Assembly: GCF_002833405.1 (NCBI RefSeq)
Contig: NZ_CP025135.1
Span: forward strand, 1,717,501 to 1,781,500
DNA length: 64,000 nucleotides
From: Planococcus sp. MB-3u-03
GTDB taxonomy: Bacteria > Bacillota > Bacilli > Bacillales_A > Planococcaceae
Reading direction: 5' to 3'
The number at the start of each line of letters is the position of its first letter. Positions within the stretch are counted from its first letter, which is position 1. The notes beneath the pieces were generated by a model. That model was not told the DNA's origin and ran no database searches. It saw only the letters and a program-made list of their open reading frames with translations. Of this stretch, positions 1 to 64,000 are shown piece by piece. The position numbers and the translations under genes are program-made.

Positions 1-1854
1 GCTGTCCTCATGCGCATCGACAAGCCGGATGCGACAATCGATGAATTGATGACCGTCATCAAAGGCCCGGATTTCCCGACCGGCGGCATCATCCAAGGCG
101 TCGAAGGCATCAAAAAAGCCTATGAAACGGGACGCGGCAAAATCGTCGTCCGTTCGAAAGCGGCCATTGAACCGCTCAAGGGCGGCAAAGAACAGATCGT
201 CATTACGGAAATCCCGTTCGAGGTGAACAAAGCGAGCCTTATCAAGAAAATTGATGACCACCGCTTCGACCGCAAACTCGACGGCATTTCCGAAGTGCGC
301 GATGAATCCGACCGCACGGGTCTTCGCATCGTCATCGAATTGAAAAAAGAAGTGCAGGCAGCCGGCATCTTGAACTATTTGTACAAAAACACCGACCTGC
401 AAATCAGCTATAACTTCAATATGGTGGCAATCCATCACCGCCGCCCGACGATGATGACCTTGCCGACGATGCTCGATGCCTATATCGAACACCAAAAAGA
501 AGTCGTGACGAAACGCTCGGAATTCGACCTGCAAAAAGCGAGCGATCGCATGCACATCGTCGAAGGCTTGATCAAAGCGTTATCCATCCTCGATAAAGTG
601 ATCAAAACGATCCGTGCGTCCAAAGACAAACGCGATGCGAAAAACAATTTGATCGCGAAATTCGAGTTTTCGGAAGCGCAGGCAGAAGCGATTGTCTCCT
701 TGCAGCTTTATCGACTGACGAATACCGATATCACCGAGCTCGAAAAAGAAGAGGAAAGCTTGCGCAAATTGATTGCAGAGCTGACTGGCATCTTGACGAG
801 CGCGACAAAATTGAAAAACCTCATCAAAAAGGAATTGCAGGCAATTCGCAAGAAATTTGCCGAGCCGAGACGCTCCGAAATCGAGGAAAAGATCGAAGAA
901 TTGACCATTACGCGTGAAATCATGATTCCAAGCGAAGAAGTCATCGTCACCGTGACGAAAGAAGGCTACGTCAAACGGACGAGCACCCGCTCCCATGCGG
1001 CCTCGAACGGCAAGGATTTCGCCATGAAAGACAGCGATCATCTATTGTTCGAAGGCAATCTCAATACGCAGCATACCGTCTTGATCTTCACGACCGGTGG
1101 GAATTTCGTGTTCCAGCCCGTCAATGAACTGCCGGACATCAAATGGAAAGACCTCGGCCAGCATTTGTCGAGCATCGTCACATTGGATTCCAACGAATCG
1201 GTGCTCGCGGTATTCCCGTTCGAAGATTTTGAACAGGATGCGACCATTTTGACCGTCTCCAAATTCGGCCAAGTGAAGCGTTCGGCGCTGAAAGACTACC
1301 AGGTGCAGCGCTATTCACGCGCCATCAAGACGATGAACTTGAAAAAAGGCGACGACATGATCTTCGCAGGGCTCGTGACGAACGAAACCGAATTGTTCCT
1401 GGCCACGAAAATGGCGTACGGCGTTCGTTTCCCACTCGAAGAAGTGCCCGTAACAGGGCTGCGGACTGCCGGTGTTAAAGGCTTGAACTTGAAAGAAGGC
1501 GACGAAGCGGTGTCTGCGGTCATGATCGACGCGGAACAGCAGCCAGATCTTGTGCTCGCCACACAGCGCGGAGCCGCCAAAAAGATGAAACTAACGGAAT
1601 TCGAAAGCGGCAGCCGTGCCAAACGCGGCGTCATCATGCTGCGGGAATTGAAATCCAATCCCCACCGTGTGGTTGCTGTCATCGGCACGACAGGAAAAGA
1701 AGAGATTCTGCTCGAAACGGCCAAAGGCTTGCGCATCCCGATTGCGCCAGGCCGCCTGAAAGCGGTCGACCGTTATTCCAACGGGTCGTTTATCATAGAC
1801 GAAGCAACAGACGGCGCCGTCACGGCAGCTTACTTAGTGCCCGTTACTGAATAG
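1..1854 (+). CDS. parC: DNA topoisomerase IV subunit A (5' partial)
   Basis: Catalytic A subunit of topoisomerase IV, which with ParE decatenates daughter chromosomes. The frame is open from base 1, so the N-terminal part with the active-site tyrosine lies outside the window. Visible are the end of the breakage-reunion domain (PTGGIIQG near the start), the long coiled-coil region (about residues 150-300 of the visible part) and the C-terminal beta-pinwheel with repeats such as TQRGAAKKMKLTEF. The pinwheel resembles ParC/GrlA of Firmicutes more than GyrA, as no clear GyrA box is seen. A strong terminator follows directly, so this is the end of a transcript, probably parE-parC. Confidence 0.93.
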   Translation, partial: AVLMRIDKPDATIDELMTVIKGPDFPTGGIIQGVEGIKKAYETGRGKIVVRSKAAIEPLKGGKEQIVITEIPFEVNKASLIKKIDDHRFDRKLDGISEVRDESDRTGLRIVIELKKEVQAAGILNYLYKNTDLQISYNFNMVAIHHRRPTMMTLPTMLDAYIEHQKEVVTKRSEFDLQKASDRMHIVEGLIKALSILDKVIKTIRASKDKRDAKNNLIAKFEFSEAQAEAIVSLQLYRLTNTDITELEKEEESLRKLIAELTGILTSATKLKNLIKKELQAIRKKFAEPRRSEIEEKIEELTITREIMIPSEEVIVTVTKEGYVKRTSTRSHAASNGKDFAMKDSDHLLFEGNLNTQHTVLIFTTGGNFVFQPVNELPDIKWKDLGQHLSSIVTLDSNESVLAVFPFEDFEQDATILTVSKFGQVKRSALKDYQVQRYSRAIKTMNLKKGDDMIFAGLVTNETELFLATKMAYGVRFPLEEVPVTGLRTAGVKGLNLKEGDEAVSAVMIDAEQQPDLVLATQRGAAKKMKLTEFESGSRAKRGVIMLRELKSNPHRVVAVIGTTGKEEILLETAKGLRIPIAPGRLKAVDRYSNGSFIIDEATDGAVTAAYLVPVTE

Positions 1855-1858
1855 TTTG

Positions 1859-1896
1859 AAAAGACGTTGAATGAATAAATCATTCAACGTCTTTTT
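1859..1896 (+). terminator. Rho-independent terminator after parC
   Basis: Perfect 14-bp inverted repeat (AAGACGTTGAATGA and its complement) around a 5-nt loop, followed by a T tract. It begins 5 nt after the parC stop. Confidence 0.93.
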
Positions 1897-2014
1897 GTTA
1901 TATATTCATCTATTCATTGGGAAAATCGCCAGAATGATCACTGAATAGCGTATTGAATACATTCTTTTTGCCAGCATTCAAGCCAATATGAAGCATCAAA
2001 CAGGAGGCGTGTAT

Positions 2015-2578
2015 ATGACGATACTGGAAACCGAACGGCTGTGGTTGAAGCCTTATCAAGCGGACATGGCGGATAGCGTTTACGCCGTGGTTCAAAAACG
2101 CGAAATTGCCGATACGATGCTGATGATTCCGCATCCGTATCCGAGAAAACAACTCGAAAGGTGGCTCGACTATGTCCAGAAAAGCTTTGACATCGGCCAC
2201 GCCTTTGAATACGCGGTCTACACGAAAGGCCAGCCCGCCCGCTATATTGGCAATTGCGGATTGATCGCGGTGTCAAAAGCCCATCACTCCGGAGAAATCG
2301 GCTATTTCATCGATCCCGCCGAGTAGGGGCAGGGCTATGCGACAGAAGCGTGCCGAAAAGTGCTGGAACAGGCCTTCACCGAACACGGCCTGAACCGCGT
2401 GTTCGGCCGCTGCCTCGTGCGCAATCCTGCGTCCAGGCGGGTGCTCGAGAAGGCGGGCATGGCGTTTGAAGGCCGTTTTAAACAGGAGTTTTTCATGGAC
2501 GGCGCTAATGAAGATATTGATTATTTGGCATTGTTGAAACAGGATTACAGCACGACGCAACAAGACACGCCGTTTTGA
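2015..2578 (+). pseudogene. GNAT family N-acetyltransferase (RimJ/RimL type) with in-frame stop
   Basis: Acetyl-CoA dependent N-acetyltransferase of the RimJ/RimL-like group (starts MTILETERLWLKPY). The start is chosen from AGGAGG at 2002-2007, 7 nt upstream. The frame is interrupted by TAG at 2324-2326 and then continues without shift to 2578. Before the stop it reads SGEIGYFIDPAE and after it GQGYATEACRKVLEQAF, which is the acetyl-CoA loop where relatives have W-G-x-G-Y-x-T-E-A. One base change (TGG to TAG) therefore explains the break, and the restored protein would be 187 residues, normal for the family. It may be a real nonsense mutation or a base-call error. The substrate is unknown. 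Confidence 0.85.
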
Positions 2579-2703
2579 ATACCTGCCGCTCCTTTTGAAT
2601 TCATCAGTAGCTGATGGGAAATTGATTCCCTTGTAGTGAATGTAATTGTGCTATAACACACAAACTATATTATTTGATTTTTCCTTCAATTCCGAAACTT
2701 CCG

Positions 2704-2732
2704 TTGACAGCCCGTGTTTGCCTTTCTATACT
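2704..2732 (+). promoter_or_regulatory. Sigma-A type promoter of the acyl-CoA ligase gene
   Basis: TTGACA at 2704-2709, a 17-nt spacer, then TATACT at 2727-2732; close to the vegetative consensus and 47 nt upstream of the gene start. Confidence 0.8.
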
Positions 2733-2778
2733 TGATATATAACAGTTGGACACAAGAGACACGAGAGGGGTTTTCGAA

Positions 2779-4374
2779 ATGATCGTACCATTGACACCGC
2801 TGGACTGGAAACGACGCGCGGTCAAGTATTACCCGGAGAAAGTAGCCGTGATCGACGGAGACAAGCGTTTCACGTACAAGGAGTTTGCCCGCCGCTCCGA
2901 CCAGTTGGGAATTGCCCTACATAATGCAGGCGTCAAGGAAAAAGACCATGTCGCCGTGATGTTGCCGAATACCCATTACATGCTCGAAGCGTTCTATGGC
3001 ATCCCGCCGCTCGGGGCGGTCATCGTGCCGCTCAATTACCGGCTATCGGCCAAAGACTTGGGTTATATCATCAAGCACAGCGACGCGAAAATGCTGATCG
3101 TCGATGCGGAATACGCCAAGTTCATCGAAGAAATCCAAGGCGACTTGCCGATCGAGAACTACATCATCGTGCCGGCTGAAGGGCATGAGACAAGCCTTAC
3201 GGGCATTGGCTACGAGGAATTTATCGGAGCGGTCACTGACGACGAGCAATTGCCAATCGTCGAACTCGACGAGAACCAGATGCTGTCGCTCAATTACACG
3301 AGCGGCACGACCTCGAATCCGAAAGGCGTCATGCAGACGCACCGGACGAATTATTTGAACGGCGCGAACTTCCTGCATCATTTGGAGATTAAGTTCGACG
3401 ATGTTTATTTGCATACCTTGCCGATGTTCCACACGAACGGATGGGGCGGTGTCTGGGCGATCACCGCAGCTGGGGCAACGCATGTGTGCTTGCGCAAAGT
3501 CGACCCGCCGCTCATCCTTGATCTGTTTGAGAGCCACGGCATCACCTCACTGTGCGGCGCGCCGACAGTCGTCAATATGCTGGTCAATGAACCGAAGGCA
3601 AAAACCATTGAATTGAAGACCAAAATCCGTATGGGCACGGCCGGTGCGCCGCCTGCTGCGGCACTCATCGCCAAGGCCCAACAAACGCTCGGCCTCAACA
3701 TGATGCACGTTTACGGGCTGACCGAGACTTCGCCATTCATTTTGTATTGCGAATGGAAAAACGAATTCGATGCGCTGGATGCTGACCAGCAAGCGAGCAT
3801 CAAGGCGCGCCAAGGCATTGAACTGGCCTTTAACGGCGAAACGAAAGTCGTCAATCAGGGAGACGGAAAAGAAGTCGCCTGGAACGGCAAGGAGCTCGGG
3901 GAAATCATCACCCGCGGCAATGTCGTCATGGCGGGCTATTACAAAGATCCTGAGAAAACCGCGGAAGCGATCCGCGATGGCTGGTTCTATACCGGCGACC
4001 TCGCTGTGACGCATCCGGACGGATTTATCGAAATCCAGGACCGCATCAAAAGACATGATCATCTCGGGCGGTGAAAACATCTCCTCCACTGAAATCGAAG
4101 GCGTGCTCTATAAGCATCCGGCGATCGCAGAAGTGGCGGTCATTGCCGTACCGGATGAGAAATGGGGAGAAGTGCCAAAAGCGATCATTGTGCTGCACAA
4201 GGGAGCGGAAGTGACCGAGCAGGAAATTTCGACTATACACGCGACAACATGTCGCGCTTCAAAGTGCCGAAATCGGTCGACTTCGTGGAATCCTTGCCGA
4301 AGACCGCAACCGGCAAGCTGCAGAAGTTCCAATTGCGTGAAATGTATTGGGGCGGCGGCAAGAAAGTCAATTAG
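2779..4374 (+). pseudogene. Acyl-CoA ligase (AMP-forming; FadD-like), two compensating frameshifts
   Basis: ATP-dependent ligase of the ANL superfamily activating a carboxylic acid, probably a fatty acid, to its CoA thioester via an acyl-AMP. Start ATG 2779 follows GAGAGGGG. Motifs: P-loop YTSGTTSNPKGVMQTHR, HVYGLTETSP, GWFYTGDL and the C-terminal lysine motif KTATGKLQKFQ. The frame breaks near 4048, where AAAA stands for AAA (expected DRIKDMIISGGENI), and returns near 4229, where a T-run has lost a base (expected EQEIFDYTRDNMSRFKVPK). With both corrected the protein is 531 residues, the normal length. The two opposite single-base errors in homopolymers point to sequencing error rather than decay. 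The exact acyl substrate cannot be told. Confidence 0.87.
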
Positions 4375-4378
4375 GGAT

Positions 4379-4962
4379 TCAAAAGCGAGAACTCCTCAAC
4401 GGGGGCTCTCGCTTTTTAATGGGGCGCATTCTTTTCCGGCTGCGTTTGCGAATCATCGCAATTAACAACAAGATGACCAAGCACATGCCGAGTACGCTAT
4501 ACAAGACGGAGCGCGGCAGCCACAAAACCAGCCCAAAAGCGACCGCGATTTCAATGGCCATCGCCGGCAGTTTCCCGATCGAACTGGCCCAAAAGAACGC
4601 CAGCGCGGAAATGCGGGTCAAGGCAGCGCCTGCCGTGACGGCGCCTGATGGGACAAACGGCAAGATGCGCAGCGATAACACCGCCCACCATACGCTTGCA
4701 GGGGGTTGATTGCGGAAAACCGGAACCACGAACTCTGTTGCCACGCAACTGGGATATGTTTCGTCCCGTAGCGGTACAGCCAAAATCCAAACAGCGCGCC
4801 GATGATTTCCCCGCTGATGGACAATGCGCTGCCGCCGATTAATCCGAAGCGGTCGAGGTTGACCGGGGTGATGAGAATGCTCGGGATGAACCCAAGCGTG
4901 CCGATGGCGATATTACCGATCAACAACAAGACGAATTCCAAAAAGCGGAGAAGCCAATCCAT
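4379..4962 (-). pseudogene. TVP38/TMEM64 (VTT domain) family membrane protein, frameshifted
   Basis: Integral membrane protein of the DedA/VTT group with about six hydrophobic segments. The N-terminal part has LGFIPSILITP and GEIIGALFGFWLYRYGTKHI; the C-terminal part has LRILPFVPSGAVTAGAAL and FFWASSIGKLPAM, the hallmarks of the VTT fold. The two parts lie in different frames that meet at a CCCCC run near 4710; one added C gives a continuous 194-residue protein through AINPPASVWWAV. A basic tail (RKRSRKRMRPIKKR) ends it. It is 37 bp downstream of the AraC-type gene on the same strand and is probably cotranscribed. Relatives are thought to act in lipid scrambling or transport; the role here is unknown. 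Confidence 0.8.
4380..4417. terminator. Bidirectional terminator between acyl-CoA ligase and VTT gene
   Basis: AAAAGCGAGA pairs with TCTCGCTTTT around a GC-containing inner stem; T tracts lie on both sides, serving the two convergent genes. It overlaps the last codons of the minus-strand gene. Confidence 0.85.
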
Positions 4963-4999
4963 TAGCGCGTCACCTCATTTACGGGCAAGAAAGAGGGTC

Positions 5000-5785
5000 T
5001 CATCGTTTGGCCTCGAGGTTTTGCTGCTGCTCGCGAAATCGTTTCGGCGTGCTGCCGCTATGGCGTGTAAAAGCAGCGTGAAACTGCGTCGCGCTCTTAT
5101 AGCCGCAGAGCCCGGCAATGTCCGAAACCGATTGCTCTGAAGCCAGGAGCAGCTGCATGGCGCGCTCCATGCGGCAGCTGATGACAAATTGCAGCGGTGT
5201 CTGGCCGACCGACTCCTTGAAATGGCGGCTGAAATGGAATTTGCTGAGTCCGGAAGCGGCAGCGATGGATTCAAGTGAAAAGGGTAAATGGCAGGTTTCT
5301 TCCATTTGGTGCAAGGTGCGTGCCGTTTTGGAAGAAGCCACCGTTTGAACCGGGGCGCTTGGTGGTTTGGCTGCAGCATACAACCAGTTCAGCAAAAGCT
5401 GCACTGGTCTTGACGAGGCAGGGCACACTTGTTGCAGTTCACGGCCCAGTTCGTCCAAGACGGATGTGAGAAAAGCAGGGTGAGTAGGATAAGTGAAACA
5501 GATCGTGTCATTTACTGACTCAAGGGGATGCGTAACTAGCAGTCTTTGATAGCGCTGTTCACCATTAGAAGAAAAAGACAGTGCATGCCATTGGCCAGGA
5601 GGAATCAGCGCGAGTGCTCCTGTCCCGAGGGTTAGGCATTGAGCGTTTGCGGTGAGTTCGAGTTCACCTGACTCCACCCATAGCCATTCTGCCAGTTGCT
5701 GGTGGCGGTGGAGCGGGATATGCACGGACTGTCCGGTCGCGACGGTCTTCGATTCAATAGCATGCAATTCAAAATCACGGGTCAT
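5000..5785 (-). CDS. AraC family transcriptional regulator with cupin sensor domain
   Basis: DNA-binding regulator of 261 residues. The N-terminal third is a cupin-like ligand domain (HIPLHRHQQLAEWLWVESGE, then LIPPGQWH); the C-terminal ~95 residues hold the two AraC helix-turn-helix motifs (IAAASGLSKFHFSRHFKE and DIAGLCGYKSATQFHAAF, then GSTPKRFR). The ligand is unknown. The only linked gene is the downstream VTT membrane protein, which it may control. Intact and of normal family length. Confidence 0.9.
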   Translation of the reverse strand: MTRDFELHAIESKTVATGQSVHIPLHRHQQLAEWLWVESGELELTANAQCLTLGTGALALIPPGQWHALSFSSNGEQRYQRLLVTHPLESVNDTICFTYPTHPAFLTSVLDELGRELQQVCPASSRPVQLLLNWLYAAAKPPSAPVQTVASSKTARTLHQMEETCHLPFSLESIAAASGLSKFHFSRHFKESVGQTPLQFVISCRMERAMQLLLASEQSVSDIAGLCGYKSATQFHAAFTRHSGSTPKRFREQQQNLEAKR

Positions 5786-5984
5786 GTTCAGCCAACTTTC
5801 AGGGAAAGAATATGTTTATTATAGCAAGAAACAAGAAAAAGAACGGAAAATTTTCGGGGGAAATACCAAAATCCGCTGCATGAACCGCAAGAATTGGTAA
5901 TCCGGGCGAATTTCATTTAACAGACTGGCCCATTTTCTAAAAAAAAAAGCGAGTCATATTGCGTCCCGTTTCGCTGCATGCCCA

Positions 5985-6024
5985 TAAAAAAAGAGGCTTC
6001 CGATGAGCGGAAACCTCTTTTAAA
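5985..6024 (-). terminator. Terminator of the YeeE/YedE gene
   Basis: Hairpin with arms AAAAGAGG-TTCCG and CGGAA-CCTCTTTT (one mismatch), with a T tract on the minus-strand side, just beyond the stop at 6041. Confidence 0.8.
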
Positions 6025-6040
6025 AACGGATCGTGAATGT

Positions 6041-7300
6041 TCAGCAAACCGAATCGTTGGATTTCGGGACAGACAGGCCAAACAAAGGCCGCAAGTAAAG
6101 TGCGAAGAACGTACCGGCGAGTGCGAGAATGCCCCAGATATAGCCGTGCAGGCTAAACGAGGCGATGCCGCCGAAATACGCGCCGATGTTGCAGCCGAAC
6201 GCGAGACGCGCTCCGTAGCCCATCAACAAGCCGCCGACAACGGATGCCCAGAAATTGCCCATCGTGATTTTGGTGAACTTGAACAAGCCGCCAGCCGCTG
6301 ATGCGAGAAAGGCGCCGAGGATGACCCCGAAGTTCAACACGGTCGTGGAGTCTGCGAAAATGGATGATTCAAGCATTGCTGCGTTCGCCCCTTGCCAGTA
6401 GCCCCAGCTTGCAACGTCTACACCGAAGAATTCAGCAATTTTCGAGCCCCATAATGCGAACGCCGACGTGATGCCCCAAGGCGTTCCACGCGTCATCAAT
6501 GTCAATGCGTTCAATACAGCGAGTGCGATCGCTGCAGCGAACAACGGCCATGAACCGCGGAAAATGCGTTTCCATCCCGTAGTGGTCGGAAGCGGCGCCA
6601 TTTTCGGTGCGCGTTTCTTTTTCTCGATGATCAAGGTAATCCAAGCGATGAGCCCAAACAATGCGATCGAGACGAGCCACGCACCGCCGTAGCCAAGACC
6701 GGTCGAGGTGGCCAGTGACACCGGTTCAAAAGCCGGTAAATCTTCTGTCCAAAACGGCAGATGATACGCGCCGATCGTCGTTCCGATAATAAAGAACAAG
6801 AGCGTGATGAACATGACCGAACGTCCGCCGCCGATCGCATACAGCGTACCGGAAGCACAGCCGCCGCCGAGTTGCATGCCGATGCCAAAAATGAACGCAC
6901 CGACCACTAAGCTCACGCCGACCGGGGAAACGTAACCTGATACCCCGGTTCCGAAGAACGAATAACCATACGCCAGTATCGGCGCGAACAAGGTTACGGC
7001 AACCGCTAGCATGAGCATATGCGAGCGCATCGCCTGGCCATTGCCGACCGACACGAAGCGGCGGAACGCCGAGGTAAAGCCGAACCGTGCATGGAATAAG
7101 GTATAACCGAGCAACAGCCCGATGCCAAGCAGCACGGTTTGTGCGATATGCTGCGTGGCGAGTAAATACACCGTCAATAACGCCGCTACCGCGATGCCCC
7201 CGGCAATCAAGGATTTCTGCGGTGCGTTCAAGGCGGTGGTGTCCCGGTAGACGGGATCGTTTACTTCATTGACGGGTTGGACCCGTGTGCTAGTTGTCAT
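6041..7300 (-). CDS. YeeE/YedE family sulfur-compound (thiosulfate) transporter
   Basis: Polytopic membrane protein of 419 residues with about ten hydrophobic segments in two repeated halves. Each half carries the family signature: GGGCASGTLYAIGGG around residue 150 and GYGARLAFGCNIGAYFGG near residue 370. The conserved cysteines in these motifs pass thiosulfate across the membrane in characterised YeeE proteins. Start ATG 7300 is preferred over one nine bases upstream because AAAAGGA sits 8 nt in front of it. It stands alone with its own terminator; no TusA-like partner is next to it. Confidence 0.9.
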   Translation of the reverse strand: MTTSTRVQPVNEVNDPVYRDTTALNAPQKSLIAGGIAVAALLTVYLLATQHIAQTVLLGIGLLLGYTLFHARFGFTSAFRRFVSVGNGQAMRSHMLMLAVAVTLFAPILAYGYSFFGTGVSGYVSPVGVSLVVGAFIFGIGMQLGGGCASGTLYAIGGGRSVMFITLLFFIIGTTIGAYHLPFWTEDLPAFEPVSLATSTGLGYGGAWLVSIALFGLIAWITLIIEKKKRAPKMAPLPTTTGWKRIFRGSWPLFAAAIALAVLNALTLMTRGTPWGITSAFALWGSKIAEFFGVDVASWGYWQGANAAMLESSIFADSTTVLNFGVILGAFLASAAGGLFKFTKITMGNFWASVVGGLLMGYGARLAFGCNIGAYFGGIASFSLHGYIWGILALAGTFFALYLRPLFGLSVPKSNDSVC

Positions 7301-7557
7301 GTAAAACATCCTTTTCTGAGTGATATAGTAGGGAATAAAACATTATATTAAAGGAGCGTTTCGGGAAAGTCAACGGAGCGGCTTGCATCTAGCAGGGAAT
7401 TGAGAAGGTTTGTAGAAGAAGGGCCGGGGAATAGAAGGATAATACGTCTGCGGACTGCTGCTAGTTGGTTCTGGAGAAAAATGTGAAGACACTCAATAGA
7501 TAGTATTCAATGGTCCGGTAGATGGTGGTTTTAGGAACGAAAGCGAGGTGAAGTACC

Positions 7558-7953
7558 ATGGACAATCGATTATGAATCAATTTGCCGGTGAAGGATTTGC
7601 AGGCAGCTCAAGCCTTTTATGAGCAAGCCGGTTTTTTGCTCCCCAAAGCGGATGCCAGCAATGCCCAGCAGGCGGCATTTTATTTAGAGGGCCAGCACCT
7701 CTACGTGATGCTGTTTCCTGAAGAAAGCTTTGAAGCTTTTACGCAGCAAGCGATCGCGGATACATCGATCGGCTCAGAGGTCTTGTTTTCGTTATCCGCA
7801 AAAACCCGCGAAGAAGTCGATAACTTCATGTTCCGCATCGAACAGGCAGGCGGCACCGTCTTTGCGCCTCCGGGTGAACGAAACGGCATGTACGGAGCGG
7901 GGTTTTCAGATGTGGATGGGCATCGCTGGAACTTTTTGGTGATGGATGTTTAA
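7558..7953 (+). pseudogene. VOC (glyoxalase/bleomycin resistance) family protein, early in-frame stop
   Basis: Small metal-dependent fold protein of the vicinal oxygen chelate superfamily: INLPVKDLQAAQAFYEQAGF at the start, GAGFSDVDGHRWNFLVMDV at the end. The likely start is ATG 7558, preceded by GAGGTGA, but codon six is TGA (7573-7575): MDNRL-stop-INLPVKDL. TGG for TGA would give an intact 131-residue protein. A TTG at 7582 is the only later start nearby and has no ribosome binding site. This is the second Trp-to-stop change in the window. The substrate is unknown. Confidence 0.78.
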
Positions 7954-7974
7954 TCCGTTTTCTTAATATAATGT

Positions 7975-8016
7975 AAAACCGGAAGCGCACATCAGGAGGC
8001 GCTTCCGGTTTTTTTC
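7975..8016 (+). terminator. Terminator after the VOC gene
   Basis: AAAACCGGAAGCGC and its exact complement around a 10-nt loop, followed by seven T. Confidence 0.92.
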
Positions 8017-8166
8017 TGTGGCATGGACTTTCGCCTGGAATGAATAATGGCAGATTTCAACGATAGGGAGGCACATGGAGCGGAATTGCGGTACGATAGA
8101 TGAATAGATCAAAGGTTTTGACTATTTCTGGATGAATCTTTTCATGCAGCTAGGAGCGGGTGTACT

Positions 8167-9052
8167 GTGAACAATAAATTCCTTTTCGCGTTTCTCGTCA
8201 TCATCACCACCAGTTTGATGGGGTCTTCGTTCGCGGTCGGCAAAATCGGCCTCGAACACGTCTCGCCGCTGCTGTTGGTCGGGATCCGTTTCACGATTGC
8301 AGGCATCTTGATGGCCATATTCGTCAAACTGTTCAAGCGCAAGCATCCACTGCAGCGTTCCGAATGGCTGCATATCCTCATCATCGGCTTTTTCCAGACC
8401 GCTGGTGTCATGGGCTGCATTTTTCTGAGCCTGCGGACGATCACGGCCGGGGAATCCGCCATTTTGACATTCACCAATCCTTTATTGGTGGTGATTTTCG
8501 GCACTGTCGCACTCGGCATCCGCTACCGCATCATTCAATGGGGAGGGGTGCTGCTCGGGTTTTTCGGCGTCTTCATTACGATGGGCAGCCAAGTGAACTT
8601 GGAAGTCGGCACGTTATTCGGTTTCGGCAGTGCCGTGTCCTGGGCAATCGGCACCTTATTGATTAAGCATTGGGGCATTCAGCTTGATACATGGGTGCTG
8701 ACGGCGTATCAAATGCTGTTTGGCGGCTTGATTTTGCTGATGGCAAGCAGCTTATTGGAAACCCAGCGACTGGCCATCAATACAGAATCGCTCTTCATCA
8801 TTTTCTGGCTGGCGATTCCGGCGTCGATCATCCAGTTTGCGATTTGGTTTTCCTGCTGCAAAACGGCAATCCCGGGAAAGTGAGTGCCTTTTATTCCTGG
8901 CGCCATTTTTGGTGTCATCTCAGGATGGCTCGTTTTAGGGAGCAAGTCGGGGTGTCGCTGATTATTGGGGCGCGTTGATCTTTACAGGCATTTTCTTGGT
9001 GAATTGGCCCGAAAAGCGGCAGGAAGCGGCAATTCCTGGAAAAGCCATATGA
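8167..9052 (+). pseudogene. EamA/DMT family transporter, 3' end with several frameshifts
   Basis: Ten-helix drug/metabolite exporter made of two EamA repeats (SLMGSSFAVGKIGLEHVSPL in the first; GFGSAVSWAIGTLLIKHWGI in the second). GTG 8167 follows AGGAG. The frame is intact to about 8855; then five homopolymer runs each need one more base (T-runs near 8857, 8891 and 8910, G-runs near 8940 and 8970) to read FFLLQNGNPGKVSAF, GVISGWLVLGEQVGVSL and GALIFTGIFLVNWPEKR to a stop at 9050-9052. The length plus five is a multiple of three and gives 296 residues, normal for the family. The substrate is unknown. Confidence 0.83.
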
Positions 9053-9600
<548 letters not shown>

Positions 9601-9969
9601 TCATTTCAAATGGTCGTTTAAGATTCCTTCTTCCAGCACATCGAATTTATCACCGTGCACTTTCTCGATATGCATTTCACCCCACTGGCACAACGAATCC
9701 AAAATACCTTGCAAGCTCCAGCCGTATTCACTTAGTTCGTATTCGACTTTTGGCGGCACTTGGTTGTAGACGATTCGGTTAATGACGCCATCAGCTTCTA
9801 ATTCACGCAATTGCTGTGTCATCATCTTTTGCGTGATGTTCGGCATCAGGCGCTTCAATTCACTCGTCCGTTTCGTGCCGTGCGTCAAATGACAGAGAAT
9901 CACCGTTTTCCATTTGCCGCCGATTACTTCCAACGTGGCTTCCACTGAAATATTGTATTTTTTCACCAT
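9601..9969 (-). CDS. HxlR family winged-helix transcriptional regulator
   Basis: Repressor-type regulator of 122 residues: ATLEVIGGKWKTVILCHL, RTSELKRLMPNITQKMMTQQLRELE (recognition helix), then the wing VPPKVEYELSEYG. Cysteines are present at residue 26 and in LDSLCQWGEM; in the relatives YodB, HypR and CatR cysteines sense quinones or thiol stress, so redox sensing is possible but not shown. It is divergent from an MFS exporter, with GTAC palindromes between them, suggesting it represses that exporter. Confidence 0.9.
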   Translation of the reverse strand: MVKKYNISVEATLEVIGGKWKTVILCHLTHGTKRTSELKRLMPNITQKMMTQQLRELEADGVINRIVYNQVPPKVEYELSEYGWSLQGILDSLCQWGEMHIEKVHGDKFDVLEEGILNDHLK

Positions 9970-9990
9970 GTTTTATCCCTCCAATAGGCA

Positions 9991-10026
9991 CTAAAAAGTA
10001 CCTACAGCACTTTAAAGTACGTACTT
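9991..10026. promoter_or_regulatory. Candidate HxlR operator region
   Basis: The divergent intergenic region contains three GTAC cores, including the perfect 12-bp palindrome AAGTACGTACTT at 10015-10026 and an AAAAGTACC half-site about 20 bp upstream. HxlR proteins bind such dyads; the assignment is by position and symmetry only. Confidence 0.5.
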
Positions 10027-10104
10027 CCTTTTAAAATCCTCGTCATCCATACTAGCATGTATCGAACGAAATCGATCGATAAAAACGTTTTTGGAGGAGA
10101 AAAA

Positions 10105-11325
10105 ATGTCTGCATCACAAAAAAGAAGTAATTTCGCTTTATTGGCATTGGCGCTTAGTGCCTTTGCCATCGGCACCACCGAATTCATCAGTGTCGGCTTG
10201 CTGCCATTGATCGCCGAAGATTTAGGGATTTCCGTCAGCACAGCGGGTTTGACTGTGTCATTATATGCACTCGGTGTCATGATTGGCGCCCCGGTACTGA
10301 CCTCTGTCAGCGCAAATATGCCTAGGAAGTCTTTGCTGCTATGGATTATGGTCGTCTTCATTATCGGGAACTTGATTGCGGCAACAGCCTCGACTGTTGG
10401 CGTTCTACTCGCAGCACGAGTCGTTTCCGCATTAGCGCACGGCGTTTTTATGGCAATTGGCGCAACGATTGCGGCGGATCTGGTACCGGAAAACAAGCGA
10501 GCTAGCGCCATTGCAATGATGTTCACCGGGTTGACGGTAGCTACGGTGACCGGTGTCCCCTTCGGCACTTTCCTGGGCCAACAGTTCGGCTGGCGCTTTG
10601 CGTTCATGGCGATTGTCGCACTTGGTGTTGCCGCACTGATCGGAAACGCTTTACTCGTGCCGAGTGATTTGAAAAAAGCGGCGCGCACCACATTGCGTGA
10701 TCAAGTCAAGCTGGTCACCAATGGCCGTTTGCTGTTGGTCTTTGCCATTACGGCGTTCGGCTATGGCGGCACGTTTGTCGTCTTCACCTATCTGTCTCCC
10801 TTGCTTCAGCAAGTCACGGGGTTTGCAGCTGGAACCGTCACAATCATCCTCTTCGGATACGGCATCGCCATTGCGGCGGGCAATACAATCGGCGGCAAAT
10901 TGGCCAATCGCAACCCCATTCGGGCATTATTCTATATGTTCTTGATTCAAGCCGTCATCTTACTCATTTTGTCGTTTACAGCCCCTTTCAAAATCGCCGG
11001 TTTGATCACCATTCTCTTTATGGGCTTATTCGCGTTTATGAACGTTCCGGGGCTTCAAGTCTATGCGGTCATGCTTGCTGAACGGTACGTGCCGAGCGCT
11101 GTAGACACAGCTTCTGCCATCAATATTGCTGCCTTTAATGCAGGAATCGCCATTGGAGCGGTGCTTGGCGGATCTGTGGCAGATTCGATTGGCCTGATCC
11201 ATACGCCTTGGATTGGTGCGGTTATGGTCCTTGGCGCCGTGTTGCTGAGTGCGTGGAGCCGCAGCTTAGAGAATGGATCTGAGCGGAAGCCTTCAGTTGC
11301 TGTCCGGAAATCCGCCATAACGTAA
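10105..11325 (+). CDS. MFS transporter (DHA1-type exporter)
   Basis: Twelve-helix major facilitator of 406 residues, starting MSASQKRSNFALLALALSAF, with TTEFISVGLLPLIAEDLGIS in helix 1 and ARVVSALAHGVFMAIGATIA further on, as in the AraJ/YdhP-type proton-driven exporters. ATG 10105 is chosen because GGAGGAG lies 6 nt upstream; an upstream in-frame ATG has no such site. Divergent from the HxlR regulator, its likely repressor. Typical partners export drugs, quinones or sugars; the substrate here is unknown. Confidence 0.9.
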   Translation: MSASQKRSNFALLALALSAFAIGTTEFISVGLLPLIAEDLGISVSTAGLTVSLYALGVMIGAPVLTSVSANMPRKSLLLWIMVVFIIGNLIAATASTVGVLLAARVVSALAHGVFMAIGATIAADLVPENKRASAIAMMFTGLTVATVTGVPFGTFLGQQFGWRFAFMAIVALGVAALIGNALLVPSDLKKAARTTLRDQVKLVTNGRLLLVFAITAFGYGGTFVVFTYLSPLLQQVTGFAAGTVTIILFGYGIAIAAGNTIGGKLANRNPIRALFYMFLIQAVILLILSFTAPFKIAGLITILFMGLFAFMNVPGLQVYAVMLAERYVPSAVDTASAINIAAFNAGIAIGAVLGGSVADSIGLIHTPWIGAVMVLGAVLLSAWSRSLENGSERKPSVAVRKSAIT

Positions 11326-11344
11326 AGGAGTTCATCCACTCCAT

Positions 11345-11386
11345 AAAAAAACCCCATCCCGGAATTGATTCCAGAATGGGGTTTTT
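11345..11386. terminator. Bidirectional terminator between MFS and ubiB-like genes
   Basis: AAAAACCCCAT pairs with ATGGGGTTTTT with an inner GGAAT/ATTCC stem; T tracts on both sides. Confidence 0.85.
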
Positions 11387-11422
11387 CGCTGTATTGTTAT
11401 CATCTGACAAATACTATTCAAG

Positions 11423-13434
11423 CTATTTATACTGATTGCTGCGTTTCATGTCCCGAATTGCCTGAATCGACAATCTGACGAGCAAAATGACGCATAAGAA
11501 CAGCCCTCCATATGCAGCTGTATTCAAATAAATCGCGTACACGGTATCGATGAATTGGGCGATGGCCAATAAGGCTGCCGATATGAACCCGAATGTGATC
11601 CCCGACATCAACAAGACAAACCTGGAGAATAATTGCATGACGAACCCTGAGTTGTGTTTATCGGAAAACACATCATGGTGCAAAATGATCTTGCCGCCCT
11701 CTACGCGCCGGATCAATTGGTCGATGCGTTTCGGTAGTTTGGCGACTTCCGGCAAGATGAGCACCAATTCCTCTTCGATGCGTTCTTTTGTCGCGAGCGG
11801 CTGTTTAAATGGTTTTTCAACACCGATGTCTTGTATTCTTTCGCGAAGCTTTTCGCTTCCGTGAACATATCAAAATTCGGGTCGATGGTGTGCAAGGTGC
11901 TGTCGAGGCTAATCAACGACCTTAGCGCAATCCCGACGGACGGATAAAACGCCAAGCCGAATTCGCGAATGACATCGAATAAGGAATGGATCAATTCGGC
12001 GGTCGGTATGCGGTCGACATAGGAAATCTTCAGTAAAATCTCCCCGATAGCTTGTTCAAATTTCGCCCCATCAATCTTCTCACTGTTTTCCACCAGCTTT
12101 CTGACCGCATCATGGACGATGCTTGCATCGTTTTGCTGGATGCCGATGATGAAATGATTGAGCGCTTCTTGCTGAGGCGCTGTTAAGCGACCGACCGAGC
12201 CAAAATCAAGCAAAATCGGTTTGCCGTCCGTTTCGTCGATGAAAATATTCCCAGGATGCGGGTCTGCATGGAAAATACCCGAAAACAGCATTTGTTCCAG
12301 AAATGAAAACAGCACCGTGCGGCCGAATTGTTTCGGTTCGACATTGAAATGGCGAAACACCGCATCGCCTTTTGAAATGCTCTTGCCCTGGAAATACTGC
12401 ATGACAATAATCGTCGAATTGCTGTATTCCCGGTAGACTTTCGGAATTTTGACGTGATTTTTGCTGTCTTCCAGGGCATTGCTCACTTGGATCATATTGC
12501 GCATTTCGATTTCAAAGTCGATTTCCTCACGCAAGCCATTGGCGAATCCGACCGCCAGTTCACGGAAACCGATATTCTGTGCCCAAGTGGATTTACTGGA
12601 CACCCATTCGGCAAATTCCACGAGAATGTCCAAATCATCCCGCATGATGGCACTCACTTCTGGCCGCTGCATTTTGATGATGACTTCTTCATTGGTCTTG
12701 CGCAGCACACCGCGGTGGATTTGGCCGATCGATGCCGATGCGAGCGGTTCTTTTTCGAGCTTCGAAAACACTTCCTCAATGGGCTGTGTCATGGACTTTC
12801 GCAGGATTTCCGTTACTTGTTCTTTGGGCAAGGCTTTGACGTTTTGCTGCAACTGGCTCAGTTCCTCGATAAATACCGGTGCGAACAAATCCGTTCGGGT
12901 TGACAATACTTGCCCGAATTTGACGAACACACCTCCAGCTTCTTCAAGCGTCCTGCGGAAAGCGACCGCCAGCTCATAGTTGTTTTCACGATGACGCGCA
13001 TATTTCAAGGTGCTGGAAATGCCGTTCTTGACCGCAATCTCAAGTACCTTGCTTAAGCGTTTCTGGCGTCTCCAGCGGCTGCGCAGCCGTTTCCAGATGA
13101 ATTTGCGGTTCGTGATGCGTTCGCCGCGGTCCCCAAGTTCAATCGGATCGAATAGTTCCAGTATCAAGTAAAATAGCATGGAAATCATTAACATGCTGCC
13201 GATCCAAATGACGGTGCTTGTGTCTGTCAGCATCGTGGCGAAGGCATCGTCCATGAATTCGGTATAACGCAAATAGGAATACCAATAAACAAATGTCGTC
13301 AGGACGATCCCGAGCACGACGGACAATATGCGTTTTGTGAAATTCACTTTCGACCCCATCAACCGGCCGCTGACGAAATAAATGAAAATGGCGATGACCA
13401 GCATTTCAGCAATCATCCGTACATATATGACCAT
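11423..13434 (-). pseudogene. ubiB: ABC1/UbiB family protein kinase-like protein, one frameshift near the 3' end
   Basis: Atypical kinase of the AarF/ABC1/UbiB family. Visible: two N-terminal membrane segments, the KxGQ motif (VFVKFGQVLSTRTDL), SASIGQIHRG, VIIKMQRP (lysine), FHADPHPGNIF (catalytic loop) and ILLDFGSVG (metal-binding Asp), then two C-terminal membrane segments (IDTVYAIYLNTAAYGGLFL region). The frame breaks near 11810 in an A-run: one added A restores TSVLKKPFKQPLATKERIEEELVLILPEV and joins the last 115 residues, total 670. ATG 13434 has AAAGGAG 7 nt upstream. Relatives support quinone synthesis or membrane lipid homeostasis; the role in Bacillales is not settled. Confidence 0.87.
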
Positions 13435-13668
13435 TCGCGGACTCCTTTCCCTGAACCACCGAACATGCAATGAATTATCGGTTTGTCTTTCGTTGGAATA
13501 AAGCTATAGCCCTTCCATATAAGTAATTTCGAGGTATCGGTAAGTCCTTCCTGCTTTTTCTTTGCGGTGAATGTTTTTTGGTTGATGGCTGTTTTTCTTT
13601 TCCGCATTGTACCTTATGTAATTTATTACATTTATTTTTGATTTCCAGCTTATTTATGCGGTCATCTT

Positions 13669-14127
13669 TTATTCATTTTGCGATTCCGCTTGTTGCTTAA
13701 CCCTGTTCATGAAGTTTAACACGGTATTTCGGGCTGCTTTTTTACTGCCGGCCAAAAGCATCATCTTTCCCGTAACGCTTATGCCTTTGTTTTGCCCTTC
13801 ATAAATAAAGCGCGTGCTTTGTGCGGACTCTTGTTTCAAACTGAACGCATAGCGCACTTTGAACATGTGCCCCATCTCAAAAGCCGTCTCGCGGTATTTT
13901 CTGTCGGGTTCATCCACATAGGATAAAGTTTCAACGATATAGCGCTGCTGCTGTTTGCCTTCTGTATACACTTGCGCGTGTTTAGCGCCTGTGGCATTAT
14001 TCTCCCCTTCGAGCAGGTCATGCGATTCCACTTTTGGCATAATGCGCTGGATCTGCTCGTCCTGGAACAAATTCCAAACCTTTTCAATCGGTGCGTCGAT
14101 AATCATTTGCTCTTTCCATTTGACCAT
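13669..14127 (-). CDS. SRPBCC (START-like) family protein
   Basis: Protein of 152 residues with the helix-grip ligand-binding fold: EQMIIDAPIEKVWNLFQDEQ at the start and a long C-terminal helix (KKAARNTVLNFMNRVKQQ). Such proteins bind hydrophobic ligands in a deep pocket. ATG 14127 is preferred because AAAGGA lies 9 nt before it; the ATG nine bases upstream overlaps that site. Ligand and function are unknown. Confidence 0.75.
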   Translation of the reverse strand: MVKWKEQMIIDAPIEKVWNLFQDEQIQRIMPKVESHDLLEGENNATGAKHAQVYTEGKQQQRYIVETLSYVDEPDRKYRETAFEMGHMFKVRYAFSLKQESAQSTRFIYEGQNKGISVTGKMMLLAGSKKAARNTVLNFMNRVKQQAESQNE

Positions 14128-14233
14128 TTTTCTCATCCTTTCATGAACTCTTTTCTACAATTCTCGTAAATGCTTACTGCTGCCCTTTGATTCCGTTACA
14201 ATGGAAACAGCAAAACGATTATGGAGTGATTTG

Positions 14234-14446
14234 ATGAGAACCTCAACGATTCTGTTTATTTTTATACTGGTGATGCATCTATTGACCGTCCTCAACACTT
14301 TGTTGTTTGGCGGCAATTTAAATGATCTCTTGTTCTGGTTCAATTCCGCCTTGTTTATGGCGGCGCTGGCCGTGTTTGTTTACCGGCGCGGCATATTCGA
14401 TGCCAAAGAAGCGCCTACGTCTGAACCTGCCAAAAAACGCAAATGA
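14234..14446 (+). CDS. Small two-helix membrane protein, unknown
   Basis: Seventy residues (MRTSTILFIFILVMHLLTVL...). Two hydrophobic helices span roughly residues 4-24 and 33-53, followed by a charged tail (KEAPTSEPAKKRK). GGAGTG lies 5 nt before ATG 14234. It is divergent from the SRPBCC gene and followed by a strong terminator, so it is a one-gene transcript. Not recognised as a named family. Confidence 0.65.
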   Translation: MRTSTILFIFILVMHLLTVLNTLLFGGNLNDLLFWFNSALFMAALAVFVYRRGIFDAKEAPTSEPAKKRK

Positions 14447-14478
14447 TTTGGCGCCATCAGCAATTTATCAATACTCTG

Positions 14479-14509
14479 TAAAACACCGCCTGAAATCGGC
14501 GGTGTTTTT
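14479..14509 (+). terminator. Terminator after the small membrane protein gene
   Basis: AAAACACCGCC-TGAAATC-GGCGGTGTTTTT: perfect 11-bp stem and T tract. Confidence 0.93.
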
Positions 14510-14522
14510 CATTCAATTGTTT

Positions 14523-14858
14523 TCATATGATTGAAGAATTTTCTTCACATTTTCCGGACAGTATGCCAGACCCAGCGAAGCCTTGCATCAAGCCCGTAAC
14601 GGTCAGGTTCGTGAATTTAGGGCCCATGGAAGCTGCCTGCTGTTTAAAAGCGTTTATATCGCCGTTATAGCCACGGATTAATTGCGTGAATTGCTGGAGT
14701 TCAGTTTTTGACAAATCATGCACCACAATGGCTTCATGGATGGTCGGCTCACGCATTTTATCTTCCATTACATCCCCGAGCAATGCCAATAAAGTCCGGT
14801 TGTGAAACTTCAGTTTTTCGATTTCCTCATGCAAACTTTCCGATTCACCGTACCCCAT
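14523..14858 (-). CDS. Unknown protein with N-terminal coiled coil
   Basis: 111 residues. The N-terminal 35 are charged and probably helical (ESESLHEEIEKLKFHNRTLL), the middle has DLSKTELQQFTQLIRGYNGD, and the end is glycine-rich (LMQGFAGSGILSGKC). No family recognised. It lies 32 bp after the phosphatase gene on the same strand and may be cotranscribed. Confidence 0.6.
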   Translation of the reverse strand: MGYGESESLHEEIEKLKFHNRTLLALLGDVMEDKMREPTIHEAIVVHDLSKTELQQFTQLIRGYNGDINAFKQQAASMGPKFTNLTVTGLMQGFAGSGILSGKCEENSSII

Positions 14859-14890
14859 ATGCCTGCCAAGCTCCTTTTAGCTTATTGCGA

Positions 14891-15478
14891 TCACTTTATG
14901 TTCGTATCTTTCAATTCAAGGTGATCAATGAAATTATATTTTTGGATCTCCCAGCGCTCACTAGCATACGCCAAATGATTCATGCCGCCATTTTGCAAAC
15001 GAACTTCGCCGTCGTATTCACCGTGCGCCAATTGTTCAAGTATGGCATTGATGACGCCGCCGTGCGCCACGACGAGCACACGCTGGTTCCCGAAGCGTTC
15101 ATTGAGTTGTGCAAGCCCCTTTGACAGCCTGCCGTGGAACTCTTTTGCCTGTTCTTGGCCTGGGTAATTTTTGTCGGGATACAAGCCATAACGCTCCTCC
15201 GCTGTCATGCCTTCTGCTTTGCCAAAATGCTTTTCCTGGAACTCTTCCATTTCAAATACCGGCAGACGCATCGTTTCATTGATGATCGCCGCGGTCTCTT
15301 TGGCGCGCGTGAGCGGGCTCGTCACGATGACGTCCCACGCTTCTCCCGTCAAGTGAGATCCACACGCGCGTGCTTGCTGCTTTCCTGTCTCGTTCAGCGG
15401 CACATCCGTCGTCCCTTGGATGCGGCCGATTTTATTCCATTCTGTTTCTCCGTGCCGAATCAGGCAGATAATCGTCAT
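14891..15478 (-). CDS. Histidine phosphatase family protein (PhoE/GpmB-like)
   Basis: 195-residue member of the branch-1 histidine phosphatases. LIRHGETEWN carries the phosphohistidine (His9); SPLTRAKETA supplies the second arginine and VVAHGGVINAIL the second catalytic histidine. This pattern fits broad-specificity phosphatases such as PhoE rather than glycolytic phosphoglycerate mutase, which is longer. Intact. Confidence 0.88.
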   Translation of the reverse strand: MTIICLIRHGETEWNKIGRIQGTTDVPLNETGKQQARACGSHLTGEAWDVIVTSPLTRAKETAAIINETMRLPVFEMEEFQEKHFGKAEGMTAEERYGLYPDKNYPGQEQAKEFHGRLSKGLAQLNERFGNQRVLVVAHGGVINAILEQLAHGEYDGEVRLQNGGMNHLAYASERWEIQKYNFIDHLELKDTNIK

Positions 15479-15526
15479 CGTACTCTACTTCCCTTCCGTT
15501 GCTAATTGATTCATTACTGCTAGCCA

Positions 15527-15730
15527 TCAATCTTCGCGTTGTTTCGTTTTGCGTTGTTTGCTCCAGCGCCAGAACATGATCGCTTCCCCGATTACCACAC
15601 CGATCGCCCCTGCAGCGACCAAAGTCGATGTATCCGGGTCATCGTTGATTAAAAATGCGATGACGACGCCCACTACGAGCCCGCTCAGTAAAACGGCATA
15701 TGCATTTTTTCGTGATTTCAGATAATCCAC
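15527..15730 (-). CDS. Small two-helix membrane protein, unknown
   Basis: 67 residues starting at GTG 15730 (VDYLKSRKNAYAVLLSGLVV), preceded by GAAAGGG about 10 nt upstream. Two hydrophobic helices flank a short polar loop (NDDPDTST); the tail is basic (KQRKTKQRED). It lies just upstream of the phosphatase gene on the same strand. No family recognised. Confidence 0.62.
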   Translation of the reverse strand: MDYLKSRKNAYAVLLSGLVVGVVIAFLINDDPDTSTLVAAGAIGVVIGEAIMFWRWSKQRKTKQRED

Positions 15731-15905
15731 TGTCTCGCACCCTTTCTTGTTGCTTATTATTCCATCTTGCCGAAGTTTTCCCGAGAACGCAAGAATTGTC
15801 AGCATCCAGTTGCCTCTACTGGTATACTGTCTTGTGTGCTTATTTTTGAATTCTTTAATAACCTTATGTAGTTTAATACATGTAAATTAAAAAATAAGAC
15901 ACTAA

Positions 15906-15934
15906 TAAAATAGAGCCCATTTCGGCTCTATTTC
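15906..15934 (-). terminator. Terminator of the SnoaL-like gene
   Basis: AAATAGAGCC and its complement around a 6-nt loop, overlapping the stop codon, followed by TTTTATT on the minus strand. Confidence 0.82.
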
Positions 15935-16290
15935 GTTTCAACCACGAACGACGTCATTTTTGTTATTTGCAGCTCGCCTTCTCCTTGCCATTCATAAAAA
16001 TCACAATAGCAGTATTTACGCTCCCTGTCATTTCCGCCTTTTGCGGTCATGACGCCTTTTACCGCCCCTTCCTGCCCCGCCGCAATGATGGTGTCGACCT
16101 CAAACGCCATTTTTGTGTAATCCTGCATCCCGAAAGCCGCATCCACTAATGCCTGCCTTCCCTTTAAAGGCATCGTCCCGACCATGATCCATTCCACATC
16201 GTCCGAAACATGCTGTTCAATGAAGTCCTTCTTGCCTTTGAAAAAGCATCATTGAACTCCTTAAAAGTCGGTGGTGCTGCTCGTCTTCAT
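15928..16290 (-). pseudogene. SnoaL-like / NTF2-fold protein, frameshifted near the start
   Basis: Small cone-shaped ligand-binding or enzyme fold. The C-terminal 90 residues are in one frame (EWIMVGTMPLKGRQALVDAA, then TIIAAGQEGAVKGVMTAKGG and CYCDFYEWQ). The N-terminal ~30 residues from ATG 16290 (after GGGAGG) are split: TFKEFNDAFSKGKKDFIEQHVSDD reads only after correcting the ACCACC region near 16270 and restoring one G in a GG run near 16235. With these fixed the protein is about 120 residues, normal for the family. Function unknown. Confidence 0.7.
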
Positions 16291-16457
16291 GGTTTTTCCT
16301 CCCTCGCACTGGTAAACCTTCTTTTACTTGACAGCAAATCATTTTTATCTGAATATTCAACTTTCTTTTAGTTTACTCTCTTTGCTGCACCCTGCCTAGT
16401 CTATTGTTTCCGTTTTATCATGTTTCTTCCGCTTGATCTTTTCCCTGTAAAGCTTGT

Positions 16458-16487
16458 TTTTCATTGCTGTCCTTAAATGGTTATAAT
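16458..16487 (+). promoter_or_regulatory. Likely promoter of the HPr-like gene
   Basis: TTTTCA at 16458-16463, 18-nt spacer, TATAAT at 16482-16487, 44 nt before the start codon. The -10 is perfect, the -35 weak. Confidence 0.55.
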
Positions 16488-16530
16488 GGAAAATGCATTA
16501 TTAGATTAAGCACTGGGAGGATACATCCAT

Positions 16531-16803
16531 ATGGCCAAAACAGTTTTCATTACCGCAGAAGAAGGCTTGCATGCGCGTCCGGCTGCAGCACTCGTCAGTG
16601 AAGCGAACCGCTTCCACTGCGAATTATCGCTAGAATTTAAAGACCGGACCGTCAACTTGAAATCCATACTCGGCGTCATGGGGCTTGGGATTCCGACCCG
16701 TTCTACCATCACGATCCATGCAGACGGCCAGGACGCACAAAAAGCAATACTTGGCACAGCCACCCTACTGGAAGCGCAAGGCATGATCAATTCCGGACAG
16801 TAA
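16531..16803 (+). CDS. HPr family phosphocarrier protein (second, Crh/HPr-like copy)
   Basis: 90-residue PTS phosphocarrier fold. GLHARPAAALV contains the phosphoryl-accepting histidine (His14 here, His15 in B. subtilis HPr) and VNLKSILGVMGLGI the regulatory serine (Ser45, equivalent to Ser46, the HPr-kinase target). The stretch SEANRFHCELSLE resembles B. subtilis Crh, yet Crh lacks the histidine, so this is an HPr with Crh-like features. GGGAGG stands before ATG 16531. A second HPr gene, linked to ptsI, lies at 20697. It may serve regulation or the neighbouring fructose PTS. Confidence 0.88.
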   Translation: MAKTVFITAEEGLHARPAAALVSEANRFHCELSLEFKDRTVNLKSILGVMGLGIPTRSTITIHADGQDAQKAILGTATLLEAQGMINSGQ

Positions 16804-16840
16804 CTCTTTCAGCCACGGAAGGCATTTGGCAGTCGCTGTT

Positions 16841-16911
16841 CCATAGCTTTTGCATAGCTTTTCCATAGCTTTTCCATAGCTTTTCCATAGCTTTTCCATA
16901 GCTTTTCCATA
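16841..16911. repeat. 11-bp tandem repeat, six copies (CCATAGCTTTT)
   Basis: Six head-to-tail copies of CCATAGCTTTT (16841-16906; copy two starts with G), then a partial CCATA. The T4 tracts recur every 11 bp, close to one helical turn, which should bend the DNA. It lies between the HPr-like stop and the terminator shared with the fru operon. Confidence 0.92.
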
Positions 16912-16916
16912 AACGC

Positions 16917-16953
16917 AAAAACCGCCATCCGGAACTTACCGGATGGCGGTTTT
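16917..16953. terminator. Bidirectional terminator between HPr-like gene and fruA
   Basis: AAAACCGCCATCCGG and its exact complement around a 6-nt loop, with A and T tracts on either side. Confidence 0.92.
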
Positions 16954-16964
16954 CAATTATGCAG

Positions 16965-18881
16965 CTACCGTAACATTTTCTTCAGCAAGCCGACGAGGAT
17001 CGCTGTTACAAATGAACCGGCGAGGATAGCAACCAAGTACGTCAAGATGCTTGCCGCTCCCCGTCCACCAGACCGATGACGAATACGCCGCCGTGTGGTG
17101 CACGAAGCCCGATATCGAATAGCATGACGAGCGCTCCGGTCGTTGCCGCTCCTGCAACCGCTGACGGGATGACCCGCGCCGGATCGGCTGCAGCAAACGG
17201 GATAACGCCTTCGGTGATGAAACTAGCGCCGAGAACATACGCGGTCTTACCAGCTTCGCGTTCTGTCTTGGTGAATTTCTTCTTTGAACATCGTCGTTGC
17301 AATGGCCAGTCCAAGCGGTGGGACCATGCCCGCTGCCATGACCGTTGCCATGAAATTGAAGTTCTGTGCATCAAGCATGGCGATGCCGAACGTGTAAAAG
17401 CCGCCTTGTTGACAGGGCCGCCCATATCGACTGCCATCATGCCGCCAAGCAAAAGTCCTACAAGGACCAAGTTGGTTCCGCCAAGCCCTTCAAGGAATGC
17501 TGAAATCCCTGTGTAAATTTGTGTTAATGGCGGGTTGATCAGCATCATGACAACCCCGGTGATGAGGATACTGAAGACCGGATAGAACAGCACCGGTTTC
17601 AATCCTTCAAGACTTTGTGGAATGACAGCGAATACTTTTTCACCAACAGCGTGACATAACCGGCAAGGAAACCGGCAATCAAGCCGCCAAGGAATCCAGA
17701 ACCGCCATTTGCTTCTTCAACACCCGTGACAGTAATGGCAAGCAAGCCACCGATCATACCAGGAGCAAAACCAGGACGGTCGGCAATGCTCATCGCGATG
17801 AATCCGGCAAGGACAGGGACCATTAAGAAGAACGCCGTGCCGCCGCCGATGGTCGAGCATCGCGGCAAATTCATTGTATTGCGGGCTATCCGGATCTGCC
17901 GCGTTGATGCCGAAGAAGAACGACAGGGCAATCAAGATCCCGCCGCCGACAACGAATGGCAGCATGTTCGAAACGCCGTTCATCAAATGCTTATAGAATC
18001 CGGATTTCGGTTCTGTGCCGGCATCTGCGTCTTTTGTGCGGTCATGCTTATAGACAGGCGTATCTTGTGCAAGTGCGCGGTCCAATAATTGGTCCGTTTC
18101 ATAGATCGCTTTGCCGACTTGCGTCTGGATGACATGTTTTCCATCGAATCTCGCCATTTCAACTTTCGTATCGGCCGCGACGATAATGGCGTCCGCTTCC
18201 GCGATTTCTGCATCGGTCAAACGGTTTTCACGCCGCTCGAGCCGTTTGTTTCCACTTTCAAATTGATGCCGCGCTCTTTGCACGCCCGTTGAGCTTCTCA
18301 GCCGCCATATAGGTGTGCGCAATGCCTGTCGGACAAGCCGTCACAGCCAGGATCTTGCCGCCTGCAGCGGGTTCTACTGTGCCGGCAACCGGTGCACTGT
18401 CATCTGCTTGTTCCGGCCCATCCACTTCCGCTTCTTCCGCAGAGACGATGTCGAGCACTTGCTGTTTTGACTCGGCTTCCAAGATATTGACGCGGAATTT
18501 CTCATCCATCAGGAAAGTCGCCAGGCGTGATAAGGCTTCCAGGTGATCATCGTTCGCCCCTGCCGTTGCCGCGATCATGAAAAACAGCTGTGCAGGCTGG
18601 CCATCCAATGATTCGAAGTCAATTCCTTCAAAAGAACGGCCGAACGCGATGGCTGGCGCTTTGACTGCTTCGGACTTCGCGTGAGGGATGGCGATCGTGT
18701 CGCCGATCCCTGTCGTGCTTTGTTCTTCACGGGCCAGGATATCTTTAGTGAATTGCTTCTTGTCGTTCAATTTCCCGGCTTGGTCCAATTGCTCGACCAA
18801 TTCGTTCAATACCTCGCGTTTGGAGCCGGCTTTCAGATCCAGAATGATGGTGTTTTCCGTCAATAATTGTGTAATTCTCAT
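16965..18881 (-). pseudogene. fruA: PTS fructose transporter subunit IIABC, multiple frameshifts
   Basis: Membrane permease that imports fructose and phosphorylates it to fructose-1-phosphate. Order of domains: IIA (about residues 1-145; GDTIAIPHAK with the phosphohistidine), IIB (ILAVTACPTGIAHTYMAAE, active cysteine) and IIC (about ten membrane segments; NGVSNMLPFVVGGG, MGGPVNKAAF, FITEGVIPFAAADP). The pieces lie in different frames, with breaks near 18280, 17860, 17600, 17400, 17280 and 17060. The true C-terminus reads VAILAGSFVTAILVGLLKK to TAG at 16965-16967. It overlaps the fruK stop by 4 nt (ATGA). The total span of 639 codons equals the normal length, so indels nearly cancel and are probably sequencing errors. 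Confidence 0.87.
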
Positions 18882-19810
18882 TTTGTCACATCCTTTTTTT
18901 CGAATGGTGTTACGGTCACTTCAGAGAGCAATTGTTCCACATCTGCCTGTTCGCACAAATCTGTCCGAAAAGCAGTGGCGCTTCCGCTAGCGACGCCGTA
19001 TTGGAATGCTTTGCTCGGATCTTGATGCTGAATATATGAAGCGATGAATCCTGAGACTAAGGAATCTCCCGAGCCGACAGTGTTGACGACTTTGCCTTTT
19101 GGCACTTGGGTTGTGTAGTAATGTTCACGGGAAGCATAGATCGCTCCCGCCCCGCCCATGGAGACGACGACATGTTGGACCCCTCTCTCCACCAGCTGGC
19201 TGGCATAATGGAAAGCTTGTGCTTGGGTGGTGATTTCGACTCCGAAAATATCCCCCAGTTCATGCTCGTTCGGTTTGATGAGGAAAGGCTTTGTATCCAG
19301 CAATTCCTTCAGCGCGGGACCGGACGTGTCGAGCACGAAGTGAATGCCCCGCTCCTGGCAACGATCCGCAAGATCCTTAAAGAATTGGGTCGGCACCGAT
19401 GACGGCAAGCTGCCCGCCAAGACGAACCAATCACCTTGTGCCATAACGGCAACCTTTTCTTTCAATTGTTCAAGCTGCGCTTCCTTTAGCACCGGGCCGG
19501 GCCCATTCAATTCAGTTTCTTGGTCGGTCTTGATTTTGACATTGATCCGCGTGATGGCGCCGGTGTCGATAAAATCGGTTTCAATGCCTTCTGCGTCAAG
19601 GAACTCTTCAATAAAGCGCCCTGTAAAACCACCAGCGTATCCGAGCGCCCGGCTTTTCAGGCCCAAACGGCTGAGTACACGCGAGACATTGATGCCTTTG
19701 CCGCCGGGGTAATAATACACTTCCTCCGAACGGTTCAAGGCGCCGCTTTCAAAATGCGGCAAATAGGCTGTGTAATCAATGGATGGAGCGAATGTGCATG
19801 TGTAGATCAT
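18878..19810 (-). CDS. fruK: 1-phosphofructokinase
   Basis: PfkB/ribokinase-family enzyme of 310 residues converting fructose-1-phosphate, the product of FruA, to fructose-1,6-bisphosphate. Seen: YYPGGKGINVSRVLSRLG near residue 35 and the anion-hole/catalytic motif VNTVGSGDSLVSGF near residue 250. It is the middle gene of fruRKA: it overlaps fruR by 4 nt and fruA by 4 nt. Intact in an otherwise damaged operon. Confidence 0.95.
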   Translation of the reverse strand: MIYTCTFAPSIDYTAYLPHFESGALNRSEEVYYYPGGKGINVSRVLSRLGLKSRALGYAGGFTGRFIEEFLDAEGIETDFIDTGAITRINVKIKTDQETELNGPGPVLKEAQLEQLKEKVAVMAQGDWFVLAGSLPSSVPTQFFKDLADRCQERGIHFVLDTSGPALKELLDTKPFLIKPNEHELGDIFGVEITTQAQAFHYASQLVERGVQHVVVSMGGAGAIYASREHYYTTQVPKGKVVNTVGSGDSLVSGFIASYIQHQDPSKAFQYGVASGSATAFRTDLCEQADVEQLLSEVTVTPFEKKDVTK

Positions 19811-20551
19811 TGTGTCACCACCTTAATTGTAGTTTGTCGTTCGATTTCTTCTAATGCATCATCCGGCAAGCCGTCGATGATAAGTGCGGACCGGCTTAAG
19901 TCGAATATGTGCGCAAAACTGACTTTGCCGAATTTTGATTGGTCCGCAAGCACGTAACAGCTTCTGGATAATTCGCCGACCCTTCGTTTGACGGCCGCTT
20001 CTTCGGGGTCCGGTGTTGTGAACCCGTGTCCGGGGTGAATCCCGTTGACGCCGAGAAAGCTTTTATCAAACCGGTAATTCTCCAGTGACTGGGTCGCCTG
20101 AGGACCAACCAAAGCACCCGTGCGCGACTTGATGAATCCGCCCGTCAAATAGGAAGTGATCCCGTGCTCGTTCAAGGCTTCCAGATGGCTCAGGCCATTT
20201 GCTGTCTCTTATTCACTTCTCCTAGCCCACCTTACTAGTCTTGTTCTCGTGCCTGCATCCAGGAACAACGAATCGCCTGTTTTGACGAGTGAGGCCGCAT
20301 AGCGCGCAACCAGCTGTTTTCCTTCAGGTTCTTGGCCGCTTTATCCGACAAACTCGGTTCCGGCACATTTGAGGCGATCCGGCTGGCACCGCCAAAACGC
20401 GTTCCAGCTTCTGCAATTCCTCAAGTTCCGTCAAATCCCGGCGGATGGTGGATTCTGAAGCCGCTGTCAGTTCGACCAGCTCCTGGATTTTGATGCTCTG
20501 CTTTTCTTTCAAAAGGTTTAAAATCAGTTGATGCCGCTCCGTGGTCAGCAT
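19807..20551 (-). pseudogene. fruR: DeoR family fructose operon repressor, broken by frameshifts and adapter-like sequence
   Basis: Repressor with an N-terminal helix-turn-helix (MLTTERHQLILNLLKEKQ, SESTIRRDLTELE) and a sugar-phosphate sensing domain (DAGT, then GVNGIHPGHGFTTPDPEEAAVKR and VLADQSKFGKVSF). In FruR homologues fructose-1-phosphate releases DNA. ATG 20551 follows AAGGTGA. Frame breaks occur near 20400 and 20340, and bases 20202 to about 20250 do not resemble any part of a DeoR protein but an Illumina Nextera adapter. They replace the roughly 15 residues expected between DAGT and NGLSHLEALNEHG. First gene of the operon. Confidence 0.83.
20202..20253. other. Nextera-adapter-like sequence inside fruR (probable assembly artefact)
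   Basis: The first 29 bases on the plus strand (20202-20230) match the Nextera mosaic end plus i7 adapter start in 26 positions, as I remember that adapter: CTGTCTCTTAT-CAC-TCTCC-AGCCCAC. The three differences are all to T. What follows could be an index plus adapter tail, but TCTCGTGCCTGC merges back into fruR, so the right edge is unclear. Confidence 0.75.
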
Positions 20552-20591
20552 TCAGTCACCTTCTTTTCTTTTCTGATTAAATAGATAATAC

Positions 20592-20606
20592 TTGAAATCG
20601 TTTACA
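20592..20606. promoter_or_regulatory. cre site (CcpA) between fruR and ptsH
   Basis: TTGAAATCGTTTACA fits the cre consensus WTGNAANCGNWNNCW at every position. It lies 41 bp upstream of the fruR start and about 90 bp upstream of ptsH, so CcpA could control either or both. Confidence 0.75.
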
Positions 20607-20637
20607 AAATCAATCATAATCATTCATAAGCAGTCAA

Positions 20638-20658
20638 ATTCATTCAAAAAGAATGAAT
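20638..20658. promoter_or_regulatory. Palindrome, candidate FruR operator
   Basis: ATTCATTC and GAATGAAT flank five A: a perfect 8-bp dyad without a T tract, placed between the divergent fruR and ptsH genes. A further half-site-like TCATTCA lies at 20620. FruR binding is inferred from position. Confidence 0.45.
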
Positions 20659-20696
20659 CCCGCTCAAATACACGCATATTATAGGAGGAAATCATC

Positions 20697-20964
20697 ATGG
20701 TAGAAAACAATATACAATTACAGACGAAGCAGGCATCCACGCTCGCCCGGCATCCGCACTGGTCGGTTCGATCTCGAAATTCCAATCGGACATCACGCTC
20801 GGCTTCAACGGCAAGCAAGTAAACTTGAAATCGATTCTCGGCGTCATGTCGCTTGGCATTGCTTCGGGGTCAACCGTTACGATTGCTGCGGACGGAACGG
20901 ACGAAGAAGAAGCGATGGCTAAAATCGACGAAGTGCTGAAAGCGGAAGGATCTCCAACCAATGA
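20697..20964 (+). pseudogene. ptsH: Phosphocarrier protein HPr, frameshifted
   Basis: General PTS phosphocarrier passing phosphate from EI to the sugar permeases. ATG 20697 follows AGGAGG. After MVE the frame is lost in an A-run (20705-20708): one more A gives QYTITDEAGIHARPASALVG with the active histidine, then VNLKSILGVMSLGIA with the regulatory serine. A second indel near 20950 is needed for the frame to end in the TGA at 20962-20964, which overlaps the ptsI start as ATGA. With both corrected it is 89 residues, the expected size. HPr is rarely dispensable here, so sequencing error is the likely cause. Confidence 0.87.
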
Positions 20965-22671
20965 CAAGCCCTCTCCGGTATCGCAGCCTCCACCGGGATC
21001 GCTATCGCCAAAGCGTTCCGCCTGGAAAATCCGGAATTGACCGTCGAACAGCAAAAAGTGGGCAATCCTGCTGAAGAAATCGCCCGCTTCGATGCGGCCG
21101 TGATACAAGCGGCCGCCGAACTTGAAGTCATCCAGGAAAAGACCGCCCAACAGATCAGCGACAAGGAAGCCGCGATTTTCGGCGCCCATTTGCTGGTCTT
21201 GAGCGACCCTGAACTGATTGGGCCGATCAAAGAGCGCATTTCAGCGGATAGCGTCAATGCGGAATTTGCCCTACAGGAAACAAGTGACATGTTCATCACG
21301 ATGTTTGAAGCGATGGACAATGAGTATATGAAAGAACGCGCAGCCGACATCCGGGACGTTCGTAAACGCCTGCTGTCCCATCTGCTTGGCGTTAAAATCC
21401 AAGACCCGAGCATGATCGATGAGGAAGTCATTGTCATCGCCGAAGATTTGACACCGTCCGATACCGTCCAATTGAATGCCCAGTTCGTCAAAGGCTTCAT
21501 CACCGATATCGGCGGGCGCACTTCGCATTCCGCCATCCTTGCACGCACTTTGGAAATCCCGGCAGTAGTCGGCGCACAAAACGCCATGGCAACGATCCGC
21601 AATGGCCAAACGGTGATCATCGATGGCTTGGAAGGCAAAATCATCGTCGAGCCCGACGCAGCGACCATCCAGGAGTTCCAACAGGAAAAGTTGGCCTATG
21701 ACGCCCAAAAAGCCGAATGGGCCAAACTCAAAGATGAGCCGACGGTAAGTGCCGACGGGCAACATGTGGAACTTGCCGCCAACATCGGCACGCCAAAAGA
21801 CCTTGCCGGCGTGCTCGAACATGGCGCGGAAGGCATCGGCCTTTACCGCACCGAGTTTCTCTATATGGGAAGAGATGCCTTCCCGACAGAAGACGAGCAG
21901 TTTGACGCCTACTCAAAGGTCTTGAAAGGCATGGACGGCAAGCCGACCGTCGTCCGGACACTTGACATCGGCGGCGATAAGGAACTCACGTATCTGGACT
22001 TGCCAACAGAAATGAACCCATTCCTCGGCCTGCGCGCAATCCGTTTGTGCCTGGAAATGCCGGAGCTCTTCAGAACCCAGCTGCGCGCCCTCTTGCGCGC
22101 AAGTGTGCATGGCAATTTGAAGATCATGTTCCCGATGATCGCAACGGTAGAAGAATTCCGCCAAGGAAAAGCTTTGCTGGAAGAAGAAAAGGCCAAATTA
22201 CTGGATGCAGGCATCCCAGTCAGCGACTCCATTGAAGTCGGCATCATGGTGGAGATTCCTTCCACTGCCGTCATGGCGGATGTCTTTGCCAAAGAAGTGG
22301 ATTTCTTCTCCATCGGCACGAACGACTTGATCCAGTACACAATGGCTGCAGACCGCATGAACGAACGGGTGTCGTATCTGTACCAGCCGTTTAACCCGGC
22401 GATTTTACGCTTAGTGAAAATGGTCATCGATGCAGCGCATAAAGAAGGAAAATGGGCAGGTATGTGCGGCGAAATGGCCGGCGATGAAATCGCTATCCCG
22501 ATTCTTCTCGGGCTCGGCTTGGATGAATTCTCCATGAGCGCTTCTTCTGTCTTGAAGGCGCGTGCACAGATCAGCCGTTTGTCAAAACAAGAAATGGCTT
22601 CGCATACCGACCAAATCCTTGCACTTTCATCATCACAAGAGGTCGAAGCGTACGTTAAAGGAATTAGCTAA
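20961..22671 (+). CDS. ptsI: PTS enzyme I (PEP-protein phosphotransferase), start region frameshifted
   Basis: Starts the PTS cascade by taking phosphate from phosphoenolpyruvate to HPr. Reading frame is intact from 20971 ([20 protein letters not shown]) to 22671. The natural start is ATG 20961, overlapping the ptsH stop, but an indel between 20961 and 20971 separates it from the rest. Domain order: HPr-binding helices, phosphohistidine [13 protein letters not shown] (about residue 190), then the PEP-binding barrel with [34 protein letters not shown] and [10 protein letters not shown]. About 570 residues when repaired, normal length. Ends in a strong terminator. Confidence 0.92.
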
Positions 22672-22705
22672 AAACCCTGAATGCCGCAAAGGCGTTCAGG
22701 GTTTT
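22670..22705 (+). terminator. Terminator after ptsI
   Basis: AAAACCCTGAA-GCC pairs with GGC-TTCAGGGTTTT with one internal mismatch. The convergent SDR gene ends 5 bp further on. Confidence 0.88.
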
Positions 22706-22709
22706 GTGA

Positions 22710-23431
22710 TCAAAATGGGTTGGTGGCCCATTGTTTCGACAATGGGATAAAGATCCGCGGATTCAATTTCAATTGCGAAACGATGTATTCCGCGATGTCT
22801 TCCGGCTGCATGAACTTCTCTTTTCCTGTTCCGTTTCATTGCCAGAATCGGTCATGCCTGTGACGACACGGCTCGGGGCCAAAGCGAAGACACGGATATT
22901 GTCGGGGCGCACTTCCTGCATCAAGGCCTCGCTCATGCCGAGCACCGCAAATTTCGATGCGCTATAGGCGCTCGAGCCGCTTGTGCCTTTGAGTCCTGAT
23001 GAAGAGGAAATGTTGACGATATCGCCTCCCTGCTTGTCGATCATCTGCGGCAGCACCGCTTTTGTCATATGGACCATGCCCATCAAATTGATATTGAGCA
23101 TATTTTGCCAATCCTCGGTATCAAGTTCCATGAACTTGCCGTATTTCCCGATTCCTGCATTATTGATGAGGATATCGATCGTGCCGAGTTCGCCGGTCAA
23201 TTTCTGGACGGCCGCTTCGACTTGCTTGGGATCCGACACATCCGCAACCGCAAATGCTGCGCGGCCCCGCAATGAACGGATCTCTTTCGCCAATTGTTCG
23301 ATTTCTTTTCGGGTTCTGGCAATCAACCCGACGGCCACGCCTTCATTGGCCAGTGCCAGGGCGGTTGCCCGGCCGATGCCGCGCCCTGCTCCTGTAATGA
23401 TTGCTGTCTTTTCTGTTAACACTTGTCCCAC
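22710..23431 (-). pseudogene. Short-chain dehydrogenase/reductase (3-oxoacyl-ACP reductase-like), one frameshift
   Basis: NAD(P)-dependent classical SDR. Motifs: TGAGRGIG (cofactor), NNAG, catalytic NISSSSG...YSASK (Ser, Tyr, Lys). The frame breaks near 22835 in an A-run; one more A gives [19 protein letters not shown] and ends with [12 protein letters not shown] at 22710, total 240 residues, normal for the class. The start is GTG 23431. C-terminal [10 protein letters not shown] resembles the YgfF/YmfI-like SDRs. Substrate unknown. Confidence 0.85.
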
Positions 23432-23545
23432 TTTATTTTCCGCCCTTCAGCTAAATGAATTTTCTCTGCCCTAGTCTTTGCCCCTAAACCGGCGGCGGTA
23501 AACCGGCCGATTGACTGAGGATAAATTTTTTTTAGGACAGTAGCC

Positions 23546-24481
23546 TCAGCTTTGTTTGCGGAAATAATCCAGCAAGCCCTGTGCGCTGACCTGTAAATCC
23601 ATTTCGATATAGGGCATCACGCGGTGGGGCTGTTTGACTCCTTTTTCCGCCAATTGCGCCATGACGGGTGCCGCCAGGCGTTTTGCCAATTGATCCGCGG
23701 ATTCATCATGTCGATAGGCAGCCGCCCCTTCTTCGACAAACAGCTCGAGCCATTCCAGCACTTGGCGAAGCGCCGCTTGCGGATTCATTGCAGCACCATA
23801 ATGCCCGAAATAAAGTACATCGAGTTGCTGACTTTCCATTCGTTCGATGGATGCCTTCATCGCCTCCGGGTCGAATTGGTTCGGTGAGGTGGACGGCAAG
23901 TAAAAGTCGATGCCGTCTTCAATCAGCTGTGCATAACGGATGCCGGCCGTATCCCCTACGAAAAACCCATTCGATACCGGGTCTAAGATGCCGAAATGAT
24001 GCTTGGCATGGCCCGGCGTATCCCAGAACTCAAGCGAACAGTCCGGACCGATTTGCAGCCGGTCGCCTTCCGTTTTGATAGCGATGCGGTGTTCGGGCAC
24101 CGGAACGATCGGATTGAACAGATCATCGAATTTGTCGCCGTATACTGCGCGTGCGCCGGCGATGAGTCGGCTCGGGTTTGCCAGATGCCTGGCGCCTTTC
24201 GGGTGCACGATGAGCGTCGCGTTCGGGCAGTCCTGCAATAATAAGCCCGCTCCACCGGCGTGGTCGAGGTGGATATGGGTCACGATGATGTAGCGGACCT
24301 CATCGAGTGAAATGCCGAGTTCTTTCAATCCTTGTTTCACATGCTCCACCGACGGGCTCGGACCTGTTTCAATAATGGTCAGCTGCTGTTCCATGATGAC
24401 GTAGCTGCCTGTTCGCTGTTCCAGGCCGAGATCGAAACCATCGATCAACTGAATGCGGTCGTTCAACTTGCTGATTGCCAT
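23546..24481 (-). CDS. MBL-fold metallo-hydrolase
   Basis: 311-residue metallo-beta-lactamase-fold enzyme binding two metal ions: THIHLDHAGG (HxHxDH), DTPGHAKHHFG (third His), FFVGDTAG (bridging Asp) and FGHYGA (last His). A C-terminal helical region of about 90 residues follows. The sequence resembles YqgX/YflN-like hydrolases. Monocistronic by position. Substrate unknown. Confidence 0.87.
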   Translation of the reverse strand: MAISKLNDRIQLIDGFDLGLEQRTGSYVIMEQQLTIIETGPSPSVEHVKQGLKELGISLDEVRYIIVTHIHLDHAGGAGLLLQDCPNATLIVHPKGARHLANPSRLIAGARAVYGDKFDDLFNPIVPVPEHRIAIKTEGDRLQIGPDCSLEFWDTPGHAKHHFGILDPVSNGFFVGDTAGIRYAQLIEDGIDFYLPSTSPNQFDPEAMKASIERMESQQLDVLYFGHYGAAMNPQAALRQVLEWLELFVEEGAAAYRHDESADQLAKRLAAPVMAQLAEKGVKQPHRVMPYIEMDLQVSAQGLLDYFRKQS

Positions 24482-24547
24482 GCTGGCACCCCTTTCTGTT
24501 TGTCTTCAGTCTACCAAAGCTCTTGCTTGCCCCACAACTCGGCACAT

Positions 24548-24577
24548 AAAAACGCCGCCAGAATTCGGCGGCGTTTC
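24548..24577 (-). terminator. Terminator of the M14 peptidase gene
   Basis: AACGCCGCC and GGCGGCGTT around AGAATTC; A/T tracts flank it. It begins 4 bp past the peptidase stop. Confidence 0.85.
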
Positions 24578-24580
24578 TCA

Positions 24581-25777
24581 TCAATTGCTGGATGGGCTAT
24601 AGGAAGTCAATGGAATGTCTTCATAGTCTTCCGGGTCCAATGAATAGACGCTGTCATCGGCTACCCCTTCGACAATGGCCGTCAAGCCGCGCTCTACCGA
24701 TTTGACCAATTGGCCTTTTTCTTTCTGCCCAAGCGACTGGGTTTGGCCGCGTACTTCAAACAACACGGTGCCGCTGCCATTCAATGCATAGCTGCCAAGC
24801 GCTGTGCCCGGCAAATCGAGCCCTTGTGAATAAAGCGAGATATTGGTGAATTTCGAATTGCCGTAGGACTGCAGCTCCTCATACGCCGCCACATTCAACT
24901 GGCGTGAAAAATCATAATCGTATTGGTCTGCATAGTCGCTGTATTTCGCCCCTTCAGCACTGGATGGGTCCGGAACGAATTGGGCGGACAGCGATAATGT
25001 GACTGGATCTGGCGTGCCATCGACATAATACATCCCTTGATGATGCAGGTCGATAAAGACGTCGACGGTGCCGTATTCTGCTTGCAATGATTTATAGACG
25101 TCGCGTGAAACTTGGGCTTCTTTCGTGATAAACCAGCCCGGTTCGTTCGATGCGCCTGGGAAATCTTCGGCTTGTGGTACATAATCCAGGTCTGGGTTAA
25201 AGTCGCGGTTCACATCAAAGCCTGGATTGGCGCCGTAATCATAGCTTTGGCTGACGCCGCGGTCTAAATAATTCCATGATGGCGTTGCAGCGGCGAGTTC
25301 GGGATAATCCGCCACGACATCGCTCCATGTCATGCTATTGCGGCGCTTATCGCCTTCTGAGGCATCTGGGTTCATCATCGGCATGAAGACGATCGTCACT
25401 TCATCGCGCAAGGCTTTAGCCGCTTTCGAGTTGCCAGATAGGGTTTTCAACATATTCAAAATGGCCACGGTGCCTGTTTTTTCGTTTCCGTGAATCTCAC
25501 TTTGGATCAGCAGCACTTTGTCACCCGTCCCGACAGTCGCAGTATAAATATCGCGGCCTTCGAATGATTGGCCAGCAACATCAACAGAAACTGAGCCTTT
25601 GCTATTGGCTTCGATGCGTTGGAGTTCTTTTTGCAGCTCCGCATAATCGATAAACCCGGAAATGGCATTGTCGTGATGGTGTTCAGTCGGCTGTGCAGGT
25701 TCTGCCGCTTGCACTGGCATCGCAAGCATGGCACAAAGCCCCGCCATGGTCATTGTCTTGAATATGTGTTTTTTCAC
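24581..25777 (-). CDS. Secreted M14 family zinc carboxypeptidase
   Basis: Exported metallopeptidase of 398 residues. GTG 25777 is chosen because AAGGAG lies 8 nt upstream and it opens a clear signal peptide (VKKHIFKTMTMAGLCAML, cleavage after VQAA). Zinc and catalytic features: SEIHGNEKTG (HxxE), FIDLHHQG (third zinc ligand) and LFEVRGQTQS (general-base Glu). A substrate-binding NRDFN is also seen. Probably cleaves peptides or peptidoglycan stems outside the cell. Confidence 0.88.
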   Translation of the reverse strand: MKKHIFKTMTMAGLCAMLAMPVQAAEPAQPTEHHHDNAISGFIDYAELQKELQRIEANSKGSVSVDVAGQSFEGRDIYTATVGTGDKVLLIQSEIHGNEKTGTVAILNMLKTLSGNSKAAKALRDEVTIVFMPMMNPDASEGDKRRNSMTWSDVVADYPELAAATPSWNYLDRGVSQSYDYGANPGFDVNRDFNPDLDYVPQAEDFPGASNEPGWFITKEAQVSRDVYKSLQAEYGTVDVFIDLHHQGMYYVDGTPDPVTLSLSAQFVPDPSSAEGAKYSDYADQYDYDFSRQLNVAAYEELQSYGNSKFTNISLYSQGLDLPGTALGSYALNGSGTVLFEVRGQTQSLGQKEKGQLVKSVERGLTAIVEGVADDSVYSLDPEDYEDIPLTSYSPSSN

Positions 25778-26106
25778 TATCCCCACTCCTTTTAATTGAA
25801 TAGGCTGAGTATAGCAAAGCTTGTTAAGCTTGCCTATAGTTGTCAGAAATTTCAGTCCTTTGGATATATAATCCACAGCGCCAACCGTCCTTCGCCCGTT
25901 ACCAATGCCGGAGAGCAAATTTTGAGCTCGCTGATTTTCATTGTTTCGTGGGACGAAATACCCGCAGCATCCAGTTGAAGGCTGAAGATATTCATCAGTA
26001 AAAAACTGGTCCCTCCGTCAGTTTCTATAATTGGCGCTTTTGGGTTTGCCTATTGCCCTGAATCGGCTACAGTTATACCATCAAGGAAGAAACTGGAGGT
26101 TATCAT
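25778..26106. other. Divergent intergenic region, peptidase / NAD(P)HX dehydratase
   Basis: About 330 bases without coding signal. A weak promoter for the rightward gene is possible (TTGCCC at 26053, 15 nt, TATACC at 26074). Nothing else stands out. Confidence 0.4.
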
Positions 26107-26954
26107 ATGAATGATCCACAAATCCGCAAGACAGCATCATCTGGTCGCAGGAAATGGTGCGCAGCACATTGCCAAAACGCGCACAAGACAGCCATAAAGG
26201 CGTGTTCTGGCACTGCGTTATTAGTAGCTGGAGGCCCGGACATGCCCGGGGCTGCCTTGATTTCGGGCTCGGGCGCTAACAAGCGGCGTCGGAAAATTGG
26301 CAATCGGGACTTACCGCGAAACCATCCGCAGCATCGCTCACGCGGCGGCCGAAGCGACGTATGTGCCAGATGCGCTGATCCATATCGCCAATGGCACCCA
26401 TTCACTCACTTCCTATAAAGCCATCGCATGTGGGCCTGGCACCTTACCGGATGCAGTGACCGAAGCGGCTATTGACAGTTTGCTGAATTCACCTGCCCCT
26501 CTCATACTCGACGCCGGCGCATTGAGTGAACGAAGCTATGTGAAAGAAGCGCACCGCTCATCTTGACGCCGCACGCCGGTGAATTCAGCCGGATCTCAGG
26601 ATATTCAACAGACCAGATGGCCGAGTCTCCCGGTGCATGTGCCTCGGCATTTGCCATGGAGCATGACTTGACCATCGTCTTGAAAGGCCCCGCACAACAA
26701 TCGCTTTCCCGGACGGCGAACTGTTCCACAACCCGACAGGAAATGCCGCGCTTGCAAAGGCGGCACGGGCGATATGCTGACCGGCATGATGCTCGGCATG
26801 CTGTGCTGTCACGAAAACTGGCGCCATGCCGTCTTAAATGCCGTCTACTTGCACGGTGCCTGTGCGGACGAATTCATCAAAACCCGCTCCCCACACAATG
26901 CTTGCACACGATATCGCAAAGCTGCTGCCGGAAGTATGGAAACAATACGAGTGA
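26107..26954 (+). pseudogene. nnrD: ADP-dependent NAD(P)H-hydrate dehydratase, many frameshifts
   Basis: Repair enzyme that dehydrates damaged NAD(P)H hydrates (CARKD/YxkO family, ribokinase-like fold). After TGGAGG, ATG 26107. Matching pieces appear in order across all three frames: TALLVAGGPDMPGAALISG, KLAIGTYRETIRSIAHAAAE, KAIACGPGTLPDAVTEAAID, LILDAGALSERSYVKE, LTPHAGEFSRISGYSTDQ, TIVLKGPA, KGGTGDMLTGMMLGML (phosphate-binding GTGDxL) and a C-terminus ending KLLPEVWKQYE. At least seven indels, mostly in short runs, separate them. The repaired length is about 280 residues, normal. The damage is denser than in any other gene here. Confidence 0.85.
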
Positions 26955-26981
26955 TCCTTTGTTCAGAAAATCGTCACGTGA

Positions 26982-27021
26982 AATAGCCTGGCTGTGAACT
27001 AGTTCGCAGCTAGGCTATTGT
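26982..27021 (+). terminator. Terminator after nnrD
   Basis: AATAGCCT-GCTG-GAAC pairs with GTTC-CAGC-AGGCTATT (two mismatches), followed by TGTTCATTT. Confidence 0.7.
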
Positions 27022-27172
27022 TCATTTATTGGATAAAACTGCTCACTATTTTGACAATCAAAAGAGATGAAAAGCTCATACTTTCCGCTATAATGGAAAT
27101 CGCCAGGCATAAGATTTTCAATACGGACGGAGGTATCTTTATAATGAATAGACACCGGGCGGGACAAAGTTA

Positions 27173-27793
27173 GTGAACTATGTTCGGATACTTCACTTGA
27201 CGGTGCCTGCGGTATGGGTTTCTGTGCTGTTGGCAGCCGCTGCAGTAAGCTTGCTGATGCGCGCCGCGATTGGGCATAAACCTGGCGAATGGTACTGGAA
27301 CGCTTTGGCGCTTTACATCTTGACGTGGAAGCTCAGCTACATCGTTTTCAATTTACAGCATTTTCTTGACATGCCTTTATCGATTCTTTATTTCAACGGC
27401 GGGTTGTACGGCCATTTGCTCGCCATAGCATTGCTTATCGGCTATTTGGCCCTGGCACAAAGAAAACAGGCTGCTGTGGCGGAACAGGCTGCCACTGCCT
27501 GGTTATTGTTTTTTCTGGCGTATCAGTCCATCCTGCAATATTTTGACGCCGAGTTTGTGCAAGCAGCCCTTCAAACCGCTCTTTTCGCAGCAGCTATCGT
27601 GGCCATCCGCGTGCTGGGAAAACGGCCAGACGTTCCGAACAGCTTATTGCTTGCCGCATTTTTCACAGTGGAACTGCTCATCCTAAGCGCATTCGGCCCG
27701 CTAGTGACTTGGCAAAATGCGACGCTCATTGTTGTTGCCGCATTCACAATCGCCATGTACATACGTTTTGAACAGAAAGGACCGAGCATATGA
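27173..27793 (+). CDS. Polytopic membrane protein coupled to a TlpA-like thioredoxin
   Basis: 206 residues with about seven hydrophobic helices (VRILHLTVPAVWVSVLLAAA, FNLQHFLDMPLSILYFNGGL, then four more). GTG 27173 follows GGGCGGGAC. The stop overlaps the next start as ATGA, so translation is coupled to the thioredoxin-like gene. The ILYFNGGLYGHLLA stretch recalls the Lgt fold, but the family is not certain. It may supply reductant to, or be a client of, its partner. Confidence 0.7.
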   Translation: MNYVRILHLTVPAVWVSVLLAAAAVSLLMRAAIGHKPGEWYWNALALYILTWKLSYIVFNLQHFLDMPLSILYFNGGLYGHLLAIALLIGYLALAQRKQAAVAEQAATAWLLFFLAYQSILQYFDAEFVQAALQTALFAAAIVAIRVLGKRPDVPNSLLLAAFFTVELLILSAFGPLVTWQNATLIVVAAFTIAMYIRFEQKGPSI

Positions 27794-28362
27794 TAAAAAA
27801 AGCTATCATCGGCATATTGCTGGTTGCAGCGATCGCCATCATAGCCATCAATTTCTTTGAAGAAGATGCTCAGCCAATCGATACGAGCGAATCCGCCACT
27901 TCCGCAAGCGCAGAAGACGAGTCACTTGCCGAAGGCCTCTCACAAGGGCAGGTAGCTCCCGATTTCACATTGACTGACCAAAATGGCGAGACGGTCAAAT
28001 TATCCGATTACCGCGGCAAAAAAGTCATCTTAAACTTCTGGGCGACCTGGTGTCCCCCATGCCGAGCTGAAATGCCGCATATGCAGGAATTCCACGAAAA
28101 CAACGCAGACGGCGACGTCGTTATCCTGGCAGTTAACCTGACCGCACAGGATAACGGCGATGAAGCGATTCGCTCGTTTATCGATGAATTCGGGTTGACT
28201 TTCTCCATTCCAATGGACGAAACCGGCAGCACCGCCCAAACTTATCAAATCCGTACCGTGCCGACAACCTACATCCTTAACACGAAAGGCGAAATCGCCC
28301 AAAAAATTGTCGGCCCGATGGATGAACAGATCATGAAAGACCAGACAGACAGCATCGACTAA
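27790..28362 (+). CDS. TlpA/ResA family membrane-anchored thiol-disulfide reductase
   Basis: 190 residues: an N-terminal membrane anchor (residues 4-21), an acidic linker, then a thioredoxin-fold domain with GQVAPDFTLTDQNG and NFWATWCPPCRAEMP. The active cysteines are Cys88 and Cys91; cis-proline is in RTVPTTYI. It acts outside the membrane, reducing disulfides in target proteins such as apocytochromes. Coupled to the upstream membrane protein. Confidence 0.92.
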   Translation: MIKKAIIGILLVAAIAIIAINFFEEDAQPIDTSESATSASAEDESLAEGLSQGQVAPDFTLTDQNGETVKLSDYRGKKVILNFWATWCPPCRAEMPHMQEFHENNADGDVVILAVNLTAQDNGDEAIRSFIDEFGLTFSIPMDETGSTAQTYQIRTVPTTYILNTKGEIAQKIVGPMDEQIMKDQTDSID

Positions 28363-28458
28363 GTTTCTCCGTAAGGCTTGCATGAACTTAAGGGTTTAAA
28401 GAAAAGCCATTTGCGGAATACTAAAAGCAGGACTTGCAATGAAATGGAGGATTTTTTC

Positions 28459-28878
28459 ATGGAACTTGATTTAGCAAAAGAACAATTGCCATCGACACAA
28501 TCTAAAGTGAACGACCACACACCCGACCACATCAATCAGCAAATCGAACGGGAAACGGAAGCCTCGGTCAATTATTACAAGCGCCAAGGCGAAAGTGAGA
28601 TCCGGACGCGCATTAACGAATTGGACAACGAATGGGACACTGAACGCCTAATGAAAGTAAATATGGCGTCCGTTGCAGCCGTTTCCGCTCTTCTCGCTGT
28701 CCGGTCTAATAGAAAATGGGCGCTTCTAGCCGGAGCGTCAAGTGCAGCCATCATTCAGCACGCGCTGCAAGGCTGGACACCGGCGATCGTCATTTTCCGC
28801 AAAATGGGCGTCCGCACCGTCGACGAAATCAACCGCGAGAAAAAGGCTTTGCAGAATTTATTGAATAAGCCTGAATAA
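28459..28878 (+). CDS. DUF2892-like small membrane protein
   Basis: 139 residues starting at ATG 28459 (TGGAGG 8 nt upstream). The N-terminal half is polar and helical; then a hydrophobic helix pair (VNMASVAAVSALLAV, WALLAGASSAAIIQHAL) and WTPAIVIFRKMGVRTVDEI. This layout matches the YgaP-type DUF2892 membrane module. It lies about 100 bp after the TlpA-like gene. Function unknown. Confidence 0.68.
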   Translation: MELDLAKEQLPSTQSKVNDHTPDHINQQIERETEASVNYYKRQGESEIRTRINELDNEWDTERLMKVNMASVAAVSALLAVRSNRKWALLAGASSAAIIQHALQGWTPAIVIFRKMGVRTVDEINREKKALQNLLNKPE

Positions 28879-28882
28879 GATT

Positions 28883-28916
28883 AAAACCCCTAAGCCTTAG
28901 CGCTTAGGGGTTTTTT
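28883..28916. terminator. Bidirectional terminator
   Basis: AAAACCCCTAAGC and its complement around CTTA/GC, with six T on the right and A's on the left, between convergent genes; it touches the acyltransferase stop. Confidence 0.92.
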
Positions 28917-30018
28917 AAGTATTTTTTGTCGCAGCGTCTCTATCACTTGGCGCGACTGCAGGCATCTTGTTTTTCTGCAGCCAGCCTTTAAAGAGCCGGT
29001 GCAGCGGCAGCTCCAGCTTGAAATGCGCCAAAATCCCGAAAAACATCATCAAAGCCACGAGCACCAGGCTCATGCCGATATTGCCCAATACTTCATGCAA
29101 ACCGGCTTGGTCCATCCATTCAGAGAATACATCGAGCACTACATTGTGGACGAGATAAATCGCAAATGCGGCATTGCCGAGTTGATGGAACGCGTTTGGA
29201 ATAGTGACATCCTTTTTCAAATCGATCACGCCAAGCCCGATCAACAACAACATGATCGAAATGCTGGCGCTCATTTCAAAGCTGACTTCCATGAAGGGGT
29301 TCAACGCATTCATCCACGTTACAGGAAAACCGATCAATCCAAATGCGATGAATAGATACCCGATGATGACCGGTATCTTGGCATGGAGGATGAGCCACGC
29401 ACAAAACACACCCGCTATGAACATTAAATTATAGGAGGCAAACAGAAAATCGAACAGAAAATGATCGATATAAACAATGCCGATGACGCCCAATAGCGAA
29501 AGAATGCCCCAGGCGGCGAACAGCGCCTTGCCGATCAAGCGCGGGCTCAAAAACAGCACGGAGAACATTAGATAAAAATAAATCGTGTATTCCAATGACC
29601 ATGCCACGATCAAGAACGGGTCTTGCCATTCAGGATTCGGAACAAGAAAGATCGAAGTCAAAATGACATCCATATCCCGCTCCGCCCCTGTTGCGAACCA
29701 AGGCAACAGGAATGCCAAGATCAGGAACACCAAGGTCACGACCCAATACAGCGGATAAATCCGGATAAAACGGTTAATCAGGAAATCCGCTAATTGCCCT
29801 TTCTTGCCGAATTTTTGACGGTAAATATAATAAGCCATAAACCCTGACAAGGAAAAGAAATAATAGACGCCGCCCGTCAACGGCAAATAAGCCAGATTCC
29901 ACATATTGAATCCGTAGTAATCCATCATGGTCGTCGATAAATGGTGAAGCATGACCAATAACGGCACCAATGCCCTGGACAATTGAATCAGCACCAGCTT
30001 TCTTCTCACACGCCCCAC
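28915..30018 (-). CDS. Membrane acyltransferase, OafA/YrhL-like (acyltransferase 3)
   Basis: 367 residues with ten or more membrane helices. The N-terminal LSRALVPLLVMLHHLSTTM carries the conserved histidine; FFSLSGFMAYYIY, NRFIRIYPLYWVV and AFAIYLVHNVVLD are typical family motifs. It moves acetyl or other acyl groups onto extracellular polysaccharide or peptidoglycan. The start may be GTG 30018 or GTG 30009; AGAGGGG better fits 30009. No capsule genes are next to it. Confidence 0.87.
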   Translation of the reverse strand: MGRVRRKLVLIQLSRALVPLLVMLHHLSTTMMDYYGFNMWNLAYLPLTGGVYYFFSLSGFMAYYIYRQKFGKKGQLADFLINRFIRIYPLYWVVTLVFLILAFLLPWFATGAERDMDVILTSIFLVPNPEWQDPFLIVAWSLEYTIYFYLMFSVLFLSPRLIGKALFAAWGILSLLGVIGIVYIDHFLFDFLFASYNLMFIAGVFCAWLILHAKIPVIIGYLFIAFGLIGFPVTWMNALNPFMEVSFEMSASISIMLLLIGLGVIDLKKDVTIPNAFHQLGNAAFAIYLVHNVVLDVFSEWMDQAGLHEVLGNIGMSLVLVALMMFFGILAHFKLELPLHRLFKGWLQKNKMPAVAPSDRDAATKNT

Positions 30019-30179
30019 CCCTCTACCGCAAATTCAAACACTCGCCAAAAGACCTAATATAAACCATGAGCCTAATCTGTATTTAAAATTTATAGACATA
30101 ATATACCACGTTTCATTAAAACCACAAGTATTTTCTCCCATTATCTGCTAGAGCTTTGGCGCTGTCCTATTTCAGCCAT

Positions 30180-30212
30180 AAAAAAACCCGGAAACCATGG
30201 ATGGCCCGGGTC
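30180..30212 (-). terminator. Terminator of the SGNH hydrolase gene
   Basis: ACCCGG and CCGGGT enclose an inner CCAT/ATGG dyad, followed by seven T on the minus strand. Confidence 0.75.
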
Positions 30213-30219
30213 TGGTCGT

Positions 30220-30909
30220 TTATCGACGGTCTTTTATGACCGCTATACCGGTCGTCTGCAAGGTTTCTAGCAGCAATTGATGCATGATCGCATAGCCTTC
30301 CTCGTTCGGATGGATCGAATCCAGCCAAATGGACGGCACTTTTCCCATTTTCCGCGTATTCGTGACGATGACGCCTTTCGCGCCGATCGCCGAATTCCAC
30401 ATGCGGAACAGCAGGTTGGTGAAACCGAAATACTGCACTTCTTTTTTCATCGAATTATATAAACTATTCTGGACAATGAGCACTTGATCATTGCTTTTTT
30501 GTATGAATCCATAAATCTCCAACAAATTGCGGCGGTATTTCTTTTTCAATGCAGCAAACTGGCGGATCAGCTCGCTTGCGCCCCCATCGCGGTATTGACG
30601 CAGCAAGTCGTTGCCGCCGATATTCAGCAGCACGAGATCGGCTTGAGCCAATTCCGCCTGCCAATGATCGGCCCGCAGCCGTTCGACGAGGCCATCGCTC
30701 GTCAATCCATTGATGCCGAAGTTCAGCACTTCGCTATCCGGAAAGCTGTCTTCCAAATGTCTCGCAATCCCGCCCTTTGTCCCGTAGCCATAAGCTACGG
30801 AATCGCCAAGAATGACGATTTTATCTATATGTCGCGGTCTTGTCGCATTGCGTTGTTTACGTCTGAGTGCCTTTTGATAAAGGGCACTCGATCGGAAATT
30901 CTTGCCCAA
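30220..30909 (-). CDS. SGNH/GDSL family hydrolase
   Basis: 229-residue esterase or lipase. The four family blocks are seen: ILGDSVAYGYG (nucleophile serine), NFGINGLTSDG, LLNIGGNDL (oxyanion Asn) and WLDSIHPNEEGYAIM (Asp and His). A basic N-terminus without clear signal peptide suggests an intracellular enzyme. It resembles YpmR-like hydrolases of Bacillales. Substrate unknown. Confidence 0.88.
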   Translation of the reverse strand: MGKNFRSSALYQKALRRKQRNATRPRHIDKIVILGDSVAYGYGTKGGIARHLEDSFPDSEVLNFGINGLTSDGLVERLRADHWQAELAQADLVLLNIGGNDLLRQYRDGGASELIRQFAALKKKYRRNLLEIYGFIQKSNDQVLIVQNSLYNSMKKEVQYFGFTNLLFRMWNSAIGAKGVIVTNTRKMGKVPSIWLDSIHPNEEGYAIMHQLLLETLQTTGIAVIKDRR

Positions 30910-31045
30910 TCTTCTGCACGCCCCCTCGCTTTCGTATCTCTTTATTTTAGCATATCTGCCTGTTTCTTTTCCCTTTTCATGCTTATATGCATAACCTGTA
31001 GGGCTGGAAGGGTATGGACAACTAGAACATAAAGGAGGGGTGTTG

Positions 31046-32005
31046 ATGGATCAGCTTTATCTAGTTATTGGCATCATCATCGTCGTCCTCACGCTGACCG
31101 ATTTCATCTGGACGACTTTATGGGTCGACGGCGGTGCTGGGCCATTGACCCATAAGCTCACTTCCGCCTACTGGACGCTCCATAAGCAAGTGAGCCGTAA
31201 CAACTCGAAATTCCTGAGCCTCGCGGGGCCCATTATTTTGGTCTCCACCTTGGCGACATGGATTTTCCTGCTATGGGCGGGCTGGACCTTCATTTTTGCA
31301 AGTTCCAACATGATCGTCGATACCAAAGACGGCGGGCCTTTGTCGTGGGTTGAATATGCCTATTATGCAGGCTACTTGATTTTTACGCTCGGCAACGGTG
31401 AGTTCGCCCCGGATGACGGCATCTGGCAGATCGTGGCGATCTTTGCGACTGGCACCGGCATGCTATTCATTACATTTGGGGTGACTTATTTGCTGCAAGT
31501 GTTGAGCGCCGTATCGGAAAAACGTTCGCTTGCATCGAGCATCAGCGGCATTGCAAAAGATCCCGCTTCCTTCGTCAACAATTCATGGAACGGGAAAAAC
31601 TTCGACAACCTCAATCTATTGCTCGATACATTCGCGAATGAATTAAGCAATGCAGTGTCGAAATACAACGCCTATCCAGTCCTCCATTATTACCGCAGCT
31701 CGACGCATGACCGTTCGCTGCCGGTCAATATCGTCGTGTTGGATGAATCATTGACTTTTTTGAAGTACGGCATTCCGGAAGAAATTCAGCCCAATACCTT
31801 ATTGATGCAGGAACTCTCGAGCAGCATCACCAGTTATTTGGATACTTTGCATAGTTCATCGATCGACGCCTCCACCGTGATTCCGCCCCATCAAGTGCTT
31901 GCGAACCTCGACGCGTCGATTCCCACAGTGAATGCAGAATCCTATGAAAAACAATGGAATCACTTGAACGGCGCAGAAGAAAGCTCCTCGGCCTTGTGGA
32001 AATGA
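31046..32005 (+). CDS. Ion channel-like two-pore-helix membrane protein with TLGNGEF filter
   Basis: 319 residues. Three hydrophobic segments (about 5-25, 60-83, 126-152) with a re-entrant pore loop at about 105-122. YYAGYLIFTLGNGEFAP sits where potassium channels have TVGYGD (residues 114-120 here), followed by an inner-helix-like segment with glycines. The C-terminal 160 residues are soluble and predicted helical. AAAGGAGGGG precedes ATG 31046. The last codons may be affected by an indel near 31997: one extra G would extend it by about 19 residues to 32055. Ion and function are unknown. Confidence 0.72.
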   Translation: MDQLYLVIGIIIVVLTLTDFIWTTLWVDGGAGPLTHKLTSAYWTLHKQVSRNNSKFLSLAGPIILVSTLATWIFLLWAGWTFIFASSNMIVDTKDGGPLSWVEYAYYAGYLIFTLGNGEFAPDDGIWQIVAIFATGTGMLFITFGVTYLLQVLSAVSEKRSLASSISGIAKDPASFVNNSWNGKNFDNLNLLLDTFANELSNAVSKYNAYPVLHYYRSSTHDRSLPVNIVVLDESLTFLKYGIPEEIQPNTLLMQELSSSITSYLDTLHSSSIDASTVIPPHQVLANLDASIPTVNAESYEKQWNHLNGAEESSSALWK

Positions 32006-32090
32006 CGGGCGAGGAAATGGCCAGGAACATCAAACGACCTGGAATGAATAAATAGCTTTTCTGCTCCAAAGCAAACAAGTAGATGGTTGT

Positions 32091-32115
32091 AAAAGCGCCG
32101 GATCCTGGCGCTTTT
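32091..32115 (+). terminator. Terminator after the channel-like gene
   Basis: AAAAGCGCC-GGATCCT-GGCGCTTTTT: perfect 9-bp stem. Confidence 0.92.
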
Positions 32116-32222
32116 TCATTTCCTGTTTTGTCGTTGTTTCCAACAAATTAAAATAAGGTGTTTCATTTAAAAGTTTCAGGGAACAATTTGAGGGATGAGA
32201 TTTTGAAATTGGAGGCTAATCA

Positions 32223-32954
32223 ATGCAAACGACTATACCTGCTTTATTGACAAAAGAAGATTTCACGAACCGCAACGACTTGCCTGACTGGTTGCTGCGC
32301 GAATACAAAACTTTCCATGAGACGGTGACAGACAAGACCTTCCCATGCTATTTCGGCAGAAGCGGTGAATTGAAAAGCGAGCTGCGCTATGCATATATAA
32401 GCCAAGATGATTGGTCAAACTTGCCTGGAGCCGTTGCGGAATTTTTGACTTTATTCGAAGACCCGAAACATAAGCGGCATGGGCTGTTCGTGTTCGTAGA
32501 ACCTTTCGAATCGGAAGGGCCGCTGGACGCTTACCGTGAGCAGTTCTGGGAGATTCTGCAGTATCTTCATGATATGGATGATACCGAATGGCCGGAACAA
32601 GCGCCGCGTGATCCTGATCATTATTTATGGGATTTCAACTTCAAAGGGGAACCCATTTTCATCTTCGGCAATGCGCCTGCCTACAAACAGCGCCGCACCC
32701 GCCACCTCGGCAATTCGATGGTGCTCGGATTCCAGCCGAGAAGGATTTTCGAAGGACTGACAGGGACGGAAAAAGGCGGCATTATGTCGCGCGAGAAGGT
32801 TCGGGAACGTGTCGAGAAATGGGATGAATTGCCGACCCATCCAGACATCAGCCACTTTGGCGACCCTGAACATAATGAATGGAAGCAGTTCTTCATCGGA
32901 GATGATGTTGAGCCGGTCAAAGGCAAATGCCCGTTTTCGCATAAAGAACTCTAA
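32223..32954 (+). CDS. YqcI/YcgG family protein
   Basis: 243-residue protein of a family spread through Bacilli, with DKTFPCYFGRSGELKSELRY near residue 36 and FIFGNAPAYKQRRTRHLGNS near residue 145. A C-terminal CPFSHKEL resembles a heme- or metal-binding motif found in family members. The role is unknown; some relatives are associated with NO or heme chemistry by context only. The stop codon lies inside a long terminator stem. Confidence 0.82.
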   Translation: MQTTIPALLTKEDFTNRNDLPDWLLREYKTFHETVTDKTFPCYFGRSGELKSELRYAYISQDDWSNLPGAVAEFLTLFEDPKHKRHGLFVFVEPFESEGPLDAYREQFWEILQYLHDMDDTEWPEQAPRDPDHYLWDFNFKGEPIFIFGNAPAYKQRRTRHLGNSMVLGFQPRRIFEGLTGTEKGGIMSREKVRERVEKWDELPTHPDISHFGDPEHNEWKQFFIGDDVEPVKGKCPFSHKEL

Positions 32955-33006
32955 CCATAAAAAAGCGTCGGTACAGGAAAACTGTACCGACGCTTTTTTA
33001 TGGTTA
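32952..33006. terminator. Long bidirectional terminator containing both stop codons
   Basis: Perfect 25-bp stem with a GAAAA loop (32977-32981). The left arm starts with the TAA of the YqcI/YcgG gene and the right arm ends in the reverse-strand TAA of the LacI gene. Confidence 0.93.
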
Positions 33007-33990
33007 GGCTTTATTTTTTTGCCGCTCTTTAAACTTCTTAACCGTTTTGCCCTTGTCGAGTTGCAATTCATCCTCGACAGCTTGCATCTCTGTCTCTTTT
33101 CCTTCGATCTGCTGCAGCAGGCGATCCACTACTTGTTGGACAAATGGCTGTGCAGCGGTTGGCGGCTTGACGGCCGTCAATTCGGCGTCATCCCCTTCTT
33201 CAGGTTCCCCCACCACCACGATGCTGATATCTTTCGGCACTTTGAATCCAGCGCTTTTCAAGGAATCGAATAATTGCAGTCCGTCTTCGTAGCTCGCCGC
33301 GACAAACGCGCTTGTCGGTTTTTTGAATGAACGCAATTCAGCCGCAATGGCATCGAAATCGGCAGGGCTTTGTGTCGAGTGGATGCGTTTTTTGCGCAGC
33401 TTCAATTGATGATGTGCCAAGGCTTCATAATAACCTTGTAGCCTTTCACCGCCATCCGGCAAATCTCTCCCTACCCATGCGATCTGCTGGTGGTCTTTTT
33501 CAGCAAGATGGCTGGTGGCAAGATATGCCGCTTTGCGCCCGTCAAATGGTTTTACTTCATTCGCTGCTTCTTCGGCTTGCAAAAATGCACTTGTTTCATT
33601 CAAATATTCTTTCAATTCAACAGGAAGGCTACCGATGCCGATGACTCCAGCAACATCTTCCACTATAGCTTTGCTGTCTTCCACTGATTCACTGCCAGTC
33701 AATGCATGGCCCGTCAGCTGATATCCGTCAGCCTGTGCCGATTCAGCAAATTCGCGCAAGCGGGCGAATTCGTCGGGGGTGCAATCTTTCGAAAAAACAA
33801 CGGCTATGCGTTTTGGCGTTTCGGCGGGTTGAGCATTTGTGGTGCTGGCATTTCCGTAATCCAACTCAGCTAAGGCTTGCATCACTTTGTCATAAGTTTC
33901 CTTTTTAACTTGCTCAGGCCGATTCAACACCCGGGACACCGTCGTTTGAGAGACTCCTGCATGCTTCGCAACTTCTGTGGTCGATACCAT
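33004..33990 (-). CDS. LacI family transcriptional regulator
   Basis: 328-residue repressor. The helix-turn-helix and hinge (TTEVAKHAGVSQTTVSRVLN) are followed by a periplasmic-binding-protein-like sensor domain (about residues 65-300) and an unusual charged tail (GKTVKKFKERQKNKA). ATG 33990 follows AAAGGGTGG. No sugar operon is adjacent, so target and effector are unknown. Part of the sensor domain is poorly conserved. Confidence 0.87.
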   Translation of the reverse strand: MVSTTEVAKHAGVSQTTVSRVLNRPEQVKKETYDKVMQALAELDYGNASTTNAQPAETPKRIAVVFSKDCTPDEFARLREFAESAQADGYQLTGHALTGSESVEDSKAIVEDVAGVIGIGSLPVELKEYLNETSAFLQAEEAANEVKPFDGRKAAYLATSHLAEKDHQQIAWVGRDLPDGGERLQGYYEALAHHQLKLRKKRIHSTQSPADFDAIAAELRSFKKPTSAFVAASYEDGLQLFDSLKSAGFKVPKDISIVVVGEPEEGDDAELTAVKPPTAAQPFVQQVVDRLLQQIEGKETEMQAVEDELQLDKGKTVKKFKERQKNKA

Positions 33991-34008
33991 TTTTACCACC
34001 CTTTCCAT

Positions 34009-34280
34009 TCATTCATTTTGTTGAATATACTATACCACATCTAACCACGATATTCAGGAGGACATTCAAAAATTTCCGCGATCTGTAAGTTGCTCGAGGA
34101 AATATAGTGATCAATCAAAGTGGTTTCATTGAATTTAAAAATAATTCTATGAATATAATTATTCAAAATCCCCCTTCTTTATTCATTTTATTCAAATAAA
34201 ATTTGCTATTAACCCTTTCGAGATTCGCTCCTTCACCCTAGGTGTTAATTAATCATTTATACCTTTATGAATAATTTATG
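34009..34280. other. AT-rich intergenic region upstream of the LacI gene
   Basis: About 270 bases, very AT-rich, without coding signal. ATTCA/TGAAT elements recur many times and could include an autoregulatory LacI operator; no single clear dyad was picked. Confidence 0.4.
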
Positions 34281-34311
34281 AATAAAAAGCGTACAGCAAT
34301 CGCTGTACGCT
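34281..34311 (-). terminator. Terminator of the EVE-HNH-like gene
   Basis: GCGTACAGC and GCTGTACGC around a 3-nt loop, then TTTTTATT on the minus strand. Confidence 0.88.
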
Positions 34312-34318
34312 GAACTCA

Positions 34319-35209
34319 TTATTCATCAATAAAGAAATTATTTCTATGCCATCTGAAAAAAGCTGTATTCGAATCCTTCGCTGCGATGCGCAGGTTTTTC
34401 TTCAAGCCATACCGGCTCGCTTGTGGTTGAAGGGCAGCTGACATCCTGAGCGTGCCTGCCCCGGTAAAGGAAATCTGGCCGCTTTCATAAAGCGCTGCGT
34501 GATTGGCGCATAGTAACACACCATTCGCTGGGTCGATCCGTTCTGCATCACTGCTGTCTTTCCATGGTTTGCTGTAGGCCGCCTTCAGCAGAGCAGGATT
34601 GTCGAGGCTGCAAATGGCACATTTTCTTTCCCACCGCTCCATTTGCACTGCTTTAAACTGCCTCTTTAAATCTCTGAATTTTCGCCGCAGCAAGTATTCG
34701 GAATCCATCATCCAGGCAGTCAAGGAATTGTATTTTTCCTCGCGCACGGCATCGTAAACAAACTCCAATTGCTCGATATTACGCCATTTTGATGACGATA
34801 ATAACTCCAAAAACACCAATGCCAATGATTCATTGCACGGGTATACATAGCCTGAATTGCCGTTGCCGTCCGGCTGGAAAGCGGAATACTTAACCGGCAA
34901 GTGTTCTGCCACTATTTTGATGCACGAGGCAATTTCCAATGGATCGTCTAGCTCCAAGTATTCACAAGGTGCAAGCCATTCAGCATTTGGCGTGCCTACT
35001 GCCTGCTCGCGCGCATCTTCCTGGATAGTGCCGACCGCAACAAGTGCGCCCCGGACATAATGGAAGGTCCGATCCCCTTTTTGCAATGATTTTACACGTT
35101 CCCACGAATGTGGCGTGGCCCCCGATTTATCTTTCATAGGCGCCCGGAGAATTCCAAGGCGTTTTTCTTCTCTATAGGTTTCCCCCTGCATGACGATGTA
35201 GCTATTCAT
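34319..35209 (-). CDS. HNH domain protein with N-terminal EVE/PUA-like domain
   Basis: 296 residues in two parts. The first ~100 residues (MNSYIVMQGETYREEKRLGI, SWERVKSLQKGDRTFHYVRG) resemble EVE/PUA-like modules that read modified bases. The C-terminal ~105 hold an HNH_2-type zinc finger: CAIC (197, 200), then LLKAAYSKPWKDSS, RIDPANGVLLCANHAALYESG. The cysteines and the Asn and last His are present, but the first His (usually in A-H-I-K-P-W) is Tyr212. The pair suggests a modification-dependent restriction enzyme, perhaps catalytically impaired. It stands alone. Intact frame, 296 residues. Confidence 0.72.
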   Translation of the reverse strand: MNSYIVMQGETYREEKRLGILRAPMKDKSGATPHSWERVKSLQKGDRTFHYVRGALVAVGTIQEDAREQAVGTPNAEWLAPCEYLELDDPLEIASCIKIVAEHLPVKYSAFQPDGNGNSGYVYPCNESLALVFLELLSSSKWRNIEQLEFVYDAVREEKYNSLTAWMMDSEYLLRRKFRDLKRQFKAVQMERWERKCAICSLDNPALLKAAYSKPWKDSSDAERIDPANGVLLCANHAALYESGQISFTGAGTLRMSAALQPQASRYGLKKNLRIAAKDSNTAFFRWHRNNFFIDE

Positions 35210-35301
35210 TACGTGCCTCCTGACAATTGCTTTCTTCTATTCTACCATCATTTTGCCGTTTCCGCCCGGTCCCACGGCAAACAAAACGAATGATAGCCAA
35301 G

Positions 35302-35331
35302 AAAAAAACCATCTCCTAGAAGGAAATGGTT
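35302..35331 (-). terminator. Terminator of the CtaG-like gene
   Basis: AACCAT-CCT and AGG-ATGGTT arms, followed by seven T on the minus strand. Confidence 0.75.
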
Positions 35332-35332
35332 G

Positions 35333-36115
35333 TCAAACAGCGCGGACGATTCGACCAGGCGCAGTCGCCTTATACCAGCTATAGCAAAAAAGGACGATGA
35401 GGGCCAGATCGATGACATCGCCCCCATAATACATGATCAGCGCTCCCGTCTCCCCGTCGCCGGTCGTGACGCCTGCTGGAGGCATGGCATAAAGCGACTT
35501 CGCCAACACTTTATGGCCAGCAAACGCCACGATCAAGACCGCTGCGCGCAAACGGAACGAATGCCGATGGCCAGTCAAGTCGGTATATAGAATCGACCAA
35601 GTGAACACGTAAGCTGCCAATAAAATATGAATATGGACCAAGGCATAAATCCATGTCGATTGGTGCATCCATATAAACAGATCGGTTCTATAAAGAATAA
35701 ACAATCCTCCAAAATTCAAAAAAGCGGTGCTGACAGGATGGCTGGCGACTGCAATGAATCGGCTATTCAATAGACGGCTCAGACGGCGCGCGGAATTGGT
35801 CGGCAAGCCCCTCATCACTAAAGTCAACGGTTTGCCATGAAGCAATAATAGCGGTGCCAGCATGCCGAGCAGCAAATGCCCCGTCATATGGGCGGAAAAA
35901 CTTGTGTGTGTTGCATCCGCTAAAGGGCCGACCAATGACGCGCCTGCCGCAATCACGCCAGCAAACCAAAACACATAACGATGCCTGGGCCATCTTTTAT
36001 AGCGTTCATTGGTCCAAATCGCCAGCATCGGGTAAAATATCATCGCCCAGGTGAGTAATAATGCTGCTGTCAACTGAAACCAAGGTGCTATGGGTCCGAG
36101 GTAATGGTGAATCAT
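35333..36115 (-). CDS. ctaG: Cytochrome c oxidase assembly factor, CtaG family
   Basis: 260-residue membrane protein with seven or so helices. Histidine-rich membrane motifs SFSAHMTGHLLLGMLAPLLLL and VHIHILLAAYVFTW mark the Caa3_CtaG family, involved in copper insertion or assembly of caa3-type oxidase. ATG 36115 lies 4 nt after the stop of the DUF2243 gene, so the two form an operon. No oxidase subunit genes are in the window. Confidence 0.85.
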   Translation of the reverse strand: MIHHYLGPIAPWFQLTAALLLTWAMIFYPMLAIWTNERYKRWPRHRYVFWFAGVIAAGASLVGPLADATHTSFSAHMTGHLLLGMLAPLLLLHGKPLTLVMRGLPTNSARRLSRLLNSRFIAVASHPVSTAFLNFGGLFILYRTDLFIWMHQSTWIYALVHIHILLAAYVFTWSILYTDLTGHRHSFRLRAAVLIVAFAGHKVLAKSLYAMPPAGVTTGDGETGALIMYYGGDVIDLALIVLFCYSWYKATAPGRIVRAV

Positions 36116-36119
36116 CGCG

Positions 36120-36599
36120 TTATGCAGACCGCCTTTCCTTGGCGGATTTTGCAAGGACGATCCCGGCAATGAGCAAAGCTGCGCCAAATAAATTCCAGCT
36201 CAAGTCATAAGGCCATAATTCGACCTGATAACGTACCTGGTGGGTCCTGAACACCTTATGGTCAATGATGCCGTCAAACAGCTGGAATGCCCCGGCGCCG
36301 ATGAGGATTGAGGCAATCCAATACCGCATGCGGACCGCTTGCCGCCTTCTCAAGTCTGCAAACATGAATAGACCGCCGATTGCCGCAAACCAGGCAAATG
36401 AATTCAACAAACCATCTGCAAAGATGCCGATTTGCGGTGTCGCCAAATCATAGAAATGATGCCATTGAAGCAATTGGTGGAAGATCACTTCATCGACGAA
36501 CGCCATCGAGCCGATCCCGAACAATATGCCGGACCAGAAATTCCTCTTTTGGAGTTTGTGGGCCGTTTCATCTGCGATTACCTGTTCCTTACTTGCCAT
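36120..36599 (-). CDS. DUF2243 family membrane protein
   Basis: 159 residues with four membrane helices: FWSGILFGIGSMAFVDEVIF, LLNSFAWFAAIGGLFMFADL, RYWIASILIGAGAFQLFDGI, LSWNLFGAALLIAGIVL. Conserved histidines (FHQLLQWHHFY, IIDHKVFRTHQVR) suggest metal binding. AAAAAGGAGG precedes ATG 36599. It is the upstream partner of the ctaG-like gene, and this pairing suggests a role in copper handling or oxidase assembly. Confidence 0.87.
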   Translation of the reverse strand: MASKEQVIADETAHKLQKRNFWSGILFGIGSMAFVDEVIFHQLLQWHHFYDLATPQIGIFADGLLNSFAWFAAIGGLFMFADLRRRQAVRMRYWIASILIGAGAFQLFDGIIDHKVFRTHQVRYQVELWPYDLSWNLFGAALLIAGIVLAKSAKERRSA

Positions 36600-36639
36600 A
36601 TATGCGCCTCCTTTTTACTCCGCTATTCTTAGCTCAATG

Positions 36640-36666
36640 AAAAAAGAGCCTCTGGCCGGGCTCTTT
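36640..36666 (-). terminator. Terminator of the hsp20 gene
   Basis: AAAGAGCC and GGCTCTTT around a CGGCCAGA loop, then six T on the minus strand; it overlaps the stop. Confidence 0.8.
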
Positions 36667-37093
36667 ACTCGATTTCGATGCGTTTGCCATTGCCGGAGTC
36701 TTTTTCTTCCGGCTTTGGCACCGTCAATTGCAAGACACCGTCCTTGAAATTCCCTTTGATGGCCTGGTCATCGACATCACCGACATAAAAACTGCGCTTG
36801 AACGATCCAAAAGAGCGTTCCTTTCGGATGTAATGGCCTTCGTCTTCCGAAGTTTCCGAGCTTTCTTCTTTTTTGCCGCTGATTGATAAATAACCGTCTT
36901 TAAAATCGACCTGGATATCATCTTTTGAAAAACCTGGAACGTCGACCACCACTTCATACTGCCCGTTCGCTTCTTTTACGTCGACTTGCGGATAATTGCT
37001 TTCCTTAAAGAATCTGTCAAAGAAATCCGAATCCAAATCGCTTTGGAATAGTTTCGGGAAGAAATCCTCCCGCTTTCTGGGCATGAACTTCAT
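36665..37093 (-). CDS. Hsp20/alpha-crystallin family small heat shock protein
   Basis: 142-residue ATP-independent chaperone. The alpha-crystallin domain (about residues 40-130) reads YPQVDVKEANGQYEVVVDVP through GFSKDDIQVDFKDGYLSISG and ends with GVLQLTVPK, close to the A-x-x-x-n-G-v-L motif. ATG 37093 follows GAGGAGGAAG. No CIRCE element was seen upstream; a sigma-A-like promoter is about 80 bp upstream. Confidence 0.92.
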   Translation of the reverse strand: MKFMPRKREDFFPKLFQSDLDSDFFDRFFKESNYPQVDVKEANGQYEVVVDVPGFSKDDIQVDFKDGYLSISGKKEESSETSEDEGHYIRKERSFGSFKRSFYVGDVDDQAIKGNFKDGVLQLTVPKPEEKDSGNGKRIEIE

Positions 37094-37169
37094 CAGTCTT
37101 CCTCCTCGATCGCCGATTGTTTGAAACAAGGCCAGAGACTCTTCCTTATAAATGGTGCTGTTATTGTGA

Positions 37170-37196
37170 ATTATAGGTGGTTTCCAACAAAGTCAA
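37170..37196 (-). promoter_or_regulatory. Candidate promoter of hsp20
   Basis: On the minus strand, TTGACT (37196-37191), a 15-nt spacer, then TATAAT (37175-37170). The spacer is short. Confidence 0.45.
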
Positions 37197-37449
37197 CCAG
37201 TTTTACCAATTCCCAATTGTTTGACGAAAGCTTACATTCTCCCCGTCACACTGGAAAGAAACTCCTTAAGATTCCTCCTCGCTAGCTGGTCTGTTAGCCT
37301 TTTAACACAAATTTTCCTTGCTTTTATCCTTTGTTCTCAAGGCAGGTTTAAAAAAACGCGATTACAGGAATACTACAGAAAGCATATGTGTACTACTAAT
37401 AATGATTTCCCTGTTATAATGGGAGATATCACTGAAGGAGATGATAGCG
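37197..37449. other. Intergenic region, hsp20 / small gene
   Basis: About 250 bases without convincing genes. TATAAT occurs near 37411, but no matching -35 was found. Confidence 0.4.
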
Positions 37450-37647
37450 ATGGAAATGGGTACGATTAAAGGTTCGAGCATGATGGTGAAAGTAGTGCGT
37501 TCCCTTATGGAAGAAGGCTGGTCTTTTACACCGAACGAATTGGACATCATCGTCCGCGCCGAGCATCCTGAAACCGGCGAATCCATCTCCTTCCCTTCAT
37601 TCGGGAGCCTGAAAATGTGGCTTTACGAAAAAGGGCTGAGCTATTAA
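37450..37647 (+). CDS. Small protein, unknown
   Basis: 65 residues (MEMGTIKGSSMMVKVVRSLM, then WSFTPNELDIIVRAEHPETG). AAGGAG lies 10 nt upstream of ATG 37450; the ATG at 37441 is too close to it. The short globular sequence is followed by a good terminator. Not recognised. Confidence 0.65.
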   Translation: MEMGTIKGSSMMVKVVRSLMEEGWSFTPNELDIIVRAEHPETGESISFPSFGSLKMWLYEKGLSY

Positions 37648-37650
37648 CTG

Positions 37651-37695
37651 AAAAAGCTGCCCCTCTGCCGAATCGGCAGCAGGGACAGCTTTTTT
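37651..37695 (+). terminator. Terminator of the small protein gene
   Basis: AAAAAGCTG-CCC-CTGCCGA and its near complement, then six T. Confidence 0.88.
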
Positions 37696-37742
37696 GTTGG
37701 TCATTTCAAGTTCATTAGGGGCAATTCGGATCGCGTACAGGT

Positions 37743-37904
37743 TTATACAGACGGTTCAAGCATTGCCGGCTTTTTGCAAAGTGAAGCGTTGACGCCTTGT
37801 TTTCGCAGTTCGGAAACGATGGCGCCGTTGGTTTTTCTGTACGCTTCATACGATTCATCGAACATTCTCTTTAATTGCTTCATTTGATTGGACTGACGGT
37901 TCAT
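37743..37904 (-). CDS. Small protein of 53 residues, unknown
   Basis: ATG 37904 has GGAGGGTG 7 nt upstream. It reads MNRQSNQMKQLKRMFDESYE, then AYRKTNGAIVSELRKQGVNA and SLCKKPAMLEPSV. The N-terminal half is a charged helix. It is convergent to the neighbouring 65-residue gene. Ribosome binding site and codon usage support it. No family recognised. Confidence 0.6.
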   Translation of the reverse strand: MNRQSNQMKQLKRMFDESYEAYRKTNGAIVSELRKQGVNASLCKKPAMLEPSV

Positions 37905-38062
37905 TCGACACACCCTCCACTCGGATGACTTCCTAGACCAGTATACAGGGCAACTATGAACAAACTATTAACAAACGGAAAAAACTTTCAAAATAAGCGA
38001 TTTTCATTTGCTGCGCTATAAAAGCGTTAGTCAGTTGATCTTGAATCAGACCCCAACTCCCC

Positions 38063-38096
38063 AAAAAATCCGCCTGCAAGAGGCGGATTTTTTTCT
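38063..38096 (-). terminator. Terminator of the abgT operon
   Basis: AAAATCCGCCT and its complement around GCAAG, with T tracts at both ends. Confidence 0.92.
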
Positions 38097-38097
38097 T

Positions 38098-39612
38098 TTA
38101 CATACGCAAGCTGATGCCAGGGCCGATCGGCAGCCCAGTCAATGCAAAGATGATCATCATGACAAGCCATACGCCAAAGAATATGAGGCTATACGGCAGC
38201 ATCAAAGAAATCAAGGTGCCGAGGCCCGCTTTTTTGTCGTATTCGCGCATGAAGGCGAGCACGATCAAAATATACGGATTGAGCGGCGTGATGATGTTCG
38301 TCGATGAATCCGCGATGCGGAATGCCAATTGGACAAATGCCGGATGATAATCCAGCAGCATGAACATCGGGATGAAGATTGGCGCCATCAATGCCCATTG
38401 TGCGGACCCGCTGAAAATCAGCAGATTCAGAAGGGCTGCGAGGATACTGAAGCCGACCATGACCGGCAAGCCCGTCATATTGATGCTCGTCAAGAATTCA
38501 GCGCTATTGACGGCGAGCCAGATGCCCAGGTTGCTCCAGTTAAAGTAACTAATGAACTGGGCTGCGGCGAAGATCAAGACGATATAGCCGGACATGTCCT
38601 TGATGGCATCTCCCATATAAGCAGGAATATCTTTGGATTCAGTGATTTTCTTGACAGTGATGCCGTATGCGACAGCCACTGTAATGAAGAAGAACAGGAT
38701 GATCGGCACGATGCCAGATAGGAATGGCGACGGGATGATACCGCCGTCTTCGTTACGGACAGGCGATCCTGGGAAGAACAGCAGCAAAGCGATCAAGCCG
38801 ATGTATACGGCACCTGCAATCACGGCATTCAATAAGCCTTTGTTTTCCTGTTTTGTCACCGGTTCAAATGAGTTATCGGTTCTGCCCGTGTACTTGCCAA
38901 GGCGCGGCTCGACCAATTTCTCGGTAATGATCGCACCGACGATCGCCATGACGACGACGGATGCGCTCATGAAATACCAGTTATCGACAGGCGTTACGAT
39001 CATGGTATCGTCGATGGTTCTGGCAGCTTCTGTGGAAATCCCGGATAGCAATGCATCTGTTCCGGTAATCAGGATGTTCGCAGTGAACCCTGCGCCCGTT
39101 CCGGCAAACCCTGCCGCAAGTCCAGCGAGCGGATGCCTGCCAACAGAGGCGAAGACCATTGCCGCAAGAGGCGGCACCAAGATAAAGGCAGCGTCTGACG
39201 CCAAGTTCCCCATGATCCCTGTGAAAATGACCGCGTAAGTGATCAGTGATTTCGGTGCATTCAGGATGGATTTTTTGATGGCGGTCTCCATCAGCCCGAC
39301 ACGTTCAGCCAAACCAATGCCGAGCATCATGACAAGCACGAGTCCGAGCGGCGCAAAGCCGGTGAAGTTATTGATCGTCTCTGCGAGGATATAACGGATC
39401 CCTTCCCCTGAGACGATGCTTTGAATCGCCAGTTCTTCGCCCGTTCCCGGATGGACAACGGTCGTCCCGAGCGAACTGACCAGCCATGACAGCAAAACGA
39501 CAAAAACTGCTAAGTATACAAAAATGAAGAATGGATCGGGCAAGCGGTTGCCCCACTTTTCAATGAAATTCAAAAATCCTTTTTTGTCTTGTTGCTCTGT
39601 CGGTGTCGCCAT
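38098..39612 (-). CDS. abgT: AbgT family transporter
   Basis: 504-residue membrane protein with about eleven helices, resembling E. coli AbgT, the p-aminobenzoyl-glutamate importer: GNRLPDPFFIFVYLAVFVVL, LVMMLGIGLAERVGLMETA, GNLASDAAFILVPPLAAMVF, IADSSTNIITPLNPYILIVL. ATG 39612 follows GGGAGG. It is the last gene of a five-gene operon with three M20-type hydrolases and a regulator, so it probably imports the amide-linked compounds they cleave. Confidence 0.92.
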   Translation of the reverse strand: MATPTEQQDKKGFLNFIEKWGNRLPDPFFIFVYLAVFVVLLSWLVSSLGTTVVHPGTGEELAIQSIVSGEGIRYILAETINNFTGFAPLGLVLVMMLGIGLAERVGLMETAIKKSILNAPKSLITYAVIFTGIMGNLASDAAFILVPPLAAMVFASVGRHPLAGLAAGFAGTGAGFTANILITGTDALLSGISTEAARTIDDTMIVTPVDNWYFMSASVVVMAIVGAIITEKLVEPRLGKYTGRTDNSFEPVTKQENKGLLNAVIAGAVYIGLIALLLFFPGSPVRNEDGGIIPSPFLSGIVPIILFFFITVAVAYGITVKKITESKDIPAYMGDAIKDMSGYIVLIFAAAQFISYFNWSNLGIWLAVNSAEFLTSINMTGLPVMVGFSILAALLNLLIFSGSAQWALMAPIFIPMFMLLDYHPAFVQLAFRIADSSTNIITPLNPYILIVLAFMREYDKKAGLGTLISLMLPYSLIFFGVWLVMMIIFALTGLPIGPGISLRM

Positions 39613-39633
39613 TCCCATTCCTCCCTTTTCGTT

Positions 39634-40947
39634 TTATGCACCGAATAGCAAACGGTACAATTTCCGCGGCCTGCCGCGACGCCCGGCTTCTTCCCCCGCC
39701 ACTTCGGCGAGGCCGATGCTCTCGAGCTCCGTTAAGATCCTGCGCGCATTGCGTTCTGTGCTGTTCATCCATTGCGATAATTCCAACGCAGTGAGTTCAA
39801 CTTTCGCGTAATGGTGGGACAATGATTCAATGCGGGAAATGACGGTCTGGCTAATCGCTGCGCCTTTCAGCGCTTCTTGCCATTTCGACTCGGAACTGCG
39901 GCGGCTGTAGCGGAGACGCTCACCTGATGAGTTGATTTCCGTCACTTTTCCGCCTTCGTCGATATTGATGACCACGCCGTTCTCTTTTTCTCGGGCGTAG
40001 TCAAGCGCCAGGCGGACATTCTGCTCCGAGTCCGTGACGGTCCGTCCATAGCCGATGCCGATGCGCACCTGGAACTTGCTGTTGGCAAAAATCTCTTCCT
40101 TCAGCTCTTCCGGATGATGTGATTTGCTGTAAAGTTCCAATTCTCCGCGAGTCGTATAGATGAAGTAGATGCCATTGCCCATTCCGACTTTTGAGCCTTT
40201 GACTTCTTCGGCAAAATCGATGAGCACCCGGTTCACCGCGAGTTCCTGCCGTTCAATTTTGAACGGCGTTTTGCGCTGCTGCGCTTGGCTCGGGTAGATA
40301 ATTTCGATGCCAATCATCGCCAATTGCTTCATTCGGTACAAGTCTGACAGGCTTCTTTCCTTGATGACGGAAATCGCACGATGGGCGGCCAGTTCCGATA
40401 CGCTGATCCGGTAGACCGGCACGCCGCGCTCCTTCAAGCCGTTATAAGCGGCATGGACGCAAGTAAGCGCTGCTTGGATGTGCCCGGAGCGGTACAGTTT
40501 TTCGTGGTAATCGATCAATTCTTCTGCCGGGATATAGCCAAGCTCCGGCGCGGTATGGATCTCCAATTTTTCCAGATCAAAATCCTTAAGCATTTTCAGC
40601 ACTTCGCGGCGCGGAACCGAGTCGACGCTGATGCTCGATAACACAGCGCCTTCTTGCATAAAGGCGTCGAGCATCGTTCCGAGCAGGCTTGACCCGTGCA
40701 GTAGAATATAATCCGCATGATCCGCATCGATTAATTTTTCTTTCAACGCAAAATGATAAGGCGCCGGGCCTGAAAAGAGCCAATGGCCAATACGTGCCGA
40801 ATGTTGGTTGATAATGTTTTTCGTTTCTTCAGTGTGCTGGTAGATGAAAGGAATCAGTTCGATGCCTTCTAAGCTGCCTGCCGCTTTCATCGTTTCATTG
40901 ACCGAATCATTCGGCCCGATCAGCCCGACTTTAACGTTTTCCGTCAT
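39634..40947 (-). CDS. Regulatory protein with GGDEF-like domain and C-terminal winged helix
   Basis: 437 residues. The first ~190 form a Rossmann-like sensor (VKVGLIGPNDSVNETMKAAG). The middle has a degenerate GGDEF-like stretch (MGNGIYFIYTTRGELELY, VRIGIGYGRTVTDSEQNVRL). The end is a winged helix (LTALELSQWMNSTERNARRI, then RRGRPRKLYRLLFG). No GG[D/E]EF is present, so cyclase activity is unlikely. Its position between the hydrolases and abgT suggests it controls the operon. It overlaps the upstream hydrolase by 17 nt. Confidence 0.75.
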   Translation of the reverse strand: MTENVKVGLIGPNDSVNETMKAAGSLEGIELIPFIYQHTEETKNIINQHSARIGHWLFSGPAPYHFALKEKLIDADHADYILLHGSSLLGTMLDAFMQEGAVLSSISVDSVPRREVLKMLKDFDLEKLEIHTAPELGYIPAEELIDYHEKLYRSGHIQAALTCVHAAYNGLKERGVPVYRISVSELAAHRAISVIKERSLSDLYRMKQLAMIGIEIIYPSQAQQRKTPFKIERQELAVNRVLIDFAEEVKGSKVGMGNGIYFIYTTRGELELYSKSHHPEELKEEIFANSKFQVRIGIGYGRTVTDSEQNVRLALDYAREKENGVVINIDEGGKVTEINSSGERLRYSRRSSESKWQEALKGAAISQTVISRIESLSHHYAKVELTALELSQWMNSTERNARRILTELESIGLAEVAGEEAGRRGRPRKLYRLLFGA

Positions 40948-42177
40948 GTCCGGTGGCCTCCATCAAGAAGCGGGACAATAATTCGACGCCCATCTTCAAA
41001 TCTTCAGCGCTCGCGAATTCGTCGGGGTGGTGGCTTAATCCATCCTTGCAGGGAATAAACAGCAACCCGCTTGGCCAAGTTTGTGCCATGTTCATGACAT
41101 CATGTCCGGCGCCGCTGTCCATTCGATGTGCCAAATAAGCTTCATGGTCGCCAGCATCGACCAATTGTTGGGCGATTCCGTCATCGAGCAACACGGATGG
41201 GTTGTCGACCAGCACTTCGATATCGATCTGCACGCCTGTTGTTTCTGCGATGCGCTTCGCTTCGCTCCGTACGGCATCTGCCATCTTGTTTTTCAATACA
41301 TCATCCACACTGCGGATATCGACGCCTGCCGTGACCGTTTGCGGAATGACGTTCATCGAATTCGGTGAAGCCGTCAAGGTCGAAACGGTCGCGACCAGCG
41401 ATTTTCGTAGGCGTCATTCATTTGAAGCGCCGTCTCCTGGACGAATGAAATGAACGGCGCGGCGGCAGCCAGTGCATCTTGTCTTTGGTCCATAGGCGTC
41501 GTACCCGTATGGCCCGCTTTTCCATTAAATGTAACCGCCAAACGGACTGGGCAGGCGACACCTTTGACGACCCCGTAATCTTTTTCATGGTTGACGATGT
41601 GCATCCCCTGTTCGATATGCAGTTCGACAAAGCATTTCAACTCTTGTTTCGAACGCTTCGCATTCACCAGGTCTTGCCATACAAACCCTTGGCTTTCGAC
41701 AGCCTGCGCGAGCGTGACGCCATGCTGGTCTTTAAGCGTGCCGATGGACGGATCCAATAATCCACTCATCGCTTTGCTGCCGATTGTCGAGACACCGAAA
41801 CGCGAGGATTCTTCCGAACGGAAGCAAATGATTTCGATCGGGCGCTGCGGTTTAAAATCGGCTTCCTTCAACATCTTGATAGCCCCGAGTCCGCAGACGA
41901 CACCTGCCCCGCCGTCGAATGCCCCGCCGTTTGGCACAGTATCGAGATGGGACCCTGTTGCTACTGCCGCATTCCCGCCCGTGACGTTCCAGCGGGCGAT
42001 GGCGTTTCCAGCGGCATCCTCTGAAACGTCGAGCCCCAGTCCTTCAGCGATCGCTTTAAAGACTTCGATGGCCTCCGTTTCTTCCGCTGTATAACCTTCC
42101 CGCGTAAACCCTTGCGGCTGGACCAATACATTACTTAAATTCATCCGCTGTAATTGCTCAATCAGCCAGTTTTTCAC
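40931..42177 (-). pseudogene. M20-family N-carbamoyl-amino-acid hydrolase / allantoate amidohydrolase, one frameshift
   Basis: Dinuclear-metal amidase of the carbamoylase (hydantoinase) group. Motifs: ATGSHLDTVPNGGAFDGGAG, SEESSRFGVSTIGS, FVELHIEQGMHI, GKAGHTGTTPMDQRQDAL and, in the second part, DSGAGHDVMNMA. The frame breaks near 41390 in an A-run: one more A gives AYEKSLVATVSTLTASPNSM and joins both parts into 415 residues, normal. It overlaps the upstream AbgA-like gene by 20 nt and the regulator by 17 nt, so the genes are tightly coupled. Confidence 0.87.
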
Positions 42178-43486
42178 GGGTTTCGTCCTCCTTCAGCAAA
42201 TGATCGGTCGTCCGGATCAAAGTTTCCAACCCTGCCGTTAATGCCTGTTCGTCGTAATCAAAGCGCGGATGGTGATGGCCGGCTGGCAACGGGCTGGCAA
42301 AAATCATGAAAGTCGCTTTGCCTCCGCGTTCGCGGACGCGCTCGATCATATAGGTAACATCTTCTGAGGCGCCGATTGGCAAATACGGCACAATGTTCAA
42401 GCGTTTCGACCCGGTGCAGGCACGTTCCACGATTTCAGCGAACTCAAGATCTGCGTCGGCCGAAATCGCTTTTCCCATATGCTCGATTTCCAGTTCGACA
42501 TCAAACATCGCTGCACTCGCCTGTAGGATGCGCAATGCATTTTCCTGCATGTATTCATCCAACTCGTTGGTCTCGCCACGCGTCTCGATTTCCATCAGCG
42601 CTCGATCGGCGATAATATTGCGTCCCGATCCCGCATGCAAGGTGCCGACATTGACACGCGTCGCCCCGTCTTTATGGCGCGAAATGCCGTGCAAATGCAT
42701 TGTGGCGGATGCCGCTGCGAGCAAAGCATTACGCCCAGCATTCGGCTCTAATCCGGAATGTGCCGATTTGCCGCTGAATTTCGCGTTGATTTTGGAACTT
42801 GCCAAAAACTTGGACGTGGCCGCGGCGACGGTCCCGGACGGCAAATCGTGTATACCGACATGGCCGCTCAGGAAATAATCGGCATCGTCCAGCCAGCCTT
42901 TATCGACAACGGCTTTTGCACCGCGCCCGCCTTCTTCAGCTGGCTGGAATAAAATCGTATATTTGCCCCGAAGATTGTCTTTTTCTTTCGCTAGGTATTC
43001 AGCGAGCCCGAGCCCGACAGCGGCATGCCCGTCGTGGCCGCAGGCGTGCATCATGCCGGAAATATCCGAGCGGAAATCTTGCTGAGCCGGCACATGGCCT
43101 GAGGTATCGTCTTCTTCAATCGGCAAGGCATCGATATCAAAGCGATATGCGAAATTCGGCCCTTTTTTTCCGGTATCAAGCACAGCAGCAAATCCGGTAT
43201 GCCCGCCTTTCATCCGCTCCAGAAAATCAGGAGGTACGCCATAGTCGAGTGCACGTTGTTCTTGTTGTTCCAGAAATTGCTGTTCCGGTACGCCCATGCG
43301 TTCATCGCTCGTCAAAAGATCGGTGCCATAAAACTGTTCAAAGCCTTTACTGGCTAGCTGTTCACTTAATTCGTAAGTTGTCACATATTCCGCAAAGCCG
43401 ATTTCAGGATATTTATGCCGTTTACGCCTTTGCTCGATGAGATGCGGTTCGATTTCTTCCATAAACCGCTCAATAACATCTGCCAT
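42158..43486 (-). CDS. M20 amidohydrolase, AbgA-like
   Basis: 442 residues. It resembles p-aminobenzoyl-glutamate hydrolase subunit AbgA through its whole length, including the inserted helix region (TSDERMGVPEQQFLEQQEQR). Metal sites: YRFDIDALP, MMHACGHDGHAAVG, LFQPAEEGGRGA, and HHHPRFDYDEQAL at the end. ATG 43486 is preferred, with GGAGG 7 nt upstream. Coupled to the genes on both sides; probably cleaves aroyl- or acyl-glutamates brought in by AbgT. Confidence 0.88.
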   Translation of the reverse strand: MADVIERFMEEIEPHLIEQRRKRHKYPEIGFAEYVTTYELSEQLASKGFEQFYGTDLLTSDERMGVPEQQFLEQQEQRALDYGVPPDFLERMKGGHTGFAAVLDTGKKGPNFAYRFDIDALPIEEDDTSGHVPAQQDFRSDISGMMHACGHDGHAAVGLGLAEYLAKEKDNLRGKYTILFQPAEEGGRGAKAVVDKGWLDDADYFLSGHVGIHDLPSGTVAAATSKFLASSKINAKFSGKSAHSGLEPNAGRNALLAAASATMHLHGISRHKDGATRVNVGTLHAGSGRNIIADRALMEIETRGETNELDEYMQENALRILQASAAMFDVELEIEHMGKAISADADLEFAEIVERACTGSKRLNIVPYLPIGASEDVTYMIERVRERGGKATFMIFASPLPAGHHHPRFDYDEQALTAGLETLIRTTDHLLKEDETREKLAD

Positions 43487-43497
43487 GTCCATTCCTC

Positions 43498-44668
43498 CTA
43501 TTTATTCAATTCTGCGAGCACATCAAGCGTTGCCTGTGCCATCAGGCCGGTTCCGATCGACAATGCCTGTTCGTCGATCATAAAGCCCGGGTCATGGAGC
43601 GGCTTCTGGTTCTCCCCAACCGATGTTCCGAGCCAGTAGTAAACGCCTTCGTATTTTTTCAAGAAGCGCCCGAAATCTTCGCCTGCCATGCTTCCGATCA
43701 CTTCTGGAGCAGATTCAGTACCTAATTGCCTCTTGGCAGAGTCACGAACCACTTCAGCCCAGCGTTTCGTATTGACAGTCGCCGGATAGCCATCCGAATA
43801 ATCAATTTCACACGAGCCGCCCATCATTTCAGTTGTGCCTTTGACGACTTCGTGGAAGCGTTTTTTCAATAATTTCTTCGTTTCGTCTGATAAGGAACGG
43901 ATTGTGCCTTCCAACACCACACTATCTGCCACGACATTATAACGGTAGCCTCCCGAGATTTTTCCGATCGTGATGACACCAGAGTCCATCGGGTTGGCGT
44001 TTCGGCTAATGATGGTTTGGATAGCAGACATCACTTGGTTGGCGATGACGATTGCATCAATCGTTTGATGTGGCATCGATGCGTGGCCGCCCGCTCCATG
44101 AATCGTGACGTGAAAACGGTCAGAATTCCCCATGATCGCCCCGTCAATGACGCCGACTTGACCGGCCGGAAGTCCAGGCCATACGTGTTGTGCCAATATG
44201 ACGTCCGGCTGGTACCGTTCGAACACGCCGTCTGCCATCATCTGATCCGCACCGCCAGTCGGCGCATTTTCTTCGGCTGGCTGGAAAATGAGCAATACCG
44301 TTCCTGCGATTTCGTCTTTTTGTTGCTGGAGCAGTTTCCCAACGCCCAAAAGCATCGCTGTGTGCGCATCATGTCCGCATGCATGCATTTTTCCATCAAC
44401 TTTGGATTTGAATGGAACATCCGCTTTCTCCGTAATGGGCAAGGCATCGATATCGGCGCGCAAGCCGACCGTTTTCCTGGCTTGCTCCTTCGATAACGGC
44501 CAGTACACCTGTTTTGCATATCCAGTAAAGTAATGGATGCCATATTCATCGAGCTTTTCTTGTATTTTTCGAAGTTTCCATTTCTTCGCCGCTCAGTTCA
44601 GGCTGTTCGTGGAGATCCCGGCGAAACGCGCGTATTTCTTCAAATAACTCTTGTGCTTGTTGTTTCAT
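43498..44668 (-). pseudogene. M20 amidohydrolase (hippurate hydrolase / aminoacylase-like), frameshifts near the start
   Basis: First gene of the operon. ATG 44668 (AGGTGA upstream) opens with MKQQAQELFEEIRAFRRDLH and [13 protein letters not shown]; then three indels in A-runs (near 44567, 44513 and 44473) break the first 70 residues. From 44508 on the frame is intact: [71 protein letters not shown] and [14 protein letters not shown]. About 390 residues when repaired. The enzyme releases an amino acid from an N-acyl or N-aroyl conjugate. Confidence 0.87.
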
Positions 44669-44690
44669 GGCTGTCACCTACTTTTCGTAT

Positions 44691-44709
44691 TTAAGGAAAT
44701 AAACCTTAA
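44691..44709. promoter_or_regulatory. Palindrome upstream of the abgT operon
   Basis: TTAAGG-AAATAAA-CCTTAA lies 23 bp in front of the first gene. A possible operator for the operon's own regulator; inferred from position. Confidence 0.45.
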
Positions 44710-44789
44710 TCATTCCGTTAATAAAAAGTGTACCGTACTTAAGCAGTAAAATGCTACCACCATTTTGATTTTCTGAATATCCTTTCAAT

Positions 44790-44824
44790 AAAAAAGAAGC
44801 CTTCGCTACTGCAAAGGCTTCTTC
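44790..44824 (-). terminator. Terminator of the gene at 44878-45669
   Basis: AAGAAGCCTT and AAGGCTTCTT arms with a 10-nt loop, then a T tract on the minus strand. Confidence 0.88.
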
Positions 44825-44877
44825 AGAAGTCGAGCTATCTTAATTTTACTGAACGGTGTTATAGTATCGAATGAAAT

Positions 44878-45669
44878 TTAGCCGTATAATGTGGCGAATT
44901 GACTTTTGCGCTGCTCGATGGCAGTGAAAATTGCACAATCGTGCACTTCATTGTATTTGATGCCGAGTGTTTCCAAATATTCAGCCAGTTCGGCGTAAAG
45001 CTTCTCATAGATTTCCATGAATGCCGGGTCGGTGAGTTCGCTGATCGTTTTCGTATAGTCATCCGCCTGTTCCGTTTCGCCCGCTTGCCTCATGACATAC
45101 AGCTCGCTTAAGGTATGGATCAAATGGCGGAATGTGCCTGTAATGTATGGGGTAGAAAAACTTTCTTCCTTTTTCGCCAAGACAAACGGCAAGCTTCTCA
45201 AGAACAAATCTGCCGAGCCTTCCATCTCGTGTCGGATCACTGAACTATGGACCTGACAGAAATACGTCTGCCAGCATTGGTAGCTGTCACTCTTGTCCAA
45301 ATCCTGCCATTCGGCATGCCGCCGGATGTCCATGTTCTGCTTGAAATGCTCAATTGCCTGTCCGATGACAAAGGCAATCAAGGGAATGGTGTCATCTCCC
45401 GATATTTCGATTCCGATGATGCTTTTGACGCCAAACGGATGATGGACGGCTTTCTTGCCGTCAAATTCATCGTCGATGATGCCGTATTCAGTGAAGATCG
45501 CATGGCTGAAATCTTTGCGCTCATTGTAAAAGAAAAGAAGTTCAATTTTATCTTTGAAATTAAACGGTTTATACGCTGTTTTCGCTTTTTTCACCATCGC
45601 CGGAATATCAATTCCCGGCTCTCCATCCATTAATTCAATATAGCGGATCCCTTGTTCCGTAGTTTTCAA
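44878..45669 (-). CDS. Unknown protein
   Basis: 263 residues, apparently soluble and mainly helical in the C-terminal half (FMEIYEKLYAELAEYLETLG). The TTG at 45669 is chosen because GAAGGAG lies 8 nt upstream; an in-frame TTG at 45714 lacks such a site. Sequence features include KPFNFKDKIELLFFYNERKD and IIGIEISGDDTIPLIAFVIG. No motif or family recognised. Monocistronic. Confidence 0.65.
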   Translation of the reverse strand: MKTTEQGIRYIELMDGEPGIDIPAMVKKAKTAYKPFNFKDKIELLFFYNERKDFSHAIFTEYGIIDDEFDGKKAVHHPFGVKSIIGIEISGDDTIPLIAFVIGQAIEHFKQNMDIRRHAEWQDLDKSDSYQCWQTYFCQVHSSVIRHEMEGSADLFLRSLPFVLAKKEESFSTPYITGTFRHLIHTLSELYVMRQAGETEQADDYTKTISELTDPAFMEIYEKLYAELAEYLETLGIKYNEVHDCAIFTAIEQRKSQFATLYG

Positions 45670-46009
45670 TGGTTTAACTCCTTCTGTGTATGTCCATCTT
45701 TCTCCATTTTTCAAGTCATTTCCATTCTCATATGGTTAGCCCTATTATAAGAAAAACCTTTTCAAAAACACAAGCAAGAGCTTTTTCCCTTTTTTCACAC
45801 CGCGTAAACATTCCGATAGCTGACCCGCTGGCATCCTTGTGAATTTCTTATATGCTTTACTGTACCATTTGATGCGCATAAATTATAATTCCCCTGTCTC
45901 TCAGCTCATCAATTAACTGCCTCAAGCCGTTTTCCGTGTTTCAGCTCCCCAATTCCTGCGACTTGCTAATTTCCTGTAAACTTACATAATAATCAGTTAA
46001 ATCCGGTCG

Positions 46010-46023
46010 TGAAAGCGCAGGCT
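46010..46023. promoter_or_regulatory. cre-like site 1 upstream of citZ
   Basis: TGAAAGCGCAGGCT fits the 14-base cre core. CcpA represses citZ in B. subtilis, which supports the reading. Confidence 0.5.
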
Positions 46024-46040
46024 TTATTTTTGAAACCAGA

Positions 46041-46054
46041 TGAAAGCGCTTTAA
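46041..46054. promoter_or_regulatory. cre-like site 2 upstream of citZ
   Basis: TGAAAGCGCTTTAA differs from the cre consensus at one position and has a good CGCTTT core. It lies 31 bp, about three helical turns, from site 1. Confidence 0.55.
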
Positions 46055-46114
46055 AAATAGCGCAACTTAAAGCCCCTGACCGGCAAACCAGAATGATCAA
46101 AAGGAGAGATTTTT

Positions 46115-47233
46115 ATGACAGCAACAACTAAAGGTTTAGAAGGTGTAGTCGCAACACAATCGGCGATCAGCTCGATCATCGATGATACCCTTACATACGT
46201 CGGCTACAATATCGACGATCTGGCGGACAACGCCAGCTTCGAAGAAGTGATCTACCTCTTGTGGCACCAGCGTTTGCCGAAGGCAGACGAACTAGCAGAG
46301 CTGAAACAGCAGCTTGCTGACAACATGGCGGTACCGCAAGCGGTGCTTGACCACTTCAAGACATACGACATCAAACACGTCCATCCAATGGCGGCACTGC
46401 GCACAGCGGTCTCCATGCTCGGCCTCTTCGACGAAGAAGCGGAAGTGATGGAAGATGCGGCGAACTACCGCAAAGCGATCAAAATCCAGGCGAAGATCTC
46501 GACGCTCGTGACGGCATTCGGCCGCATCCGCGCCGGCAAAGAACCGATCCAGCCGAAAACGGATTACAGCTTCGCGGCGAACTTCCTGTACATGCTATCT
46601 GGCGAAGAGCCAAAAGACATCGAAGTCGAAGCGTTCAATAAAGCGCTTGTACTTCACGCCGACCACGAACTGAATGCTTCGACGTTCACGGCGCGTGTCG
46701 CAGTCGCGACCTTGTCTGACGTCTATTCCGGCGTGACGGCAGCGATCGGCGCCTTGAAAGGCCCGCTACACGGCGGCGCCAACGAGCAAGTCATGAAGAT
46801 GCTTACAGAAATCGGGTCCGTCGAGAACGTCGAACCGGTCATCAAAGAAAAACTGGCGAACAAAGAGAAAATCATGGGCTTCGGCCACCGCGTCTACCAA
46901 AAAGGCGACCCGCGCGCGAAGCATTTGCGTGAAATGTCGCAAAAGCTCACAGAGCTTCGCGGCGAATCGAAATGGTATGACATGTCCGTGAAAATCGAAG
47001 AATTGGTGACCAGCGAAAAACCGCTTCCGCCAAACGTCGATTTCTATTCGGCTTCGGTCTATCACTCGTTGAACATCGAGCATGACTTGTTCACGCCGAT
47101 CTTCGCGGTATCCCGTGCGTCGGGCTGGCTCGCGCACATCCTAGAGCAATACTCGAACAACCGCTTGATCCGCCCGCGTGCGGAATACATCGGGCCTGGC
47201 ATGCAGACCTATGTGCCGGTTGAAGAACGTTAA
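46115..47233 (+). CDS. citZ: Citrate synthase
   Basis: 372-residue enzyme condensing acetyl-CoA and oxaloacetate to citrate, the first TCA-cycle step. Catalytic residues are seen in LHADHELNASTF (His), MGFGHRVYQKGDPRA (His) and NVDFYSASVYHSLNI (Asp). RBS AAAGGAGAG precedes ATG 46115. The gene uses a GC-rich codon set typical of highly expressed genes here. It is alone rather than followed by icd and mdh, as it would be in B. subtilis, and has a terminator. Confidence 0.95.
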   Translation: MTATTKGLEGVVATQSAISSIIDDTLTYVGYNIDDLADNASFEEVIYLLWHQRLPKADELAELKQQLADNMAVPQAVLDHFKTYDIKHVHPMAALRTAVSMLGLFDEEAEVMEDAANYRKAIKIQAKISTLVTAFGRIRAGKEPIQPKTDYSFAANFLYMLSGEEPKDIEVEAFNKALVLHADHELNASTFTARVAVATLSDVYSGVTAAIGALKGPLHGGANEQVMKMLTEIGSVENVEPVIKEKLANKEKIMGFGHRVYQKGDPRAKHLREMSQKLTELRGESKWYDMSVKIEELVTSEKPLPPNVDFYSASVYHSLNIEHDLFTPIFAVSRASGWLAHILEQYSNNRLIRPRAEYIGPGMQTYVPVEER

Positions 47234-47245
47234 ATCAATTAGCAC

Positions 47246-47291
47246 AAGCTTGAGCCTCACCTTCGACTAGGGTGTATGGCTCAAGCTTTTC
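47246..47291 (+). terminator. Terminator after citZ
   Basis: AAGCTTGAGCC and GGCTCAAGCTT enclose a 21-nt loop, then TTTTCTATTT. Confidence 0.85.
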
Positions 47292-47316
47292 TATTTGAAC
47301 AGCTAGCCCCCTTTGG

Positions 47317-47346
47317 TTGTTTCATGGATTTCATTGCGGCTATAAT
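47317..47346 (+). promoter_or_regulatory. Likely promoter of selO
   Basis: TTGTTT at 47317-47322, an 18-nt spacer, TATAAT at 47341-47346, 44 nt before the start codon. Confidence 0.65.
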
Positions 47347-47390
47347 AACAGGAAAGACATACCAAAAAATCGATGATAGGAGGCGCTCGC

Positions 47391-48851
47391 ATGAATCATA
47401 CAGAGAGCGGCTGGAAACTGCGTAATAGTTATGCAGGCCTGCCAAAAACCTTGTATGCCCCGATGAAAGCCAACCCGGTCCCATCACCTGAACTTGTTAT
47501 CGCAAACCGAGCATTGGCAAAATCACTTGGCCTGGACCCTGAACAGCTAGACAGCGCTGAATCCCTGCAAATGTTTGCAGGCAATCAATTTCCTGAAGGC
47601 GCTTTCCCACGCGCCCAAGCCTATGCCGGCCATCAATTCGGCCAATTTACGATGCTCGGCGACGGCCGTGCCATCCTAATCGGCGAACAGCATACACCGG
47701 ATGGCGAGATTTTCGATATCCAATTGAAAGGCGCCGGCATCACGCCCTTTTCCAGAAGCGGAGACGGCCGCGCTGCACTCGGGCCCATGTTGCGGGAATA
47801 CATTATCAGCGAAAGCATGCATGCGCTCGGGATTCCATCGAGCAGAAGCCTGGCAGTCGTGTTGACAGGAGAAAAGATCCAGCGCTACTCCGCAGAGCCT
47901 GGAGCAATCCTCACGCGGGTGGCCTCGAGCCATATCCGCGTCGGCACTTTCCAATTCGCAGCGAAATACCGTTCGACTGAGGACTTGAAAGCTTTGGCGG
48001 ATTACACGATCAAACGGCATTTCCCAGACATCCCCGGGCCAGACCGCTATATCGAATTATTCCGCCGGACAGCGCAGCGGCAAGCTCCACTCATCGCGAA
48101 ATGGCAGCTCGCCGGTTTTGTCCATGGCGTCATGAACACGGACAATATGGCGATCAGCGGCGAAACGATCGACTATGGCCCGTGCGCTTTTCTGGACCGC
48201 TATGATGAATCCGCGGTCTTCAGCTCGATTGATGCTGGCGGCCGTTATGCTTATCGCAACCAGCCGCTCATCGGCGGATGGAATTTAGCGCGTTTTGCAG
48301 AGTCTCTGTTTCCTCTTTTAGATGAGATTCCGGAAAAACAGGCCTTGTCGTCTCTCCAAGGAGCGCTCGAGGAATATGTAAATTCGCAAAAGCAATTATA
48401 TTTGGCAGGCATGCGCGAAAAACTCGGCTTGTTTACAGAAACGCCAGAAGATGAACAATTGATCGATGCGTTGCTGGAATTGATGCAGGAAAAGCAAGCG
48501 GATTATACCAATACATTCCGTTCCTTGACCTTCGAAGCAGTTGAAGAGCCCCAACTGGCAAACGACCCGGCTTTTAAAGCCTGGCACAACCGCTATAAAG
48601 CCCGCCAGCAACAAGAAGGCCGCCCAGCACAAGAAATTCTGGAATTGATGAAAAGCCGGAATCCGGCTGTTATCCCGCGCAACCACCGCGTGGAAGCGGC
48701 ACTGGAAGCGGCAGCGCAAGGCGATTATGAAGTGATGGAAAAGCTTTTGGATATCCTTCGAAATCCATATGCCCATTCCGAAGAACAGCAGCCGTATACG
48801 GCGCCTCCACCGCCTTCGACGCCTCCATACCAGACCTATTGCGGAACATGA
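47391..48851 (+). CDS. selO: SelO family protein adenylyltransferase (YdiU)
   Basis: 486-residue pseudokinase-fold enzyme that transfers AMP to protein Ser, Thr or Tyr. Seen: YAGHQFGQFTMLGDGRAILI, FDIQLKGAGITPFSRSGDGR, LREYIISESMHALGIPSSRS and HGVMNTDNMAISGETIDYGP (metal-binding Asn and Asp). The C-terminus ends YQTYCGT; eukaryotic SelO has selenocysteine in the corresponding position. AGGAGG precedes ATG 47391. Intact; function in bacteria is linked to oxidative stress. Confidence 0.93.
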   Translation: MNHTESGWKLRNSYAGLPKTLYAPMKANPVPSPELVIANRALAKSLGLDPEQLDSAESLQMFAGNQFPEGAFPRAQAYAGHQFGQFTMLGDGRAILIGEQHTPDGEIFDIQLKGAGITPFSRSGDGRAALGPMLREYIISESMHALGIPSSRSLAVVLTGEKIQRYSAEPGAILTRVASSHIRVGTFQFAAKYRSTEDLKALADYTIKRHFPDIPGPDRYIELFRRTAQRQAPLIAKWQLAGFVHGVMNTDNMAISGETIDYGPCAFLDRYDESAVFSSIDAGGRYAYRNQPLIGGWNLARFAESLFPLLDEIPEKQALSSLQGALEEYVNSQKQLYLAGMREKLGLFTETPEDEQLIDALLELMQEKQADYTNTFRSLTFEAVEEPQLANDPAFKAWHNRYKARQQQEGRPAQEILELMKSRNPAVIPRNHRVEAALEAAAQGDYEVMEKLLDILRNPYAHSEEQQPYTAPPPPSTPPYQTYCGT

Positions 48852-48854
48852 ACC

Positions 48855-48893
48855 AAAAAAATCCCCTGCCTCTTTATCGGCAGGGGATTTTCT
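48855..48893 (+). terminator. Terminator after selO
   Basis: AAAATCCCCTGCC and GGCAGGGGATTTT arms around TCTTTATC. The convergent small gene lies 22 bp on. Confidence 0.9.
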
Positions 48894-48914
48894 CTATTGT
48901 GCTTGTCGATTCGA

Positions 48915-49127
48915 TCACTGTCCGTCTGTGACTTCAGAGACACTGACCATTTTGACTTCGTCCATCTTGAATTGGTAATACGTATCGTTGTCGCCGATAA
49001 ATTCGCGGAAATCATCCGCATCCAAACCGCTGACCGCTTGTTTCGGGGTATCGGCTTCGACGGTGCTGACCGCTTCGACGCCTGCGCCGAAATGATAAAC
49101 GACGCGGAATTTTTTTGTTGATGCCAT
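48915..49127 (-). CDS. Small protein, unknown
   Basis: 70 residues from ATG 49127 (MASTKKFRVVYHFGAGVEAV, STVEADTPKQAVSGLDADDF). The alternation suggests a small beta-rich fold. GAGGAGG lies about 12 nt upstream. No family recognised. It ends next to the selO terminator, which may serve both strands. Confidence 0.62.
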   Translation of the reverse strand: MASTKKFRVVYHFGAGVEAVSTVEADTPKQAVSGLDADDFREFIGDNDTYYQFKMDEVKMVSVSEVTDGQ

Positions 49128-49311
49128 AATAATTGGATTCCTCCTCAAATGCTTGTCTGCTTTAGGTTTACCCGATTTTTTAGGGAGTATTCACCTCAGC
49201 CATCATTTTCTCATTCTCGATGAAAATAGTAGAATCCCTTTACTTGGGAAAGTATTTGACTTACACTTTAGCCATCGGGAAAACCCGACACTCAAAACCG
49301 CATACCGTTTT

Positions 49312-49405
49312 TCTGCACTGGGGGTGCATATTTTGCTGAGATGAGAGCTTTCGCTCCGATCCCTTATGACTCGATCAGGTTAGGACCTGCGTGAGGAAGT
49401 GCGGT
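49312..49405 (+). ncRNA. TPP riboswitch (THI element)
   Basis: The conserved core is seen in order: GGGGTGC, GCTGAGATGAGA, CCGATCCCTT, GATCAGGTTAGGACCTGCGT and GGAAGTGC. P1 pairs GCACT (49315) with AGTGC (49398). It controls ykoFEDC and is followed by an intrinsic terminator, so control is by transcription attenuation. TPP binding should stop transcription. Confidence 0.94.
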
Positions 49406-49440
49406 GACTTTCCGACATGACTACGAAATATGGAATAGTG

Positions 49441-49468
49441 GCTGCATCTTCACGGATGCGGCTTTTTT
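49441..49468 (+). terminator. Expression-platform terminator of the TPP riboswitch
   Basis: GC-GCATC and GATGC-GC arms around TTCACG, then six T, 27 nt before ykoF. Confidence 0.85.
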
Positions 49469-49494
49469 GTGCATATTTTTAGGAGGGATTCCAT

Positions 49495-50100
49495 ATGGAA
49501 CCATATTCATGCGGCACCAGCCCGATCGTCGGATTTCGCTTTTCCTTGCATCCGATGAGCGGCAATTTCATCAACATCATCAAAGGCGCGTTAAAGGACA
49601 TCGACACGTCCAATGTGTGGATGCAGACCGATGATGTCTCCACCGTCATCCGGGGCAAACAACAGCATGTCTTCAATGTCGCGAAGGCGCTCACGCTGCA
49701 TGCAGCGAAGACGAAGGAACATATCGCCCTGTCCGGCACCTTTTCAGCTGGATGTCCAGGAGATACCGCGGGCGATGCGTATTTGGACGCCCCGGATGAA
49801 CCGGCAAACCAAGACGACAGCAAGCAATACGTTTCATCCCAATTCGCACTTTACCCGATGAACAATCCCGATTATATGAAAGTTATCTACCGCGAAGTGG
49901 AACGTGCAAAAGAGTTCGGGGTATGGAACGATTCCATGCATTATGCTAGCGGCATCCACGGGGATATCCATAAGGTCTTTTCTTTTTACGAAACGAGCTT
50001 TTCCAGCGCGCGCTCCGCTAAACACCCCCATCTCGTGATGACCCTATCCATGAGCATCAACAGTCCTTCACACAAAACAGGCGGTGAGGATCATGCTTAA
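49495..50100 (+). CDS. ykoF: Thiamine/HMP-binding protein YkoF
   Basis: 201-residue protein very like B. subtilis YkoF, with two tandem ferredoxin-like domains binding thiamine or its pyrimidine precursor: CGTSPIVGFRFSLHPMSGNF, VWMQTDDVSTVIRG, GTFSAGCPGDTAGDAYL, QFALYPMNNPDYM. AGGAGG precedes ATG 49495. First gene behind the TPP riboswitch. Its stop overlaps the ykoE start by 8 nt. Confidence 0.93.
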   Translation: MEPYSCGTSPIVGFRFSLHPMSGNFINIIKGALKDIDTSNVWMQTDDVSTVIRGKQQHVFNVAKALTLHAAKTKEHIALSGTFSAGCPGDTAGDAYLDAPDEPANQDDSKQYVSSQFALYPMNNPDYMKVIYREVERAKEFGVWNDSMHYASGIHGDIHKVFSFYETSFSSARSAKHPHLVMTLSMSINSPSHKTGGEDHA

Positions 50101-50674
50101 GGAATGGAAGCTGAAAGAAATTGTCCTTATGTCATTATTTGGCGTCGTGTTCGGCATTGTCTATTTGCTGTTTTTACATATCGGCAACTTATGGGCAGGC
50201 GTCATCGGGCCGCTTGCCTATGAATGGATGTTCGGCATCTGGTTTATTGTGTCCATCATTTCGATGTACATCATCAGAAAGCCCGGTGCCGCTTTTTTGC
50301 CAGAAACCTTGGCCGCTGCTATCGAAGTGATGCTTGGCAACGCGATCGGCCCGAGGCTTATCCTATCAGGCATCATTCAGGGGCTTGGGGCAGAAGCGGC
50401 GTTCGCACTTACACGCTATCGGCATTTCCATGTCGGTATCTTGATGCTTGCTGGTGCAGGGGCAGGAGTTTTCAGTTTTGTTTACGGCTATTTCCTATCG
50501 GGCTATGCTGCCTTGGATCCTTCTTTCGTTGCCTTGATGTTCACGCTGCGCGTCGCGAGCGGGGCGATCATTGCCGGTATTGGCGGCAAGTACATCGCTG
50601 ATGCGCTACTTGCGACCGGGTCACTCCGGGGCTATGCCATCGCGAAAGCGGAAAAAGGCGATGCCCGTGCTTAA
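50093..50674 (+). CDS. ykoE: Thiamine precursor ECF transporter, S component YkoE
   Basis: 193-residue substrate-capture membrane protein with about five or six helices (LMSLFGVVFGIVYLLFLHIG, AYEWMFGIWFIVSIISMYII, FLPETLAAAIEVMLGNAIGP). ATG 50093 overlaps ykoF; GGTGAGG is upstream. The conserved sequence around GNAIGPRLILSGIIQGLGAE matches the YkoE family, which imports hydroxymethylpyrimidine. Overlaps ykoD by 14 nt. Confidence 0.9.
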   Translation: MLKEWKLKEIVLMSLFGVVFGIVYLLFLHIGNLWAGVIGPLAYEWMFGIWFIVSIISMYIIRKPGAAFLPETLAAAIEVMLGNAIGPRLILSGIIQGLGAEAAFALTRYRHFHVGILMLAGAGAGVFSFVYGYFLSGYAALDPSFVALMFTLRVASGAIIAGIGGKYIADALLATGSLRGYAIAKAEKGDARA

Positions 50675-52097
50675 GCCGATTTTTCAATTGGACGACTTCA
50701 GCTTTCGCTTCCCCGATTCGGCACAGCCAACTTTGCATACTATTACGCTGGTGATTCATCCACAGGAGCGCTTGGTCATTACAGGGCCAAGTGGATGCGG
50801 AAAGTCCACGCTTCTCTATGTGCTGAACCGGCTGTACCCGCATAATTGCGATGGCCAAGTTTCTGGCACCGTCAGGATCTTCGGGCGTACATCACAAGAA
50901 TACGAACCTGGTGAAGCCAACCGGAAAGTCGCAACCGTTTTTCAAGATCCCGACAGCCAATTTTGCATGCCGACGGTCGAAGAAGAACTCGCGTTTACTT
51001 TGGAGAATCTTCAAGTGCCCAGAGAAGATATGTCTGAACGCATCGACCGGATTTTGCACTTGACAGGCCTAGACGAAATTCGCCATGGCATCATCCAAAC
51101 TTACTCAGGAGGGATGAAGCAACGCATCGCCACAGCTTGCGCGTTGATCATGGAGCCTGACTGTTTGTTGCTCGATGAACCGCTCGCCCACCTCGATCCG
51201 GTGACGGCGAAAGAGTTTGTCGCTTGGTTGGATCAATTGCAACAGGAAAACGGTCTTGCAATCGTCGCCGTCGAGCATAAATTAGAGCTATGGGGAGAAT
51301 TTTTCGAACGGGAGATCAGCCTTTCGGAAAACGGCACCATCCAAAAAGACCAAGCCTACACCAAAAGACACGCGCCTTTACTATCGAAACGCGAGGCAGC
51401 AAAACATACAAAACTCTTGTTTGAGGCCAGGGATATATCCATTACACGAGCATCAAAAGCTTTGTTGCACGGCGCAAGCCTTCAACTTTATGTAGGTGAA
51501 GTGATGGTCATTGCAGGGCCGAACGGAAGCGGGAAATCGACTTTGCTGAAAGCCTTATGCGGGATAATGAAACCCGATAGCGGCACGATTTCGGGAGCGT
51601 TTGCCGGATTTGTCCCACAATCGCCCGAGCAGCTGTTTCTGTCGAAGACTGTAGAAGAAGAATTGTCGTATTCCGGAAATTCCTCTCCTCATGATGTGAA
51701 AGGTCTGCTCGAGGCACTTGCCTTGGATCCTATTGCTCAAGCCCATCCTTTTTCCGTGAGCCATGGTCAAAAACGCCGTGTGGCCATTGGCGCGATGCTA
51801 GCCGACCGTCGCCAAGTCCTGTTGCTAGATGAACCGACGGCAGGGCAAGACCTCAAGGCATTGATGGAGCTCCATCACCAAATCACTAGCCGGGCGCAAG
51901 ACGGCTGCGCGTTGATTGTGGTGACGCACGATATGAATTTTGCCTTGAGCATTGCGGATACGATTTGCCTGATGAAAGACGGCAGATTATCCGCTCCTCT
52001 TGAACCACAAGAGCTTTTTTCAAGCCCTGCCCTGCTGGCAGAGCACCGGTTATATTGGCCGGAAAAGGAGGAATCCTATGCGACGTCTTTTACATGA
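50661..52097 (+). CDS. ykoD: ECF transporter ATPase with two ABC domains, YkoD
   Basis: 478-residue fused energising subunit. Domain 1: Walker A GPSGCGKST (about residue 42), signature YSGGMKQRIA, Walker B CLLLDEPLAHLDP. Domain 2: Walker A GPNGSGKSTLLKAL, SHGQKRRVAIG, VLLLDEPTAGQD. ATG 50661 overlaps ykoE. Hydrolyses ATP to drive uptake through YkoE and YkoC. Overlaps ykoC by 20 nt. Confidence 0.92.
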   Translation: MPVLKPIFQLDDFSFRFPDSAQPTLHTITLVIHPQERLVITGPSGCGKSTLLYVLNRLYPHNCDGQVSGTVRIFGRTSQEYEPGEANRKVATVFQDPDSQFCMPTVEEELAFTLENLQVPREDMSERIDRILHLTGLDEIRHGIIQTYSGGMKQRIATACALIMEPDCLLLDEPLAHLDPVTAKEFVAWLDQLQQENGLAIVAVEHKLELWGEFFEREISLSENGTIQKDQAYTKRHAPLLSKREAAKHTKLLFEARDISITRASKALLHGASLQLYVGEVMVIAGPNGSGKSTLLKALCGIMKPDSGTISGAFAGFVPQSPEQLFLSKTVEEELSYSGNSSPHDVKGLLEALALDPIAQAHPFSVSHGQKRRVAIGAMLADRRQVLLLDEPTAGQDLKALMELHHQITSRAQDGCALIVVTHDMNFALSIADTICLMKDGRLSAPLEPQELFSSPALLAEHRLYWPEKEESYATSFT

Positions 52098-52827
52098 AAT
52101 GAACCCCAGCTTAAAATTTCTTGCTGTCACTGCATGTATGCTGGCGCTCGCGTTTTTTTTCAACCCTTGGACGCCACTGATGTTTTTTCTAGGCATCGTA
52201 CTGGTGCAATTGCTGTTTAGCCAAACCAATTGGAAACTTTGGTCACTCGTTATGCTGCCTTTTGTGTTCGGCGCATTCGGTTATTTCTGGACGACCTTGG
52301 TGTTCGGCGAGTCTGGTGATGGGCCTGTATTATGGACAATCGGCATGATCGAAATAACCGCTCAAAAATGGGAGCATGCGTGGTCATTGTCATTACGCGT
52401 CCTGGCGTTTTCAAGCATTTCGTTATTATTTGCCTTCACGACCAATCCGGTCCGTTTTATCCAAAGCTTGATGCAGCAAGGAAAACTGTCTCCGAAATTG
52501 GCTTTCAGTGTGCTGATCAGCTATCAATTCCTTCCTGTTCTAAAAACGGAATTCGAGCAGTTGCAGCAAGCTCACCGGCTCAGGGGTCCGGGTGCGAAAC
52601 CAACGCCATTCAAACGAATCACAGCCTTGCGCCGCCTGCTCATCCCCCTGCTTGCCGGTGCTGTCAGAAAAGCCGAGCGCGCCGCCTTCGCGATGGAAGC
52701 GCGGGCGTTTACCGGCGCAGCAAGATCTCATTACCAGGAAATCAAGCTTGGGCACAAGGATTATGCATTGCTCGGCATGTTTTCATTGGTGCTCGCCTTA
52801 AGTTGCAGTGCAGTTTTTTGGACGTAA
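52078..52827 (+). CDS. ykoC: ECF transporter transmembrane T component, YkoC
   Basis: 249 residues: four or five hydrophobic helices, then the cytosolic coupling helices typical of EcfT (QAHRLRGPG and AERAAFAMEARAFTGAAR, the two short A-R-G-like motifs). GGAGG precedes ATG 52078. Last gene of the operon. Its natural terminator has been split by an IS element. Confidence 0.9.
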   Translation: MRRLLHEMNPSLKFLAVTACMLALAFFFNPWTPLMFFLGIVLVQLLFSQTNWKLWSLVMLPFVFGAFGYFWTTLVFGESGDGPVLWTIGMIEITAQKWEHAWSLSLRVLAFSSISLLFAFTTNPVRFIQSLMQQGKLSPKLAFSVLISYQFLPVLKTEFEQLQQAHRLRGPGAKPTPFKRITALRRLLIPLLAGAVRKAERAAFAMEARAFTGAARSHYQEIKLGHKDYALLGMFSLVLALSCSAVFWT

Positions 52828-52860
52828 TAAAACAACACCTCCGCAGTGAATAATGAACTG

Positions 52861-52906
52861 AACCCCAAATGGTAGACACTTTAAAAGTGCCCCATTTGGG
52901 GTTTTT
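52861..52906 (+). terminator. Intrinsic terminator inside the left end of the IS
   Basis: AACCCCAAATGG pairs with CCATTTGGGGTT, with a nested CACTTTTAAAAGTG, then a T tract. It partly overlaps the inverted repeat and could shield the transposase from outside transcription. Confidence 0.75.
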
Positions 52907-52960
52907 CTGTTTTCAGACCCCGGTATACTGAACATATCTACTGGAACGGGAGAGGTTGTC

Positions 52961-53382
52961 ATGAGTAAAATCATCTTTAACGAACATCAACGACGCACAT
53001 TGGAAGCGAACCGAATGTCAAAACGGTCTCGGATCGAACGATTCAATACACACCTGAATTTAAGGTGAAAGCCGTCAATGAAAACTTGCAGGGCAAAGGT
53101 CCGGCGCAAATTTTGCCGAAAATGGATTTGACCTGACGGTAATTGGATCGGACAAACCGAAAGAGACATTAAAACGTTGGCGGAAAACGTTCCGACTTTA
53201 CGGCGAAGAAGGGTTTTGGGAAGAGCGCCGTGGAAAAGGCAGTACCGGCCGGCCGTCTACCCAAAAAGCTCTCTGCCGAGAAAAGTTGGAAAAGGCGGAA
53301 GCGCGCATAAAATACCTGGAAGCCGAAAATGAGTTGCTAAAAGCTCGAGGAACTCGAGAGGCAGGCGAAGAAACGCAGCTGA
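52961..53382 (+). pseudogene. IS3 transposase OrfA, frameshifted
   Basis: Helix-turn-helix DNA-binding part of the transposase. ATG 52961 follows GGGAGAGG. Reconstructed: MSKIIFNEHQRRTLEANP, TIQYTPEFKVKAVNENLQG, DKPKETLKRWRKTFRLYGEE, and a C-terminal leucine-zipper helix (EKLEKAEARIKYLEAENELL). Missing bases in C, T and A runs (near 53012, 53115 and 53340) break it. About 143 residues if repaired. Confidence 0.82.
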
Positions 53383-54273
53383 CCCCAGCGGAAAATTCGA
53401 AGCGATCAATGTGGTGGTCCGGAAATTCCAACTGAAGAATATGGTGGATGCCCTCTGCCAGACAGCGGAAGTCAGTCGAAGTGGCTACTATGCTTGGCTG
53501 AAGAAAGTGGAACAGCACGCCATTCGCGAAGAACAGGACTATGAAGATTACCTGTTGCTGAAAAGCATCTACGATGCGCATCGTGGGAAAGTCGGGTATC
53601 GCACCTTTACATGATCCTTACGGAACTGCTGGAAACCCCGATGAATCACAAGAAGATTCTGCGCCTTATGCGCAAATTCAATCTCTTTGCCAAAATCCGG
53701 CGAGCGAATCCTTATAAGCAAATCGCCAAAGCCCACAGAACACGCCGTCTGTCCAAACCTGTTAGACCGTAAGTTTAAACTAGACGAACCCGGCAAGGTC
53801 TTCGTCACGGATATCACGTATCTACCGAACTGGTCGGGACAAATGGCGTATCTGTCCGCTGTAAAAGATATCGCCACCCGCGAAATCGTCGCCTACGAAG
53901 TGACGACGACGCTTACGATGGAAATTGTGTACCGCACGTTACAAAACTGAAGGAAGCATTGATGACAATGTTCACCCGGAAGCGATGATCCATTCCGATC
54001 AAGGCTTCCACCACACCCACCCCGAATACCAACGACGCGTGAAGAAAATGAAATTGACCCAATCGATGTCCCGCAGGGGCAACTGTCTCGACAACGCCCC
54101 ATCGAATCGTTTTTGGTCACTTTAAAGATGAAGTCGAGTTTAAACAAGCGACCAGCCTAGCCGAATTAAAGGGCTGGTGGATGAATACATGGAGTATTAC
54201 AACGGAACGCGCAAACAATGGAACCTAAAAGATGACTCCGGCACAATACCGAAGTCATCTAATCGCAGCCTAG
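53380..54273 (+). pseudogene. IS3 transposase OrfB (DDE integrase core), frameshifted
   Basis: Catalytic part. Pieces in order: RKFQLKNMVDALCQTAEVSR, SGYYAWLKK, KVGYRTFT-MILTELLE, FVTDITYLPNWSGQMAYLSA (first Asp), AMIHSDQGFHHTHPEYQ (second Asp), SRRGNCLDNAP (Glu follows in the expected IESFFG), ending AQYRSHLIAA. At least five indels separate them. Normally made by -1 frameshifting from OrfA; the breaks here are additional. Confidence 0.82.
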
Positions 54274-54379
54274 CTGCCGGGTGCTTTATTAAATCGTCCA
54301 CTAAATGGGGCTCAGTTCATAATCCAACTGCGGAGGTGTTGTTTGGGTTAACATAATAAGATTATCATCAAACTATCTT

Positions 54380-54795
54380 CAACTGTCGATTTTGCCGTAA
54401 GTGATTTCGTCCTCGTCCTGGACATTGACGCCGTTTTCACGTGGACGATCGTCCGTAAAATCAACTTGGCATTCACATTCTCGAGCACCCAGCGTTCATC
54501 CGGTACAATTTCGAATTGCTGCATGACGGTGTTCTTCGATTTTACAGATCCGGCAAATTCCAAGCTCTGCTTGGCAACGGGCGTTTCATAAAATCGAAAT
54601 CACTGTCTTCCCGGTAGTCTTCCACTAAGCGAATCACTTGAAGTTCGATATAATCGATTTCCTGATCGCCGCTTCCTCCGTCCAAGTAGACCGTGCCGTT
54701 CAAGGTTTCACCTTCTTCAAGATGCGGCCTCTCCACTACAGTGTCCACTTTGATCGAACCGATGCCGATCGAAGATAAAAGTCTTTGAATTTCAT
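54380..54795 (-). pseudogene. spo0M: Spo0M-like (arrestin-fold sporulation control) protein, frameshifted
   Basis: Pieces matching the N-terminal arrestin-like half of Spo0M: LLSSIGIGSIKVDTVVERPH, LEEGETLNGTVYLDGGSGDQ, EIDYIELQVIRLVEDYRED, LEFAGSVKSKNTVMQQFEIV, DERWVLENVNAKL, ending RENGVNVQDEDEITYGKIDS. Three or more indels (near 54785, 54590 and 54450) break it. The reconstruction is about 138 residues, shorter than B. subtilis Spo0M (about 258), so it is a short relative. Next to the IS but not cut by it. Confidence 0.72.
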
Positions 54796-54862
54796 AAAAA
54801 TCTATACCCCCAAAATTTGATAATTCTCCATACCACTTTCCTGCCCCCTGTAAACAGGAAGC

Positions 54863-56053
54863 TTAAAGCTCGGTGTAGTCGTATTGATTATCCAAGTCCG
54901 TTTCGTAACGGTTATAACGCCGTTTGAACAGCTTATACAGATGGCTGACGATGACCCGCAGCAAGGCGTACATCGGAATTCCCAAAATGACCCCGACGAC
55001 GCCAAACAAGGAGCCGGCTGTCAGCAGGACGAAAATGATCGTCACAGGATGGATATACATCGTCTTGCCCATTACTTGCGGGGAGATCAAATTGCCTTCC
55101 ACCAGCTGCACGACGGTCCACACGATCGCGAGTTTCACGAGCATGAACGGCGAAGTGACGAGTGCTATGATCGCAGCGGGCGTAATCGCAATAGCTGGCC
55201 CGATATACGGCACGATGCTTGTCACCATCGCCAGCGCGCCGAGCAGTAGTGCATAATCCATACCGATGATCAAAAAGCCGATATAGACCATTACGCCAAT
55301 ACAGAAAGCGACAATCAGCTGCCCCTGGATATAAGCCCCCAATTGCTTGTCTGCGTCCCTTAGGACTTCTCTTGTATCGTCCCGAAATCTTGGCGGCAGC
55401 AACTTCAGGAAATAGTCGGGAAGCTTATCGCCGTCTTTCAATAGATAAAACAGGATGAACGGCACGATGACAATCGACAGGATGACGCCCGTGATGGTCG
55501 AAATCCAGCTCGTGACGCGAGCGATGATGCCCGTCACTGTCGCTTGCAGTGTATCCGCTATGCTGGTCGGCAAGGTGGCGATCAAGGCTTCGATATTGAA
55601 GCTTGAATCCCGGTAATAATCACCGAAAATGGAATTGCGCAAGAACTGGTCGATATTGTTCAATAAGCGCATGAAATATTCCGGAAATTCCTCGATCAAG
55701 TTCTGGAACTGGTCTCTCAAAAACGGAAACACCAGAACGCTCAACAAAGTCAAGAGCCCAATCCCGCCGAGGAAGATGATGAGGATGCCCCAGATCCTCG
55801 GGATTTTGAAATGTTCCAGCAAACGCAGCACCGGCCGCAGCAAATAATACAAGATAAGCGCCAGGACAACCGGCAAGACGACCGTTTTCATGAATACATT
55901 GAGCGGGTTGAAGATGAATGACACTTCCCTGAAGATGAATACGACAAGCCCGATCAAAATCAAAATCAGTAAGGTAAAGAGCGTATTCCTCCCGCCCAAA
56001 AAGCGGATATAATTGGTAGCAAAAAACGGCGGTCTATTGTCATCTGGCGGCAT
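54863..56053 (-). CDS. AI-2E family transporter (PerM/YueF-like)
   Basis: 396-residue membrane protein with about eight helices, the last ones with the family motif (AMVTSIVPYIGPAIAITPAA, VQLVEGNLISPQVMGK, LFGVVGVILGIPMYALLRVI). The family contains autoinducer-2 exporters and sodium/proton antiporters, so the substrate is open. The C-terminal tail is charged. Intact and of normal length. Confidence 0.9.
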   Translation of the reverse strand: MPPDDNRPPFFATNYIRFLGGRNTLFTLLILILIGLVVFIFREVSFIFNPLNVFMKTVVLPVVLALILYYLLRPVLRLLEHFKIPRIWGILIIFLGGIGLLTLLSVLVFPFLRDQFQNLIEEFPEYFMRLLNNIDQFLRNSIFGDYYRDSSFNIEALIATLPTSIADTLQATVTGIIARVTSWISTITGVILSIVIVPFILFYLLKDGDKLPDYFLKLLPPRFRDDTREVLRDADKQLGAYIQGQLIVAFCIGVMVYIGFLIIGMDYALLLGALAMVTSIVPYIGPAIAITPAAIIALVTSPFMLVKLAIVWTVVQLVEGNLISPQVMGKTMYIHPVTIIFVLLTAGSLFGVVGVILGIPMYALLRVIVSHLYKLFKRRYNRYETDLDNQYDYTEL

Positions 56054-56110
56054 GGCGATCCCCTTCTTTGTATAGGCTTCTACCTGTAGTTTACCATATT
56101 ATCTGAAAAA

Positions 56111-57055
56111 TTAGTTGAGTGGCTGGGACAAAAATTCTTCCAGCGCACGGCGGTTTTGTTCTATGTCGAGTTCAAGAACCGAGCCAGCCTGCGGGTAATT
56201 CGCATAGCTGTAGCCGCCTTCCACCGGAATCGTCAAACGTTCGATCTCCCCGCTGCCACCTGTTCCAAGCTGTGTCGCCAATTTGATTTGGTCGACCAAA
56301 GGCATATCGGTCTGCACATAGCCTTGTGCCGCTCCTGCTAGTTTCGGCAGTTTTGGGATCGACGAAACGCTGATCAATTCATCCTTCAATGCGGCAATCA
56401 CCTGCTGCTGACGACGCACACGGCCGAAGTCGCCTTCATTATCCGAACGGAAGCGCGCGTAGCCGAGCAATTCCTGGCCATTCAAATTCTGGACGCCTGG
56501 AGACAAAGTCACGCCGATCTTCTCGGACATTTCTTTTTCAACATCGATTTCGACACCACTCGGCGCTGCGATATCGACGAGCGTTTCAAAGCTCGTGAAG
56601 TCGACAAGCGCATAATTGTGGATTTCAACACCAAACATTTCACGCAAAGTCGACGCCAGCAAATCGACGCCTCCCAAATAATAGGCGGTGTTTAATTTAT
56701 AGGATTGATAACCTGGGATGTCTGCATAAATATCACGCATGAACGATGTGATCTTCACTTCATTGTTTTCACGGTCGTGGGTCACCATCATCATCGTATC
56801 CGTACGCGACTGTTCTTCTCCGCGCGAATCCACCCCGAGTACGAGGATATTCTGGTATCCGCTATTGTCTGCATCTCCTGCAAACGGTTCCGGTTCGATT
56901 TCGGTTTCACCGGCTATGTTTTGCCCTTGTTGATATTGGATGAAAAAATAAATTCCGGCTCCGAGCAATAAAATGATCAATAATAAGAAAAGTTTGCCTC
57001 TCGGGCGGAATCGTCTGCGCTTTCTAGTCTGCCTTGTTTCGTATTGTTCTTCCAT
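56111..57055 (-). CDS. LCP (LytR-CpsA-Psr) family protein
   Basis: 314 residues: basic N-terminus, one membrane helix (about 25-43), then the extracellular LCP domain: NILVLGVDSRGEEQSRTDTM, ITSFMRDIYADIPGYQSYKL, LLGYARFRSDNEGDFGRVRR QQQ. These Asp and Arg residues bind pyrophosphate. The enzyme attaches teichoic acid or other polymers to peptidoglycan. ATG 57055 follows AAAGGA at 11 nt. Confidence 0.92.
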   Translation of the reverse strand: MEEQYETRQTRKRRRFRPRGKLFLLLIILLLGAGIYFFIQYQQGQNIAGETEIEPEPFAGDADNSGYQNILVLGVDSRGEEQSRTDTMMMVTHDRENNEVKITSFMRDIYADIPGYQSYKLNTAYYLGGVDLLASTLREMFGVEIHNYALVDFTSFETLVDIAAPSGVEIDVEKEMSEKIGVTLSPGVQNLNGQELLGYARFRSDNEGDFGRVRRQQQVIAALKDELISVSSIPKLPKLAGAAQGYVQTDMPLVDQIKLATQLGTGGSGEIERLTIPVEGGYSYANYPQAGSVLELDIEQNRRALEEFLSQPLN

Positions 57056-57289
57056 GATGATTACATTCCTTTCTGAGCTGTACAACTTGTTTAGACGTAT
57101 ATAAATAGATAGAGGTTTCCCTTTGCAACACGTTTTTATTGTCTGCGCTTTACTGGAGTGGTAAAATTCTTCTTATTCTCAGGCGCGCCACTCTGCCTCT
57201 ATGGAAATGTCCGACCGGCTTGCCGAAGCTGCGGACATCTTCTAATGGAAGCAAAGACGGCTGCCTATATTATAGAAGGAGGCAATCCG

Positions 57290-57820
57290 ATGTTAGAAAA
57301 AGCCACATTCGCTGGCGGCTGTTTTTGGTGCATGGTCAAGCCATTCGATCAATTCGATGGCATTGAGTCCGTAATCTCCGGATATACTGGCGGCCATTTG
57401 GCGAATCCCTCATATGAACAAGTGAAAAGCGGCCATTCCGGCCACCTGGAAGCGGTTGAAATCATGTTTGATCCAGCTGTCTTCCCATACGAACAACTAC
57501 TGGATATTTTTTGGCAGCAAATCGACCCAACCGATAATGATGGCCAGTTCCAGGACCGCGGAGCTTCCTACCGCCCTGCCATCTTTGTGCATAATGAAGA
57601 GCAGCGGCAATTGGCGCTTGCTTCCAGAAAACAACTCGACGAAAGCGGCCGCTTCAATAAACCGGTTATCACTGAAATCCAGGATGCCGAGCCTTTCTAT
57701 CCAGCCGAAGACTACCATCAGGATTTCTACTTGAAAAATCCAGATCATTACGCACAAGACCGCGCCGAGTCCGGGCGCGATGAGTTCTTGGATGCTGCGT
57801 GGAAGAAAGCCGACGCTTGA
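57290..57820 (+). CDS. msrA: Peptide-methionine (S)-S-oxide reductase MsrA
   Basis: 176-residue repair enzyme reducing methionine-S-sulfoxide. GGCFWC holds the catalytic Cys11; [21 protein letters not shown] and [20 protein letters not shown] are the substrate-binding parts. AAGGAGG precedes ATG 57290. No separate MsrB gene adjoins. The terminator overlaps the stop. Confidence 0.94.
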
Positions 57821-57835
57821 TGCGCCGGCTTTTTC
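57806..57835 (+). terminator. Terminator overlapping the msrA stop
   Basis: AAAGCCG-CGC pairs with GCG-CGGCTTT around TTGAT, then five T. Confidence 0.8.
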
Positions 57836-57991
57836 TATTGCTGAAAATCTGCGAAAAGAGCGATTCCATCGGCCCGTCGATCATAGCCCGAACTTTTCAC
57901 ATGAGTATTTTTATTGACAGATTATTCACTTAGTTTAAAATCAGGATACGCGGGTCTTCCCGTAAAACTGCGCTAAACAGGAGGCATCATC

Positions 57992-58256
57992 ATGCAATGG
58001 CTCAGCACATTAGACATCTTTTTCGTGCAATTGATCCTTTTCCGCCGTTTGTCATCTCACTTGGCGTCGCAGCGGCGATACTGGCGAGCCGGATTTTCAT
58101 CGGCCCTCATCACGCTCATATCATCGCTCGAACTGAATTATTGGTATTTTCAACCTTGCTTCCGGAGGCGGATATCCCCATGATGATTGCTTCGTGGGCG
58201 ATCCTGTTTCGCTCCTATCGCTTTATTTTCGTGGATGGCTGTTGCGCCGTCCCTAA
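57992..58256 (+). pseudogene. Putative small membrane protein, frameshifted
   Basis: AGGAGG precedes ATG 57992. Pieces: MQWLSTLDIFFVQLILF, then PFVISLGVAAAILASRIFIG, LITLISSLELNYWYF and a C-terminus NLASGGGYPHDDCFVGDPVS, ending LRRP. They lie in three frames and need a T in the TTTT run near 58031 plus two or more further fixes. Convergent to the MFS gene. Family unknown; the reconstruction is tentative. Confidence 0.45.
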
Positions 58257-58264
58257 ACAAAACA

Positions 58265-59442
58265 TCAAGGTTTTCGATTGAGCAAATAAGCGAAAAGAAT
58301 CATCAGCAAGACGAATGCCAAGAACATCAATAAAGTGATATCGTGGTTGCCTGTTCGGTCATAGACGACTCCGATGATAAACGGCATAAATGCCGAAATC
58401 AAATAGCCCCGGATTGCGTCATCGCAGCCCAGCTATTCGCTTCATCAGCGGAATCCGTCGCATCGAGCGGCAAAAGCAAAGCGATCGGAAACAAACCACC
58501 GAGCGCCACGCCGATCAAAGCGGCAGCAGACCATACCGCCCACGCACCGGCAAACATCAACAAGAAAATGCCGGCAGTTCCGAATGCGAGAACAGCCAAT
58601 ACCCATAAAAAACGGTTCGGGTAACGGCTGAATAGCAGCGGGATCGAAATATTGCAGACAATCTGCACCGCCGTCATGACGGTAACGACCGCTCCTGCCG
58701 ACAGCACGCTCAAGCCTTTGTCGATAGCGATGGGAGCGAGCCACGTCAGCATCGAGAAGAAGAAAGCCGATTGGAAGCCGAAGAACAAAAGCATGTACCA
58801 CGCCTTCAAGTTTTTCCATGGGCTTTCTGTGATCGGCAGCGGATCATCCGGCATTGCTTGTGCTTGCGTTTTTGCCTTCGCTTCAGGCATTCTCAGCCAT
58901 ACGATGAGGGCAGCAATCGCCAAGCCCGACCAGACCGCAAGCCCCGCCGGCCATCCGGAAGCTGCATAGACGACACTCGTCAACCCTGCGGCAAGTGTCG
59001 CACCGAGCCCCATGCCGAACGAATAAACGCCGATCAGGGAAGCTGTCCTGGTTGGGAAATCCCGTTTGATCATTGCAGACAGCATCGGCCCGATGATGGC
59101 GATCGCGATGCCGATGAAAAACGAACTGAGCAATAAATTGAAATAACTCGGCCAAAAGCCGCGTCCTAAAGTAAACACGCCGATGACTGCCAGTAAAAAG
59201 CCGATGGACCACTTCAATCCGAAACGGCGGTTGAAGACGATCGCAAACGGCGCGAACAGCCCCATGCACAGGACCGGAACAGCGGTCAATAAACTGACTT
59301 GCCCGTTCGTCAGCGCGAGATCTGCCCGAATCGGCTCGAGCATCGGGCCGATCGAAGATATGGCCAGCCGTAAATTAAGCGCCACTAGCAAAATGGCAAA
59401 GATGACGCCAGTCAATGCTGATTTTGTTCCAATTCTCCTCAT
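58265..59442 (-). pseudogene. CynX/NimT family MFS transporter, one frameshift
   Basis: Twelve-helix transporter resembling cyanate/nitroimidazole-type permeases: ILLVALNLRLAISSIGPMLE, then NGQVSLLTAVPVLCMGLFAP and SLIGVYSFGMGLGATLAAGL. The frame breaks near 58420 at a G-run; one more G gives MTQSGGYLISAFMPFIIGVV and a C-terminus ending LLNRKP at 58265, total 392 residues. ATG 59442 follows AAGGAGAG. Confidence 0.86.
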
Positions 59443-59528
59443 ATTTTCTCTCTCCTTATCCCTCAGCACCAAACTTGTGTTCCTGCCGCTCCGTCCCTTA
59501 AAATAAGACTGGAAAGGCGGGTTGCTGG

Positions 59529-59762
59529 ATGAAGCTCATAAATTGGAGCTATGCAAAACGATACAATATTAAAGTCACTTTTGATGAATTTCCGCACGTT
59601 GTCGTGCTGTTCCGTCAAATTGGCGGCTATTACTTTATTTACTCGATGAAAGGCCTGACGCCGGAACATGTTCCGGGCAGGCGCGAATATGTACAGATGG
59701 AGTACCTCCTGAATAAAGAACTCGGCCAGTTGGATGCTTATCTTCGCAGAAAAAGCCGCTAA
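59529..59762 (+). CDS. Small protein, unknown
   Basis: 77 residues (MKLINWSYAKRYNIKVTFDE, then FPHVVVLFRQIGGYYFIYSM). Mixed alpha/beta pattern with a basic C-terminus (YLRRKSR). A weak AAAGGCGGG lies upstream. Divergent from the MFS gene. No family recognised. Confidence 0.6.
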   Translation: MKLINWSYAKRYNIKVTFDEFPHVVVLFRQIGGYYFIYSMKGLTPEHVPGRREYVQMEYLLNKELGQLDAYLRRKSR

Positions 59763-59868
59763 AGCTTATCCTTTATTAGTTTAGCCGACAAGGGCTTTGA
59801 ACGCTACCGGTTTGGGGCGTATTCGTGTTATACTATTCATATTGTGAATTTTAGGAGGACGAATAATA

Positions 59869-61476
59869 ATGATAGCAGTAAATGATGTATCTTTGCGTTT
59901 TGGCGACCGCAAGTTATTTGAAGATGTCAACATCCAGTTCAACCCAGGCAATTGCTACGGCTTAATCGGAGCGAACGGCGCCGGTAAATCGACGTTCATC
60001 AAGATCCTTTCCGGCGAACTTGAAGCACAGTCCGGCAATGTCTATATGGGCTCTGGCGAACGCTTGGCCGTATTGAAGCAAAACCACTTTGAGTATGAAG
60101 AATATGCAGTTCTTGAGACGGTCATCATGGGCCATAAAAAACTCTATGAGGTCATGTCCGAGAAGAACGCCATTTATATGAAAGAAGACTTCTCTGACGA
60201 GGACGGCATGCGCGCAGCTGAACTTGAAGGCGAATTCGCAGAACTGAACGGCTGGGAAGCTGAATCCGAAGCCGCCATCCTTTTGCAGGGCCTTGGCATT
60301 TCCGAGGATCTCCATGATAAGAAAATGGCGGAACTCTCCGGATCCGATAAAGTCAAAGTGCTTTTGGCACAAGCTCTATTCGGCAAACCGGATGTTCTTC
60401 TTCTGGATGAGCCGACCAACCACTTGGACTTGAAAGCTATCCAATGGCTTGAAGAATTCCTGATCAACTTTGATAACACTGTCATCGTTGTATCGCATGA
60501 CCGCCACTTCCTCAATAAAGTATGTACCCATATCGCCGACCTCGACTTTGGAAAAATCCAGCTCTATGTCGGTAACTACGACTTCTGGTATGAGTCCAGC
60601 CAGTTGGCGACACGCTTGGCATCCGACCAAAATGCGAAAAAAGAAGAAAAGATCAAAGAGCTTCAGGCCTTTATTGCCCGTTTCTCTGCCAACGCCTCGA
60701 AATCCAAGCAGGCGACGTCACGGAAGAAAATGCTCGATAAAATCGAGTTGGACGATATCCGCCCATCTTCCCGTAAATACCCGTTCGTCAACTTCACTAT
60801 CGGCCGCGAAATCGGCAACGATGTGTTGACTGTAAAAGACCTCAGCCAAACAGTCGACGGCAATCAATTATTGAATAACATCAGCTTCAATATGAACAAA
60901 GACGATAAAATCGTTTTGATGGGCGATCCATTGGCTAAATCGGCACTTCTGCGCGTCCTGGCAGAAGAAGACGAGCCGGCTTCCGGTTCTGCCCGCTGGG
61001 GTGTCACCACTTCACGCGCCTACTTGCCGATCGACAATACCGAATACTTCGAAGGCAGCGAAACTTCCTTGGTGGACTGGCTTCGCCAATATTCGCCGGA
61101 AGACGAAAGCGAAACTTTCCTTCGCGGCTTCCTCGGCAGAATGCTGTTCTCTGGTGAAGAAGTGAAGAAGAAACCTTCTGTTTTGTCCGGTGGCGAAAAA
61201 GTACGCTGCATGCTATCGAAAATGATGCTGTCGCATGCCAATGTGCTGCTATTGGATGAGCCAACCAACCACTTGGACCTTGAATCGATCCAAGCCTTGA
61301 ACAATGGCATGATCGCATTTAAAGGCGCCATGGTCTTCACTTCCCATGACCATCAGTTTATACAGACCGTTGCTAACCGTGTCATCGAAATCCAGGAAGA
61401 TGGTTCGATTCTCGACAAGCAATTGACCTATGATGAATTTTTGGAATGGAAAGAAGCACAAGGCATCGCCAAGTAA
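59869..61476 (+). CDS. ABC-F family ATPase (YbiT/YkpA-like)
   Basis: 535-residue soluble tandem ABC protein of the ribosome-associated ABC-F class. Domain 1: Walker A GANGAGKST (34-42), signature LSGSDKVKVLLAQ, Walker B VLLLDEPTNHLD; then the linker helices with FIARFSANASKSKQATSRKK. Domain 2 has a degenerate Walker A (GDPLAKSA) but LSGGEKVRCMLSKMM and VLLLDEPTNHLD. Lacks membrane segments. TTAGGAGG precedes ATG 59869. Likely acts on stalled ribosomes. Confidence 0.92.
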   Translation: MIAVNDVSLRFGDRKLFEDVNIQFNPGNCYGLIGANGAGKSTFIKILSGELEAQSGNVYMGSGERLAVLKQNHFEYEEYAVLETVIMGHKKLYEVMSEKNAIYMKEDFSDEDGMRAAELEGEFAELNGWEAESEAAILLQGLGISEDLHDKKMAELSGSDKVKVLLAQALFGKPDVLLLDEPTNHLDLKAIQWLEEFLINFDNTVIVVSHDRHFLNKVCTHIADLDFGKIQLYVGNYDFWYESSQLATRLASDQNAKKEEKIKELQAFIARFSANASKSKQATSRKKMLDKIELDDIRPSSRKYPFVNFTIGREIGNDVLTVKDLSQTVDGNQLLNNISFNMNKDDKIVLMGDPLAKSALLRVLAEEDEPASGSARWGVTTSRAYLPIDNTEYFEGSETSLVDWLRQYSPEDESETFLRGFLGRMLFSGEEVKKKPSVLSGGEKVRCMLSKMMLSHANVLLLDEPTNHLDLESIQALNNGMIAFKGAMVFTSHDHQFIQTVANRVIEIQEDGSILDKQLTYDEFLEWKEAQGIAK

Positions 61477-61488
61477 TTTCCTGACACG

Positions 61489-61528
61489 AAAAAACCCCTC
61501 AGAAATATACATTTCTGAGGGGTTTTTT
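61489..61528. terminator. Bidirectional terminator
   Basis: Perfect 18-bp stem (AAAAAACCCCTCAGAAAT and its complement) around ATAC, between convergent genes. Confidence 0.94.
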
Positions 61529-61540
61529 ATGTGCTTTGGA

Positions 61541-62017
61541 TTATTTCAGGAAGCGTTTCACGGCTTTTCCGGCTGGCAATTTCGCTGCCCAACGGTCCCC
61601 GGAATTCGCCAATTTGCTCAGCACTTTCAAAAGATCTTCGTCTCCTGCCCAGTGCTCTGTCACGACTTCTTTCGGGAATCTGTTCAAAACCATGTTGATG
61701 ACGTATACAGCGACGATGACATCGTCCATGAACCCGCCTGGCCCGACTAGAATTTCCGGGAGAAAATCGATCGGCGCCATGAAATACAGTACGCCGGCCC
61801 CGACATAGGCTTTGCTTTTCTTATCGATCCGGCTGTCCAGCAGCAAGCGGGTCAATAAGTGGAAAAGGTCTGGTGCAAATAAGACGAACTGGCCAGCAGA
61901 ATCCAGTTTTGATGATTTGCTCTCCAGCCAATTATGCACCCTGACACGAAGCTTTTGATAGAAATCTCGTTGCTTTTCTTCACTCGGCAATGGCTTCTTT
62001 AAATATTCGTTACCCAT
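61541..62017 (-). CDS. YkvA-like DUF1232 protein
   Basis: 158 residues with the DUF1232 core KAYVGAGVLYFMAPIDFLPE, then GFMDDVIVAVYVINMVLN. This short hydrophobic helical pair is widespread in bacteria and of unknown function. AAAGGGG precedes ATG 62017. The N-terminal half is soluble and helical. Confidence 0.85.
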   Translation of the reverse strand: MGNEYLKKPLPSEEKQRDFYQKLRVRVHNWLESKSSKLDSAGQFVLFAPDLFHLLTRLLLDSRIDKKSKAYVGAGVLYFMAPIDFLPEILVGPGGFMDDVIVAVYVINMVLNRFPKEVVTEHWAGDEDLLKVLSKLANSGDRWAAKLPAGKAVKRFLK

Positions 62018-62041
62018 ATGCGTTCCCCTTTCATCCGGCAA

Positions 62042-62248
62042 TTAGAAGACTAATGTGACGTTCGTCGCTACCCGTTCCTTATCGGGAGCCCCGTCGTAAA
62101 TGGTAAATTCAACGTGCTGGTTCGGCATAAAGCGGCGGAACCCTTCTTCATTGATGTTGATCGTTTCAAAATAAAACAACTCGCCCGTATCGCCTTCGAT
62201 ATAACCGAATCCTTTATCGTCATTAAATTCTTTCACTTTTCCCTGCAT
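62042..62248 (-). CDS. Divergent cold-shock domain protein
   Basis: 68-residue single OB-fold domain: MQGKVKEFNDDKGFGYIEGD contains RNP1 (KGFGYI), and LFYFETININEEGF takes the place of RNP2 (VFVHFSAI). It is more divergent than the second Csp gene at 62387. AAGGGGG precedes ATG 62248. Binds single-stranded nucleic acid by inference. Confidence 0.82.
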   Translation of the reverse strand: MQGKVKEFNDDKGFGYIEGDTGELFYFETININEEGFRRFMPNQHVEFTIYDGAPDKERVATNVTLVF

Positions 62249-62346
62249 GGATAAATCCCCCTTCAATATTCTTGGCAATCTAATTTAGATATACCCGAAA
62301 GAGCGGAAATATTAAACAATCGAAAACTCCAGGAAAAAAATCCATC

Positions 62347-62375
62347 AAAAAAGAACTGCCCTTACGGCAGTTCTT
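62347..62375 (-). terminator. Terminator of the csp gene
   Basis: AAGAACTGCC and GGCAGTTCTT around GTAAG, then six T on the minus strand. Confidence 0.9.
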
Positions 62376-62386
62376 GGATTGGAGAA

Positions 62387-62586
62387 TTAAAGTTTAGTTA
62401 CGTTAGTAGCTTGAGGTCCGCGGTTGCCTTCCTCTACTTCAAATTCTACGCGTTGTCCTTCGTCAAGCGTTTTAAAGCCTTCGCCTTGAATCGCTGAGAA
62501 GTGTACGAATACATCGTCGCCGCCTTCAACTTCGATGAAGCCAAAACCTTTTCTGAGTTAAACCATTTTACTGTACCTTCTTGCAT
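62387..62586 (-). pseudogene. Major cold-shock protein (CspA/CspB family), one frameshift
   Basis: RNA chaperone with one cold-shock domain. [13 protein letters not shown] is followed by an A-run with one base missing (near 62550); with it restored the frame reads [20 protein letters not shown] (RNP1 and RNP2), then [20 protein letters not shown] and [12 protein letters not shown], 66 residues. AGGAGG precedes ATG 62586. Adding one base makes the length exactly 201. Its leader has a large hairpin. Sequencing error is the likely cause of the break. Confidence 0.92.
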
Positions 62587-62640
62587 GTTAAATTACCTCC
62601 TGTGGTAAACAAAATTTTCAATATGCGAACTTTCATAAAA

Positions 62641-62697
62641 ATTCACATATTCCCAAAAGTACCGACACGTGCTGATCACTTTTGGGAATATGTGAAT
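62641..62697 (-). promoter_or_regulatory. Long hairpin in the csp 5' leader
   Basis: Perfect 20-bp inverted repeat (ATTCACATATTCCCAAAAGT at 62641-62660 and its complement at 62678-62697) around a 17-nt loop, inside a weaker outer stem (TTCAA-TATG-GAACTT arms near 62615 and 62715). It lies within the predicted leader RNA. Confidence 0.85.
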
Positions 62698-62732
62698 AGC
62701 TGTTGCGGAAGTTCATATGTTGAATTACCTTA

Positions 62733-62762
62733 ATTATATCAAATTGACTAAAAGTCAAACAA
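62733..62762 (-). promoter_or_regulatory. Likely promoter of csp
   Basis: On the minus strand, TATAAT at 62738-62733. Possible -35 elements are TTGACT (62758-62753, 14-nt spacer) or TTGTTT (62762-62757, 18-nt spacer). The leader would be about 140 nt. Confidence 0.6.
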
Positions 62763-62991
62763 ATCTAAAACTTTCTGAATCTTTTCCAAACTAATTTTCG
62801 GCCTTCTAAAAATCCTTATAAGTATTATGCCAAATTAATGGGAATTTGTAAAGCGTTAATATGTCAGGCCGCTAACGGTCCGGAAGTTTGTATTGGCTCT
62901 CCCGTTCACGTAAAATAAGGGATAAAGACGCGCACAATGAAACTTTTCTGCGCCGCACGTATAGTTTAGTAGCCGTTAAGGAGGTTAAAGC

Positions 62992-63692
62992 ATGAAACCC
63001 ATTAAGCCGATCGAAAACTTCATCAAAGACAATCGGTCAGCCTCCTCTTATGTCCGCCATGTTCCTGATTCTCTATTTAGGGCGGAAATCGGGCTGCTTG
63101 CTTCCGGTGCTGTTGCAGCCGGCACTTATTTTGCCAGCAATACATCGATGAAGCAATACCAGCTGTCGAGCGATTCCAAGCAGCTCGGCATGACGAGAAG
63201 CGAATACCGGAATATCCGCGTGCAGATCAAGGAAGGCAAAGAAAAATCAAAACCTTGCAAAGCCAATATTATAAAGTACGATCCATCTCCTCTTTCAAGC
63301 AATTAATGGATATGGTTAAAATCGCAAATAAAATTTTACTGATCGTCCAGCAAAACCCGCGCAAATTCTATTTGGCAGAACCATTCTTCTATTCGCATCT
63401 GGATTCTGCCATTGAATTGACCGGCAAATATACATTATTGGTCGGACAGCCCGTCAAAGACATGGAGATGCGCATTGCGCTCCAGGAAACGCGTGAAATG
63501 CTTCGTTCATTGCAGCATGTAATGGAAGCCGACCTGAAACGCGTGCTGTCTACGGACGTGGAGCAATTGCGCATGGAACTCGATTATGCGCGGCTCGCTG
63601 TCGACCAGCACAATACGAGAACAATCGAACAGCAACAGCAAATCGAACATAAAGGAGACATGGAAAATGACCAACAATCAGACGAGAAATGA
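62992..63692 (+). pseudogene. xpaC: XpaC-like 5-bromo-4-chloroindolyl phosphate hydrolysis protein, one frameshift
   Basis: TAAGGAGG precedes ATG 62992. The N-terminal part has a hydrophobic stretch (IGLLASGAVAAGTYFASN). The frame breaks near 63247 in an A-run: one more A gives EGKEKIKTLQSQYYKVRSIS and joins the helical C-terminal part (KIANKILLIVQQNPRKFYLA), total 233 residues. In B. subtilis xpaC lies next to yaaN, as it does here next to telA, with a 26-nt overlap. Biochemical role unclear. Confidence 0.85.
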
Positions 63693-64000
63693 GTTGGATG
63701 AGCTTCTTGGGACCCCTTTTGGCATGGAGGAAACAGCCCAGCAAACGCAATTGGCGCAGACGGAGGGACAGCCTGTCGCGCTGCTCGACCGTTTGAGTGC
63801 CGAAGAACAGGAAAAAGCCCGTGGATTGGCCAAGCAGATCCCGACCGGCAACCGTGAAGCCATCCTCACTTACGGCGCAAATGCCCAAAACCAGCTGAGC
63901 CAGTTTTCGCATAAAATGCTCGATCACGTCCAGCGGAAAGATATTGGCCCTGTCGGGGATGTGCTCCACGACCTCATGAAAAAACTCGAACAGCTGAACC
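63667..64000 (+). CDS. telA: Toxic anion resistance protein TelA/YaaN (3' partial)
   Basis: Starts at ATG 63667 after AAAGGAGA, inside the end of xpaC. Visible: MTNNQTRNELDELLGTPFGM, then LSAEEQEKARGLAKQIPTGN and a helical stretch (NQLSQFSHKMLDHVQ). It runs off the window, with about 111 residues seen. The family is linked to tellurite and envelope stress resistance. Coupled with xpaC. Confidence 0.87.
   Translation, partial: MTNNQTRNELDELLGTPFGMEETAQQTQLAQTEGQPVALLDRLSAEEQEKARGLAKQIPTGNREAILTYGANAQNQLSQFSHKMLDHVQRKDIGPVGDVLHDLMKKLEQLN

Follow-up and report, generated by a model that had tools for sequence, protein, structure and literature searches.

The DeoR-family regulator gene at 19807..20551 (minus strand) of the window, by which we mean the whole 64,000-nucleotide stretch of Planococcus sp. 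MB-3u-03 DNA analysed here, is interrupted, and this raises the question of whether it is broken in the organism or only in its assembly. The damage consists of an in-frame stop contributed by an adapter and of two one-base homopolymer shortenings in the upstream half of the gene. A helix-turn-helix piece (20327-20551) and a sensor-domain piece (19810-20175) still match DeoR-family domains. A sequence-only reading had placed an Illumina Nextera adapter-like segment inside a gene that it called fruR. The family assignment stood, an intact relative being a DeoR-family protein by Pfam; the name is owed to context only, because the gene adjoins a 1-phosphofructokinase gene, which scored above its model cut-off. 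The intact relative matched 10 NCBIfam models, none of which reached its cut-off. Six of nine nearest loci, 87-95% identical in 1-phosphofructokinase, place the genome in Planococcus by their names. On visual inspection, the genes beside the scar that resemble fruA and HPr also appear frameshifted.

We conclude that the apparent broken regulator gene is an assembly error. It is nearly certain that 20202-20250 is the scar of an untrimmed Nextera i7 adapter that replaced native bases, and not a product of biology. The adapter origin proposed by the sequence-only reading is supported by the continuation of the match into an index and P7, by the index of a second scar, by an i5 scar and by the native sequence that all 11 full-length relatives retain. 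In the living organism the gene is most likely an ordinary one, and a regulator adjoining the fructose genes is thereby cleared of a false pseudogene call.

The adapter match at 20202-20250

The letters of the mosaic end, which is Tn5-derived, and of the i7 arm are those of the Nextera adapter. Searching the window for the 29-base adapter start with up to 3 mismatches returned one match, 26 of 29 bases at 20202-20230, and the same search returned none in 100 dinucleotide shuffles of the window. The count was exactly that given by the sequence-only reading, which was also right in noting a change to T at each of the three differences. The alignment extends further, without gaps, to 40 of 49 bases at 20202-20250 against the mosaic end, i7 adapter, 8-base index and P7 start (the runner-up place for the 49-base adapter in the window reached 26 of 49). 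Consistent with this, positions 1-49 of a 66-base adapter query aligned at 20202-20250 in a whole-genome BLAST (82%, E 4.0e-7).

All parts lie on the plus strand. The mosaic end (20202..20220; 17 of 19 bases, no gap) begins where homology to relatives ends and is followed directly, again ungapped, by the i7-side adapter arm (20221..20235; 11 of 15 bases). The i7 index (20236..20243) reads TAGTCTTG, two purine-to-T changes from TAGGCATG, and the P7 start ATCTCGT (20244..20250; 6 of 7 bases) stands at the correct spacing after it, so that the expected layout of an 8-base index and then ATCTCGTATGCC holds for six of these seven bases. The remainder of P7 is absent because native sequence resumes inside 20244-20250. 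TCGT at 20247-20250 is compatible with adapter and native gene alike, and the join of adapter to gene therefore runs through these four bases, leaving 20202-20246 (45 bases) as the adapter-only portion. Thus, of the extent 20202..20253 proposed earlier, the start was right and the end lay 3 to 7 bases too far, since the adapter-only part stops at 20246 and the full match at 20250.

Support for the adapter letters is provided by viral contigs, where the matches listed show the intact 29-mer (in at least 120 stretches), then index-like 8-mers and then ATCTCG. The intact 29-mer lay at most 100 bases from the end of a stretch in 122 of the 123 matches listed (120 viral stretches). The only one farther than 100 bases from a stretch end among these 123 was mid-contig, at 4953-4981 of a 9,673-base viral contig (L095).

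The 8-mers that follow the intact adapter among the listed viral-contig matches provided 12 indices for comparison; GCTGACAA, seen once among the matches listed and without ATC after it, was left out. While TAGTCTTG is 2 changes from TAGGCATG, it is at least 5 away from each of the other 11, and TAGGCATG followed by ATCTCGTA occurs at least 11 times in the viral contigs. Random 8-mers came within 2 changes of any of the 12 indices in 4.9% of draws, and did so through purine-to-T changes alone in 0.3%. An alternative reading made by eye, with index CGTACTAG and a deleted block in the i7 arm, was rejected, as the gapless TAGGCATG reading aligns query positions 1-49 and CGTACTAG is 5 away from TAGTCTTG at the index position.

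The differences from the adapter follow a pattern. All nine mismatches sit on adapter purines (8e-5 under random placement, by a post hoc test), eight of them changed to T (1e-3, likewise post hoc) and one to C, and no adapter pyrimidine in 20202-20250 is altered. The purine-to-T pattern may reflect a low-quality read tail, by analogy with late-cycle overcalling. According to the available portions of one report, late-cycle G-to-T and later A-to-T miscalls occurred with older Genome Analyzer chemistry, and C was read as T as well in the same work on thymine accumulation (PMC2745764). The scar resembles what these portions describe in that G and A are read as T; it differs in that its pyrimidines are unchanged, which counts against the analogy.

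No exact 12-base adapter word was found in the window with the five adapter strings searched, and the longest exact word inside the scar is 11 bases. With so many base changes, an exact adapter search would miss the scar. The altered 29-mer gave no match in either the genome contigs or the viral contigs, so that this error pattern is without parallel elsewhere in the two collections, and this counts against the adapter reading.

The native gene in relatives and biological alternatives

The regulator gene was matched in 33 of the 40 genus genomes searched, including its own. In the relative G020, 51 native bases stand where the window has the 45 bases of 20202-20246. On the gene strand the motifs DAGT and NGLSH are retained, and the 18 residues between them in G020 have become 16 codons, one of which is a stop. 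The earlier claim that residues between DAGT and NGLSHLEAL had been replaced was therefore correct, its estimate of roughly 15 corresponding to 18 residues in G020 and 16 codons here. The native stretch is kept in all 11 full-length relatives (76-91% identity), where the native 21-mer is present at 19-21 of 21 bases, and the adapter is absent from all of them, the scar aligning without gaps at no more than 22-26 of 49 bases on either strand. Presence of the stretch in fruR of related strains, which the sequence-only reading had named as evidence against an adapter, was thus found in none of these 11. Nor was a scar seen in 13 more distant loci (L017-L029; best match 27 of 49). The native 21-mer reaches only 13-17 of 21 there and is not recognisable, so these 13 loci are weaker evidence.

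These comparisons bear on whether the stretch could be real. The Nextera mosaic end is a derivative of Tn5 ends, and one alternative is that a Tn5/IS50-type transposon with an end similar to the mosaic end truly inserted here or replaced native sequence. Such a transposon carries a transposase gene between its two inverted ends and makes a 9-base target duplication. In 20000-20500 a search for inverted repeats of at least 12 found none, and the edges of the scar, CTCAGGCCATTTG and TCGTGCCTGCATCC, differ from each other and stand 51 bases apart in G020, in disagreement with a 9-base duplication. Moreover, a transposase gene would not fit into 45 bases, 51 native bases have been lost, the match runs on through the synthetic i7 arm, the index and the P7 start, and the same index appears again at a second site. 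We regard a transposon as extremely improbable. The same holds for native divergence of the regulator gene with a chance likeness to an adapter, for which the chromosome-size contig and the homologous flanks on both sides would speak, but which is opposed by the native bases kept in 11 of 11 full-length relatives, the stop that the stretch introduces, the very low likelihood of a chance match of such quality and the occurrence of two other pieces of adapter elsewhere in this genome.

Two further scars and published cases

The second scar lies at C13:2127242-2127281 (L004 1501-1540), 390 kb from the window scar on the same contig, and consists of the mosaic end with one base missing, the i7 arm and TAGGCAT, together 40 of 41 adapter bases. 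It is the only other i7 scar, and TAGGCAT is intact in it; the i5 scar has no i7 index. The presence of one index at two scars indicates that both probably came from the same library. The third scar (C13:1595587-1595612; L002 1501-1526) is on the reverse strand and shows, by BLAST, 92% identity to the i5-side adapter across 26 bases. By eye, the gene at this third scar resembles a response regulator. At both the second and the third scar the adapter replaces native bases that are present in 4 of 4 relatives, and the flanks align to relatives on both sides.

With up to 3 mismatches, the genome has three mosaic-end-like places, which are the three scars, and a reversed-pattern control gave none. 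At this threshold 14 of the 46 genomes of the genus, its own among them, have a match to the mosaic end. At this base rate the mosaic end alone proves nothing, and it is the adapter arms and the comparison with relatives that carry weight. The whole-genome BLAST also returned a 14-base P7 match at L160. Two candidates with 14 exact bases were rejected as scars and serve as controls: L161 is native, with two of four relatives carrying the identical bases and the other two differing by one base, and L164 aligns unbroken to 2 relatives with 2-3 differences within the 14 bases. A Nextera mosaic-end remnant, GTGTATAAGAGACAG, was seen at the start of a relative's contig (G012:C5; L206 1-35).

The case is like the adapter contamination of microbial assemblies described in the available portions of PMC11536531, in which adapter and adjoining adapter-specific letters occur in published contigs. 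The cases given there involve the Illumina universal adapter, mostly at contig ends, and Nextera is unnamed in its main text as available. Unlike them, the present scars come from the i7 and i5 sides of the Nextera adapter and replace native bases in the interior of a contig of chromosome size. Contamination is reported there to be concentrated at contig ends, as far as the available text goes, whereas the window scar lies deep within a contig of 3,378,540 bases, which is a point against the adapter reading. An internal, heavily miscalled scar is nonetheless the same kind of error as published adapter contamination. Elsewhere in the genus, Nextera XT was used for Planococcus sp. CP5-4_YE and companion strains, according to the available part of PMC8933910; a search for literature on the library of strain MB-3u-03 found none.

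We suspect, with more doubt than confidence, that untrimmed adapter can silently replace native bases in finished-looking chromosomes, with miscalls that evade exact-match screens, and that scars of this kind may often, without being counted, give rise to false pseudogenes in species-representative genomes; the genome-collection scan covered the altered 29-mer, of which 0 were found. For the present assembly, at least three adapter scars together with clustered homopolymer errors serve as a warning.

Consensus quality and the route of entry

As to how the scar arose, we envisage that a Nextera (tagmentation) Illumina library with index TAGGCATG was sequenced, and that reads of short inserts would have run on into the i7 adapter and been left untrimmed. 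Low-quality tails of one or a few reads may be the source of the scar and would account for the changes of purines to T. The adapter would then have entered the consensus where correct reads were scarce, and could have been rejoined to the gene through TCGT.

The surrounding consensus is of uneven quality. Over the 57,683 bases of the window covered by two relatives, 58 one-base deletions and 13 one-base insertions are common to both comparisons; 32 of the deletions are in runs of 5 or 6 and 13 outside any run, and the scar itself contains one of the insertions. Taking the pure runs in G018 that are at least 5 bases long, we find 47 that are shorter in the window and 183 that are not. The shortened runs are clustered, with 28 adjacent short-short pairs, a number reached in 0 of 5000 shuffles. 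GC near the shortened runs is 0.451, compared with 0.478, in a comparison in which runs are not independent. One patch of clustered shortenings, a lower-quality consensus at 20317..20951, adjoins the scar; others, identified against two relatives, are at 4228-4716, 8848-9530, 16241-18280, 26124-26889, 44476-46110, 54434-54781, 58042-58411 and 62549-63242. These patches look like long-read consensus left uncorrected, and the clustering suggests a mixed short- and long-read assembly.

Within the adapter reading, the adapter may have bridged a small gap in coverage or come in through polishing by reads left untrimmed, in either case inside short-read sequence, or it may have entered at a seam where a long-read gap fill meets a short-read contig. 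About 70 bases separate the right end of the scar from the patch of shortened homopolymers, into which the adapter points, and the nearest informative run leftward (18580) is intact, both in favour of a seam. Against it, that run is the single informative one between 18225, which is shortened, and the scar. Because the window scar adjoins and points into its patch, homopolymer errors were predicted to the right of L004 and to the left of L002. Within 1.5 kb to the left and right of these two scars, no homopolymer indel was common to 3 or more of the 4 relatives; the only two indels so shared were located at the L002 scar and, as a non-homopolymer indel of 3 bases, immediately to the right of the L004 scar. 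With this failure we reject a general rule that scars mark the edges of error-rich patches, and for the window scar alone we keep entry at a seam as a tentative option, less likely than not.

Error density also varies elsewhere in the genome. L161 (3014 bases, C13 around 1130549) is a very error-rich patch, with 41 deletion rows in 3 kb, each common to at least 3 of 4 relatives and a few perhaps doubled; L002, L004 and L164 are nearly clean. Within the window, about 1.5 kb at 52853-54319 is found elsewhere and inverted in G020, and is perhaps an insertion sequence.
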